In this document: positions 1 to 36,338 of the stretch, in pieces
Numbering within the stretch: the stretch's first letter is position 1
Layout of the letters: each line of letters starts with the position of its first letter
Virus record (IMG/VR): IMGVR_UViG_3300025087_002180
Location: 1-36,338 of that record
Source: a virus
Length of the DNA stretch: 36,338 nucleotides
Direction: 5' to 3' (one strand)
The notes under the pieces: model-generated
Databases searched by the model: none
Told to the model about the DNA's origin: nothing
Seen by the model: the letters and a program-made list of their open reading frames with translations, nothing else
Made by a program: the position numbers and the translations under genes

Positions 1-2028
1 ACTTCCATTGTACAACCCGTTCAGCCTACCCAGATTGCCACACAGGCAGCAACAATGGAAGTACCAGAGGATAAGTCCTCTTTCGTTGGAAATGTTGGAT
101 CGGATATAGGAGAGAATATACAGGGGCTTCTCTCTCTCCCTGGGCTGGCAGTTGACTTAGCTACGGGTAAGGCAAAGGGCGGAGAAGTGGGTAAGGCTGT
201 TGTAACTGGAATTATCGATGAGTATAAAAATCTCATAAAAAATCCAAGTAAAGCTTTTTACGAGAGACCTGTCTCCAGTGTTTTAGATATTCTACCCTTT
301 CTAGCAGCAGGAAAGTTAGCTACAGCTGGACGCTTTGGTAAGGCAGGAACAGTAGCAAAAACTGCAGAGACAGGAGTCGCTAAGACAGCACTTGAAGAGT
401 CTATAGGAAGAGATGTGACAGGAGCTATAGAGAAAACAAAAGCTGCTACAGTACCTAAATCGTCCACGGCGAGTAGAGTATTTTCAGGACAGTTTACAGT
501 TCCAAGAAAGGTAGCTAGCAGATTAAAGCCAGAACAGACGGCGCAGGAGCTTTTGGACTATGGAATAAAGGCAAATAATGTAGATGATTATCTTAGAGTT
601 TCTGCCGAGTTAAGCGGGGAGAGTGGTCTATTCACGAATATTAATAGGAACGCCTTAAAGTATGTCGGTGAGGTAAATTACGATAATGTTATGCCCTCTG
701 TCAGGAGCTTTGTAGATAGACAATCCACACTCACAGAAAAGGATATTGCAGGAATTAGGAAATTTACACCTAAAAAATCTGGAGGGAAAATAGGGACAGC
801 CAATGCTAATGATCTCTGGGATTCCATGAAACAACTAGAAGATCAAGGATGGCAGCTTATTAATTCTTCTACGGATCTCTCTCCTAATTTACGAAATGAA
901 CAGTTAGGTAAAGCATATTTAGCAGCAGCAGATGAAATAGAGTTGTCTTTAAACCAGGCCGTTAAACAGTCGGGTACCATTGATCTCTTTAAAAATCCAG
1001 AAGCTATGGCCTTTTTAAACGAAAGATCTCCGAAATTAGCTCAAAAATTCCAAGAGGCTAAAACCTTCGAAGATATAAGAAATCTTCAAAAACCTTTCGT
1101 GAGATTACAGAGAATGGCAGAGATTACTCAAGCAGAACGAAGCAGTCCTTTCGCACAACTATCTAGGACAATGGGCCGAGGCAGAGGTCTAGGGATAGTA
1201 AGCCAAATTCCAGGCGTTGGTGAGATTGCAGGCGTTGGGGCCGAGGCACTTAAAAGTCCTGCTGCAGTAGCATCAGCAAAGCTTTTAAACTCTCCTACCC
1301 TTGGTGGTTCACTTCAGGCTGCGAAAAAAGCAGTTGGGAAAGCATTATCAACAACTAAAGGTGTAGCAAAACAACCCATATCATATATTGTCGGCAGAGA
1401 GATACCAAAAGAGGCTCCAAGTGAAGCACAACCTCTAGAAACAACCGAGGCAGCAGATATGGCACTAACTCAAGAGACACAATCGCCTACATCTATTACA
1501 GGATATTCTGTAGAAGATTTGGCAAAAGGATATACCCAAGCACTATTGGCGGGGGATACAAAGGCTGCAGACCGAATTAAAGACTTATATGATTTAGAAA
1601 GCAAATATCAAGAAAGTGGAGTCGGTGGAAATATAGGTAAAGTTTCGGCCCAAAACTATAGCAATGCATTATCAGGTTCAACCTCTTTGGATCAAATACA
1701 ACCTTTACTCTTTAATTCAAGCGGACAGCCAAGAGCAGATGTTATCGCCGCAATCAAAACGCCTGGAGCACCAAGTCAAACAGCAAGACAAGCCAAAGCA
1801 CTTCTTTATAACATTGCAGATAGCTATTTAAGACTTAGAACAGGCGCTCAGGCAAATCCTACGGAGATTCAAAAACTTGCAGATAGTCTCGCTCCTGGGA
1901 TTTTAGATGATGCAAATACAATTAAAACGAAATTACAGATTTATGAACAGACATTTAATCAAATTATAGATACGGCAAAGACAGGAGGTATAGGAGAAGA
2001 ACCTAAAAACGTAAACACAGGTTTTTGA
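1..2028 (+). CDS. large virion-associated protein, 5' partial
   Basis: The reading frame is open from the first base, so the gene probably begins upstream; the first ATG inside is at 55 but has no Shine-Dalgarno. At least 657 residues are visible. Residues about 15-110 (numbered from that ATG) are Ala/Gly/Lys-rich with helical hydrophobic segments such as VLDILPFLAAGKLA, a style I associate with internal virion or DNA-ejection proteins; the rest is Ala/Gln-rich and probably helical. No catalytic motif is recognised. If the genome is circular it directly follows the tail gene that ends the window, as expected for a late virion gene. Assignment to the virion rests on composition and place; an alternative is a tape-measure-like protein. 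Confidence 0.55.
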   Translation, partial: TSIVQPVQPTQIATQAATMEVPEDKSSFVGNVGSDIGENIQGLLSLPGLAVDLATGKAKGGEVGKAVVTGIIDEYKNLIKNPSKAFYERPVSSVLDILPFLAAGKLATAGRFGKAGTVAKTAETGVAKTALEESIGRDVTGAIEKTKAATVPKSSTASRVFSGQFTVPRKVASRLKPEQTAQELLDYGIKANNVDDYLRVSAELSGESGLFTNINRNALKYVGEVNYDNVMPSVRSFVDRQSTLTEKDIAGIRKFTPKKSGGKIGTANANDLWDSMKQLEDQGWQLINSSTDLSPNLRNEQLGKAYLAAADEIELSLNQAVKQSGTIDLFKNPEAMAFLNERSPKLAQKFQEAKTFEDIRNLQKPFVRLQRMAEITQAERSSPFAQLSRTMGRGRGLGIVSQIPGVGEIAGVGAEALKSPAAVASAKLLNSPTLGGSLQAAKKAVGKALSTTKGVAKQPISYIVGREIPKEAPSEAQPLETTEAADMALTQETQSPTSITGYSVEDLAKGYTQALLAGDTKAADRIKDLYDLESKYQESGVGGNIGKVSAQNYSNALSGSTSLDQIQPLLFNSSGQPRADVIAAIKTPGAPSQTARQAKALLYNIADSYLRLRTGAQANPTEIQKLADSLAPGILDDANTIKTKLQIYEQTFNQIIDTAKTGGIGEEPKNVNTGF

Positions 2029-2034
2029 TATAAT
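2029..2034 (+). promoter_or_regulatory. extended -10 promoter, leaderless-type
   Basis: TGA-TATAAT lies so that only six bases separate the -10 box from the ATG at 2041. No good -35 is seen. Transcription would start at or next to the ATG, giving a leaderless mRNA. The same spacing recurs before at least seven other genes here. Confidence 0.6.
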
Positions 2035-2040
2035 AGAATT

Positions 2041-2361
2041 ATGAATCCAAATACTGGCAGTTTCGGTGCACCATTAGGAGATGTTTCAGCTTTAAAAGCA
2101 GCTATGCAAAGACGTGGAATTGATGCTTCAATATTAGACCAAATTTCAGGAGGCACTCCTATGGGGCCTTCACCCGTTCCTCCATCCCCTGAACCAACAA
2201 ATACAGGAGGACAGCCTCCTCAAGCTGGGGTAACAGAGGCCACGCCATCTCAGCCTGATTCGGATGTAACGATAGCAATGAAAGCCCTTGCGACTGTAGT
2301 TACAAATGACTCTAAGACAAAAAGGGATCTTGTTACTTTAAGGTCTCAAGGAGTAGTCTAA
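2041..2361 (+). CDS. small Pro-rich phage protein, unknown
   Basis: A 106-residue protein with no family I recognise. The N-terminus has a short helix-like stretch (LKAAMQRRGIDASILDQI), the middle is Pro/Gly/Thr-rich and probably disordered (about 40-75), and the C-terminus is a polar helix with several Lys/Asp. It follows the large virion protein by 12 bases, has its own -10 box six bases before the ATG, and is followed by a hairpin leader. Position suggests a minor virion or ejection-associated protein, but nothing in the sequence shows a function. Confidence 0.6.
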   Translation: MNPNTGSFGAPLGDVSALKAAMQRRGIDASILDQISGGTPMGPSPVPPSPEPTNTGGQPPQAGVTEATPSQPDSDVTIAMKALATVVTNDSKTKRDLVTLRSQGVV

Positions 2362-2365
2362 TTTG

Positions 2366-2409
2366 TTATATAAAGAGTAAGGATATTACCCACAGGAGTG
2401 GGATTTTTT
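2366..2409 (+). promoter_or_regulatory. leader element with -10-like box, AAGGATATTACC and hairpin-T6
   Basis: An AT-rich -10-like sequence (around 2366-2374) is followed by AAGGATATTACC at 2379-2390, then a hairpin CCCAC-AGGA-GTGGG at 2389-2402 and six T (2404-2409) directly before the ATG at 2410. The 12-base motif matches AAGGAATTTACC found before three other genes. The hairpin could terminate upstream transcription, act as an attenuator, or structure the leader. Confidence 0.55.
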
Positions 2410-2538
2410 ATGAATGCGACAAACTATAGTAGTAGTACAGTCAATGCAACTAACTATTCAAATTCTTCGGTGAATGCCACGAATTATTCTCAATCTAGCC
2501 CTAATGCGACAAACTATGCAGAGGAGGACGCTGGATAA
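2410..2538 (+). CDS. 42-residue NATNYS-repeat peptide
   Basis: A short ORF, ATG at 2410, whose stop overlaps the next start (TAATG at 2536-2540). It consists of three and a half copies of a ten-residue unit NATNYSxSxV ending in an acidic tail (AEEDAG). The DNA of the units differs at many synonymous sites (GCG, GCA, GCC for the same Ala; ACA, ACT, ACG for Thr), which points to selection on the peptide and not recent duplication. NAT is an N-glycosylation-type sequon, though that means little in bacteria. Function unknown; it sits directly upstream of a holin-like gene and behind a hairpin leader. Confidence 0.6.
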   Translation: MNATNYSSSTVNATNYSNSSVNATNYSQSSPNATNYAEEDAG

Positions 2539-2738
2539 TGGAGCAACAAATCATAGATTTAGCAAGTAAGGGAACAGGATGGGTAATTGCAGTTTATTTG
2601 TTCTTTAAATTTATAGCTGAGAAAGATAAACGGCTCTCGGATATTAAAGAAAGCAGGGATGCGATTATAGAGCCTCAAAAGAATATGCAGAAATCGCTTG
2701 ATGTAATTTTGGGTATTTTGGTGAAAGCAGGTAAATAA
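2538..2738 (+). CDS. holin-like small membrane protein (BhlA/UviB style)
   Basis: A 66-residue protein with one hydrophobic segment near the N-terminus (about 13-28, WVIAVYLFFKFIA) followed by a charged, helical C-terminal tail. This architecture, a single N-terminal membrane helix and a Lys/Asp-rich coiled tail, is that of BhlA/UviB-type phage holins. Its start overlaps the stop of the NATNYS-repeat peptide, and an amidase lies about 900 bases downstream. Two other small membrane proteins nearby compete for the holin role. Confidence 0.5.
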   Translation: MEQQIIDLASKGTGWVIAVYLFFKFIAEKDKRLSDIKESRDAIIEPQKNMQKSLDVILGILVKAGK

Positions 2739-2739
2739 T

Positions 2740-2922
2740 ATGGTAAATGCTATTAAATATATTTTTGGAGCATACAGACCTGAAGAAGAAATATCAGAGG
2801 TAAAAAAAGAAATTAAAAAAGAAACCTTGATAACCCAGACTAAAGCTAGACAGGTTAATAAAATACTTTATGCAAAAGACACGACATTCTTTCTGGCTAA
2901 AGGATTAGGAGTATTAAAATGA
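2740..2922 (+). CDS. small unknown protein in lysis region
   Basis: A 60-residue, Lys/Glu-rich protein with a helical middle (EEEISEVKKEIKKE) and a mildly hydrophobic C-terminal end. It is one base downstream of the holin-like gene and overlaps the next gene by four bases (ATGA), so translation is probably coupled. I recognise no family. It may be a partner of the adjacent membrane proteins, but this is only inferred from gene order. Confidence 0.5.
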   Translation: MVNAIKYIFGAYRPEEEISEVKKEIKKETLITQTKARQVNKILYAKDTTFFLAKGLGVLK

Positions 2923-3257
2923 ACTTAATATTTGATTATGAAATTACACTGGATTTAATTTCGCTTATAATGCGAGTTGTAGCGATAATGGTAACTTTTC
3001 TTTTTATTATTCCTCTTCAATTAAAACAGGCTCATGTTAAAAATGGGCTTTCTAAACTAAGAAAACAGCTTTTATATATGGGGACTTTATTTATGGCTTT
3101 AAATCTTTTCGGGATTATTATTGTTTTTTTTAGACTTATATTAACTCCTGGAAGCTATGTTTTCTTTACTCATTTTATTTCAATAGCAAATGCCTTAGCT
3201 TTTATAGGACTGGCCTACTTCGGATATAAAATCTATCACGAACAATACGAAGAATGA
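2919..3257 (+). CDS. small multi-span membrane protein
   Basis: A 112-residue protein with three clear hydrophobic segments (about 8-32, 50-75 and 85-105) separated by basic loops, and an acidic C-terminus. It overlaps the previous gene by ATGA. A three-helix membrane protein in a phage lysis block could be a holin, an antiholin or a superinfection-exclusion protein; the sequence does not decide between them. Confidence 0.6.
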   Translation: MNLIFDYEITLDLISLIMRVVAIMVTFLFIIPLQLKQAHVKNGLSKLRKQLLYMGTLFMALNLFGIIIVFFRLILTPGSYVFFTHFISIANALAFIGLAYFGYKIYHEQYEE

Positions 3258-3264
3258 TATATGA

Positions 3265-3270
3265 TACAAT
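3265..3270 (+). promoter_or_regulatory. extended -10 promoter, leaderless-type
   Basis: TGA-TACAAT is followed by six bases and then the GTG start at 3277, the same geometry as the other leaderless-type promoters of this window. Confidence 0.5.
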
Positions 3271-3276
3271 CATAAT

Positions 3277-3639
3277 GTGGTACATATATATTCAGATTTA
3301 GATAGAAAAAAATGGCTAGAGTATTATTATAAAAATAAGAAAAAAAGACGAGAAGACAATATCCAATGGATTAAAGATAATAGAGAAAAACGTAGAAAAT
3401 ATTATATAGTATATAGACAAACTGAAAAAGGTAAAATTGCTACATTAAAAGCCATTAAAAAATATGAAACAAATCATCCAGAAAGAAAAAACGCTTGGAA
3501 TAAAGCACAAAGATTGCTTAAGAAACCATGTATGAAATGTAATATAAAAAATAGTCATAAGCACCATCCAGACCCACTTAGGCCATTAGATGTAATTTAC
3601 CTTTGCCCTTTACATCACAAACAAGAACACATGATATAA
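3277..3639 (+). CDS. HNH-type zinc protein, putative endonuclease
   Basis: A 120-residue protein starting at GTG; the first 80 residues are strongly basic, Lys/Arg/Tyr-rich and probably DNA binding. The C-terminus holds a treble-clef HNH signature: C85-x2-C88, then HKHHPDPLRPLDVIYLC ending at C110, then an HH and a further His. This matches the short phage HNH family with the pattern CxxC...HHxDY..PLdV.WLC..CH, although the last Cys is His here. It stands alone between membrane proteins and the amidase, with its own -10 box, and is most simply a free-standing homing or packaging-associated nuclease. Confidence 0.65.
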   Translation: MVHIYSDLDRKKWLEYYYKNKKKRREDNIQWIKDNREKRRKYYIVYRQTEKGKIATLKAIKKYETNHPERKNAWNKAQRLLKKPCMKCNIKNSHKHHPDPLRPLDVIYLCPLHHKQEHMI

Positions 3640-3640
3640 T
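3635..3640 (+). promoter_or_regulatory. extended -10 promoter for the endolysin
   Basis: TGA-TATAAT with eight bases to the ATG at 3649; it overlaps the last codons of the preceding gene. It implies independent, near-leaderless transcription of the amidase. Confidence 0.55.
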
Positions 3641-3648
3641 AGATAAAG

Positions 3649-4359
3649 ATGGCTATTATTAAACAAACGATTCCGACTTCTAACTATGATACTTCAAGAA
3701 AGCCAATTACTCACATTGTTATTCATTGGATCGTGGGCACACTTGCCTCAGCAGACGCTTCTTTCAAAAATCCTTCAAGAATTGCATCAGCCCACTATGG
3801 AGTAGAAGATAATACAATTTACCAATGGGTAGATGAGAAGCACACAGCCTATCACTGCGGAAATTATGCTTTTAATCAAAAATCTATCGGCATAGAGCAT
3901 TCAGCGGCCCCAGATAGGCCAGCTAGCGAGGCGACTTATCAATCGTCTGGAAAATTAATCGCTGAAATAGCCAAAAGATATAATATCCCCCTAGACAGAA
4001 CCCATATTTTGGGCCATAAGGAAGTATCTCCGACACAATGTCCAGGTACAATGAACATAGATAAGCTGATAGCGATTGCCAAAGGTTCTCCAATTCCTAC
4101 GCCCGTCCCGCCCTCTAATACAGAGAGTAAGGCTGCTGTAAAATTTGATCAAGCTTTGATTTATCTTCATTCTATCTCAGTTCTACCTACTCCCAGAAGA
4201 GAAGACTATATAGATAACAATGTTTTTATAGAAAAGTTAAAGGCCCATATAACCTATTTGGAGGAAATTAAAAGAAAATATGAGGCACTTGTGGCACAGC
4301 CTCCATATAATCCACAGATTCTAAAGGATAAGATCATAAACTTCATCAAAGCTCTCTAA
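3649..4359 (+). CDS. N-acetylmuramoyl-L-alanine amidase (endolysin)
   Basis: A 236-residue amidase_2/PGRP-type enzyme that would cut the bond between MurNAc and the stem peptide. Zinc ligands are visible: H26 in THIVIHW, H123 in ILGHKE and C131 in SPTQCPG. The segment SAHYGVEDNTIYQWV (about 47-61) is the usual core strand. The catalytic domain ends near residue 150; a Pro-rich linker (PIPTPVPPS) leads to an 80-residue helical tail without a known wall-binding motif. There is no signal peptide, so release would need a holin; candidates lie on both sides. The promoter-like TATAAT is eight bases before the start. Confidence 0.9.
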   Translation: MAIIKQTIPTSNYDTSRKPITHIVIHWIVGTLASADASFKNPSRIASAHYGVEDNTIYQWVDEKHTAYHCGNYAFNQKSIGIEHSAAPDRPASEATYQSSGKLIAEIAKRYNIPLDRTHILGHKEVSPTQCPGTMNIDKLIAIAKGSPIPTPVPPSNTESKAAVKFDQALIYLHSISVLPTPRREDYIDNNVFIEKLKAHITYLEEIKRKYEALVAQPPYNPQILKDKIINFIKAL

Positions 4360-4361
4360 AT

Positions 4362-4790
4362 ATGCCCGACAACACAGATAAGAAAATTGTTGAACTTTCC
4401 CATCCTCTTATAAACGAAGAGTTGCAGGAGGTATTAGATAATTATGAAAAAGCTAGAGATAAAAAAATGGAAAAGGCTTTAGCGGATATTCAAGAAGTTG
4501 TTGATAAAACACGGACAGAAGTAACCCAAATAGGAAAAGACCAGATAGATAATACCAAGTCTCTTGAAGATTTAAATACTAGATTTGAAGCTTTTAGGAA
4601 AACAATTAAAAAAGATAAGGATGAAAATCAAGAAGAACTAAAACACATCGTGAGGGCGGAAACTAAGGAAACAGTCCATAAAGAGACAAAAAATGCCGTA
4701 GAAAGTGCTATAGAGCCTCACAAGCATATCTTACGAAAAATTGCAGAAAAAAAACCTAAGTTTAGCTTGAAGTTTTGGAAAAGGGGGTGA
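4362..4790 (+). CDS. coiled-coil protein of the lysis region
   Basis: A 142-residue, highly charged protein (Lys, Glu, Asp) predicted to be almost entirely helical, with heptad-like spacing between about 30 and 115 and a basic C-terminal end (PKFSLKFWKRG). It starts two bases after the endolysin stop. There is no membrane segment. It may be a spanin-like or structural accessory, but I recognise no family. Confidence 0.55.
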   Translation: MPDNTDKKIVELSHPLINEELQEVLDNYEKARDKKMEKALADIQEVVDKTRTEVTQIGKDQIDNTKSLEDLNTRFEAFRKTIKKDKDENQEELKHIVRAETKETVHKETKNAVESAIEPHKHILRKIAEKKPKFSLKFWKRG

Positions 4791-4794
4791 GATT

Positions 4795-4965
4795 ATGGAT
4801 TTGTTATCGGTAATTATTGCGGCTTTGGTAGTTATAATTCTTTACCTTGTAGCGGAGTGGGCTTTGGGAATGCTTAAAATTAGTTATCCTAAAGTTTTAC
4901 TTCAGGTTCTCGCACTCTTATTGTTCCTTTTGATTTTACTTGGTAGAATAAACTTAGGATTGTAA
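4795..4965 (+). CDS. 56-residue two-helix membrane protein, holin candidate
   Basis: A short ORF beginning with ATG at 4795 behind GGGGGTGAG, a strong Shine-Dalgarno. The product has two hydrophobic helices (about 3-24 and 35-50) joined by a short polar turn (EWALGMLKISYPK), the layout of a class II holin. It follows the coiled-coil protein and precedes another hydrophobic protein. Together with the endolysin this makes it the best or second-best holin candidate; no motif proves it. Confidence 0.6.
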   Translation: MDLLSVIIAALVVIILYLVAEWALGMLKISYPKVLLQVLALLLFLLILLGRINLGL

Positions 4966-4982
4966 AGAAAGGAGGGTTAAGC

Positions 4983-5219
4983 GTGGCAAAGAAAAAAGGA
5001 TTATTAAGTCTAAGACAAGAAGATTTTGTAAAAGAATTTATTTTAGAACTTTCAAGAATGGCGGTTCTCGCAGCTTTACCAGTGATGGTTATTGCTCTTG
5101 AATCTGGATTAAGTCTAAAAGCAAGTGTAGTTTTAATCGTAGTTGCAGTCTTAAAAGCTCTGGATAGAGCCTTACACGAATCTGGAATCGCAGAAAAAGG
5201 TCTTACTAGGGTAGTATAA
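4983..5219 (+). CDS. small membrane protein, holin-like
   Basis: A 78-residue protein starting at GTG behind GGAGGG (the Shine-Dalgarno that decides this start). A basic N-terminus (MAKKKGLLSLRQEDF) is followed by two hydrophobic segments (about 24-42 and 46-60, LKASVVLIVVAVLKAL) and a polar tail. The layout resembles small phage holins or the hydrophobic proteins found next to them. It is 17 bases downstream of another two-helix protein, so the pair may be holin and antiholin. Confidence 0.55.
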   Translation: MAKKKGLLSLRQEDFVKEFILELSRMAVLAALPVMVIALESGLSLKASVVLIVVAVLKALDRALHESGIAEKGLTRVV

Positions 5220-5220
5220 A

Positions 5221-5442
5221 ATGGAAAGGTTAGCGGAAGATCGTGCTGAAAAACTACAGCACGCTGTATCGGTTGCAACAGACAAGCCCATCGTTATTCC
5301 TGTAAAAGATGGGATGTTTGTATTTGATACAAAGGCACAACAGAAATTACAGTTAAAAACTGTTATATCGTTAAGAGATGATTTGTGTGCGGAAGGCGAG
5401 GAGCCTTTGGCTGATATTATTATATATACTCGCCCAAGATAA
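5221..5442 (+). CDS. small unknown protein
   Basis: A 73-residue soluble protein with alternating charged and beta-like segments (KPIVIPVKDGMFVFDTKA). It begins one base after the preceding stop and overlaps nothing. I recognise no family; it is kept because it fits without gaps between two other plausible genes. Confidence 0.45.
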   Translation: MERLAEDRAEKLQHAVSVATDKPIVIPVKDGMFVFDTKAQQKLQLKTVISLRDDLCAEGEEPLADIIIYTRPR

Positions 5443-5443
5443 T

Positions 5444-5683
5444 ATGGAAAGAGAACTGGAAAAGAAAAAATGGTCAGAACAACTTCACCAAGCTCATGAG
5501 GATTTTAAGTTGTGGCTTAGTGGCAAACTGGATAAACCGCCTAAAAATCCTTTCTTACCTCCCGAAGTTGAGGAAGGCGGATTAGTTGAACCTTATGCCG
5601 AAGGAAAAGGAACTGAGCTTGAGGCCTTCCCCCAAGCTGGAGAAATTTATCACGCGCCATTCGAGGATAGTTTAGAAGAATAG
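5444..5683 (+). CDS. small acidic unknown protein
   Basis: I place the start at ATG 5444, one base after the previous stop, and not at the upstream in-frame ATG 5378 that would overlap it. The 79-residue product has a charged N-terminal helix (MERELEKKKWSEQLHQAHED) followed by a Pro/Glu-rich, probably unstructured tail ending in EDSLEE. No family is recognised. It ends the lysis-side cluster; a TTGACA promoter follows at once. Confidence 0.5.
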   Translation: MERELEKKKWSEQLHQAHEDFKLWLSGKLDKPPKNPFLPPEVEEGGLVEPYAEGKGTELEAFPQAGEIYHAPFEDSLEE

Positions 5684-5686
5684 GAC

Positions 5687-5713
5687 TTGACAAATCTTTT
5701 TAAGGGGTATAAT
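5687..5713 (+). promoter_or_regulatory. promoter of the early/replication region
   Basis: TTGACA at 5687-5692 and TATAAT at 5708-5713 with a short 15-base spacer, just after the stop of the previous gene. It precedes the zinc-finger miniprotein (ATG 5725) and the replication initiator, so it probably drives the start of the early block. Confidence 0.65.
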
Positions 5714-5724
5714 CTTTTAATTAG

Positions 5725-5898
5725 ATGGACAGACAGAAGGACATAGATCCCAAAATAAAAATCAATAAAGTACCTTTTAAGTGCCCTGTATGTAATGGTT
5801 TTGGCACAGTCAAATATGGTGAAAAGACCTGTCAGGCGTGTAATGGGAAAGGTTATATAGAAGTAGCTCAAGACGGACAGATGGAAAATGAAAACTAG
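5725..5898 (+). CDS. DnaJ-type zinc-finger miniprotein
   Basis: A 57-residue ORF. Two CxxCxGxG motifs are seen: C20-PV-C23-NGFG and C36-QA-C39-NGKG, the half zinc centre of DnaJ's cysteine-rich domain. Stand-alone proteins of this size and motif include the Bacillus anti-TRAP protein; phages also carry them. It is the first gene after a TTGACA/TATAAT promoter and overlaps the start of the initiator-like gene by 11 bases. Role unknown; binding of protein or RNA by the zinc knuckle is a family-based guess. Confidence 0.7.
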   Translation: MDRQKDIDPKIKINKVPFKCPVCNGFGTVKYGEKTCQACNGKGYIEVAQDGQMENEN

Positions 5899-6361
5899 AA
5901 TAATCCATACAAAAATACATTTTGAGGATGATTGGTTTAATACACTACCAATAGGGTATCGCTATCTTTTTATTTACCTCTTTACTAACTCCCACATAGG
6001 CCAAACTGGTGCATATAAGCTCTCTAAAAGAGTAGCTATTTTGGAAACTGGATCAACGGACAAAGAATGGGATAGTGCTTGTGTAGAGTTTCAAAAAGCC
6101 GAAAAGGTCAAGTTTATGGGCGATTGGGTGATAGTTGTAAATGCTAATAAATACGCAAACTATAGTGGAGATAAAAATGAGATTGCTTATAAGAAAGAAT
6201 TTGATCAATTACCAAAAGAAATAAGAGATACCCTATCGATACAGTATATATACCCTATCGATACTACTATAAATCATAAATCAGAAATCAGAAATCATAA
6301 ATCAGAGAAGAAAGAAGAAAAAAAATATGTTGTTAAGGGGAATGTATTATCAGAGATATAA
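5888..6361 (+). CDS. replication-initiator-like protein (phage replisome organizer type)
   Basis: A 157-residue protein. The first 100 residues resemble the N-terminal winged-helix domain of phage replisome-organizer/DnaD-like initiators: IIHTKIHFEDDWFNTL, then LFIYLFTNSHIGQTGAYKLS, then a segment starting ILETG and a GDWVIVVNANKY strand. The C-terminus is low complexity (NHKSE repeats) and Lys/Glu-rich, shorter than in full initiators. The DNA coding for residues about 114-139 contains two sets of direct repeats that look like origin iterons, as in lambda O. This supports an initiator role; it is a domain-style match, not a proven one. Confidence 0.55.
   Translation: MKTRIIHTKIHFEDDWFNTLPIGYRYLFIYLFTNSHIGQTGAYKLSKRVAILETGSTDKEWDSACVEFQKAEKVKFMGDWVIVVNANKYANYSGDKNEIAYKKEFDQLPKEIRDTLSIQYIYPIDTTINHKSEIRNHKSEKKEEKKYVVKGNVLSEI
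6228..6303 (+). repeat. iteron-like direct repeats, candidate replication origin
   Basis: Two exact 15-base copies of ATACCCTATCGATAC lie at 6228-6242 and 6250-6264, starts 22 bases apart (about two helical turns). Five tandem heptamers A(T/G)AAATC follow at 6269-6303. They sit inside the initiator-like gene, where lambdoid phages keep their origin. The region is AT-rich, which suits unwinding. Confidence 0.5.
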
Positions 6362-6384
6362 AGAAATGATAAAAATCTTGCCTC

Positions 6385-6414
6385 TTGACAAAGATAGACA
6401 ATATATGTTATTAT
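6385..6414 (+). promoter_or_regulatory. promoter before the HTH gene
   Basis: TTGACA at 6385-6390 and TATTAT at 6409-6414 with an 18-base spacer; the ATG of the helix-turn-helix protein is at 6425, ten bases after the -10 box. Confidence 0.6.
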
Positions 6415-6424
6415 ATAGACAATT

Positions 6425-6610
6425 ATGGAAACTGAACTAATGACAAGAGCTACATTGGCGATATACTTTGGGGTAAAGCCTCGAACAATACAAAGATGGG
6501 AAAAACTGGGTATGCCTACAATTCACATAGGAGGGATAGTAAGATATTCTTTACCCGAAATCTATAAATGGATAGAACTAAACGATTTTTCAAAGGAGAT
6601 GTCAAAATGA
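6425..6610 (+). CDS. excisionase/MerR-type helix-turn-helix protein
   Basis: A 61-residue DNA-binding protein of the helix_turn_helix_17/excisionase group: MTRATLAIYFGVKPRTIQRW is the HTH, followed by the wing GGIVRYSLPEIYKWIE. Such proteins act as small repressors, activators or recombination directionality factors. No integrase is visible in the window, so a regulatory role is more likely than excision. It has its own promoter and overlaps the next gene by ATGA. Confidence 0.8.
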   Translation: METELMTRATLAIYFGVKPRTIQRWEKLGMPTIHIGGIVRYSLPEIYKWIELNDFSKEMSK

Positions 6611-6762
6611 ACAGATTAACACTAGTAACAATATTAATATCTAAGATCGCTAATTCAGAAGATCGCTTAGAAAGACTTTCTTTAGCACTAAACGCTATTG
6701 AGAAACTTGAAAATGAAAATACAGAAAGCTATTTAAGGAGGTATTACAATGGGTTGGAATGA
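6607..6762 (+). CDS. small unknown early protein
   Basis: A 51-residue protein; I take ATG 6607 as the start because GGAGAT lies 7 bases upstream and it overlaps the stop of the HTH gene (ATGA). It is helical and charged (NSEDRLERLSLALNAIEKLENEN), without Cys or membrane segments. Its end overlaps the next start. No family recognised; possibly a partner of the HTH protein. Confidence 0.5.
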   Translation: MNRLTLVTILISKIANSEDRLERLSLALNAIEKLENENTESYLRRYYNGLE

Positions 6763-6961
6763 CAATCAAGCAAAAAATAGCGATGTTTTCGGCAAAACTC
6801 AGCATGATAGAGAGATGGCTAAATATTCAGGTGAAGACTGCGAGGTAGTAGGATGCGGAAACCCGTTAACTGTGAATGTTTTGCAGTTCTCAATTAAAAA
6901 TTACGGAGGACGCTATTGTTTCGAACATCAAAAAGAAATGGAGAGATTACATGGAACCTAA
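6749..6961 (+). CDS. small Cys-containing unknown protein
   Basis: A 70-residue protein behind a strong AAGGAGGT. It contains four possible metal ligands (C31, C36, C57 and H60; the Cys pair is in EDCEVVGCGNP and RYCFEH), which suggests a small zinc site. It overlaps the LAGLIDADG gene by 11 bases. Function unknown; small zinc proteins are common in phage early regions. Confidence 0.5.
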   Translation: MGWNDNQAKNSDVFGKTQHDREMAKYSGEDCEVVGCGNPLTVNVLQFSIKNYGGRYCFEHQKEMERLHGT

Positions 6962-7466
6962 AGCAATAATGATAAAAACGGTATTTAATCCTGAAAGGGA
7001 CACCGCCAAGGCTTGGATGGCTGGATTTATAGACGGAGAAGGATCAATAGGGCTTAATCAGGAATATGATATTAGAAAGGGTGCAGGATATTTCCATTAT
7101 AGACCGAGCTTACAGATAGTAAATACAGATAGGGGGTCTATTGAGATTTTTTATAAATATATTGGTTGTGGAGATTTTAGAATGGTAAATAGAGATAAAC
7201 TAGGATATAGAAAACAACAACCCGTCTATAGACTGAATGTGAGAAAAGCAGAGCCGCTTTTAAGGTTTTTAAAAGAAATTGAACCCTATCTAACTATTAA
7301 AAAAAGAAGAGCACAATTAGTAATTGAATATATTGAAAATAGATTAAGCAAGCCAGGGAGAGGAAGATATAACCCTAAAACTGAAGCAGACAAAGAGATC
7401 TGGGGTAAACTTATGCTACTTAATTTAAGAGGAGCACAAGCAAGAGTATTCAAAAATACATTATGA
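6951..7466 (+). CDS. LAGLIDADG homing endonuclease
   Basis: A 171-residue protein if started at ATG 6951; an upstream in-frame ATG at 6876 would overlap the previous gene much more. One LAGLIDADG motif is visible, WMAGFIDGEGSIGL at about 22-35, followed by beta strands and a basic C-terminal helix. Single-motif enzymes work as homodimers. It is free-standing between small early genes and does not interrupt a recognisable gene, so it may have moved as a stand-alone mobile gene. It overlaps the following annealing-protein candidate by four bases. Confidence 0.85.
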   Translation: MEPKAIMIKTVFNPERDTAKAWMAGFIDGEGSIGLNQEYDIRKGAGYFHYRPSLQIVNTDRGSIEIFYKYIGCGDFRMVNRDKLGYRKQQPVYRLNVRKAEPLLRFLKEIEPYLTIKKRRAQLVIEYIENRLSKPGRGRYNPKTEADKEIWGKLMLLNLRGAQARVFKNTL

Positions 7467-8167
7467 ATAAACAAATTGTTGCAATTCCGACAAATATAGT
7501 TATGCCAGCGGTATCAGCAGAAGAAGCAGTTAAAGCGTTTGAGGCATACCAGGATTTGTCAAAAAAAATAATGAGACCCGAAGATATTCAAATTATTCAG
7601 GGTAAAGAATTTAAAAAGAAATCTTTTTGGAGAAAATGTCAAAGATTTTTCAACTTAAGCCTAGAATTAAGAGAAGAAAAAAGAACGGAAAATAAGAATG
7701 GAGTATTTACCTATAAGTTTATTTACAGAGCTAAAGCGCCAAATAAAACATTCGTAGATGGAACAGGTGCTTGTTCCAGCAACGAGAAAGGACTATTGAA
7801 GACGGAACATAACGCTAGGGCAATAGCGGAAACAAGAGCTAAGAATAGGGCCATAGCCGATCTAGTAGCTTTTGGTGAAGTATCAGCAGAAGAAGTAAAT
7901 CCTACTCCCGCGGAAGAAATGATAGCCGAAGAGACCCAAGTTAAAAGCGAAGAGCCAGCAACAGATAATCAAAGAAAACTCATTTTTACTCTCTTAAAAC
8001 AAAAGGGACATACAAAAGAAGAGTTAGAAAAAAAATATGGGGAAATAGAAAAACTAGACAAAAGAACCGCTAGTGAAATAATAGACAATTTACTAAAATT
8101 AGAAACAATAGACAATAAAGAAGAAAGCACTGATGACGTTCCCGAAAATTTAGGAGAAGAAAAATGA
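7463..8167 (+). CDS. putative single-strand annealing / ERF-like recombination protein
   Basis: A 234-residue protein. Residues about 95-142 (VDGTGACSSNEKG, then AIAETRAKNRAIADLVAFGE) match the pattern of phage proteins in which an aromatic/beta core is followed by the RAxNRAI.DLV.FGEVSAEEV helix, often annotated near ERF/RecT-type annealing proteins. The C-terminal segment DNQRKLIFTLLKQKGHT and onward is the small helical domain often attached to such proteins. It has no nuclease motif. The neighbours (initiator, PD-(D/E)XK candidate, NinG-like) fit a recombination role; the family name is my best guess. Confidence 0.5.
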   Translation: MNKQIVAIPTNIVMPAVSAEEAVKAFEAYQDLSKKIMRPEDIQIIQGKEFKKKSFWRKCQRFFNLSLELREEKRTENKNGVFTYKFIYRAKAPNKTFVDGTGACSSNEKGLLKTEHNARAIAETRAKNRAIADLVAFGEVSAEEVNPTPAEEMIAEETQVKSEEPATDNQRKLIFTLLKQKGHTKEELEKKYGEIEKLDKRTASEIIDNLLKLETIDNKEESTDDVPENLGEEK

Positions 8168-8334
8168 CATACAAAGAAGCTAAACATTATGTTTTTATGA
8201 GCGTTAAGGAAGGCTATATGTCAGAGGATGATGCCGATAGGCTCGAGTCTTTACCTAAAAGAGAAATGATTATAAAGTGCGGAGAACTAGGAGAACAAGG
8301 CGATTACTATGCCAATGAGGCTAGGAAAGAATGA
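8164..8334 (+). CDS. 56-residue unknown protein
   Basis: A short ORF with ATGA overlaps at both ends (8164-8167 and 8331-8334), so it is tightly coupled to its neighbours. The product is charged and helical (MTYKEAKHYVFMSVKEGYMS, then DDADRLESLP), one Cys, no recognised domain. The overlaps on both sides are the main evidence that it is real. Confidence 0.6.
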   Translation: MTYKEAKHYVFMSVKEGYMSEDDADRLESLPKREMIIKCGELGEQGDYYANEARKE

Positions 8335-8684
8335 AAATACTAATTAAAACAAAACTATTAGAAGGAAAATATTTAGAGCTTCGGGAATACGAGCTCTTTA
8401 AACAACCCCTAAAAGTTTATCATTGTGCCTCAAAAGATTATAAAACTTGTAATCATGATGAATGTAGGTTTATGATCCTATCTCTTTCGAAACAAAAAAC
8501 TGGTAAAATAACAAATACTCAGCAATCTAAATTTCCTCCTTATAAATACTACAGACTCTATAAATTTCTATTTAAGCCAGTACAAGAAATGATAGCTGAG
8601 GATGTTTCAGTAGACATAAGTCTAAAAAGAAGACTAGCTGAAGAGTTTTTCAAACAACACCCAGAAATGAGAAGAAGGGCTTAA
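8331..8684 (+). CDS. unknown early protein
   Basis: A 117-residue basic protein with a beta-rich first half and a helical second half (DISLKRRLAEEFFKQHPEMR). The segment VYHCASKDYKTCNHDEC holds three Cys and two His that might bind zinc. It overlaps the preceding small gene and directly adjoins the transglycosylase gene. I recognise no family. Confidence 0.5.
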   Translation: MKILIKTKLLEGKYLELREYELFKQPLKVYHCASKDYKTCNHDECRFMILSLSKQKTGKITNTQQSKFPPYKYYRLYKFLFKPVQEMIAEDVSVDISLKRRLAEEFFKQHPEMRRRA

Positions 8685-9191
8685 ATGAAAGCTGCCCTTA
8701 TTTATTTTATAATTTTAGGAATTATATTAGGATATGGATATTACACAAAACAACGAGATAATAGAGATGTACCAAAGACGGCAATCGTCAAAGAAATTGA
8801 TATTAGGGAGATTGAGCGCCAAGTGGAAATTAAGTCTATCGAAAGCCTTTTCTCTTATTATAATTCACCTCTCCTTCCTTATGCAAAAGATTTCGTTGAT
8901 GCTTCGTATATTTATGGTTTGGACTATCGTCTTTTACCAATTGTTTCGTGTGTTGAAAGTTCTTGCGGGAAAAATTATAAAAATAATCCTTTCGGTTGGG
9001 CTTCGGATGCTTTTAGTTATGGCTCAGTTAGGGAAGACATTTTTAATATTGCTCAAAGAATTTCTGTTCTCCCATATTATAAGACGTACAGAGAAACAAG
9101 AAATATTAAGGATTTCAGCTTGGCCTATAACAATCCCTTTGCAAATGACTACGAAAAAAAATTAAATTATTTTATGGAAAGAATACAATGA
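8685..9191 (+). CDS. membrane-anchored lytic transglycosylase-like protein
   Basis: A 168-residue protein with an N-terminal membrane helix (about 4-20, AALIYFIILGIILGYGYY), a linker, and a lysozyme-like domain. Glu91 in IVSCVESSCGK is the expected catalytic acid of the SLT/glucosaminidase fold; NPFGW (101-105) and the later FSLAYNNP are typical of this subgroup, which I associate with CPR genomes. It probably cleaves glycan strands from the outer face of the membrane, for DNA entry, virion egress or lysis. Its stop overlaps the next small membrane gene. Its place in the early block, away from the amidase, is unusual. Confidence 0.75.
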   Translation: MKAALIYFIILGIILGYGYYTKQRDNRDVPKTAIVKEIDIREIERQVEIKSIESLFSYYNSPLLPYAKDFVDASYIYGLDYRLLPIVSCVESSCGKNYKNNPFGWASDAFSYGSVREDIFNIAQRISVLPYYKTYRETRNIKDFSLAYNNPFANDYEKKLNYFMERIQ

Positions 9192-9283
9192 ACTATCTTA
9201 AATTCACTCTCGGTCTAATCTTATTTATCTTACTTTTGCCTTTTATTATTATTACAGGAGGAGCGTTAAATAAGAGAATATGA
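9188..9283 (+). CDS. 31-residue single-span membrane peptide
   Basis: Starts with an ATGA overlap on the transglycosylase stop and ends with an overlap on the next ATG (9280). The product is one hydrophobic helix (about 5-23, rich in Leu/Ile/Phe) with a short basic tail. Such peptides can assist membrane-bound enzymes; the adjacent transglycosylase is the obvious partner. Function unknown. Confidence 0.5.
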   Translation: MNYLKFTLGLILFILLLPFIIITGGALNKRI

Positions 9284-10278
9284 AAAACACTAAAGCCAAT
9301 AGAATTAAATATTTACAGCAACAACTTCAACTTCTAGGTAAAAGGGGAGATATTCTTTCTGTGGCCAAAGAGCTAAATAATGCCCTATCTAAAAAACGAC
9401 AGGTAATTATTATAAAAAGGTGGTCGGAGCTTTGGTCGGAGCTTGGGTCGGAGCTTAGGTCGGAGCTTAGGTCGGAGCTTGGGTCGGAGCTTAGGTCGGA
9501 GCTTAGGTCGGAGCTTAGGTCGGAGCTTTGGTCGGAGCTTGGGTCGGAGCTTGGGTCGGAGCTTGGGTCGGAGCTTGGGTCGGAGCTTTGGTCGGAGCTT
9601 GGGTCGGAGCTTAGGTCGGAGCTTGGGTCGGAGCTTAGGTCGGAGCTTGGGTCGTCTACCTTTGAATATTACGAGAATGTTTGGCCTATTTTTATTAACG
9701 AATTTTATCCGCAGTTGAAAGTCTTACAAAAGAATAAAAACAAAATAGATGCTTTAAGAAAGATAGTTAGGGCTGGTAACGCATATATCTGGCTTTCCAA
9801 AAAGAAACTCTATGTTCTACCTTTTCCCGAAACATCCCTAGACGAAACTAAGAGACTGCATAGCGAAGCTTCTTACGCTCTAAAGTTCGCAGATAAAAAG
9901 ACTTACTGGCTAAACGGAGTAAAGCTAGATAAAAGTTTATGGACAAAAATAGTAAAAAGGAAGCTATCATTTAAGGAGTGTTCCTCAATCTCCAATATGG
10001 AACAGCGAATGATAGCTCTAAAATATATGAGGATAGATAAATTATTAAAGGGGGTAAAAGCCAAGCTCCTAGACAGTAAAAGAGGCTATGAGCTATATGA
10101 GATTAAAGATATTTTCAATCAAACAGAATATGCCGTAAAATATAAAGATACTTCAACTAATAGAATTTACCTCTCTTTTGTAAATACTAGGGTAGGCAAA
10201 AGGGGCAGAGTATTAGACTGTATGGCTTGGAAATTCGGATTTAAAGGTGAAAAGTTTAAGTTTGATAAGGAAAGCTAA
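9280..10278 (+). CDS. DUF6745-like protein with xSEL tetrapeptide repeats
   Basis: A 332-residue protein. Residues 1-47 are a basic helix; 48-123 are nineteen tetrapeptides W/G/R-S-E-L; 128-332 resemble DUF6745: an aromatic segment, a KADKKT-like beta part, then about 230-330 with MEQRMIALKYMRIDKLL, a YEIKDIF strand, and VLDCMAWKFGF near the end. Proteins of this group often carry short Trp/Ser/Val repeats at this position, so the repeat tract is a variant of a known architecture. Biochemical function of the family is unknown to me. The neighbour downstream has the GDVxL...GTVTGHSHR pattern that often accompanies it. Confidence 0.6.
   Translation: MKNTKANRIKYLQQQLQLLGKRGDILSVAKELNNALSKKRQVIIIKRWSELWSELGSELRSELRSELGSELRSELRSELRSELWSELGSELGSELGSELGSELWSELGSELRSELGSELRSELGSSTFEYYENVWPIFINEFYPQLKVLQKNKNKIDALRKIVRAGNAYIWLSKKKLYVLPFPETSLDETKRLHSEASYALKFADKKTYWLNGVKLDKSLWTKIVKRKLSFKECSSISNMEQRMIALKYMRIDKLLKGVKAKLLDSKRGYELYEIKDIFNQTEYAVKYKDTSTNRIYLSFVNTRVGKRGRVLDCMAWKFGFKGEKFKFDKES
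9421..9648 (+). repeat. 12-bp minisatellite, 19 units, one variable base
   Basis: Nineteen head-to-tail copies of DGGTCGGAGCTT (D is T, G or A), then a partial copy. Eleven of twelve positions are identical in all copies; only the first base varies (T in 4, G in 8, A in 7), switching the first codon between Trp, Gly and Arg. Units preserve the frame whatever their number. Confidence 0.97.
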
Positions 10279-10279
10279 C

Positions 10280-10582
10280 ATGAATATAAGACACGGTGAT
10301 ATTCGCTTAAAGAAAATTAAAACCCTTCCTAACAGAACAAGAGAGCTTGAGGATAAAGTTCTGGCTTATGGAACTGTAACGGGTCACAGCCATAGATTTG
10401 AGAAGCCAGACTTGATTAAAAGGTATTCTAGAGGGAAGAAATTATATTTAGTAGTTTTAAAAGATGCTAAGTTAATTCACGAAGAACATAAAACTTTAAT
10501 TATTCCCAAAGGAGTGTATGAACAAATACAAGAAATTGAAAGAGACCCATTTTTGGAGATGATAAGACAAGTTATAGACTAG
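10280..10582 (+). CDS. conserved GDxxL / GTVTGHSHR protein
   Basis: A 100-residue protein; I choose ATG 10280 because AAGGA lies just upstream and the conserved motif begins immediately (MNIRHGDIRLKKI). Later it has LAYGTVTGHSHRF, a beta segment ending VVLKDAKL, and IHEEHKTLIIPKGVYEQIQEIERDP. This arrangement, GDV...GEVTGHxHR...HEEHxPI.LP.G.Y, is a widespread family without a known function, often next to DUF6745 proteins as here. The start overlaps nothing: the previous stop is one base upstream. Confidence 0.6.
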   Translation: MNIRHGDIRLKKIKTLPNRTRELEDKVLAYGTVTGHSHRFEKPDLIKRYSRGKKLYLVVLKDAKLIHEEHKTLIIPKGVYEQIQEIERDPFLEMIRQVID

Positions 10583-10604
10583 CCCGAAAGTGGCAGGAGA
10601 AGGT

Positions 10605-10805
10605 ATGACAAACAAAAAAAATTTACACATTTTATACTTAGACGGAGAAGATTATCCAAATCGTGGAGTAGTTACTTTTGAGAATGAAGTGGGAACAAAA
10701 CTACTCTTAGTTATTATGCCAAATAATTTTAGGCAATTTGAAAATATAACAGTAACTTATGAAGCTATCTCGCACAAGCAACCAAAGACGAAAGGACAAT
10801 TTTAG
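10605..10805 (+). CDS. small unknown protein
   Basis: A 66-residue beta-rich protein. The start is set at ATG 10605 by the Shine-Dalgarno AGGAGAAGG immediately before it; a non-ATG start 15 bases earlier would place that site inside the gene. The sequence LHILYLDGEDYPNRGVVTFE has no match I know. Confidence 0.5.
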   Translation: MTNKKNLHILYLDGEDYPNRGVVTFENEVGTKLLLVIMPNNFRQFENITVTYEAISHKQPKTKGQF

Positions 10806-10829
10806 TTTATATGGGAAAGAAGGTGAATT

Positions 10830-11078
10830 ATGATTGATAACACAATAACAATGGAGGGAGATAGAGAAGTAACTAAATGGGAGGTTATTAACGATTTGCA
10901 AAAGAAAATAGTAGAAGCCCGTGGCGAAGCAGAATTTTGTAGAGAAAGATTAGAAAGAAATGAACCTATTTTTGGAGGCGGAGAGGCAAGAATGAAACAA
11001 CATCTTAAAGAAGCCGATGAAGCTGAGAGATTATTAGAGAAAATTCTTTTGCAACCCATAGAGAAGGATAGGAAATGA
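10830..11078 (+). CDS. small helical unknown protein
   Basis: An 82-residue, Glu/Arg-rich helical protein behind GAAGGTGA. It probably forms a coiled coil (RGEAEFCRERLERNEP and EADEAERLLEKILL). It ends with an ATGA overlap on the next gene. No family recognised. Confidence 0.5.
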   Translation: MIDNTITMEGDREVTKWEVINDLQKKIVEARGEAEFCRERLERNEPIFGGGEARMKQHLKEADEAERLLEKILLQPIEKDRK

Positions 11079-11275
11079 ATAAAATAACAAACTTACCAGA
11101 CTTACGATTTCTAAAGCCTGATGTTTCCGAGTTTTATGATTTAATAAAAGAAGACAGGGCTATTTCTAAAATGATATTAAAAGATTGGATTAAGAAGTCT
11201 AAATCACTTGTAAAGAAACTGGAAGAAATGCAAAGAGATTTTGATTTACTAGAGAAAGGAAAACAGGGTAAATAG
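11075..11275 (+). CDS. small helical unknown protein
   Basis: A 66-residue, Lys/Glu/Asp-rich helical protein, coupled to its neighbour by an ATGA overlap and followed one base later by the next ATG. The C-terminal half (SKSLVKKLEEMQRDFDLLEK) looks like a short coiled coil. Unknown function. Confidence 0.5.
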   Translation: MNKITNLPDLRFLKPDVSEFYDLIKEDRAISKMILKDWIKKSKSLVKKLEEMQRDFDLLEKGKQGK

Positions 11276-11276
11276 A

Positions 11277-11522
11277 ATGAGTCCAAATAATAAAATTAGG
11301 GAAAAGGCAATACTTGGAAAACTTAGAACTCAATCAGAGGGTAATTTACGAGTTGTTTCAAGAACAATAGGCAACATGATACATGATTCTTCAACGAGGG
11401 CATATAGAAAGGGATTTCAAGATGGGCTTGACTCCCCACAGTCAGGAGAAAAGAAAAGTAAGATTTTACCTTTTCAGAAAAAGAAAATTAAGAAATATGC
11501 AGGGAGAGTTTTAATTGTATGA
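11277..11522 (+). CDS. small basic unknown protein
   Basis: An 81-residue basic protein. The central segment DSSTRAYRKGFQDGLDSP resembles short helical motifs seen in phage early proteins, and the C-terminus is Lys-rich. It overlaps the next start by four bases (ATGA). No recognised family. Confidence 0.5.
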   Translation: MSPNNKIREKAILGKLRTQSEGNLRVVSRTIGNMIHDSSTRAYRKGFQDGLDSPQSGEKKSKILPFQKKKIKKYAGRVLIV

Positions 11523-11872
11523 AACAGACCGATAAAATAATTTTACAGGAGTTTTGGAAAAAGTTTGGTAAAAGACTTACAACTTTAGAAATGATGTATC
11601 AAAATCACGGAGGCGAACCTTGGAAAGGGGAAAACATTGAAGGTTTTATTCTCTCCAAACTCAAGGAAGCACGATTACAGACCTTAGACACTTACAAACA
11701 ACATTTGATAGAAAGAATAAAAAAAGGAAAAAAGAAATATAGTCCATATACAAGAAATCACGTTATGCCTGAACACAGTCCTTTAACCTTAATAAATGCA
11801 AATAGAGAGGGTTTTAACCAAGCTATCTCAGACATTATTGATTTAATCCAAGAGGAGGATAATGAAAAGTAA
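11519..11872 (+). CDS. unknown early protein
   Basis: A 117-residue charged helical protein that ends in DIIDLIQEEDNEK. It overlaps both neighbours by a few bases. No motif of a known enzyme is visible; the repeated operon-style overlaps from 10830 to 12317 mark these genes as one transcription unit. Confidence 0.5.
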   Translation: MKQTDKIILQEFWKKFGKRLTTLEMMYQNHGGEPWKGENIEGFILSKLKEARLQTLDTYKQHLIERIKKGKKKYSPYTRNHVMPEHSPLTLINANREGFNQAISDIIDLIQEEDNEK

Positions 11873-12317
11873 ATTACATTCAGAATTACAGACAAAGGCA
11901 CTCCATTATTTAAGAGATAAGGGTTATTGGATTAAGGCTATTGAAATGCCTACGCCTGTTGGGATAATTGATGCTTGGGGAATAAGTAACTCAAGTTATC
12001 CTAAATATGATACTTGTGCTATTGAGGTTAAGGTATCAAGAAACGATTATCATAGCAGAAGTCAAAAATACAAAGAATTTTCAGCAGAAAATATAGCTAA
12101 TTATTGTTATCTTTTATGTCCAGAGGGTTTAATTAAAGATACAGAAAGTCCTAATTGGGGAATACTTTGGTTTTCGGAAAAGACAGGAAGATTAAGACTA
12201 ATAAGAAAAGCTAATCGTTTTGAAATGACCGACAAAGCAAAACTAGCAGTAATAATACACTTTTTCTATTCAGGAATTAACAATGTTGAAAAACTAACAG
12301 AGAATTTTAATCTTTAA
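11862..12317 (+). CDS. MmcB-like / PD-(D/E)XK nuclease candidate
   Basis: A 151-residue protein with the restriction-endonuclease-like core: an N-terminal helix (ELQTKALHYLRDKGYW), then PVGIIDAWGIS with the first acidic residue, then CAIEVKVSRNDYHS containing the E-x-K pair. This is the pattern of the MmcB/VRR-type group, which cut or process DNA ends. The start is set by AGAGGAGG. Its neighbours (annealing candidate, NinG-like) fit a phage recombination set. The assignment rests on the core motif and size. Confidence 0.6.
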   Translation: MKSKLHSELQTKALHYLRDKGYWIKAIEMPTPVGIIDAWGISNSSYPKYDTCAIEVKVSRNDYHSRSQKYKEFSAENIANYCYLLCPEGLIKDTESPNWGILWFSEKTGRLRLIRKANRFEMTDKAKLAVIIHFFYSGINNVEKLTENFNL

Positions 12318-12346
12318 GTTAGAGGAGAAAGTTGTTGGTTAAGATT

Positions 12347-12508
12347 ATGAAATACAAAAAATTAGCTAAAGAATGGCTTAAAAGAAAAAGGAGATTTTCA
12401 CTAAACCCTTATTTTACTCAAAAGGAGTCTGTTTTAATATTTGCTGCATATCTAGATTTAAGAGAAAAAAGAAAACTTAAAGACATTACAGAGAGTTTTA
12501 GCCAATAA
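12347..12508 (+). CDS. small basic unknown protein
   Basis: A 53-residue Lys/Arg-rich helical protein (KEWLKRKRRFSLNPYFTQKE). AGAGGAGA at 12321-12328 is far from the ATG but well placed for in-frame TTG codons at 12332 or 12335, so the true start may be one of those. No recognised family. It fills part of the gap between the nuclease candidate and the zinc-ribbon gene. Confidence 0.45.
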   Translation: MKYKKLAKEWLKRKRRFSLNPYFTQKESVLIFAAYLDLREKRKLKDITESFSQ

Positions 12509-12519
12509 AGAAGAAGATT

Positions 12520-12576
12520 ATGTCAGACGTTTATATTGCAGGGGCAAAAGCGATTTTAGAGGAGATGATGAAATGA
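12520..12576 (+). CDS. 18-codon mini-ORF, doubtful
   Basis: Begins MSDVYIAGAKAILEEMMK and overlaps the next ATG by ATGA. Its last codons contain the GAGGAG ribosome site of the downstream gene. It may be a coupling leader or a chance ORF. Confidence 0.25.
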   Translation: MSDVYIAGAKAILEEMMK

Positions 12577-12776
12577 CTTTTTCAGAACAGATTTTAAAAA
12601 TATCACAAAAGGTATGGCTACCTAAACTTATCAATTATATTTTAGGTAAAAGAGTTTGTCCTAAATGTGCTAAAAAACTGTGGAAAGATGAAGATAAAAG
12701 TCAAAGTTTTACTATGTTTGTGGGTATTTGCGAGAACTGTCATAAAGCAGGATTGGTAGCTTATATTGAAAAGTAA
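12573..12776 (+). CDS. zinc-ribbon miniprotein
   Basis: A 67-residue protein behind GAGGAG. Two CxxC knuckles, VCPKCAKKLW (about 28-37) and ICENCHKAG (about 52-60), form a zinc ribbon; the N-terminal 25 residues are an amphipathic helix. Such small ribbons bind nucleic acid or stabilise complexes. Function here unknown. Confidence 0.6.
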   Translation: MTFSEQILKISQKVWLPKLINYILGKRVCPKCAKKLWKDEDKSQSFTMFVGICENCHKAGLVAYIEK

Positions 12777-12807
12777 GTTAGCCAATAAAGAAAGGTCTTT
12801 TGAAAGT

Positions 12808-13008
12808 ATGAATAAATATAAGTTTATAATTTGGTTAGAAATACACAAGATAATTTGTAGATATTGGAATTGGAGATTACCAAAAGACTTAAACAAAGAA
12901 CTAAAAAGATGGAAGAAGATAGACTATAGAAAGGATAGGAGTTGGTCAGGCAGGAGTTTCAGGTTTTGGTATTACATAAGACAGGTAGATAAGCATAGAT
13001 TTAGTTAG
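12808..13008 (+). CDS. small basic Trp-rich unknown protein
   Basis: I start the gene at ATG 12808 (66 residues); a TTG at 12766 would overlap the previous gene. The product is basic with six Trp (IIWLEIHKIICRYWNW and RSWSGRSFRFWYYIRQ). No family recognised; a membrane-surface or nucleic-acid role is possible from composition. Confidence 0.45.
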   Translation: MNKYKFIIWLEIHKIICRYWNWRLPKDLNKELKRWKKIDYRKDRSWSGRSFRFWYYIRQVDKHRFS

Positions 13009-13058
13009 TGAAGTTTTGAAGCCCAAGAAGAAATTATAACCCTAACAATTAAGTACAT

Positions 13059-13145
13059 ATGAAAAGAATAATATTTGCATTTAAAACAGGAATTAGATAC
13101 CTTATAGAAGGACTTAGGAATGGTTGGAAATACTATGTACAATAG
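13059..13145 (+). CDS. 28-residue peptide, doubtful
   Basis: A short basic and aromatic peptide (MKRIIFAFKTGIRYLIEGLR and a few more residues) that overlaps the following small membrane gene by 26 bases. There is no clear Shine-Dalgarno. It may be a small amphipathic peptide or a chance ORF. Confidence 0.3.
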   Translation: MKRIIFAFKTGIRYLIEGLRNGWKYYVQ

Positions 13146-13260
13146 GCTCTCATTTTTATTTGGATTTTTTATAATTACATTCATATCTTTTATGATTTTT
13201 CTTTATCTATGGACTTTGGGATTTATAAATGTTATAACTAAATTTAGTGCTTTGATATAA
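13120..13260 (+). CDS. 46-residue single-span membrane protein
   Basis: ATG at 13120 preceded by AAGGA eight bases upstream. A hydrophobic helix of about 30 residues (LSFLFGFFIITFISFMIFLY and on) is flanked by short polar ends. It directly precedes the NinG-like gene. Unknown function; possibly a small superinfection or membrane-perturbing peptide. Confidence 0.5.
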   Translation: MVGNTMYNRLSFLFGFFIITFISFMIFLYLWTLGFINVITKFSALI

Positions 13261-13262
13261 GA

Positions 13263-13748
13263 ATGCTTTTTCCGAAACCTGCTCATAAAGAAAAAGTAAA
13301 AAAAGGTTTAAATCGATACCGCAAATCCCCTATCGCAAGAGCAAAAAAGAAAGCTTGGGATATCTTCTCTCTCTACACAAGACTTAAAAATTCAAAAGAC
13401 GGAATTTGCATTTGTTATACGTGTGAACGACCCTTTTATTATAAAGAAGGGGACGCAGGGCACGGAATTGAAGGTAGAAATAATGCAGTTCTATTTATGG
13501 AAGAAGTAGTAAAGCCACAGGACAAGCAATGCAATATTTTTAAACACGGAAACCTCAGAGTTTTTACTAGAAAACTTATAGAGGAGCTTGGACTAAAGAA
13601 ATATAATGAGTTAGAATTTTTAAGCAATCAAACAATTATTTATAAAGAAAAAAACTACTTAGCAATTTATGAGCTTTATAAAGAAAAGCTCTCTCAACTT
13701 GAAGTCCGCTCTGGCAATATTTTTTTTGAGGAGCACGGACTTAATTAA
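13263..13748 (+). CDS. NinG/Rap-like recombination endonuclease
   Basis: A 161-residue protein. The N-terminus is very basic, then ICYTCERPFYYKEGDAGHGI, GRNNAVLFMEEVVKPQ and CNIFKHGNLRVF reproduce the lambda NinG pattern (CxxC ... AGHxIxGRNNAVLF.E..V.PQ...CN...GNL), an HNH-like zinc fold. NinG/Rap acts in phage recombination at branched DNA. Usual length is about 200 residues, so this is a compact member. It is the last gene before a 129-base intergenic region and the chaperonin promoter. Confidence 0.75.
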   Translation: MLFPKPAHKEKVKKGLNRYRKSPIARAKKKAWDIFSLYTRLKNSKDGICICYTCERPFYYKEGDAGHGIEGRNNAVLFMEEVVKPQDKQCNIFKHGNLRVFTRKLIEELGLKKYNELEFLSNQTIIYKEKNYLAIYELYKEKLSQLEVRSGNIFFEEHGLN

Positions 13749-13753
13749 CAAGT

Positions 13754-13805
13754 TCTTATTAGGCGTTTGTTCTCGTAATCTTATTTTTCCTGCCTAAGAA
13801 GATTA
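13754..13805 (+). other. competing hairpins in the ninG-groES gap
   Basis: Bases 13754-13764 can pair with 13792-13802 (10 of 11 pairs, core TTAGGC/GCCTAA). TAATCTT (13776-13782), inside that loop, can pair with AAGATTA (13799-13805). The two stems share bases, so they exclude each other or form a partial pseudoknot. No T tract follows, so this is not an obvious terminator. Confidence 0.35.
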
Positions 13806-13827
13806 TCGAAATAGAGGCTTAATATCC

Positions 13828-13857
13828 TTGTCAGAATGAAAGTAATTCTGATATAAT
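13828..13857 (+). promoter_or_regulatory. sigma70-type promoter of the chaperonin operon
   Basis: TTGTCA at 13828-13833, 18-base spacer, TATAAT at 13852-13857 with an upstream TGA (extended -10). Confidence 0.75.
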
Positions 13858-13864
13858 AGGAATT

Positions 13865-13876
13865 AAGGAATTTACC
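13865..13876 (+). promoter_or_regulatory. AAGGAATTTACC leader/RBS motif before groES
   Basis: AAGGAATTTACC followed by one base and the ATG of groES. AAGGA serves as Shine-Dalgarno; the TTTACC part is also conserved at 22650 and 28937. Confidence 0.65.
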
Positions 13877-13877
13877 A

Positions 13878-14174
13878 ATGAATTTTGAACCTGCGCCAAA
13901 TTACGTTTTAATAGATCCCCAAGAACAAGATAAAAAATCAGATTGGGTTGCAACAGTTGATCCCATAGACAAAAGTTATAAAGGCCATATCATAGCAATA
14001 GGAGACCCTTTGCCTGATGAGAATGGAAACAAAACACCCTTTTTTGCCAGAGTAGGAGACTTTGTTCTCTTTTCAATAGCTGGGGTAGAACGTACAAAAA
14101 TGGAATATAAAGGAAACCCAAGGTATGAGTTCGTTATCGCACCATACGGGAGAGTTTTAGGAGTAATTAAATGA
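13878..14174 (+). CDS. groES: GroES-type co-chaperonin
   Basis: A 98-residue GroES homologue (family length about 95). The N-terminal strand NYVLIDPQE and C-terminal YEFVIAPYGRVLGVIK form the oligomer barrel; GHIIAIGDPLPDENGNKTPF and FARVGDFVLFSIAG match the KGxVxAVG and VGDxVLF segments. The mobile loop, which in E. coli ends in the GroEL-binding IVL, reads KSDWVATVDPIDKSYKG: WVA replaces IVL at the matching place. This may tune it to its own GroEL. The stop overlaps the groEL ATG (ATGA), so the two are coupled. The promoter and AAGGA site precede it. Confidence 0.9.
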   Translation: MNFEPAPNYVLIDPQEQDKKSDWVATVDPIDKSYKGHIIAIGDPLPDENGNKTPFFARVGDFVLFSIAGVERTKMEYKGNPRYEFVIAPYGRVLGVIK

Positions 14175-15760
14175 GCCAGCATTTCACCGAACACAAATAT
14201 AACAAAGAGGCAAGAGACGCTATAATGCGCGGAGCGGAAAAGGTTTATAAATTAGTGGCTACAACGCAAGGCCCTAGGGGTAGAAATATTGCAGTAAATC
14301 AAGGGTTTGACATTTCCATTCTTCACGATGGACTGAAAGTATCCCGCTTTGTTAATCCAAAAGATAAATTTGAGGCTATAGGAACACAAATCCTTAGAGA
14401 GGCATCGGAAAAACAAGCGTCCTTGGTAGGAGACGGAACCACTCTTACCATAGTTCTAGGATACCAAATCGCTAAAGAAGCCATGGTTTTAATAGATTCA
14501 GGAATAAACCCTATGGCTTTAATAGAAGGCTTGAAAAAGGGACGGGATATCTTAATAGAAGAAATAAGAAGATTATCAAAACCAATAGAGACGGAAAAGG
14601 AAAAGATACAGATCGCTACTGTCGCTTCGGAAGACCCAAAGTTGGGGGAAATGATAGGCCAAACCTACCATAAAATAGGGGTAGAGGGGGTTATAACGGC
14701 AGATGAATCAAAATCCCATGAGACCACACTTGAGCATCAGGAGGGAATCTCTATAGATAGAGGCTTTATTTCCCCATATTTTATAACCGATATAAGGTCT
14801 CTCACGGCTACGATAAAAGATGCACATATCTTGTTTTTAGAAAAAGAATTAGAAGATATTTATGAATTCCTGCCCTTTGTCGAAAGCGTACTGAAGCCCA
14901 ATAATATACGAAATCTCGTAATCATAGCCAAAGATATAAAAGGAAATGCTTTAGCATCTCTTATCGAAACGAAACGAAAAGGTATGATGAATATACTTTG
15001 TGTTAAATCTCCCTCCTTTGGACGATACCAACAGGAAATGCTAGGAGATATTGCGACAATGTGCGGAGGTACTGTAGTAGATGAGGCATCAGGGAAACTC
15101 TTAAAAGATATCCCCTTTGAATATTTAGGATTTGCATCAACTGTTAAGGCGAGCCGTGAGTCAACGACTATCTTAGAGAATAAAGGAAATATTAAAGCCA
15201 TAAAAGATAGAATTATGGCAATTAAAACCTTACTTAAAGATCCAGAATCCGACCTAGACCAGGAGAAATTACGGGAAAGACTGTCCAAAATGACAGGGGG
15301 GGTTTATGTAATTAAGACGGGCGGAGCGACGGAGCTTGAAATGTCTGAAAGGAAGGAAAGGGTAGATGATGCAATCCTCGCAACAAAGGCCGCTATACAG
15401 GAAGGAATCGTACCAGGAGGAGAAGTGGCATTTCTTACTGCAAGAAATAAGCTTATAACAGAAAACGAAAGCGAAGAGTATGCCTTTAGAATACTTGGGC
15501 AGGCTATAGAAAAACCCTTCCATAAGCTGTTAACGAATGCAGGACTAAAGCCTGATTATTTCCTCGCTAAATTGGAGGATAAACCCTTCGGATGGGGGGT
15601 AGATGTAACAGATCTTAAACTCAAAGATCTTCTGGAAGCAGGGATAGTTGATCCTACTATGGTACTTACGGAGGCTCTCCGCTCCGCAATTTCAGTTGCT
15701 ACACTTTTAATTACCTCAGAAGGGGCAAGCACTGTAAACGAAGAGAAAAGTGAACAATAG
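14171..15760 (+). CDS. groEL: GroEL-type chaperonin
   Basis: A full-length 529-residue group I chaperonin. Nucleotide-site residues are kept: QGPRGRN (33-39), Asp53 in LHDGLKV, VGDGTT with Asp88, and Asp400 in ERVDDAILATKAA; VPGGEV replaces the usual AGGG. The apical domain has EGISIDRGFISPYFI and the DIATMCGGTV helix. The GGM tail is absent; the protein ends NEEKSEQ. All three domains are present without frameshift, so it should be an active ATPase cage working with the adjacent GroES in the host cytoplasm, probably to fold capsid or other phage proteins. Sequence divergence suggests a long phage history and not recent capture. Confidence 0.95.
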   Translation: MSQHFTEHKYNKEARDAIMRGAEKVYKLVATTQGPRGRNIAVNQGFDISILHDGLKVSRFVNPKDKFEAIGTQILREASEKQASLVGDGTTLTIVLGYQIAKEAMVLIDSGINPMALIEGLKKGRDILIEEIRRLSKPIETEKEKIQIATVASEDPKLGEMIGQTYHKIGVEGVITADESKSHETTLEHQEGISIDRGFISPYFITDIRSLTATIKDAHILFLEKELEDIYEFLPFVESVLKPNNIRNLVIIAKDIKGNALASLIETKRKGMMNILCVKSPSFGRYQQEMLGDIATMCGGTVVDEASGKLLKDIPFEYLGFASTVKASRESTTILENKGNIKAIKDRIMAIKTLLKDPESDLDQEKLRERLSKMTGGVYVIKTGGATELEMSERKERVDDAILATKAAIQEGIVPGGEVAFLTARNKLITENESEEYAFRILGQAIEKPFHKLLTNAGLKPDYFLAKLEDKPFGWGVDVTDLKLKDLLEAGIVDPTMVLTEALRSAISVATLLITSEGASTVNEEKSEQ

Positions 15761-15917
15761 AAATAATCCATGTCATTGTGGATCAGGGAGGAAATATAAA
15801 AAATGTTGTTTATATCTTGATCAAGGATTTGTCAAAATGGAAGGTAAAGGATGGATATCGAGAAAAGAACTTTTAAGGATAAGACTTGCCCACAGTGTCA
15901 AAGGGAAAAAGCAATAA
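15750..15917 (+). CDS. SEC-C zinc-motif miniprotein
   Basis: A 55-residue ORF starting at GTG 15750, overlapping the groEL stop. Residues 7-20 (PCHCGSGRKYKKCC) are a full SEC-C motif, CxC-x8-CC, as found at the C-terminus of SecA where it binds zinc and SecB or ribosomes. The rest is basic. It overlaps the next gene by 67 bases in another frame; the clear motif supports it. As a stand-alone SEC-C peptide behind a chaperonin it might tether a client or the ribosome, but this is speculation. Confidence 0.65.
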   Translation: MNNRNNPCHCGSGRKYKKCCLYLDQGFVKMEGKGWISRKELLRIRLAHSVKGKKQ

Positions 15918-16201
15918 TACATAGCGAGTATGGAGTATTACCAGGGAAAAATTGTCAAAAAGAAAATGAGAGAATACCTAAACCTAGCCAAAAACAAACA
16001 TATGACTTTGCCTCTCCTGTTACAAAGCTTCAGAGAAAACAATACGCTAAGGACATGCTCCAGCCTTTTCACGATGGGGTTTTATCAAAAGAGTTCGTAG
16101 AGGCACATGGTACGGATAGGCTGGCGGGGGTAACGAAAAAAGACACTAAAAATGCTAAATATGTTTATAACGGAATGACAAGACACCATAAAATTAAATG
16201 A
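15851..16201 (+). CDS. phage protein of unknown function with Cys motif
   Basis: A 116-residue protein beginning MDIEKRTFKDKTCPQCQREK; CPQC and a Cys about 22 residues later could bind zinc. The C-terminal segment FVEAHGTDRLAGVTKKDTKN has the form of a conserved segment I recall from phage proteins encoded near packaging genes, but I cannot name the family. It starts inside the SEC-C ORF and ends by an ATGA overlap on the next gene. Confidence 0.55.
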   Translation: MDIEKRTFKDKTCPQCQREKAIIHSEYGVLPGKNCQKENERIPKPSQKQTYDFASPVTKLQRKQYAKDMLQPFHDGVLSKEFVEAHGTDRLAGVTKKDTKNAKYVYNGMTRHHKIK

Positions 16202-16341
16202 GCGAAATTTATGTTTGTGAAAAGACGGGATTTTATAATAAGGTTGCAAGGAAAACTGGTCATTTACGCAAAAAGGGACATTTAAAAAAACTTTACTGCG
16301 TAAAATGTAATGAATATCATAATTTCAGAAAGATAAATTAA
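16198..16341 (+). CDS. 47-residue zinc-type miniprotein
   Basis: Starts by ATGA overlap on the previous gene and ends by TAATG overlap on the next. It is basic (RKTGHLRKKGHLKKLYC) with Cys in YVCEKTG and a YCVKCNEYH knuckle. No family recognised; the overlaps on both sides and the CxxC support it. Confidence 0.55.
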   Translation: MSEIYVCEKTGFYNKVARKTGHLRKKGHLKKLYCVKCNEYHNFRKIN

Positions 16342-16631
16342 TGGCTAAAAGAATAAATAAAATAACATTACTTTCTTTAATCGACAAAATACTAGATTCA
16401 GCAGATCTTTCCGTTGTTACGAAAGAAAAAATAGTTCGTTATTATATGCTTCCTCAAACAGCAGAAAGTAAAGCGATAATCGAGGAAGATAAAATAGAAG
16501 TAGGAAGTGTTGAAAGACCAAATGCGGAAGAGATAGAAATAGAAGAAAATCCTAAGTTAAAAGCAGAATATAAGGATACGGAAAAATTAATGACAGGAAA
16601 AACCGAAAAAGAGGAGGAAGAGGATGAATAA
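16341..16631 (+). CDS. small acidic unknown protein before packaging genes
   Basis: A 96-residue protein with a helical N-terminal half (ITLLSLIDKILDSADLS) and a very acidic C-terminus ending KEEEEDE. It overlaps the ParB-like gene by eight bases. The place directly before ParB and terminase suggests a packaging or regulatory role, without a motif to prove it. Confidence 0.5.
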   Translation: MAKRINKITLLSLIDKILDSADLSVVTKEKIVRYYMLPQTAESKAIIEEDKIEVGSVERPNAEEIEIEENPKLKAEYKDTEKLMTGKTEKEEEEDE

Positions 16632-17076
16632 AGAATTTAGAGATATATCAACACTTAAAAATTGGAGTCGTAATCCTCGTTCCATAAAAGATAAGGATTA
16701 CGAAAGATTAATTAAACACATTACAGATTTTGGACAGATGCAACCTTTAGTTATAACTCCCGATGGAGAAGTGTTAGGGGGAAATATGAGACTCCGAGTT
16801 TATAAAGAATTAGGAATAAAAGATATATGGGTAGAAATAATTAAACCAAAAAATGAAGAAAATAAAATTAGGATTGCTCTAGCTCTAAATGATAGGGCAG
16901 GATTCTACGATAGCGAATTACTTGCTAATTTAACAGGAGAATACCAGGAAATAGATTGGGAGAATTATGCTGTAGATATGACAGAACCAAGAAATTTAGC
17001 AAACCTCATACCTGAATTAGAGAAAGAAAAGGAAAAAAAGAAAAACAAATGCCCAAAGTGTGGCTATGAGTGGTAA
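16624..17076 (+). CDS. ParB/Srx-domain nuclease-like protein
   Basis: A 150-residue ParB N-domain protein: WSRNPRSIKDKDYERLIKHI is the box I region, FGQMQPLVITPDGEVLGGNM contains the GGNxR phosphate loop (GGNMRLR). The C-terminal end is a single zinc knuckle, CPKCGYEW. Phage ParB-like proteins of this size are commonly found just before the terminase and may be nucleases or CTP/ATP-binding packaging accessories. GAGGAGGAAGAGG upstream of the ATG is a strong ribosome site. Confidence 0.8.
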   Translation: MNKEFRDISTLKNWSRNPRSIKDKDYERLIKHITDFGQMQPLVITPDGEVLGGNMRLRVYKELGIKDIWVEIIKPKNEENKIRIALALNDRAGFYDSELLANLTGEYQEIDWENYAVDMTEPRNLANLIPELEKEKEKKKNKCPKCGYEW

Positions 17077-17111
17077 AAACTTTATTCAGAACAAAAAAGA
17101 AACAAAAAACA

Positions 17112-17438
17112 ATGGCTAATCCACATCCTAGTAATCCAATTAAAAAAGGTGAAACAAGAAATCCAGGCGGACGGCCAAAAATGCCTTGGACTTTCATGGG
17201 ACTATACAGAAAAGAGCTAGAAAAATTATTAACTATTAAAGGCAGTAACAAGAAAGTAAAAGCTAAACACGCTATGGCCGCTAGAATAGTAAGGATGGCC
17301 ATAGAAGGCGATATAAACGCCATAAAAGAAATAGCCAATAGAATAGAGGGTTTTCCAAAACAGCCTACAGATCTAACCTCTCAAGGACAAAAGATCGAAG
17401 GTCTAGTTACATATATGCCTAAGAGGAAAAATGAATAA
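17112..17438 (+). CDS. DUF5681-type protein, putative small terminase subunit
   Basis: About 108 residues from ATG 17112 (MANPHPSNPIKKGETRNPGG); an in-frame GTG at 17070 overlapping ParB is a possible alternative. The opening NPIKKGETRNPGGRPK is the DUF5681 signature found at the start of phage terminase small subunits. The middle (KKVKAKHAMAARIVRMAIEG) and IKEIANRIEGFPKQP match the rest of this group. It would bind the packaging site on phage DNA and hand it to the large subunit, which follows 87 bases downstream. Confidence 0.75.
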   Translation: MANPHPSNPIKKGETRNPGGRPKMPWTFMGLYRKELEKLLTIKGSNKKVKAKHAMAARIVRMAIEGDINAIKEIANRIEGFPKQPTDLTSQGQKIEGLVTYMPKRKNE

Positions 17439-17458
17439 ATCAAAAATTCGAAATTCAA

Positions 17459-17539
17459 ATGGTTTTATCAAAATCAGAACATACTAAATTACACTATAGA
17501 AATAAAAAGTTGGGGGTGATGTTTATTGGCTCACGATAG
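17459..17539 (+). CDS. 26-codon ORF before the terminase, doubtful
   Basis: A short basic ORF (begins MVLSKSEHTKLHYRNKKLGV) that overlaps the proposed TTG start of the terminase in another frame. It may be a leader peptide whose translation passes the terminase Shine-Dalgarno, or chance. Confidence 0.2.
   Translation: MVLSKSEHTKLHYRNKKLGVMFIGSR
17512..17528 (+). promoter_or_regulatory. ribosome site deciding the TTG start of the large terminase
   Basis: GGGGGTGAT (17512-17520) pairs nearly perfectly with the 3' end of 16S rRNA and is five bases from TTG 17526, the only start in frame that keeps the terminase N-terminus. Confidence 0.7.
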
Positions 17540-19802
17540 TCATCAAGAAATTTGGATGCCCTTTCCTAAACAGGAACAAGCATTACTCTCAACAGCTTTC
17601 GAAACTCTTTTTGGTGGAAGTCGTGGGCCTTAGCTTGGCAAAACAGATGCGGGCATAGTTTGGCTAAAATATGATTTTAAGCATCCTCGTTATCGTGCCT
17701 TAGTAATAAGAAAAAATGCAGACGATCTCTCGGACTGGATAGATAGAGCCCATCGCTTCTTTAGGCTACAAAACGTCCAGATAGCATATAGGCCCGCAAT
17801 TATCTCGTTTCCTTGGGGAGCGATAATTAGAACAGGACATTTAAAAGACGACCAAGCCTACACAAAATATATGGGGCACGAATACCATAGAATGCTTATT
17901 GAGGAGCTTACGCAAATACCCGACGAAAAGCGATACCTCCAGCTCATTGCGTCCTGTCGCTCTACAATACCTGAGCTAAAACCGCGAATATTTTTAACAA
18001 CTAACCCAGGAGGTGTGGGACATCAATGGGTAAAACAACGATTTATAGATCCTGCTCCTGCCAACACTCTATTTAAAGATCCCGTTTCAGGAAGAACACG
18101 TATCTATATACCCGCAACGCTAGACGACAATCCTAGACTAAAAGAGGTAGATCCAGATTATATAAAACAGCTGGATGCGTTAAAAAATACGGATGAGTCT
18201 CTTTGGAAAGCTTGGCGTAAAGGCGACTGGGATACATTCGCAGGGCAGTATTTTAGAACTTACTCAAAGGACGTTCACGTTATCCCACATCATTCCCCTA
18301 CTAAAGAGGGATGGGTTATGGGTAGCCTAGATTGGGGGCGTGTAGATAACTTTGCCTTTTATCTGCATCATGTGAGGCCCGCAGTTTTTAGAGGCGTTAA
18401 ATTTCACCGTATAATAACCTTCGCAGAAATATATGGAACAGAGAAAAAGCCAGAGGAATGGGCGGAGACTATAGAGCAAAGGTTAAAAGGATATAACCTA
18501 AAAATTTCTAGCCTCTCAAATATTATGGCTGATAATCAAATATTTACACAATCTGCCACGGACTTTGGGACTACAATAGCTGATCTTTTCTATCAGGAGA
18601 ACGAAGAGTATAGGGGTATTCTTCAGCCCGCCTCAAAAAATAGGGTAGCAGGGTGGGAAAATATGCAACACTGGCTCTCCATGGCACCTGACGGGCTTCC
18701 TTATTGGCAGATAACAGAGAATTGTATAAATCTTATAAGAACGCTTCCTGCCGCTGTCCATGATGAAAACAAAGTAGAGGACATAGATCAGTCGGGAGAG
18801 GATGATGCTTTAGATTCCTGCTTGATTGCGGGGACAATGATTAAAACAATGTGTGGGGAAAAACCCATCGAAAGCATACAAGCAGGAGAGAGAGTTTTAA
18901 CTCGTAAAGGATATAAAATAGTAATGAACAGTGGCTTAACGAGTCTTGCTGAAAAAGTATTTGAAGTAGAACTGTCAAATGGAAGGAGGCTTATCGGTAC
19001 AGCTAATCATCCTGTATTTATACAGGAGAAAGGATTTGTACCGATAGATAGTTTGCGGTATGATAATAGGGTATGCACACAATTGTCTTATCCGCAAGCA
19101 TTCAAGAGTTTAATGGAGAAAGGTATTATTTTTCTGAAAAACACTATTTCCAAAGAAAAGGTAAAATGCTTCATCTTGCAGTATGGGAATACCATTTCGG
19201 AAAAGTTGGCAAAGGCTATCACATACACCATAAAGACCATAATAGAAAGAATAATGATATTTCAAATCTTGTTCGGTTTACTGCCTTTGAGCACTTATCC
19301 TATCATGGTAAACTCCATCCTCCATCAAAAGAACATCTTGATAGAGTCAGACCACTTACAAAAGCTTGGCACGCTTCAGAAGAAGGCAGAGAGTGGCATA
19401 GGAAAAATAGTAAAAATGCATGGAAGAAAAAGAAAAAATATACAAAACAATGTCAGTTTTGTGGCAGAGAATATGAAACATATTTTCCAAAAGTATCTAA
19501 ATTTTGTCATAATAATTGTAAGGCAGCGAATCTTAGGACTAGACGACGAGGCTCGGGTATTAAAAGTAAAATTCCACAGTACCCAACCAGTATATAATCT
19601 TGAAGTACAAGGCCAACCTGAATATTTTGCAAATGGAATATTAGTTCATAATTGTCGCTATGGCTTCTCAAGTATTAAGTGGATAAATGCAGATGTAGGA
19701 ACTGCCGAGAGTGGTATAATTAATAAAGAAACAACTACAATAGAGGAAGATAAAGATATTTTCGGGGAGGATGAAGAGGAGTTTTTCAAGAAAATAATTT
19801 AG
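17526..19802 (+). CDS. terL: terminase large subunit with intein and in-frame amber codon
   Basis: The packaging motor ATPase and headful nuclease. From TTG 17526 the frame runs to TAG 19800, broken only by TAG at 17631-17633 (codon 36). That amber lies inside the Walker A motif: GGSRGP (30-35), amber, then LGKTDAG. Removing TAG-CTT would give GGSRGPGKT, a normal P-loop. Walker B is MLIEEL (123-128). Nuclease acids are Asp269 (SLDWGRVDN), Asp336 (MADNQ) and the DDALD group (426-430). An intein occupies codons 432-709, right at the third nuclease motif; the flanks join as DALDS-CRYGF. Without the intein it is about 480 residues, normal for the family. A start at ATG 17871 would lose the ATPase site. 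Confidence 0.85.
17631..17636 (+). other. amber codon plus Leu codon interrupting Walker A
   Basis: The six bases TAGCTT lie between the codons for GGSRGP and GKT. Their removal restores the eight-residue GxxxxGKT spacing in frame. TAG is used elsewhere in the window as a normal stop. Confidence 0.75.
19036..19064 (+). promoter_or_regulatory. promoter-like sequence inside the intein
   Basis: TTGTAC at 19036-19041, a 17-base spacer, and TATGAT at 19059-19064; the nested HNH ATG is eight bases later (19073). This fits the leaderless geometry used by other genes here, and there is no good Shine-Dalgarno. Confidence 0.45.
19073..19597 (+). CDS. HNH homing endonuclease nested out of frame in the intein
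   Basis: A 174-residue HNH endonuclease in the -1 frame relative to the terminase/intein. The N-part EFNGERYYFSEKH and MLHLAVWEYHFGK lead to the catalytic GYHIHHKDHNRKNNDISNL (48-66), the standard HNH core, followed by EHLSYHG. The C-terminal half is Lys-rich with a zinc knuckle set C127, C130, C145, C149. The ORF is complete with its own ATG and TAA. It would cut intein-less terminase alleles and drive intein homing. Expression could be from the promoter-like sequence just upstream or by frameshifting; no canonical slippery site is seen. Confidence 0.88.
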   Translation: MHTIVLSASIQEFNGERYYFSEKHYFQRKGKMLHLAVWEYHFGKVGKGYHIHHKDHNRKNNDISNLVRFTAFEHLSYHGKLHPPSKEHLDRVRPLTKAWHASEEGREWHRKNSKNAWKKKKKYTKQCQFCGREYETYFPKVSKFCHNNCKAANLRTRRRGSGIKSKIPQYPTSI

Positions 19803-19874
19803 CCTACCTAGCTCAGTTGGTAGAGCAGCTCACTTGTAACGAGCAGGTCAGGAGTTCGAAGCTCTTGGTAGGCT
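19802..19874 (+). tRNA. tRNA-Thr (anticodon UGU)
   Basis: A full cloverleaf of 73 bases: acceptor GCCTACC/GGTAGGC, D arm GCTC/GAGC, anticodon loop CTTGTAA with TGT at 19835-19837, T arm AGGAG-TTCGAAG-CTCTT. The anticodon stem has one A-C mismatch at its base (19832/19840) and the T stem one G-T pair. The discriminator is T; CCA is not encoded. The first G is also the last base of the terminase stop codon. It reads ACA, a codon that appears very often in the virion genes. Confidence 0.95.
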
Positions 19875-19883
19875 CTAGTAAAT

Positions 19884-20369
19884 ATGTCTAAAGAAATTAC
19901 GGGTCAAAATGTTCTAACAGTTCTTCTCTCAAAGCCAGAACAGGCAAGACAGCTGAAAATGTTTTTTTGTCCTTATACCCGAAATATAACTACCCAGTAT
20001 CAAGGTGAGGTAACCGCCATTTTCCCAGGCTATGATCCAGATGAAACGCCCCAGGTTATGATAAGACCTCAAAGACTCCAACATAGTGCAAACATTTTTT
20101 ATTCATTTATATCTTCTGGTCAAAACGGAGATGGCGTAGATTTTTGGATACAGGATCAATATTTTGATGATATTCCCATAAAAACTTATCATTGTTTTAA
20201 TTGTCAGGCTCCCCAGCTATATTTCAGTAATAATAAAGTAGTTTTATTTCAGAATAAATCAGACATTAAAAAGGGTGAATCATATATTTGTTCTAATCCT
20301 TTTTGCAAAGAAAGCCTAACTTATAGAGGAATGGTAAAAATTAAGCCAGTAAATAATGCTATAATATAA
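19884..20369 (+). CDS. unknown protein between terminase and portal, possible zinc site
   Basis: A 161-residue protein of beta-rich character. Cys are grouped at FFCPY, at HCFNCQAP and at YICSNPFCKES, enough for a zinc ribbon formed by the last two pairs. It starts nine bases after the tRNA. Its position between terL and portal suggests a packaging accessory, but I do not recognise the family. Confidence 0.6.
   Translation: MSKEITGQNVLTVLLSKPEQARQLKMFFCPYTRNITTQYQGEVTAIFPGYDPDETPQVMIRPQRLQHSANIFYSFISSGQNGDGVDFWIQDQYFDDIPIKTYHCFNCQAPQLYFSNNKVVLFQNKSDIKKGESYICSNPFCKESLTYRGMVKIKPVNNAII
20360..20365 (+). promoter_or_regulatory. extended -10 promoter for the portal gene
   Basis: TGC-TATAAT followed by eight bases and the ATG at 20374; it lies at the 3' end of the preceding gene. 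Confidence 0.55.
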
Positions 20370-20373
20370 GTAA

Positions 20374-22365
20374 ATGGATAATAGATTTTCTGCCGAAACT
20401 GATGTCTTGCCTACTCTCGCCCCGCTCAATCTCAGTATTGACGATTCAAAACTTCTTACCTATCTAACCGAACTTGAAAAACAATCAAAGGCTCATTGGG
20501 ATTCCCCAGAAATTAATCTGAAGGAACGAAGAAAACAAAACATTAAATATCTTTTCGGAAAACAATTAATAGGCAAAGAGCTTAAAAAATATGAATCAGA
20601 GTTTTTAGATAATGTAATCTACGAATTTGAGAAGACCCTAAAAGCTCTAGCCGTATCAAAAATGCCAGATATGGTCGTCCAGCCAGGGGGCTTGGGAAAT
20701 GATGCACAGCGAAAGTTGACCGCAGAGCTTCTTACTAAGTGGTTTGAGAAATATATCGATTCTTCAGAGAATAAACAGGATTTGGGAATGATGTTTAAGC
20801 ATCTTCCTGCCTATTTTATAGCTGTCAGGAAATATCGATGGGATGCCTCTAGAAACAAGATGGGAGACATTGTAGAAGAAGTTATAAATCCAGACCATGT
20901 CCTAGTAGATCATACTGCCCTAACATCAAATCCTGATGAGATGCTCTATATTATTCATTATGTTGAAAAGACTGCTAAGGAATGGACTATGCTCTTTCCC
21001 AATAAGGAAAAAGAAATTAAGGAATATGTGGCCAAGAAACATCCTCCCCTTGAAAATACAGAAGATGTTTTGATGGCCCAAAAAGTTAAAGTAGCTGAAG
21101 TCTGGTTTGATTGGTTTGACAAAGCAGAAGACTTTGATGCTGAGAAGAATGCTAAGTTTAACTTTATGTCTGGTGTTGCTTGGAAGCTTTCCGATAAGGT
21201 CTTGCTTGGGAAAACCAAAAATCCTAATTGGGATTATGAAGGACACGATGTACCTACCATTGAAGGTCAGATAGTTTCCCCAGACGTAATGCAACAGATT
21301 ATATTAACGGGCCAAGAGCCACAAGGATTTGAGATAAAGAAAATTTTTAATAATTACTTCAAATATCCAAGAAAGCCTTTTATATTCATGACATTTGACC
21401 AGTTTTTAAGATCTGCTATAGATGAGACTTCTAGAATAGAGCAGGTAATACCTCTTCAAAAGTCTATGGACGAGGTGGAAAGACAAACAGACCATATGGT
21501 TAAAAATAATAAAGGGAAGCATATCTGGGGAAGCGATTCGGGTGTAACTAAAAAGGATCTCAAAAATATGGATATGAATAACCCTGATGTTGATGCGGTA
21601 GTAAAAGGAGATCCATCAAAAGTCCATTCTTTTATACAGCCTGTCATGCCCCCTGGCGAAATGTTTATTCATATTAGGGAACGAAGAGAGCGAATGTTTG
21701 CCAAAGTAGGAGCACATGGAGCAACGAGAGGAGAGATAACTACACAGGTAGCTACTACTAATCAGATTTCAAGAGAAGCGGATTACGCCACAAATGACGA
21801 TTTGGTAAATGACACTATTCTTCATGTATCAACGGAGTCTGTTAGAGCCAGACTTCACATAATGAAGCTTAGATATACCGAGGATCATTTTAAACAGATA
21901 GCGGGAATAGAGGAGGGGAAGTACCTCTCGCTTCGTCTCACAAACGACTCTATAGATGATGGCATGGAGGTTATAGTTAAAGCCTCGACAACGGATAAGC
22001 TGAGAGCCGAGAGGAATGCAACAAATATGGCACAGCTTAAGCTGATAGACCCCTTCTATTATTATAAAGATCTAAATATTCCCGATCCGCAGGGACGGGC
22101 AGAGGCTCTATTCCTATTTAATTCAAGTCCTGAGCTTTGGTATAAAAAGGTAGTATTAGGTCAGGATATAAAACAACTGGCAGATCAAGTGACTAGGCTA
22201 AACGAATCTACTGCTCCGCCGCCAGTTACACCTCCTGCTGAGGGGGAGGCTGCGCCTACCACACCGTCTCCTGTGGATACAACAAATATAGCAACGGAGC
22301 CTCAAGGCAGTCCGAACGTCTTACAAAGAGCTATGACAAGTATTAAGAGAGTTATAGGTAGGTGA
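20374..22365 (+). CDS. portal protein
   Basis: A 663-residue protein in the portal position. Segments typical of P22-like or podovirus portals are visible: SKAHWDSPEINLKERRKQNI near the N-terminus, KTLKALAVSKMPDMVVQPGG, a central VEEVINPDHVLVD and VKVAEVWFDW, the helix PLQKSMDEVERQTDHMV, and the later PPGEMFIHIRERRERMFAKV. The C-terminal 60 residues are Pro/Thr-rich (PPPVTPPAEGEAAPTTPSPV), likely flexible. It would form the dodecameric DNA channel at one capsid vertex and dock terminase. The next small gene begins five bases downstream. Confidence 0.85.
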   Translation: MDNRFSAETDVLPTLAPLNLSIDDSKLLTYLTELEKQSKAHWDSPEINLKERRKQNIKYLFGKQLIGKELKKYESEFLDNVIYEFEKTLKALAVSKMPDMVVQPGGLGNDAQRKLTAELLTKWFEKYIDSSENKQDLGMMFKHLPAYFIAVRKYRWDASRNKMGDIVEEVINPDHVLVDHTALTSNPDEMLYIIHYVEKTAKEWTMLFPNKEKEIKEYVAKKHPPLENTEDVLMAQKVKVAEVWFDWFDKAEDFDAEKNAKFNFMSGVAWKLSDKVLLGKTKNPNWDYEGHDVPTIEGQIVSPDVMQQIILTGQEPQGFEIKKIFNNYFKYPRKPFIFMTFDQFLRSAIDETSRIEQVIPLQKSMDEVERQTDHMVKNNKGKHIWGSDSGVTKKDLKNMDMNNPDVDAVVKGDPSKVHSFIQPVMPPGEMFIHIRERRERMFAKVGAHGATRGEITTQVATTNQISREADYATNDDLVNDTILHVSTESVRARLHIMKLRYTEDHFKQIAGIEEGKYLSLRLTNDSIDDGMEVIVKASTTDKLRAERNATNMAQLKLIDPFYYYKDLNIPDPQGRAEALFLFNSSPELWYKKVVLGQDIKQLADQVTRLNESTAPPPVTPPAEGEAAPTTPSPVDTTNIATEPQGSPNVLQRAMTSIKRVIGR

Positions 22366-22370
22366 TCCAT

Positions 22371-22478
22371 ATGAAAGGTAAAATGAAAAGTAAGAAGATG
22401 TCTAAAATGGAAATGGCAAAAAAGGCAATGATGATGTCAGAAAAGGAAATGGAGAAACATAAAAAGGAGATGATGTAA
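22371..22478 (+). CDS. 35-residue Lys/Met-rich peptide
   Basis: ATG at 22371 behind AGGTGAT, a strong ribosome site; the stop overlaps the next start (TAATG). The peptide is almost entirely Lys, Met, Ser and Glu (MKGKMKSKKMSKMEMAKKAM and on), one strongly basic helix. Function unknown; it may be a nucleic-acid or scaffold-binding peptide. The ribosome site and overlap support it. Confidence 0.55.
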   Translation: MKGKMKSKKMSKMEMAKKAMMMSEKEMEKHKKEMM

Positions 22479-22630
22479 TGTTTGTTTCTAAAGCTCAAAG
22501 AGGATATATGTACGTTCACCATCCAAAGATAGCTAAGGAATTTGAAAGCAAGACCCCCAAAGGGAAAAAACTCCCTAAACACGTAAATAAAACTGAAATG
22601 GCACAACACGCTTTGAAAAATATGGTGTAA
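22478..22630 (+). CDS. 50-residue conserved-type phage miniprotein (SKAQRGYM)
   Basis: Begins MFVSKAQRGYMYVHHPKIAK and contains TPKGKKLPKHV. The pattern F.S.AQR.YM...HP.IA..W...TPKGKKLPE.V is a short family I have seen in many phages, often near head genes, with no known function. Its overlap with the preceding gene and the promoter that follows make it the last gene of the portal cluster. Confidence 0.65.
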   Translation: MFVSKAQRGYMYVHHPKIAKEFESKTPKGKKLPKHVNKTEMAQHALKNMV

Positions 22631-22641
22631 TGTGCTATACT
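22613..22641 (+). promoter_or_regulatory. sigma70-type promoter of the scaffold gene
   Basis: TTGAAA at 22613-22618, 17-base spacer, TATACT at 22636-22641 with an upstream TGC. Confidence 0.75.
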
Positions 22642-22649
22642 AATTAAGT

Positions 22650-22661
22650 AAGGAATTTACC
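22650..22661 (+). promoter_or_regulatory. AAGGAATTTACC leader/RBS motif before the scaffold gene
   Basis: AAGGAATTTACC directly before the ATG at 22662; identical to the motifs at 13865 and 28937. Confidence 0.65.
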
Positions 22662-23396
22662 ATGCCTGAAGATCCAAATAATCCCACACCAACACCACCT
22701 ACTCCACCTGCAGAGCCAACGCCTCCAAGTGCTCCTACTCCTCCACCTACTGAAACTCCACCCACACCCCCTCCAGCACCAAGCGTAGATAAAGAATCAC
22801 TTTCTAAAGAAATATCGGACTCCGTTTCGGAAACAGTATCTAAAAGTCTGCTTGAAAAGATAGGAGGGGCATTAGGTCTTACCCAGAAAGAGAAAGAGGG
22901 ACTTCCAACGGATAAAGAAGAGCTGGCAAATTTTGTCAGAGAGCAGGGAAGAAAAGGAGCTGAGGAAGTTTTAACAGAAAGAGAAAAACAGGAACAGAAA
23001 GAATCGGAGCAAAGAGAGCAGCAATTAACAGAAGGTGCTAATAGGTTTCAGACGCTTTGGCAACGACAATATAATGAATTGTCAGAAGCGGGTAAAGTTC
23101 CCAAGATAGAAAAGGCAGACGATCTTAATGATCCAGGCAATCAGGCAAAAACTAAGATTCTACTTAAACTAAAACAAATATTAGATGAAAATGAGAAAAA
23201 CGGAGTAGATTATGTCCCGACTGTTAAAGAAATCTTTTATGAGTTCCCAGAAGTTTTGCAAACAAATACAACGGATGGTGCCAATACCCCGATATCTGGA
23301 GGGGGAAGATCAACTACACCTAATAAGGGACTTAGTTATGAACAATTACATAAAACACCTATAGAAGAGATGGTACGCGAAAAAGAAACCTCTTGA
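22662..23396 (+). CDS. putative capsid scaffold protein
   Basis: A 244-residue protein between portal and major capsid genes, the usual place of the scaffold. Residues 1-40 are Pro/Thr-rich; 44-130 are helical and charged (DKESLSKEISDSVSETVSKS, then a Lys/Glu/Gln coiled coil rich in REKQEQKESEQREQ); the C-terminus is polar. Composition and position fit a scaffolding protein that shapes the procapsid and is lost or cut on maturation. No protease gene is recognised next to it. Confidence 0.7.
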   Translation: MPEDPNNPTPTPPTPPAEPTPPSAPTPPPTETPPTPPPAPSVDKESLSKEISDSVSETVSKSLLEKIGGALGLTQKEKEGLPTDKEELANFVREQGRKGAEEVLTEREKQEQKESEQREQQLTEGANRFQTLWQRQYNELSEAGKVPKIEKADDLNDPGNQAKTKILLKLKQILDENEKNGVDYVPTVKEIFYEFPEVLQTNTTDGANTPISGGGRSTTPNKGLSYEQLHKTPIEEMVREKETS

Positions 23397-23405
23397 CACC
23401 TCTAA

Positions 23406-23434
23406 TTGATTCTATGGTTCTCTGATGGTATACT
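23406..23434 (+). promoter_or_regulatory. promoter of the AP2-HNH gene
   Basis: TTGATT at 23406-23411, 17-base spacer, TATACT at 23429-23434, then six bases to the ATG at 23441 (leaderless-type). Confidence 0.6.
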
Positions 23435-23440
23435 ATTTCT

Positions 23441-23890
23441 ATGAAACCTATTCCCTTAACTCAGGGTAAATTTGCTCTAGTAGATGATGAAGATTACCCC
23501 AATCTTATAAAGTATAAATGGCAATATAATAATGGTTATGCAAAACGAGGCGTAAATACAATTAGAATGTCCAGATATATTTTAGGAGTATCTCTTTTTC
23601 AAGAAGTTGACCATATCAATAGAGATAAACTCGATAATAGAAGGAAAAATTTGAGGATTGCAACAAGGGCAGAAAATGTAAGAAATGTATCTAAACGTAA
23701 AGATACAAATAATCAATATAAAGGTGTACATTTTTTGAAAAATAGGAATAAATGGATAGCTCGTATACAAATAAATAAAAAAAGAATACATAGTGGTTAT
23801 TTTGATTTTGAAATAGAAGCTGCTAAAGAATATGATAAATTAGCAAAAATTCATCATAAGGACTTTGCTAGATTAAATTTTCCTAGTTGA
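23441..23890 (+). CDS. AP2-HNH homing endonuclease
   Basis: A 149-residue protein of the HNH_3/AP2 group. The N-part MKPIPLTQGKFALVDDEDYP and YKWQYNNGYAKR is the usual beta start; FQEVDHINRDKLDNRRKNLR is the HNH core; the C-part YKGVHFLKNRNKWIARIQIN and SGYFDFEIEAAKEYDKLA is an AP2 DNA-binding domain. These enzymes are mobile and insert next to genes they target. It separates the scaffold from the major capsid gene and has its own leaderless promoter, consistent with a recent insertion. Confidence 0.9.
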   Translation: MKPIPLTQGKFALVDDEDYPNLIKYKWQYNNGYAKRGVNTIRMSRYILGVSLFQEVDHINRDKLDNRRKNLRIATRAENVRNVSKRKDTNNQYKGVHFLKNRNKWIARIQINKKRIHSGYFDFEIEAAKEYDKLAKIHHKDFARLNFPS

Positions 23891-23915
23891 CAAGGAATAT
23901 TATTTATTCTACAAT
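23887..23915 (+). promoter_or_regulatory. strong promoter of the major capsid gene
   Basis: TTGACA at 23887-23892, 17-base spacer, TACAAT at 23910-23915: a near-consensus sigma70 promoter, the best in the window. Confidence 0.8.
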
Positions 23916-23921
23916 ATCATT

Positions 23922-23956
23922 AAGGTAATTTAACCAGCCAAAAGGGCTGGTTTTTT
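23922..23956 (+). promoter_or_regulatory. capsid leader: AAGGTAATTTAACC and hairpin-T6
   Basis: AAGGTAATTTAACC at 23922-23935, then hairpin CCAGCC-AAAAG-GGCTGG (23934-23950) and six T (23951-23956). It lies about 20 bases after the -10 box and before the capsid start, so it resembles an intrinsic terminator or attenuator within the capsid leader. Confidence 0.6.
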
Positions 23957-23983
23957 ATTAACTAGAAAGAGTAGGATAATAAA

Positions 23984-25090
23984 ATAGCTTACGACGGAAT
24001 AACAAACAGCAATAGAGTCGAAAACTTCTCAGATAGAGATCTATACCGAAAGGTTGTAGATAATGTTCTATCTGCTACCACATTTGCATCAAGACTTCTA
24101 GGAATGGGTAAGTCCTTCTCTGGTAAAACAAAAGACTTCACAGTAACACACTCAAGAGACAATCAATTTCGATGGCTCGGCGGTGGTGGAGAAGAGCTTT
24201 CCGCATCAGCAGTTGACAATACTATTGTCCTTTCCTATGCAAGGACAATGGGTGTCCAGCCAAAAGCGATGATTGACTATGAAGACTTTGCTAATGATGG
24301 TGATAGAAACGTAATCGACCTTGAGGCTTTCAAATACAAGGAGGCAGCAGCAGTAGTTACCCAAGAGTTGGGAGATGCAGTATTTGGAGCAGGAACAGGC
24401 GATCAGCCAGAAGGTCTTGACTCTTTCGCAGATAACGGAACACTTAAATCTACAATTGGCGGACAATCAAAAACAACATATACTGTACTTAAAGGAACAT
24501 ACACAGACGCTTCCTCGGTTGTAACAGCAGCTAAGATCTCTGCGCTCCACGATGCGGTCTCTGCATCAGGATCAGCAGAAGGATCTCCGACAATCGACGT
24601 AACTACAAAAACAGTATGGAGCTATATTGAAGAGCTCTTAACGCCATTCCTTCAAAATCAATTCTCTGCAAACCAAATGCCAAAGCTTCCTTTAAGAGGT
24701 CTCGAAGTATTGGCCCCAGGCGAATTTGGAGCAAAAGCAGGATTTACAACAATGTTCTATCGAAACGTACCTATTATAAAGGACGACTCAGCAAAAGCAG
24801 AATCGCTTTACTCTCTTAACGAAAGAACATTCGGTTGGTACGGAAACGATAGAGTTCCGCCAAGACTTAGAGAGAGATATGAGAAAGTTGATCTCTCACA
24901 AGGAGAAGGATATCAATCGACAGCAGCATTAGTAGATATGCCCCCATCCCCAGTGGGCTGGTTCTATCGAAAAGACGAGAGCTTAGTAACACAGCTTGGA
25001 ACAGTAGCATACTTTGCCCTAGTAGGTAACGTATGTGTCTGGGAGCTACGAAGAAACGGACAGTTATATAATATAGACGGAATCGAATAA
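23984..25090 (+). CDS. major capsid protein, apparent AUA start
   Basis: The main virion protein, 368 residues if started at ATA 23984. The frame is open from there and codes for (M)AYDGITNSNRVENFSDRD and onwards, a natural capsid N-terminus; AGGA lies seven bases upstream. The first ATG in frame is at 24104, 40 codons later, and would cut off this helical N-arm. The body is rich in Ala/Thr/Gly with GKTKDFTVTH, FKYKEAAAVVTQELGDAVFG and NQMPKLPLRGLEVLAPGEFG as in phage coat proteins. Codon use is biased to A-ending codons, with many ACA. It follows the strongest promoter and a hairpin leader, consistent with high expression. Confidence 0.8.
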   Translation: MAYDGITNSNRVENFSDRDLYRKVVDNVLSATTFASRLLGMGKSFSGKTKDFTVTHSRDNQFRWLGGGGEELSASAVDNTIVLSYARTMGVQPKAMIDYEDFANDGDRNVIDLEAFKYKEAAAVVTQELGDAVFGAGTGDQPEGLDSFADNGTLKSTIGGQSKTTYTVLKGTYTDASSVVTAAKISALHDAVSASGSAEGSPTIDVTTKTVWSYIEELLTPFLQNQFSANQMPKLPLRGLEVLAPGEFGAKAGFTTMFYRNVPIIKDDSAKAESLYSLNERTFGWYGNDRVPPRLRERYEKVDLSQGEGYQSTAALVDMPPSPVGWFYRKDESLVTQLGTVAYFALVGNVCVWELRRNGQLYNIDGIE

Positions 25091-25091
25091 T

Positions 25092-25808
25092 ATGAATACA
25101 CTATCACCATCATTATTTACACAAACAAGCGCGTCAAGATTAGTTGAAGTAGGTCATAGAATGACAGAGGACTCTACGGGAAGAGCCTGGAGATTTACTC
25201 TAGCGGGAGCATCTAATTTAGCAAGAGGAAAATTGACAGTTGCGGCTACAGTTGATGCACAAAGGATAAACCTTTCCTTCGCAACAGCACCAGCAGCAAA
25301 TGCTAAAAAAGTATCTGTAACAATCGGAACAGGAAATGCAGCAGCTAATGATTATCAGGATGGCTGGCTAGTAGTTCAGGATGGCACAGGAGAGGGTCGA
25401 GCATACCCAATTGAGGGACACGATGCAATAACAGCCTCCACAGCGGGAACGTTTCTTCTAAAAGAAGCTATAGATACAGCAGGAGCAACAGCAGAGGTAA
25501 ATGTTGATCTTATCAAAAACTTCTATGCAGGAGCAGTAATCTCAGTATTAGATCAAGCAGATCTAGTTTTGGGAGTACCAAACGTAGCTATAACAGCAGC
25601 AGAATACGGCTGGATTCAAACATACGGCCCTTGCGCAGTCTTAATGGATGAGGCTATAACAAACGGACTAGCTTTAACTATCGGTACAGGCGTATCAGGA
25701 GCAGTTGAGGCAAACGATGCGGCAGGAGAAGCATTTCTAGGACATGTAGCAGGAACAGCAGGAGTAGATACTGAATATCAGCTAGTAGACTTAGCAATAA
25801 GAGCATAA
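25092..25808 (+). CDS. putative head decoration/structural protein
   Basis: A 238-residue Ala/Gly/Thr-rich beta protein directly after the capsid gene. It has no Cys motif of note and shows the alternating small-residue strands of head decoration proteins (INLSFATAPAANAKKVSVTI). Capsid-adjacent position, size and capsid-like codon use suggest a virion-surface protein. No specific family is recognised. Confidence 0.6.
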   Translation: MNTLSPSLFTQTSASRLVEVGHRMTEDSTGRAWRFTLAGASNLARGKLTVAATVDAQRINLSFATAPAANAKKVSVTIGTGNAAANDYQDGWLVVQDGTGEGRAYPIEGHDAITASTAGTFLLKEAIDTAGATAEVNVDLIKNFYAGAVISVLDQADLVLGVPNVAITAAEYGWIQTYGPCAVLMDEAITNGLALTIGTGVSGAVEANDAAGEAFLGHVAGTAGVDTEYQLVDLAIRA

Positions 25809-25841
25809 GGTTGACTCTCTTAAAAAGATAGACCTAAAATT

Positions 25842-26843
25842 ATGAACGCAGCAAATTATACACCAGCATTCGGATTTGGAGCAAAGGTTTTTCCACAAAA
25901 TCTCGCATTTTCTAATGGAATTCCCCTTATAAATAGAGTTCATTATGTAGATGGAGTCAATGGTGTTGATTCAGGCAGATCAGGGAAAGCCTTTAAAAGT
26001 GCTTTTGCTTCATTATATAAGGCACATGATAATGCCACAACGGATAATTACGACATGATTATCGTGGCACCAGCGGGAACGGGATCGGGGTCGGGAACAA
26101 ATGAATCAGCAGCGGTTTCAGGAGGATTAGTAACATTTTCAAAAAGTCTAGTATCGGTAGTCGGAGCACCAGCACCTTCTAGGGTTTCACCTAGGGCAAG
26201 GATTCTCTGGGATACAGCAGGACAATCGACAACTACAACCTCGTTATTCACTCTCTCGGGTTCTGGAAATAGATTTATTAATCTTCAATTTGGAACATTT
26301 GTAGATAATAATGTCTTATTCAAGGTAACGGGGGATAGAAATTATTTCGGTGCAGTCCACTTTGCAGGCATAGGAGACACTACAGCAGGGGATGACACGG
26401 ATGCTAAGAGTCTTTGGCTATCGGATGCAGACGAAAATATGTTTGATGGCTGCTATATTGGATTAGATACTGTTGAGAGATCGGATGCAAACGTAGAAAT
26501 AGAAATTGATGGGCCAGCACAAAGAAATACTTTTAAAGACTGCATTATAACGGGTTATGCTGATAATGCTGGGCATCTATTCGTTAGAGCAGACACAGCT
26601 CAGGATATGGATAGACATCTTATTTTCGATCATTGTTTCTTCATTAATCCAATAAGATCGGCAGCTACCACAATGACCGTAGCTATGGCATTAACAGCAT
26701 CGCTAGGTGGAGTTATAATTTTATCCGACTCATGGCTTATAGGAGCAACGGATTGGGCCGATAACTTTGCAAACGTTTATACTGCAGGCAATATGCTTGT
26801 AGCAACTGCAGCAACAGCAGGACTCATGGCAGTAGCAAGCTAA
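25842..26843 (+). CDS. right-handed beta-helix virion protein
   Basis: A 333-residue protein. VHYVDGVNGVDSGRSGKAFK at about 33-52 is the common start of pectate-lyase-like beta-helix domains (xYVDxxNGxDxxxGxxxx PFxTLxxAxxxA), and NRFINLQFG, NYFGAVHFAG, NMFDGCYIG, NTFKDCIITGYA and FDHCFF are helix rungs spaced about 22-50 residues apart. Such folds serve as receptor-binding or sugar-degrading parts of phage particles. Its place within head genes and the lack of a signal peptide support a virion component. No catalytic residues are assigned. Confidence 0.7.
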   Translation: MNAANYTPAFGFGAKVFPQNLAFSNGIPLINRVHYVDGVNGVDSGRSGKAFKSAFASLYKAHDNATTDNYDMIIVAPAGTGSGSGTNESAAVSGGLVTFSKSLVSVVGAPAPSRVSPRARILWDTAGQSTTTTSLFTLSGSGNRFINLQFGTFVDNNVLFKVTGDRNYFGAVHFAGIGDTTAGDDTDAKSLWLSDADENMFDGCYIGLDTVERSDANVEIEIDGPAQRNTFKDCIITGYADNAGHLFVRADTAQDMDRHLIFDHCFFINPIRSAATTMTVAMALTASLGGVIILSDSWLIGATDWADNFANVYTAGNMLVATAATAGLMAVAS

Positions 26844-26844
26844 C

Positions 26845-26988
26845 ATGAAAAATCCATTCAAACAAGACGAAGAATTATTGGAAGATGAATCCTTAGAAGA
26901 AGAACCAAAAGCTTCTAAGAAAAGAGGCGATTCTCGGTCTAATCCCGATAAAACGTTTAAGTCTCACTCCGATTACGATCCTGCCTAA
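26845..26988 (+). CDS. 47-residue charged peptide
   Basis: ATG at 26845, two bases after the previous stop region, TAA one base before the next ATG. Highly acidic first half (QDEELLEDESLEEEPKAS) and a basic, Ser-rich second half; likely disordered. Unknown function; the tight fit between two genes supports it. Confidence 0.5.
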   Translation: MKNPFKQDEELLEDESLEEEPKASKKRGDSRSNPDKTFKSHSDYDPA

Positions 26989-26989
26989 A

Positions 26990-27220
26990 ATGGCATATAC
27001 ACACGATTTTATCCTCAAGTTTGATAATGACCATGAATATTCTGGCGAGATAGAACTTTCTCCCTCAGGAGTTCTTTCTTATAAGTCAGAAAGTGATTTA
27101 GAATTGATGGCAGGACAATTAGAAGACGAGTTAAAATCTATTTTTGAAAAGATAGGCAATCTATACTCGGCATACGGAGGATTAATTAAGTTCAAGATCA
27201 CTAAAAAGGGCGAACAATGA
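26990..27220 (+). CDS. small unknown protein
   Basis: A 76-residue protein, beta-rich at the N-terminus (THDFILKFDNDHEYSGEIEL) and helical after residue 35. It starts one base after the charged peptide. No family recognised; possibly a minor head protein by position. Confidence 0.5.
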   Translation: MAYTHDFILKFDNDHEYSGEIELSPSGVLSYKSESDLELMAGQLEDELKSIFEKIGNLYSAYGGLIKFKITKKGEQ

Positions 27221-27226
27221 TATAAT
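27221..27226 (+). promoter_or_regulatory. extended -10 promoter of the glycosyltransferase
   Basis: TGA-TATAAT, then six bases and the GTG start at 27233; the TGA of the extended -10 is also the stop of the previous gene. Confidence 0.6.
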
Positions 27227-27232
27227 AAGTAT

Positions 27233-28372
27233 GTGCAAAACAGAGATAAAAAGCACTTTCGCTTTCACCTACTTGCCCTCCCCTTTCTCCCTATAACAAA
27301 AAAATACTCCGTTGACGCTTTCCAATCCAAGGTTCATAAGCTAGCGCGAATGCTCCTATCTAAAGGCCATACGGTCTTTTTATACGGAACGGGTTATACA
27401 GATTTCTCTAGCCAGCGTTTAATATTCGAAAAATGTGCGGAGATGGACGAAATCGTTGCGGAATATGGAGAGGGCTTTGACTCAGAGTTAGGCTATGATA
27501 TTCAGAAAGGTACAAAACATGATCTTAAAACTCTTCCTACGGAGATGACAAAAGCATTTCATGCACGAGTAATACAAAGGATAAGATCCTACCAACAGGA
27601 CGACGATTTTCTTCTTTTGTCGCAAGGTGTTTATCAAAGAGATGTAGCGACAGCAATTAATCTAAAGTTAACTGTCGAGCCAGGCATAGGCTATCTTGGC
27701 TCTTTTGCTCCCTATAGAGCTTTTGAGTCATCCTTTTTACAAGCATTTACCTATGGAAAGGAACATCCCACGTCAGATCTCCATAGAAGCCCAGATGACA
27801 GAGTTATCCCCAATTATTTTGATCCAGAAGATTTTGAGTTTAATGATAAACCAAAAGACTACCTTTTATTTATGGGGCGTTTAAATCCACAAAAGGGCAC
27901 TTTGATTGCCTTGAGGATAGCTATAGAGCTAAATATGCCTATTAAAATAGCAGGACAGGGTGATATTTCTTTTATGAAAAATTATCCTAAAGCTGAATAT
28001 TTAGGCGTGCTAGACTCTAAACAGCGAAAAGATGTAATGAAAAACGCCCTAGTCACACTAGTTCCCTCTCAGTATCTAGAGCCTTTCGCTGGCGTACAGG
28101 TAGAGTCAATGCTTTCAGGAACGCCTGTAGTCACATCGGATCACGCTTGTTTCCCCGAAATAAATGAAAATGGCATATCAGGATATAGGGCAAATACTAT
28201 AGGAGAGTTTATTGAGGCAACCCAAAAAGCTATGGGCTTAGATAGAAAAGGGGTTAGAGAATATGGTGAGCAATTCCTAATGGATAACGTAAATGAGAAA
28301 TTTCAGAAATGGTGGGAACATTTATACAAAATGAACTTTAAGACACAAAAGAAGCTTTGGAATGTGCTATAA
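27233..28372 (+). CDS. GT-B fold glycosyltransferase, GT4-like
   Basis: A 379-residue enzyme starting at GTG six bases after a -10 box. The N-domain has a Rossmann start with KLARMLLSKGHTVFLYGTG; the C-domain has YLLFMGRLNPQKG (about 210-222), the usual entry into the nucleotide-sugar site, and the GT4 E-x7-E motif E283-PFAGVQV-E291 followed by SGTPVVTSDHACFPEI. It would transfer a sugar from a nucleotide-activated donor. It lies inside the virion gene block, so a virion protein or a host surface structure is the likely acceptor; DNA modification is less likely but possible. No membrane segment. Confidence 0.85.
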   Translation: MQNRDKKHFRFHLLALPFLPITKKYSVDAFQSKVHKLARMLLSKGHTVFLYGTGYTDFSSQRLIFEKCAEMDEIVAEYGEGFDSELGYDIQKGTKHDLKTLPTEMTKAFHARVIQRIRSYQQDDDFLLLSQGVYQRDVATAINLKLTVEPGIGYLGSFAPYRAFESSFLQAFTYGKEHPTSDLHRSPDDRVIPNYFDPEDFEFNDKPKDYLLFMGRLNPQKGTLIALRIAIELNMPIKIAGQGDISFMKNYPKAEYLGVLDSKQRKDVMKNALVTLVPSQYLEPFAGVQVESMLSGTPVVTSDHACFPEINENGISGYRANTIGEFIEATQKAMGLDRKGVREYGEQFLMDNVNEKFQKWWEHLYKMNFKTQKKLWNVL

Positions 28373-28373
28373 T
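28368..28373 (+). promoter_or_regulatory. extended -10 promoter, leaderless-type
   Basis: TGC-TATAAT followed by six bases and the ATG at 28380; it covers the end of the glycosyltransferase gene. Confidence 0.6.
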
Positions 28374-28379
28374 TAAAAT

Positions 28380-28913
28380 ATGTCTGAGAGAATCCAGCAG
28401 ATTGATGACAACGGAAGAACAATAGATGTCGGAGGACTTCGTTCCCGTGCTCCTCTAACTCTTGATGCTTCGAATGAAACAAAAACAGAGCCTCTTTTCA
28501 GGATCACAGGCTCAATTCTAGTCCAGAAATTATATGGAGTTGTTAAGACTGTTGTTGGAGCAAATCATACTGCAGCATATTTTAGATTAAATGATCAGAC
28601 TGCTCAATCGGATATAACCCTTAATACAGGCACAACTATCTCATCAGCAGCAGTTGGATCTATTCTTGTTAAAAAGGGACTTGCCGCAGCGGCTTTAACT
28701 CTCTTAACCTCGGCACAAGAGAGAGTCTCAGAACCAACGACTTTGGAAACCGATTATTTCTCCCCCTTTGTTGTTGTTGCAAAAAACGGAGCGAATACGG
28801 ATATTGAATATATCTATACCACAACTACTGAACCTACATCAGGAGTAATTGATTTCTTTTTAATCTGGCAGCCTTTATCAAGTAACGCGACAGTATCTAT
28901 CCAATCAAGTTAA
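28380..28913 (+). CDS. putative virion protein, beta-rich
   Basis: A 177-residue protein with alternating strands and many Thr/Ser/Ala (ITGSILVQKLYGVVKTVVGA, and DIEYIYTTTTEPTSGVIDFF). This looks like a small jelly-roll-type head or tail protein. It follows the glycosyltransferase and precedes another leader motif. No family name can be given. Confidence 0.55.
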   Translation: MSERIQQIDDNGRTIDVGGLRSRAPLTLDASNETKTEPLFRITGSILVQKLYGVVKTVVGANHTAAYFRLNDQTAQSDITLNTGTTISSAAVGSILVKKGLAAAALTLLTSAQERVSEPTTLETDYFSPFVVVAKNGANTDIEYIYTTTTEPTSGVIDFFLIWQPLSSNATVSIQSS

Positions 28914-28920
28914 AATATGC

Positions 28921-28948
28921 TATAATACATTTTAGTAAGGAATTTACC
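28921..28948 (+). promoter_or_regulatory. -10 box with AAGGAATTTACC leader
   Basis: TGC-TATAAT (box at 28921-28926) followed by AAGGAATTTACC at 28937-28948 and the ATG at 28950. Third exact copy of the 12-base leader motif. Confidence 0.65.
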
Positions 28949-28949
28949 T

Positions 28950-29165
28950 ATGTCAGAAGATAGAAAACCAAAACCTCCAACAGAGAAAGAACCAGCACAA
29001 ACAGTCCTCAATAGATTTCTCAAAGAACAGGATATTTTAATAGGCACAGATAAGCCAGAAATTGAGCATACCCCGAAGGGTGCGATGATTATCTATCCTC
29101 CCAAAATTATAGCTGTCTACTCAAGTCAGATAGCACCACCCAAGGCTAATAAGTCAGTAAATTAA
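28950..29165 (+). CDS. small unknown virion-region protein
   Basis: A 71-residue Pro/Lys-rich protein with a short helix (TVLNRFLKEQDILIG) and a beta hairpin (GAMIIYPPKIIAVYSSQI). It follows the third copy of the leader motif. Function unknown. Confidence 0.5.
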   Translation: MSEDRKPKPPTEKEPAQTVLNRFLKEQDILIGTDKPEIEHTPKGAMIIYPPKIIAVYSSQIAPPKANKSVN

Positions 29166-29166
29166 T

Positions 29167-29838
29167 ATGGATCCCATAACACAGAAAACACGAAAGTCGG
29201 CTGATATCCAAAAGGCAGAGTTAGAGAGAAGATCAAGAGACCTCTGGAAGGTATATAATCCCACAAATCAAGACTTTGAGGTGGTTCTGAATGCTTCTGT
29301 TTCTCCCGAAGTATGGCCAATTAAGGCTAAAGAAGAAGCAATAGTCCCCTATTATGTAGCGCAGAAATATTGGGATGAAATGTCGGATAAAATCATCATT
29401 AACAAATCAGACAAAATGGTATTAGAGGAAAACGAAAAGAGAATGTCAAAGGGATTTCCCAAAATGAATTTACATACCGAGCAGTTTCAAGTTGAGTCAA
29501 GAAATCTCAAAAATCTGATGGGAAAAAGAGATAGGATAGTCGCAGTTCTCAATAGAGGTCTTTATAAAGAGTATGGACTGCCAGAATCTAATAGGATAAC
29601 TGAGGTTGATAAGAGAGCCTCTAAAGAGCAATTTAATGCTGGAGAGGTATTTGATGAGGAAGAATCACAAAAGCCCACTAGCGATAACCTAGAAGTCCCA
29701 GAAAGGGAGGAAATATCCCCTACCACACTATCTACTAATGATTCTGAGAATGTACAAACAATCGAGCCAATAGTAGAAGAGCCCGCAGTTGTAGAAGAAC
29801 CTGATGAAGAAGAACCGAAGCCAAAAAAGAAAAAATGA
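29167..29838 (+). CDS. unknown virion-region protein with acidic tail
   Basis: A 223-residue protein. The first 110 residues contain WKVYNPTNQDFEVVLNAS and EEAIVPYYVAQKYWDEMSDK, a pattern found in proteins encoded near phage head genes; the last 60 are Pro/Glu/Val-rich and end in KPKKKK. Position and composition suggest a head-completion or minor structural protein. It overlaps the next gene by four bases. Confidence 0.5.
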   Translation: MDPITQKTRKSADIQKAELERRSRDLWKVYNPTNQDFEVVLNASVSPEVWPIKAKEEAIVPYYVAQKYWDEMSDKIIINKSDKMVLEENEKRMSKGFPKMNLHTEQFQVESRNLKNLMGKRDRIVAVLNRGLYKEYGLPESNRITEVDKRASKEQFNAGEVFDEEESQKPTSDNLEVPEREEISPTTLSTNDSENVQTIEPIVEEPAVVEEPDEEEPKPKKKK

Positions 29839-30026
29839 GTATAACTGATAATTTATTTCTATCTGTATCAAATATTTTAGGTATAAGAGTTACTCCTGAA
29901 AATGTAAGAGTGAAATTTGATGAAGTTTCTTCAATAGGAGGAATAACAAGCAAGGTGAAAACGGATATTATAAAAGAGCTTTTAATTTCTTTTGCTGAGC
30001 TTGAGAAAAAATTAGATGAGAAATGA
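29835..30026 (+). CDS. small unknown protein
   Basis: A 63-residue helical protein joined to both neighbours by ATGA overlaps. The middle (NVRVKFDEVSSIGGITSK) has no known motif. Probably part of one translational unit with 29167-30780. Confidence 0.5.
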   Translation: MSITDNLFLSVSNILGIRVTPENVRVKFDEVSSIGGITSKVKTDIIKELLISFAELEKKLDEK

Positions 30027-30253
30027 GCAAACTTTACAATCCTACCTTAGACGATGTAGTAACCTACTTTGATAAATTAGGCCCAAACCCTCAAAAATTC
30101 ACATTAAAGGCAGGAGAAATTCAAGAGTTCCCAGATAAGATAGGCGAGCTGATCAAACAAAAGCTCATAGATAAAATTTATTGGGAAAACCCTCCTAAAA
30201 AAGGAAGAGCTAAAAGGATTCAAGAGATAAAAGACTTAATAGAGGTAAAATAA
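30023..30253 (+). CDS. small unknown protein
   Basis: A 76-residue basic protein. NPQKFTLKAGEIQEFPDKIG recalls the short segment of small phage proteins that dock on larger virion proteins, also seen in the 29167 product (WKVYNPT...). It shares one base with the next gene's ATG (TAATG). No family recognised. Confidence 0.5.
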   Translation: MSKLYNPTLDDVVTYFDKLGPNPQKFTLKAGEIQEFPDKIGELIKQKLIDKIYWENPPKKGRAKRIQEIKDLIEVK

Positions 30254-30780
30254 TGCAATTATTTGAGGATATAAAACAGTTAGAAGAACAGCTAAATAAT
30301 AAGCTACAGGAACTCAAAATAATAAACGAAAATCTAGAAAGTAAAGATAAGGAGCAAGGGAATAGAGATGCTACGTTAAACACTAGAGAACAAAACCTAA
30401 ATCAAAGAGAGGCTAAGGTTATAGCCGAGAGGAAATTTCAAGATGAGCAAGCTAAAAAAAATGAGAAAGAGAATAAAGAGATTGAGATTAAAAAACACAA
30501 GCTAGACGAGGAGTGGCAGAGAATGTCTGAGGATAGAGAGAGACTAAATTCTCTAAAAGAGAATAACGCCCAAGAGAGAGTGAAGATAGAAAATGAAAAG
30601 GTATCTCTGGAAAAAGAAAAACAAATCGTAATAGAGGGAGCGAAGAAAATCGAAGAGGATAAAAAAGAATTATCTATTAGAGAAGAAAATCTAAGGGAGA
30701 AGTCCGAAATGCTTAAAGTTAAAGAGGAAAGGCTAGCTAAAGATAGGGAAAAAGTGGATAGGTATTTAGGTCAGACCTGA
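30253..30780 (+). CDS. long coiled-coil protein
   Basis: A 175-residue protein, almost wholly Lys/Glu/Asn/Leu, predicted to form one continuous coiled coil. A repeated KEE/REEN pattern is visible (for example REQNLNQREAKVIAERK and EEKERLAKDRE-like spacing). It could be a tail-length or chaperone-like component or a virion-assembly factor. It ends just before the leader element with a hairpin at 30788-30831. Confidence 0.6.
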   Translation: MQLFEDIKQLEEQLNNKLQELKIINENLESKDKEQGNRDATLNTREQNLNQREAKVIAERKFQDEQAKKNEKENKEIEIKKHKLDEEWQRMSEDRERLNSLKENNAQERVKIENEKVSLEKEKQIVIEGAKKIEEDKKELSIREENLREKSEMLKVKEERLAKDREKVDRYLGQT

Positions 30781-30787
30781 ATTGTAG

Positions 30788-30831
30788 TATAATAGAAAAT
30801 AAGGAGTTTACCCGTCGTTGACGGGTTTTTT
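30788..30831 (+). promoter_or_regulatory. leader with TATAAT, AAGGAGTTTACC and hairpin-T6
   Basis: TATAAT at 30788-30793, AAGGAGTTTACC at 30801-30812, then hairpin ACCCGTC-GTT-GACGGGT (30810-30826) ending in a T run to 30831. The ATG is at 30841. Same order as at 2366 and 23910: promoter, motif, hairpin, T tract, start. Confidence 0.65.
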
Positions 30832-30840
30832 GTTAAAAAA

Positions 30841-32535
30841 ATGCCAAGTGGAATTTTACCAAGAGATGCTAATTTTGTTACCGCTATAGGCGGTACGTCA
30901 TCTGCTACAGATACAGGAGCCTCTATAAGACCGTTTCAATACGATCCTGATACAAGGGGAATGTTAGTTCAAATCGTTGGCGATGATGTAGGCATAGGAG
31001 GAGGGACACAGTATACAGAGGACGTCGCAGCTCCCGCCGATCCCGTAGGAAACGCCTTAATGATAACGCGAGATGACCAACTAGCTACTGTTACCGAGGC
31101 TGAAGGCGACTGGTCTAGGGCAAGGGGAACATCAAAAGGCGCTCTTTGGGTAGCTATAGCCGATTCAAGCGGAGATCCTATTACATCATTTGGGGGTGGA
31201 ACGCAATATACCGAAGATGCAGCGGCTGCTGCAAATCCTGTGGGGAATGCTCAAATTCTGGTAAGAACCGATACTCCCGCAACTCAGGTTACAACAGATG
31301 GGGATAATGTGGCTCAAAGAGGAACAAATTACGGAGCAGCCTACGTCCAGCTGGTTACATCAGCAGGAGCTTATATAGACTCCGTAGGAGGCGGAACGGA
31401 ATACACAGAAGACGTAGCTACAGCCAATCCTCAAGTAGGTAAGGCTATTATGATGGAAAGGGACGATGCCTTAACTACAGTAACCCCTATAGAGGGGGAC
31501 TGGATAGGTTTAAGGGGTACGGCCGAGGGGGCTTTATGGACACAAGATTTTAATAGCGATGCAATTCTGGCAGATACCGCTGCTCTTGTAGTTGATGCGG
31601 CTGCTAGTGAAGTTTTATTGGGAACTATTGATGCAGATACGGGTGGGATATTAACAGCAGTCCAACTTATTGATAATGCAGTTTCAGGAGCAGGATTTAA
31701 TATTACACAGTTCAATGGGGCGGCAGTTCCCATCGGAGCTGGTCTTGAAGCGACTGCGTTAAGAGTAACAGTAGCCACAGATTCAACGGGAGTTTTATCA
31801 GTTGATGATAATGGGGGGATTTTAACGGTTGATGGAACAGTAACGGCTAATCTTTCAGCAACAGACAATGCGGTTTTAGACGCAATAGAGGTAGATACGA
31901 CAACCATTGCAGGAGCAGTGTCAGGTACGGAAATGCAAGTTGACGTAGTAGCAGCCCTGCCCGCAGGTACAAATGCTATTGGAAAGCTCGCAGCCAATTC
32001 AGGCGTAGATATAGGAGATGTAGACGTAACCTCAATGCCTGGAACTGGCGTTGAAGATGCTGGAGAAACAGCGGGCGGAACACTTCTTATGGCAGGATCA
32101 GTAAGACGAGATACCCCAGCGGCAAGCGCAGGAACTACAGGAGACAATGCAACTGTAAATACGGATAATTTGGGTAGATTATACACCCACCCCTCTCCTA
32201 CAGAATTAGATTTGGCGACTTTAGCAACAACTCATGTTAAAAAATACTATACAAACGCAGGTGCAGTAACAGATGGGATTATCTGGAGTCCAGGGGCAGG
32301 TAAGAGGTGGTTTGTAACGGATATTTTTATTAATGTTTCGGCGGCGGCTACTGTTACCTTAGAAGATGATCTGGCGGCTGGGGATAGTGCTATTTGGAAA
32401 GCTGAGTTAGCGGCCAACTCTGGATGGTCGCATTCTTTTGAAACTCCTTGGTTTAGCGGAGAAGATGCAGCTGATTTGATTATAACTACAAGTGCAGGAA
32501 ATGTTTATGTAACTGTTACGGGGTATGAAATTTAA
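30841..32535 (+). CDS. large repetitive virion protein (fibre or tail-type)
   Basis: A 564-residue Ala/Thr/Gly/Asp-rich protein without Cys. Residues 53-247 are three repeats of about 65 residues, each opening GGGT(Q/E)YTED and including VGNA or VGKA, then a GALW-type segment. The rest is beta-rich (for example NITQFNGAAVPIGAGLEATA) and resembles tail or decoration proteins with YTEG/YTED repeats found in many metagenomic phages. It follows a hairpin leader, which implies strong or regulated expression. Likely on the virion surface; receptor binding is possible but unproven. Confidence 0.65.
   Translation: MPSGILPRDANFVTAIGGTSSATDTGASIRPFQYDPDTRGMLVQIVGDDVGIGGGTQYTEDVAAPADPVGNALMITRDDQLATVTEAEGDWSRARGTSKGALWVAIADSSGDPITSFGGGTQYTEDAAAAANPVGNAQILVRTDTPATQVTTDGDNVAQRGTNYGAAYVQLVTSAGAYIDSVGGGTEYTEDVATANPQVGKAIMMERDDALTTVTPIEGDWIGLRGTAEGALWTQDFNSDAILADTAALVVDAAASEVLLGTIDADTGGILTAVQLIDNAVSGAGFNITQFNGAAVPIGAGLEATALRVTVATDSTGVLSVDDNGGILTVDGTVTANLSATDNAVLDAIEVDTTTIAGAVSGTEMQVDVVAALPAGTNAIGKLAANSGVDIGDVDVTSMPGTGVEDAGETAGGTLLMAGSVRRDTPAASAGTTGDNATVNTDNLGRLYTHPSPTELDLATLATTHVKKYYTNAGAVTDGIIWSPGAGKRWFVTDIFINVSAAATVTLEDDLAAGDSAIWKAELAANSGWSHSFETPWFSGEDAADLIITTSAGNVYVTVTGYEI
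30997..31581 (+). repeat. three tandem 65-codon repeats
   Basis: Three units starting at 30997, 31192 and 31387, each beginning GGGTxYTED. They are conserved in protein but diverged in DNA. Confidence 0.8.
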
Positions 32536-32537
32536 GT

Positions 32538-33467
32538 ATGGATTTACTTCAATTAGTCAACTCGGAAGCTGGTAAATACCTTCTAGGAATCAAGGATAAT
32601 TACCCCATTGTAAAAGTTACAAAAAACTCCTTTACAAGACTAATTGATTTTGATAATAAAAATCATCCAATATTGCTAACTGATTTCTATATAAGCGATT
32701 ACATACAAAAACATATTCAACCTATTCTAGACAAAATATTCATCGCTAATAGCGAATATAAAAAAATAGATAATTATTATGAAGCATTTCTTCATTTCTC
32801 GGGTTTACAAGAAAAAAGGAATAAATATCCTCAAATTTTTTTAACTGATTATAATCCTAATACAACAGGAGACGGAACTTTAATTTATGTTGACACTTCT
32901 GCTAGTGGGTGGGCCAACGCAAAAGCGGCAGGAGCAGCTAATCAGGCAGTTCAGACAGATAACCATGATGCTAACTGTAATCCACAGGGAAGTGGAGTTA
33001 ATCTTCAGAGAACTTTTCTTCCTTTTGATACTTCAAGTATTCCCGATACCGATACAGTTTCAGCAGCAGAGCTAAGAATTTATAGGGATGACTCAATTGG
33101 CGGAGCATGGTCGGGAAGTGGGCTAGAAGTTGTTTTAACTACTGAAGCAGACCCAACAAGTTTAGTAGCAGGGGATTGGGACACAATAATTATCGCTTCC
33201 TATTCTTCTAAATTAAGAAGTGCTTTTACAGATGACGCTTATACTGCAATGGTAATTTCTACCCCAGCATCTGTTGTAAGTAAAACAGGATACACCAAAC
33301 TAGCAGTTATTGATACCCAAGATCTGAATAATAACGGGCCAGGAGCAGGAGCAGGTGGATATTGGCAAATGAGTGCTTATGCTAATCCAGAAGTTTTGAG
33401 GGTAACTCATGCCTCTGTTTCAGTAAAAGATATAATCCAGCCTGGCTTAATTCCTTTTGCGAGATAA
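32538..33467 (+). CDS. virion protein with DNRLRE/CBM-like beta-sandwich domain
   Basis: A 309-residue protein. Residues about 1-105 form a charged domain (MDLLQLVNSEAGKYLLGIKD, YEAFLHFSGLQEKR) unlike its neighbours; residues 110-300 contain LQRTFLPFDTSSIPDTDTVS and AAELRIYRDDS, the pattern of DNRLRE/carbohydrate-binding beta sandwiches (xRxFLxFDxSxxPxxAxVxxAxLxLY). Phage adhesins often use such domains to bind cell-surface sugars. It is one gene after the repetitive virion protein. Confidence 0.6.
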   Translation: MDLLQLVNSEAGKYLLGIKDNYPIVKVTKNSFTRLIDFDNKNHPILLTDFYISDYIQKHIQPILDKIFIANSEYKKIDNYYEAFLHFSGLQEKRNKYPQIFLTDYNPNTTGDGTLIYVDTSASGWANAKAAGAANQAVQTDNHDANCNPQGSGVNLQRTFLPFDTSSIPDTDTVSAAELRIYRDDSIGGAWSGSGLEVVLTTEADPTSLVAGDWDTIIIASYSSKLRSAFTDDAYTAMVISTPASVVSKTGYTKLAVIDTQDLNNNGPGAGAGGYWQMSAYANPEVLRVTHASVSVKDIIQPGLIPFAR

Positions 33468-33469
33468 GG

Positions 33470-33475
33470 TATAAT
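33470..33475 (+). promoter_or_regulatory. -10 box before the 11-codon leader peptide
   Basis: TATAAT followed by six bases and the ATG at 33482; leaderless-type geometry. Confidence 0.55.
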
Positions 33476-33481
33476 AGAACT

Positions 33482-33517
33482 ATGAAAAATATATCAAGGA
33501 GGTTGATCTCAAATTAG
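33482..33517 (+). CDS. 11-codon leader peptide overlapping an AUU start
   Basis: ATG 33482 to TAG 33515, product MKNISRRLISN. It contains AAGGAGGT (33496-33503), the ribosome site for the following gene, and its stop overlaps the ATT start of that gene (ATTAG). This suggests translational coupling or a +1 frameshift into the large ORF. Confidence 0.55.
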   Translation: MKNISRRLISN

Positions 33518-34478
33518 AAAAACATATTCAGGTTTAATTTCTTACGCACAGGATGGAGCAAACACCACAAGCTCCGCAATCAAAACCTTTCTTAAAAGAA
33601 GAATAAATGAGCGATACGAGCTCGTTACGGATAAACTAAATACCTGGACTCAGATAGTAACTAAAACCGCCACATCAGGAACAGGGGCGGGAGCTTCACA
33701 GCAATATTATTATAACCCCCCCAATTTACGAGAGATAGAAAGTATCGTAGTAACAATAGGGAGCTTTGATTATCCTCTAACGCCAGTCTATTCACAAAGA
33801 GAATGGGATATTCTTAACGCATCAACAGTCGTGGGGGGCTTCCCTGAGAGATACTTCCGAAGACGAGATGACTACGGATTTTGGCCTTATGATTTCGAAG
33901 ATGACGGAACAATAACCATAAATTACACCCAACGGGCCCAGCCTCTATATTTCGAAGACTACACGACAGGTACTGTAGCTGTGACAATAAATGACCAGAC
34001 TGTAACAGTTACCACAGGAGCTACAACTACTTGGAAAGCGGGGATGTGGTTTACTCTAACAGACTCAACAGGAGAGCCAAGAGGGAGCTGGTATAGAATA
34101 GGTTCAGTTACAGACTCTACCAATGTTGAGCTGGAAACATACTTTGAAGAGGCTACAGAAACGGGAGTAACCTATATTGTGGGCCAGTCGCCTGAGATTC
34201 CTGAAGAGGGACATACGCTCTTAGCCATAGGGGCGATAGCTGATTTCTATATGTTGAAGCAAAAAGATACAGAAACAGCTACAAGATTTGAGAATAGATT
34301 TTGGACTGGAAATCCTAATGTCGCGCCAAATACAGCCAAAAAAGATAAAGACTATGGAGGTCTCCTCGCACTTATAGACGCATACGCAGATAGGGATACA
34401 TCTATTTTTGTTAATAGATCACCCTCTGGGGTGGAACCTTTGGACTTTCAAATTCCCCGAACAGCAACATTGAGTTAA
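33513..34478 (+). CDS. head-tail/tail connector protein, apparent AUU start
   Basis: The frame runs open from ATT 33513 and codes for (M)RKTYSGLISYAQDGANTTS and then FLKRRINERYELVTDKLNTW; 321 residues in all. A GTG at 33831 is the first usual start but would cut 106 residues and has no ribosome site, whereas ATT is nine bases after AAGGAGGT. The helical beginning and later beta region (PERYFRRRDDYGFWPYDF, then TITINYTQRAQP, then GHTLLAIGAIADFYMLKQKD) resemble head-tail connector proteins of podoviruses. It lies just before the large tail gene. Confidence 0.6.
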   Translation: MRKTYSGLISYAQDGANTTSSAIKTFLKRRINERYELVTDKLNTWTQIVTKTATSGTGAGASQQYYYNPPNLREIESIVVTIGSFDYPLTPVYSQREWDILNASTVVGGFPERYFRRRDDYGFWPYDFEDDGTITINYTQRAQPLYFEDYTTGTVAVTINDQTVTVTTGATTTWKAGMWFTLTDSTGEPRGSWYRIGSVTDSTNVELETYFEEATETGVTYIVGQSPEIPEEGHTLLAIGAIADFYMLKQKDTETATRFENRFWTGNPNVAPNTAKKDKDYGGLLALIDAYADRDTSIFVNRSPSGVEPLDFQIPRTATLS

Positions 34479-34499
34479 TAAATATGATTTTTATGTAAT

Positions 34500-36338
34500 A
34501 TGCAACAAACAATAAGTATAAGAGATTTTTCGGGTGGGGTTGCTGTCACTTCAGAAAAAAAAGATATTCCCTTTTCTGCCCGTTTTATTAAAAATCTTAA
34601 CCCATTCGAAGATCCCTCATATATAACTCTTTCCAAGAAAGCCACCAAAGTATCTGGCTCGACGGTAGATAATCTATGTTTTTGGATGGAGGACGGGAGT
34701 CCCTATGATACAAATAAATACTTTTATGATCTAGGAGGAAAAATTTATCGTGAAACTTCGGCAGATGTGTGGTCTTCCTTAAGGACTGTTTCAGGTGGAT
34801 CAGGGGAGGGTTTGAGAATATTTGATGATTACTTATATTATGCCTTGCCGACAGAGATTGGCAGATATGGAAGATTATCTGGTACCCCCGCTTTTGATGA
34901 TGCCCTAACTTCGTGGTGGGATAGCGCAATCTCCGACATTCAGGATACAGGGGGAGGAACGGGGCAAACCTATGCTACAACTACATCTATAAATGAGGGA
35001 GCCACCCATATACAAACCATCACGGCAAGCCATGATCCCCTTAAATCTATTGTGATTGATATCAACGATACAGGAGATGATCCTAACTGGACAGTTACCG
35101 TGCACGATAGCGAAAATAACGTAATAGGCTCAAAACAGATAGTCTTTGCCTCCGTAACCACAGGAGATAATACTTTTACCTTTGCAACACCTTTGAGACT
35201 CATCATAGGGAATACATATCATTTTCACGTTACAACCTCAACAACAACAGGAGCTCCCAAGGTAACCTCAAACGTAGCTTCTGATTTAGAGGGTGCAGAG
35301 TATGTAATAAATTATGGGGTTTTGATAGATTCTGAATTTCATCCTATGGAGGTTGTAGAGGATAAGCTGATCATAGGAAATAAAGACTATTTAGCAGTTT
35401 TTGATCAAGCGACCTATGATCCTAACAAGATTCTTCTGGATAGGGGTTTTGAGGTAAGGGCGATGACAAAGACTGACGAGTTCATTGTAGTGTCGGCTTA
35501 TAAGGGGGCGTCTGTAGATACAGCAGAACAATCACGAAACTTTTACTGGGACACAATTCAGCCTTCTTGGAATTTCTTTACAGACTCAACTTCCGTAGGC
35601 GTAGGAAATGCCATAACTAACTCTGGGAATAATCTTAGAGGAGTATATGGAAATCAAGGGGCGCTATATCAAGGGGATAGGCCGTTTGATAAGAAAATGA
35701 GCAAGACTCCTAAGCTGGCAAGGGGTAAAAAAGTTAATATCTATCCCTCTGCCATAGACCACGCTAACGGAATTACTCTAATAGGGATAGGAACAACGGA
35801 TGACGCTTCTGGGTTAGAGCAGGGAGTATATGCTTATGGCGCACAGGATAATAAACTGCAGGATGTTTTAGTTCTTCTTCACACTATATCTACAGGGACT
35901 ACGCAGGGGGCTAATCTAAAAATAGGATTCGTCAAGACCATAGGCGAGAGTATTTATTTCGGCTGGCGTGATTCTTCTAGCTATGGCGTGGATAGAATAC
36001 AGCCTGGGGCTCTAGCGGTAGCGTCGGGGGTTTATGAATCTCTAATATTTGACGGAGAAGATGTAAGACACGAGAAAATAGCCATGAGGGTGACAGCAGA
36101 ATGTGTTGCCTTAGCTACAAATGAAACGCTTGCTACAAAGTATCAGCTAGATAGGTCGGGATCTTTCACAGCGGGAACGGCTGCTGTGGCCACGGAGACA
36201 GACGCAGAACAGGATATTTACGCACGCTTTAAGGAGGCAGAATTTGGATTTACGCTAGCCTCGGTTGATGGGACATTCCCAAAAGTTACTGAAATTTCTT
36301 TTCACTACAACGACAACGCAGAAGAAAAGGTGCGATAA
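34500..36338 (+). CDS. large tail or tail-hub-like protein
   Basis: A 612-residue protein that ends on the last base of the window. The opening ISIRDFSGGVAVTSEKKDI and the beta-rich body with repeated DxF/Y motifs (LRIFDDYLYYALPTEIGRYG, LIIGNKDYLAVFD, IYFGWRDSSSYGVD) resemble podovirus tail-hub or stabilisation proteins with propeller-like blades. Residues about 160-255 (THIQTITASHDPLKSIVIDI and on) look like an inserted beta sandwich. The likely next gene, if the genome is circular, is the virion protein at position 1. Confidence 0.6.
   Translation: MQQTISIRDFSGGVAVTSEKKDIPFSARFIKNLNPFEDPSYITLSKKATKVSGSTVDNLCFWMEDGSPYDTNKYFYDLGGKIYRETSADVWSSLRTVSGGSGEGLRIFDDYLYYALPTEIGRYGRLSGTPAFDDALTSWWDSAISDIQDTGGGTGQTYATTTSINEGATHIQTITASHDPLKSIVIDINDTGDDPNWTVTVHDSENNVIGSKQIVFASVTTGDNTFTFATPLRLIIGNTYHFHVTTSTTTGAPKVTSNVASDLEGAEYVINYGVLIDSEFHPMEVVEDKLIIGNKDYLAVFDQATYDPNKILLDRGFEVRAMTKTDEFIVVSAYKGASVDTAEQSRNFYWDTIQPSWNFFTDSTSVGVGNAITNSGNNLRGVYGNQGALYQGDRPFDKKMSKTPKLARGKKVNIYPSAIDHANGITLIGIGTTDDASGLEQGVYAYGAQDNKLQDVLVLLHTISTGTTQGANLKIGFVKTIGESIYFGWRDSSSYGVDRIQPGALAVASGVYESLIFDGEDVRHEKIAMRVTAECVALATNETLATKYQLDRSGSFTAGTAAVATETDAEQDIYARFKEAEFGFTLASVDGTFPKVTEISFHYNDNAEEKVR

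Follow-up and report, generated by a model that had tools for sequence, protein, structure and literature searches.

A putative homing endonuclease gene nested out of frame in a phage terminase intein

Can an intein carry its homing endonuclease in a reading frame other than its own? The question is raised by the large terminase gene (terL) of a viral contig (IMG/VR record IMGVR_UViG_3300025087_002180; its 36,338 nucleotides are hereafter called the window), in which an earlier note, made from the letters alone, had placed an intein and an HNH nuclease in overlapping frames. The reading preferred here, to which a probability of about 0.87 is assigned, is that the intein is mobile and that its homing endonuclease is encoded separately, by a gene in the overlapping frame; splicing, internal initiation and homing are what we infer from its parts.

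The terminase intein and the gene nested within it

The features of the locus are as follows.

17526 to 18818, plus strand: TerL N-extein, comprising the ATPase and part of the nuclease domain (Terminase_3 and phrog_2 matches), with TTG 17526 as the probable start
18819 to 19652, plus strand: predicted intein of 278 codons, Cys1 to His-Asn, at DDALDS^CRYGF of the TerL nuclease motif (Pfam Intein_splicing/Hint_2; gapless junction in intein-free TerLs)
18819 to 19079, plus strand: Hint N-terminal part with block A Cys1 and block B TANH (HMM match; AF2 pLDDT 93-98 over residues 1-90)
19073 to 19597, plus strand: putative HNH homing endonuclease gene in the -1 frame, 174 amino acids, ATG to TAA, with HNH_3 match and CxxC/CxxxC knuckle (Pfam, phrog_15471, AF2 pLDDT 90)
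19080 to 19556, plus strand: overlap region, in which the intein frame is an open, sequence-free linker (AF2 pLDDT mostly <50; dN/dS about 1 in relatives)
19557 to 19652, plus strand: Hint C-terminal part with blocks F and G and ILVHN (HMM match; AF2 pLDDT 96-98); its first 41 bases are shared with the end of the HNH gene
19653 to 19802, plus strand: TerL C-extein, from Cys+1 to a TAG stop

As the earlier note had read it, the splicing frame has no stop between Cys 18819 and HN|C at 19652/19653, within an uninterrupted frame 0 ORF of 17634-19802, and Pfam now identifies Intein_splicing (1e-10) and Hint (5e-7) there. The hallmarks of a class 1 intein are present (CLIAGT with Cys1, TANH as the block B TxxH, and VHN|C), and neither of the two intein alignments (A5, n=37; A7, n=31) shows any variation at C1, at the block-B T and H or at the terminal N. 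Both junctions are fixed by about 20 intein-free TerLs, which align without gaps across DDALDS^CRYGF, and the insertion is thus precise at a conserved TerL site. Judged from its sequence, 18819-19652 is a class 1 intein in the TerL nuclease motif that would be expected to splice; the TerL inteins reported from mycobacteriophages, in contrast, lie in the ATPase domain (PMC5050341). A group I or group II intron carrying an HNH ORF was considered and rejected, as no Rfam intron was matched in window positions 17400-20000 or in eight relatives. A tRNA-Thr(TGT) gene (19802-19875) starts on the final base of the terL stop codon.

The -1 frame holds an ORF running from ATG 19073 to TAA 19595-19597, whose 174-residue product contains GYHIHHKDHNRKNNDISNL and a CxxC...CxxxC knuckle. 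That this is a complete HNH gene with its own start and stop, as had been claimed, was borne out by matches to Pfam HNH_3 (3e-13) and, over residues 1-156, to PHROG 15471 (HNH; 3e-30). The H, N and C columns are invariant or nearly so across HNH relatives, so that both the HNH motif and the zinc knuckle are in place, and I-HmuI is a weak match (E=0.003 by sequence, E=0.026 by fold). The product is therefore best described as a predicted homing endonuclease, one that would cleave the intein-less allele and promote homing.

Upstream of the intein, the TerL frame is broken by an in-frame TAG (17631-17633) in Walker A, where a net gain of two codons (GGG CCT TAG CTT GGC AAA ACA) gives GGSRGP*LGKT as compared to GGSRGGGKT in relatives. 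Of the 38 plus-strand ORFs in the window that reach 100 amino acids, 4 end in TAG, which is otherwise a normal stop there. The codon may reflect a defect, readthrough or a short translational hop, and the window terminase may be defective or dependent on readthrough. The earlier view that the terminase has been kept translatable holds for the open intein frame but not for this upstream position.

The nested layout in relatives

Searches run independently from the HNH protein, the TerL extein and the Hint domain converged on the same layout. Among the matches listed, it was found in a non-redundant set of 69 viral-contig clusters (HNH proteins collapsed at 90% identity), 8 genome contigs and 7 contigs reached via the Hint domain alone; the viral profile scan contributed 80 loci, the best 80 of 499 relatives. 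The frame relation, which the earlier note had proposed comparing across homologous inteins, is the same -1 in 63 of the 69 viral clusters and the other frame in 6, again among the matches listed. Together with ten clusters whose Hint halves lie in separate ORFs, these make up the 79 viral clusters among the matches listed with Hint halves on both sides of the HNH gene. Host ORFs match phrog_2 (terminase large subunit) in 57 of 61 cases.

Three deposited phages, Rhodobacteraceae phage LS06-2018-MD07, Acinetobacter phage Highwayman and Tetrasphaera phage TJE1, carry the layout when each frame is searched separately. In all three the terL CDS continues through the intein and the HNH gene lies in the same -1 frame as in the window; the annotation over the intein consists of the terL CDS only, and the nuclease was missed. 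The eight bacterial and archaeal genome contigs with the -1 layout include Patescibacteria, Nitrospiraceae, Bacteroides/Parabacteroides and a Thermoplasmatales chromosome. On this last (L222, a region of CP070724.1), the same nested intein is found in a terminase.

When the search was started from the TerL extein, every nuclease-site intein was found to have an out-of-frame HNH (the window, L049, L055/056, L074, whose locus ends at the contig end, L077, L086 and L097). The TerL ORFs of L086 and L097, at 1759 and 1539 codons, have four and three HintN matches, respectively, and apparently hold multiple inteins. The Hint-only start yielded seven further nested contigs (L242, L243, L245, L246, L247, L251 and L257) and one bare mini-intein (L249). 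No in-frame version of the nested HNH family was present in TerL inteins among the matches listed, where only one intein has its nuclease in frame, the unrelated, RecA-like L038. Canonical HNH inteins, of which L038 is the example here, also have Hint halves on both sides of the nuclease, but the window nuclease lies outside the splicing frame and would be translated alone. The dual-coding layout had been called unusual; it does set the window apart from canonical inteins, yet for TerL nuclease-site inteins the sequences indicate that it is the rule and not the exception. This double use of DNA appears to be real and widespread, in dozens of unrelated phages, and has hardly been described before.

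A second assembly of the window locus is 100% identical, and hence provides no independent variation. The window HNH is closest to those of L135/L136 (54-56%), which are nested in the other frame, and its Hint domain has 20% identity to that of L136; the closest Hints are those of L223/L224 (50%), whose HNHs are at 35-37%. The identities are no more than suggestive of separate histories for HNH and Hint, as an AU test of the Hint-defined clade on the HNH data gave p=0.32.

The intein frame is kept open

If the HNH gene alone were under constraint, stops would be expected in the frame that it overlaps. When the synonymous codons of the window HNH gene were shuffled, the intein frame acquired 2.8 stops on average (P(0)=0.014), or 5.2 with contig codon usage (P(0)=0.0016); the third frame across the gene contains 24 stops. 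By itself, the window's shuffle result is moderate evidence against a chance open frame, which the earlier note had thought unlikely; taken with the relatives, the evidence is overwhelming. Free-standing HNH homologues have 1-12 stops in the equivalent frame, matching the shuffle prediction, and nested copies have none. Because openness is part of how the -1 and other-frame groups are defined, the fair measure is that 69 of the 79 viral clusters with both Hint halves, among the matches listed, are open throughout, as compared to about 2 predicted by codon shuffling, an expectation that leaves shared ancestry among clusters in place.

No single result points more strongly to selection for openness than the six clusters in the other, costlier frame, for which shuffling predicts 58 stops and none is observed. 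Across HNH genes of the family, shuffling places a mean of about 1-6 stops in the frame that 63 of the 69 clusters have adopted and many more in the other frame, and this far higher stop density explains the bias toward -1. The nested layout is, as read from these comparisons, neither chance nor sequencing error.

Expression of the nested gene

The HNH starts are found where the Hint N half ends, and in most cases an in-frame stop precedes them by a few codons. TGA, TAA and TAG occur in the HNH frame of the window just upstream of ATG 19073, and in two relatives (L086 and L190) the HNH-frame stop abuts the ATG. Shine-Dalgarno matches of at least five bases were found at 15 of 63 HNH starts, as compared to 4.6% of other ATGs (P=2e-7, with relatedness ignored); the window start has a weak AGGG alone, one base upstream. 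The adjacent stops and the Shine-Dalgarno enrichment favor internal initiation as the probable route to HNH. Programmed ribosomal frameshifting from the terL/intein frame, which would produce a TerL-Hint-HNH fusion, is very unlikely. While the commonest frame relation (63 of 69 among the matches listed) corresponds to the classical -1 direction of frameshifting, stops immediately upstream of the start in the window, L086 and L190 leave no room for slippage, ribosome-binding sites are enriched at the starts, six clusters use the other frame, and stop density already accounts for the bias.

With internal initiation, the TerL mRNA would be read in two frames. Ribosomes starting at terL would make TerL with a mini-intein, its Hint halves joined by about 150 arbitrary residues that come from out-of-frame reading of the HNH gene; once folded, the halves would cut out the entire insert and join TerL at DDALDS^CRYGF. 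Ribosomes starting inside the intein at 19073 would make a free-standing 174-residue HNH nuclease, which would cut intein-less terL at the nuclease motif in co-infecting phages, and repair would then copy the intein together with its nested gene.

Predicted folds and selection on the two frames

AlphaFold predicts a confident Hint fold for intein residues 1-90 and 245-278, with pLDDT mostly <50 across residues 97-241, and a confident fold for the HNH frame (pLDDT 90). The nearest Foldseek match of the intein fold is gp41-1 (E=7e-8, TMt 0.87). The models agree with a disordered linker in the middle of the intein frame and a folded HNH protein. They also bear on whether the insert might remain unspliced, tolerated in TerL as the ShiLan domain is in a methylase, with HNH alone being functional. 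Such an arrangement has a published precedent without a splicing domain (PMC11855218), but we give it only a slight chance here: the Hint domain is complete and folds at high pLDDT, its C1, block-B T and H and terminal N are conserved without exception in the 37 and 31 aligned inteins, and the site is the nuclease motif of an essential protein.

In pairs of relatives, dN/dS is about 0.05-0.4 for the HNH frame and about 0.65-1.7, mostly 0.9-1.6, for the overlapped part of the intein frame; the equivalent frame in free-standing controls gives 1.05-2. The low values for HNH, together with an overlap that behaves like the controls, indicate that the nuclease is maintained as a protein and the intein frame only as an absence of stops. 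Amino-acid selection on the intein-frame linker was rejected on the basis of its dN/dS of about 1. The proposal that both frames are selected thus stands for HNH and for stop avoidance, but for the overlapping part of the intein it is reduced to openness. The same HNH values, and catalytic residues that are intact across relatives, make it highly improbable that HNH is a passenger ORF in decay, with the overlap left as a relic, although one relative (L012) does have a truncated HNH. Finally, the idea of an ordinary in-frame HNH intein thrown out of frame at both ends by indels introduced during sequencing or assembly is almost certainly wrong: while the window is a single contig type whose two assemblies are identical, with the TAG in terL, the frame relation recurs in 63 viral clusters among the matches listed and in three deposited phage genomes, TerL inteins among those matches lack an in-frame version of this HNH family, and stop avoidance cannot come from indels, so that for the family the artefact already appears refuted and indels restoring a single frame are implausible given >80 non-redundant homologues, six clusters of them in the opposite frame.

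Relation to fractured genes and other known systems

Dassa et al. 2009 reportedly described fractured genes with split inteins, in which a separate endonuclease gene lies between the intein halves. The arrangement resembles the one found here in that an endonuclease gene stands between Hint halves, the same HNH family does so in ten of our clusters, and the best solved relative of the window intein is gp41-1. It differs in that the window and 69 clusters have one unbroken intein ORF overlapping the nuclease gene, from which splicing in cis would be expected. Host gene and intein form a single ORF in the window and two ORFs in the ten separate-ORF clusters among the matches listed (L138, L139, L141, L145, L152, L155, L160, L161, L178 and L187). 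In these, a stop closes HintN close to where HNH starts, and HintC opens close to where HNH ends, in many cases from an ATG or GTG of its own. In a Hint tree that is unrooted and weakly resolved, one supported set contains the ten, every one of the six other-frame clusters and 13 loci of the -1 type. As the same HNH occurs between the halves of these split-intein terminases, the overlapped form may be their precursor. Separate ORFs for the Hint halves, in other genes, were also seen in L250 and L258, and in L250 they enclose an HNH-like ORF from a different family.

Out-of-frame HNH genes in phage methylases, explicitly without a splicing domain, have been described as the ShiLan domain and the Pacc40 insertion, and other phages have free-standing HNH genes related to the latter beside the host gene (Arsenault, Gosselin, Gogarten 2025, PMC11855218). 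The likeness lies in a hidden out-of-frame HNH within an insertion that keeps a phage host ORF open. Their insertions, however, lack a splicing domain and their methylase is held to be non-essential, whereas the window has a complete Hint intein in an essential terminase. PMC11855218 also cites a preprint on non-canonical actinobacteriophage inteins for overlapping reading frames (Gosselin, Arsenault, Gogarten, bioRxiv 10.1101/2025.01.02.630785), and going by that citation the preprint may describe the same nested layout. In the papers searched, we came across no account of an intein whose nuclease lies out of frame; the novelty of the layout is provisional.

Free-standing HNHs near terL in PAE1, FBPa53, SN1, Shemara and BP10 belong to the same family (about 40% identity), but lie outside any intein and have stops in their other frames as chance predicts. 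HNH genes near terL, with no Hint domain detected, were also observed in L159, L182 and L183, which are candidates for collaborative homing; in L159, the free-standing HNH comes immediately after a terL that lacks the intein.

Out-of-frame nucleases are not limited to HNH or to TerL. An out-of-frame DUF559 nuclease lies in the intein of a DEAD/ResIII-type helicase (L259:2718-3320; shuffle P(0)=0.001), and an open-frame intein at L252:322-1164 (minus strand) has an antisense nuclease with a zinc knuckle and Vsr/DUF559-like features. The gene in L252 has zero TTA, CTA or TCA codons (antisense permutation), and its host protein has a second Hint/intein region with an in-frame DUF559 nuclease (Pfam). 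A tentative extension, somewhat less likely than not, is that endonuclease genes repeatedly enter inteins out of frame (-1, +1 or antisense; HNH or Vsr/DUF559-like; in TerL, helicase and other genes) and that ordinary inteins are linked to fractured genes by the overlapped state as the missing intermediate, a stop in the intein frame and a start for the C half then giving a split intein. This would supply a concrete path by which fractured genes and split inteins could arise. On the preferred reading of a separately translated nested nuclease, the homing endonuclease of an intein can be a gene that overlaps the splicing frame and is translated independently, splicing domain and nuclease would be able to evolve and be exchanged separately, and the relatives would form a large natural set of genes under a known two-frame constraint (no stops, otherwise free). 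Elsewhere in the window, a 251-residue antisense ORF (31431-32186, minus strand) lies over the gene at 30841-32535, in the window's most GC-rich part.

Follow-up and report, generated by a model that had tools for sequence, protein, structure and literature searches.

A probable capsid-gene switch, packed into about 40 nt and repeated at several genes, was exposed by sequence comparison alone in the virus record IMGVR_UViG_3300025087_002180, of which 36,338 bases were analyzed (here called the window). Our preferred reading, to which we give about an even chance, is that the capsid gene and some other genes carry a compact transcription attenuator that would terminate transcription shortly after its start and would be relieved by a factor. 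At the level of sequence, the comparison established the anatomy of these leaders, their conservation, covariation in both of two alternative helices and a requirement for a T tract. Phages of uncultured bacteria are usually annotated by genes only; if the switch works, it would represent an antiterminator of minimal size and would give access to late timing in unculturable phages.

The window contains genes for a terminase, a portal protein, a capsid protein (phrog_9953), GroES/GroEL, an HNH endonuclease, an endolysin and a tRNA-Thr. No close phage record was detected by a near-identity search of phage records, and an Rfam scan of the window matched the tRNA only, with the leaders unmatched. 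An earlier note had described, at 23910, 30788 and 2366, the order of a -10 box, an AAGGA motif, a GC hairpin, six T residues and a gene. All three leaders (A, B and C, respectively) were present, but two of the parts differed from this description, as leader A had AAGGT instead of AAGGA and the -10 box of leader C was poor (TATATA/TATAAA). The proposed likeness to an intrinsic terminator was borne out, with a GC-rich stem followed by a T tract in all three leaders, directly in A and B and after one A in C. The parts of the three leaders were as follows.

23887-23915, plus strand: promoter of leader A, consisting of TTGACA (23887), a 17-nt spacer and TACAAT (23910-23915), with 11 of 12 consensus matches
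23924-23935, plus strand: mini-hairpin of leader A, GGT-AATTTA-ACC, whose ACC is common to the terminator 5' arm
23932-23956, plus strand: terminator-like hairpin and T tract of leader A (stem 23932-23952, six T to 23956)
23984-25090, plus strand: major capsid gene (phrog_9953, E value of 2e-16), as aligned with ATG-starting relatives
30788-30793, plus strand: -10 box of leader B, TATAAT
30802-30812, plus strand: motif AGGAGTTTACC of leader B, with the mini-hairpin GG-AGTTTA-CC
30810-30831, plus strand: terminator-like hairpin and T tract of leader B (stem 30810-30826, six T to 30831)
30841-32535, plus strand: gene B (ATG at 30841), encoding 564 amino acids, in the virion region
2367-2374, plus strand: weak -10 box of leader C, below the -10 rule
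2380-2390, plus strand: motif AGGATATTACC of leader C, with the mini-hairpin GG-ATATTA-CC
2389-2409, plus strand: terminator-like hairpin of leader C, followed by an A and six T (stem 2389-2402, six T at 2404-2409)
2410-2538, plus strand: ORF C (ATG at 2410), encoding 42 amino acids of NATNYS repeats

The calculated energy of the leader A stem was -11.6 kcal/mol, and a TTGACA promoter also preceded the capsid gene in relatives. Leader B contained AAGGAG at 30801-30806 and had no good -35 box. If transcription is taken to start 7 nt after the -10 box, the stems of A and B would begin about 10 nt past the predicted start site, with T tracts ending at about +32 to +35. The claim that all three leaders precede virion-region genes held for the capsid gene, but gene B, whose protein had no PHROG or Pfam match, and ORF C, a 42-codon repeat ORF, are without an assigned function, and in one relative a leader was found on a gene that by eye resembles an HNH endonuclease gene. 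The apparent start codon of the capsid gene in the window was ATA at 23984, with TAGGA located 7 nt upstream and an ATG at this position in relatives; this ATA start was also found in another record, which matches the window exactly across 11,376 bases and may come from the same sample. At 33513 a tail-fibre-like gene had an apparent ATT start after AGGAGG, and its homologue in relative G007 starts with ATG.

When both strands of the window were scanned by a strict rule for terminator-like sites, A, B and C were the only ones detected. One hundred dinucleotide shuffles of the window yielded 0.87 sites per window on average (3 at most), and 0.09 per window when a -10 box and an ATG were in place. 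In the clade (15 pieces and 195,339 bases, including the near-copies L135 and L136, neither of which has a strict site), 20 strict terminators were detected, 16 of them leader-type by rule. Two of these 16 (L123 10213 and L126 12588) had poor -10 matches (4/6) and a tandem-hairpin leader and were kept outside the set of 17 leaders used for the stem analyses. When window sites A and C were added to the 16, 18 of the 20 strict terminators lay between a promoter-like -10 box and a start codon. The other two, at L120 10325 (13 nt before an ATG) and L124 4143 (12 nt), both lacked a -10 box. Relative G013 added three strict sites, each a leader, and G012, a 60-kb contig in which none of the tested window proteins had a homologue, had one exact leader, at an unassigned gene, plus non-leader terminators. 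As judged from these predicted sites, terminators in this clade mark the 5' sides of genes almost exclusively, and annotation tools would mis-cut the transcription units if they took these sites to be the ends of genes. A different arrangement was observed at L126 11540 and in the L123 homologue (g25842 homologue), in which a terminator-like hairpin immediately preceding the ATG had TATAAT in its loop, possibly representing a promoter inside an insulating terminator.

Relatives were IMG/VR contigs identified by capsid homology, with further ones identified by portal homology. The earlier note had suggested a comparison with related phages. A capsid leader with a promoter, an AAGGA-like element, a hairpin and a T tract was present in 9/9 clade genomes examined (window, G003, G004, G006, G007, G008, G009, G010 [L109] and G013). 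The AAGGA-like element was altered in G004 (TAGCA) and in G013 (AAGAG), and G013 has only 41% identity to the window in the capsid protein and 35% in the portal protein. Leader B was found in four of five genomes having gene B (3/4 relatives and the window); in G009, gene B had a promoter close to the ATG and no hairpin. The portal gene had a hairpin leader in 3/11 genomes (G007, L132 and G013) and elsewhere mostly a -10 box near the ATG. As the leader type varied at the same gene for both portal and gene B, hairpin leaders replace short leaders at these genes. The G007 portal leader and the leader of a tail-fibre-like gene (after L120 3528) were near-copies of each other and look as if they were a duplicated cassette. 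Several loci were not counted as independent, namely, L128/G005 (near-copy of G004), L002/L102 (11,376 bases identical to the window), L003 (which duplicates G003) and L133 (which shares its portal leader with G007), and a gene B protein scan (75 loci with low-identity repeat matches) was left out of the counts.

The first of two scans with the leader pattern gave 20 stretches, 5 of which were clade leaders (L003, L007, L011, L018 and L023, with L003 the same as L023), and no comparable hairpin leader was seen by eye in the other 15. The second scan gave nine stretches, comprising five clade leaders (L148, L108, L011, L018 and L151), L152 (from G013), L150 and L153, which were one leader in two 60- to 67-kb contigs, and the unconvincing L149. 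In cellular genomes the pattern had six matches, none a convincing hairpin leader, and a capsid scan of these genomes detected no relatives. The distant phage MW202566 (27% capsid identity) had the same order of GroES/GroEL, terminase, portal and capsid genes. In its capsid leader, TTGACG and TATAGT were followed, in this order, by a long hairpin, TTTTATTATT, TAAGGAGTTAACC and the ATG; a hairpin and a T-rich tract were present, but the AAGGA element was placed after the hairpin. The capsid leader of a TM7 phage had no such hairpin. A scan with the MW202566 capsid detected no relatives and one with the TM7 phage capsid detected a single relative (L147), in which no hairpin with a T tract was seen by eye upstream of the capsid gene.

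Conservation of the terminator stem was assessed in the 17-leader set. The two arms of each stem were complementary in 17/17 leaders, compared to 11 of 272 combinations of swapped arms, and stem sequences varied between leaders while the arms remained complementary. Among the leaders whose stems have six pairs or more, the inner pairs 4 to 6 were complementary in 15/15, compared to no more than 9 in any of 20,000 permutations, and inner positions 4 to 7 each exhibited three to five pair types. The gap between stem and T tract was 0 nt in 14 leaders and 1 nt in 3. The distance from the -10 box to the stem was tight (17.6, SD 2.1, in 16 leaders, with C left out), and that from the stem to the start codon was loose (16.5, SD 8.8, in 17 leaders).

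A tail-blind scan of 211,619 bases for hairpins located 14 to 22 nt after a good -10 box detected 29 hairpins versus 9.0 in shuffles, and 16 of the 29 had a T tract versus 0.40 in shuffles. Among the 13 hairpins without a T tract, 4 were leader or terminator hairpins on the opposite strand and 9 were left, compared to 8.6 expected. Since the excess was confined to T-tract hairpins, this comparison points to a terminator rather than to a plain stabilizing hairpin in the promoter-proximal position. Calculated stem energies for the 17 leaders ranged from -4.9 to -15.1 kcal/mol. A d score above zero predicts termination; as a prediction only, the score was above zero in 14/17 leaders and below zero in 3.

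The upstream strand of the leaders, on the AAGGA side, can pair with the 5' arm of the terminator to form a mini-hairpin of 2 to 4 bp with a six-base loop, ANNUUA. As the mini-hairpin and the terminator share this strand, the two helices are mutually exclusive. With s as the base at which the extended terminator stem begins, positions s-8 to s-6 pair with s+1 to s+3. Under this fixed rule, 54 of 66 pairs in 22 leaders were Watson-Crick pairs at an offset of 6, compared to at most 25 at other offsets from 3 to 10; shuffles of the left strand gave a mean of 40.2 and at most 52 in 20,000. Three leaders (B_G003, C and portal_L132) were out of register and were counted as they fell in this test; for later mini-hairpin counts the loop was used to bring them into register. 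The loop-registered leaders had 59/66 pairs, versus a mean of 46.1 and a maximum of 55 in shuffles, and none of 50,000 shuffles reached the observed count. Without G013 the signal was weaker, with 47/54 pairs, a count reached by 48 of 50,000 shuffles, and these shuffles ignore relatedness.

Covariation of the mini-hairpin was also detected, with a score of 0.318 versus 0.102 in shuffles (0/500) and lower scores for slid controls, although two of five covariation measures were not above shuffles (both-side changes, 233/500; further pair types, 264/500). Six leaders had changed on both sides relative to AGG/CCT with pairing kept: capsid_G004 (AGC/GCT), capsid_G013 (AGT/ACT), B_G007 (GGG/CCC), capsid_window and portal_G013 (both GGT/ACC) and x1818_G013 (GGA/TCC). 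Just two of the three pairs were kept in 7/22 leaders, including window leaders B and C. In the loop, A was present at position 1 in 20/22 leaders and T at positions 4 and 5 in 22/22. In 8 of 18 leaders (the 22 minus the three out-of-register leaders and one near-duplicate), a base that is in a U-G pair in the terminator forms a U-A pair in the mini-hairpin. A DNA dyad bound by one protein was considered as a source of this symmetry and is unlikely, as G013 has four different half-sites, each kept complementary. The calculated energy of the mini-hairpin was 0 to -3.9 kcal/mol, versus -4.9 to -15.1 kcal/mol for the terminator; the mini-hairpin is therefore calculated to be too weak to win alone, which suggests the involvement of a stabilizing factor.

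The motif AGGANNTTACC occurred five times in the window, compared to 0.28 expected: in leaders B and C and in three leaders without a hairpin.

13866-13876, plus strand: motif without a terminator, directly before GroES (Cpn10; ATG at 13878)
22651-22661, plus strand: motif without a terminator, before the gene at 22662
28938-28948, plus strand: motif without a terminator, before the gene at 28950

In terminator-less leaders the motif AAGGANNTTACC was located directly before the ATG, with AAGGA well placed as a Shine-Dalgarno (SD) sequence. For nine terminator-less pieces the mini-hairpin signal was modest, at 5 to 18 shuffles in 500 depending on which of the five measures was used. Directly upstream of the GroES cassette, at 13263-13748, there was a NinG homologue (Pfam PF05766). 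Five other genes lacked an SD sequence and had a TGNTATAAT box whose end was 6 to 8 nt ahead of the start codon (window positions 2035, 3640, 20367, 27217 and 28374), which suggests leaderless mRNAs.

For the attenuator we infer a start site, termination, readthrough, a factor and timing as follows. Host RNA polymerase would initiate at a promoter of the sigma70 type, roughly 10 nt ahead of the hairpin. In the default state, an RNA of about 35 nt would be released by the GC stem and T tract acting as an intrinsic terminator. Alternatively, the upstream strand (AAGGA or its variants) would pair with the 5' arm of the terminator and exclude it. A phage or host RNA-binding factor would stabilize this mini-hairpin, allowing polymerase to proceed into the capsid gene and other genes. 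An extension that we regard as unlikely is that one phage or host factor reads the ANNUUA hexaloop in several leaders, antiterminating at the capsid gene and others, while the same hairpin holds the SD sequence at GroES and at the genes at 22662 and 28950. If true, the timing of chaperonin, scaffold and capsid synthesis would be set by a single RNA signal, and the leaders would represent a novel antitermination system with one hexaloop.

The earlier note had offered four readings of these leaders, namely, attenuators, sources of short terminated RNAs, insulation and protective 5' hairpins. Attenuation was the best supported, by the covariation of the stem, the T tract in the design and the exclusive mini-hairpin overlapping the 5' arm; if the leaders are attenuators, they would yield short terminated RNAs as a by-product. 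Counting against attenuation are the shortness of the mini-hairpin, its weaker signal without G013, the altered order of elements in MW202566, the zero ANTAR or CAT matches in nine records, the three leaders with a d score below zero and the nine leaders whose spacing would also suit a split ribosome-binding site. A 5' mRNA-stability hairpin with a U-rich ribosome (S1) site and no termination would be consistent with the capsid gene as the constant target, with the start of the stem some 10 nt past the predicted 5' end and with the A/U-rich stretch before many start codons. However, a plain protective hairpin fails to explain why only hairpins with an adjacent T tract were in excess, and a stem-to-T gap of 0 or 1 nt in 17/17 leaders also argues against this reading, which we consider quite improbable. 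We give a low probability to the reading that the hairpin simply terminates or insulates the upstream unit and that the -10 box is coincidental or the terminator leaky. The three sites would split the window into three units, and there is no other strict terminator there, but insulation alone does not account for a promoter upstream of the terminator, the spacing from the -10 box to the stem is tight, leader-type sites were far above shuffles, and a second promoter between the T tract and the start codon was not seen by eye in most leaders. A leaderless start from such a second promoter past the T tract was likewise rejected, as no common -10 box was seen there by eye.

Antitermination of the Q/AlpA type, in which the promoter-proximal terminator is genuine, a protein that loads onto polymerase at the promoter carries it past this site and the mini-hairpin is a ribosome-binding element only, appears rather unlikely. 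The order of promoter, terminator and gene is that of alpB and of the late genes of phage 21 in the available portions of the sources, and one factor would serve several dispersed leaders, but by eye the capsid and B promoters exhibited neither a common site between the -35 and -10 boxes nor, past the start, a conserved pause element resembling a -10 box, and the covariation of the mini-hairpin would be left unexplained. A split ribosome-binding site of the kind described for T4 genes 25 and 38, in which the hairpin brings AAGGA near the start codon, would fit 9/22 leaders, in which spacing with the hairpin removed was about 10 to 14 nt by hand count. This spacing was, however, 15 to 38 nt in 13/22 leaders and about 20 to 38 nt in all nine capsid leaders (hand count); AGG was lost in capsid_G004 (AGC) and capsid_G013 (GAG) with pairing kept; and an SD sequence follows the hairpin both in the window capsid leader (TAGGA) and in MW202566. 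We consider a split site very unlikely and reject it as a general explanation. A leader peptide read from AAGGA was also rejected, as no start codon was seen by eye in the stems of the leaders read.

The proposed attenuator was then set beside known systems, as described in the available portions of the sources. ANTAR/EutV antitermination acts through two hexaloops in the eut, nasF and amiE leaders (PMC8934654, PMC3369936). As there, the distal strand of the hexaloop hairpin is the proximal strand of the terminator, so that the two are exclusive, A is at loop position 1 and several dispersed leaders occur per genome. In contrast, the phage leaders have one hexaloop hairpin (not P1 and P2) and only about 10 nt of RNA ahead of the stem, loop position 4 is U rather than G (T in 22/22), the stem is 2 to 4 bp and the genes are phage genes. 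An ANTAR domain was detected in 0/9 phage records; this is a weak negative, as the control panel likewise had no ANTAR match above the cutoff. The RAT element of LicT/BglG is, in the parts of the sources available, similarly a protein-stabilized hairpin exclusive with a terminator, but the element here is far shorter, and no CAT domain was found in the nine records. By analogy, the leaders resemble an ANTAR/RAT switch in form and are not assigned as an ANTAR member. AlpA and lambdoid Q systems, as excerpted, share an intrinsic terminator between the promoter and the first gene that is relieved by a factor; here, by contrast, no promoter-embedded site or pause element was seen by eye, and the predicted start and the terminator are about 35 nt apart. 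T4 genes 25 and 38 share the order of SD sequence, hairpin and start codon, and the hairpin shortens the gene 25 spacing from 27 to 11 nt according to the sections of the sources available; the phage leaders differ in having a T tract, long and variable capsid spacing and loss of the SD sequence in some cases (comparison systems, in part: PMC3014915, PMC7969949, PMC9371919, PMC6606751). A literature search found no report on such phage leaders.

Further observations were made on the genes of the window and on the possible host. At 17610-17650 the large terminase frame contained an in-frame TAG within an apparent Walker A motif (GGSRGP*LGKTDA), and also in L002; it represents recoding, a pseudogene or a sequence error. 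The terminase gene also contained, by eye, an apparent intein with a homing-endonuclease-like frame (18830-19660). A short-repeat array (GGTCGGAGCTT...) was located at 9420-9650 inside the ORF at 9280-10278. A Patescibacteria host is possible, based on the TM7 phage homology and on the available portion of the literature on CPR phages (PMC6509639). That TM7 phage was described as having no identifiable capsid protein in the part of the 2019 paper available (PMC6509639). Its "homeodomain-like" protein ATW62234.1 (MG269973, 18550-19626) was found to be a homologue of the window capsid protein, with 27.5% identity.
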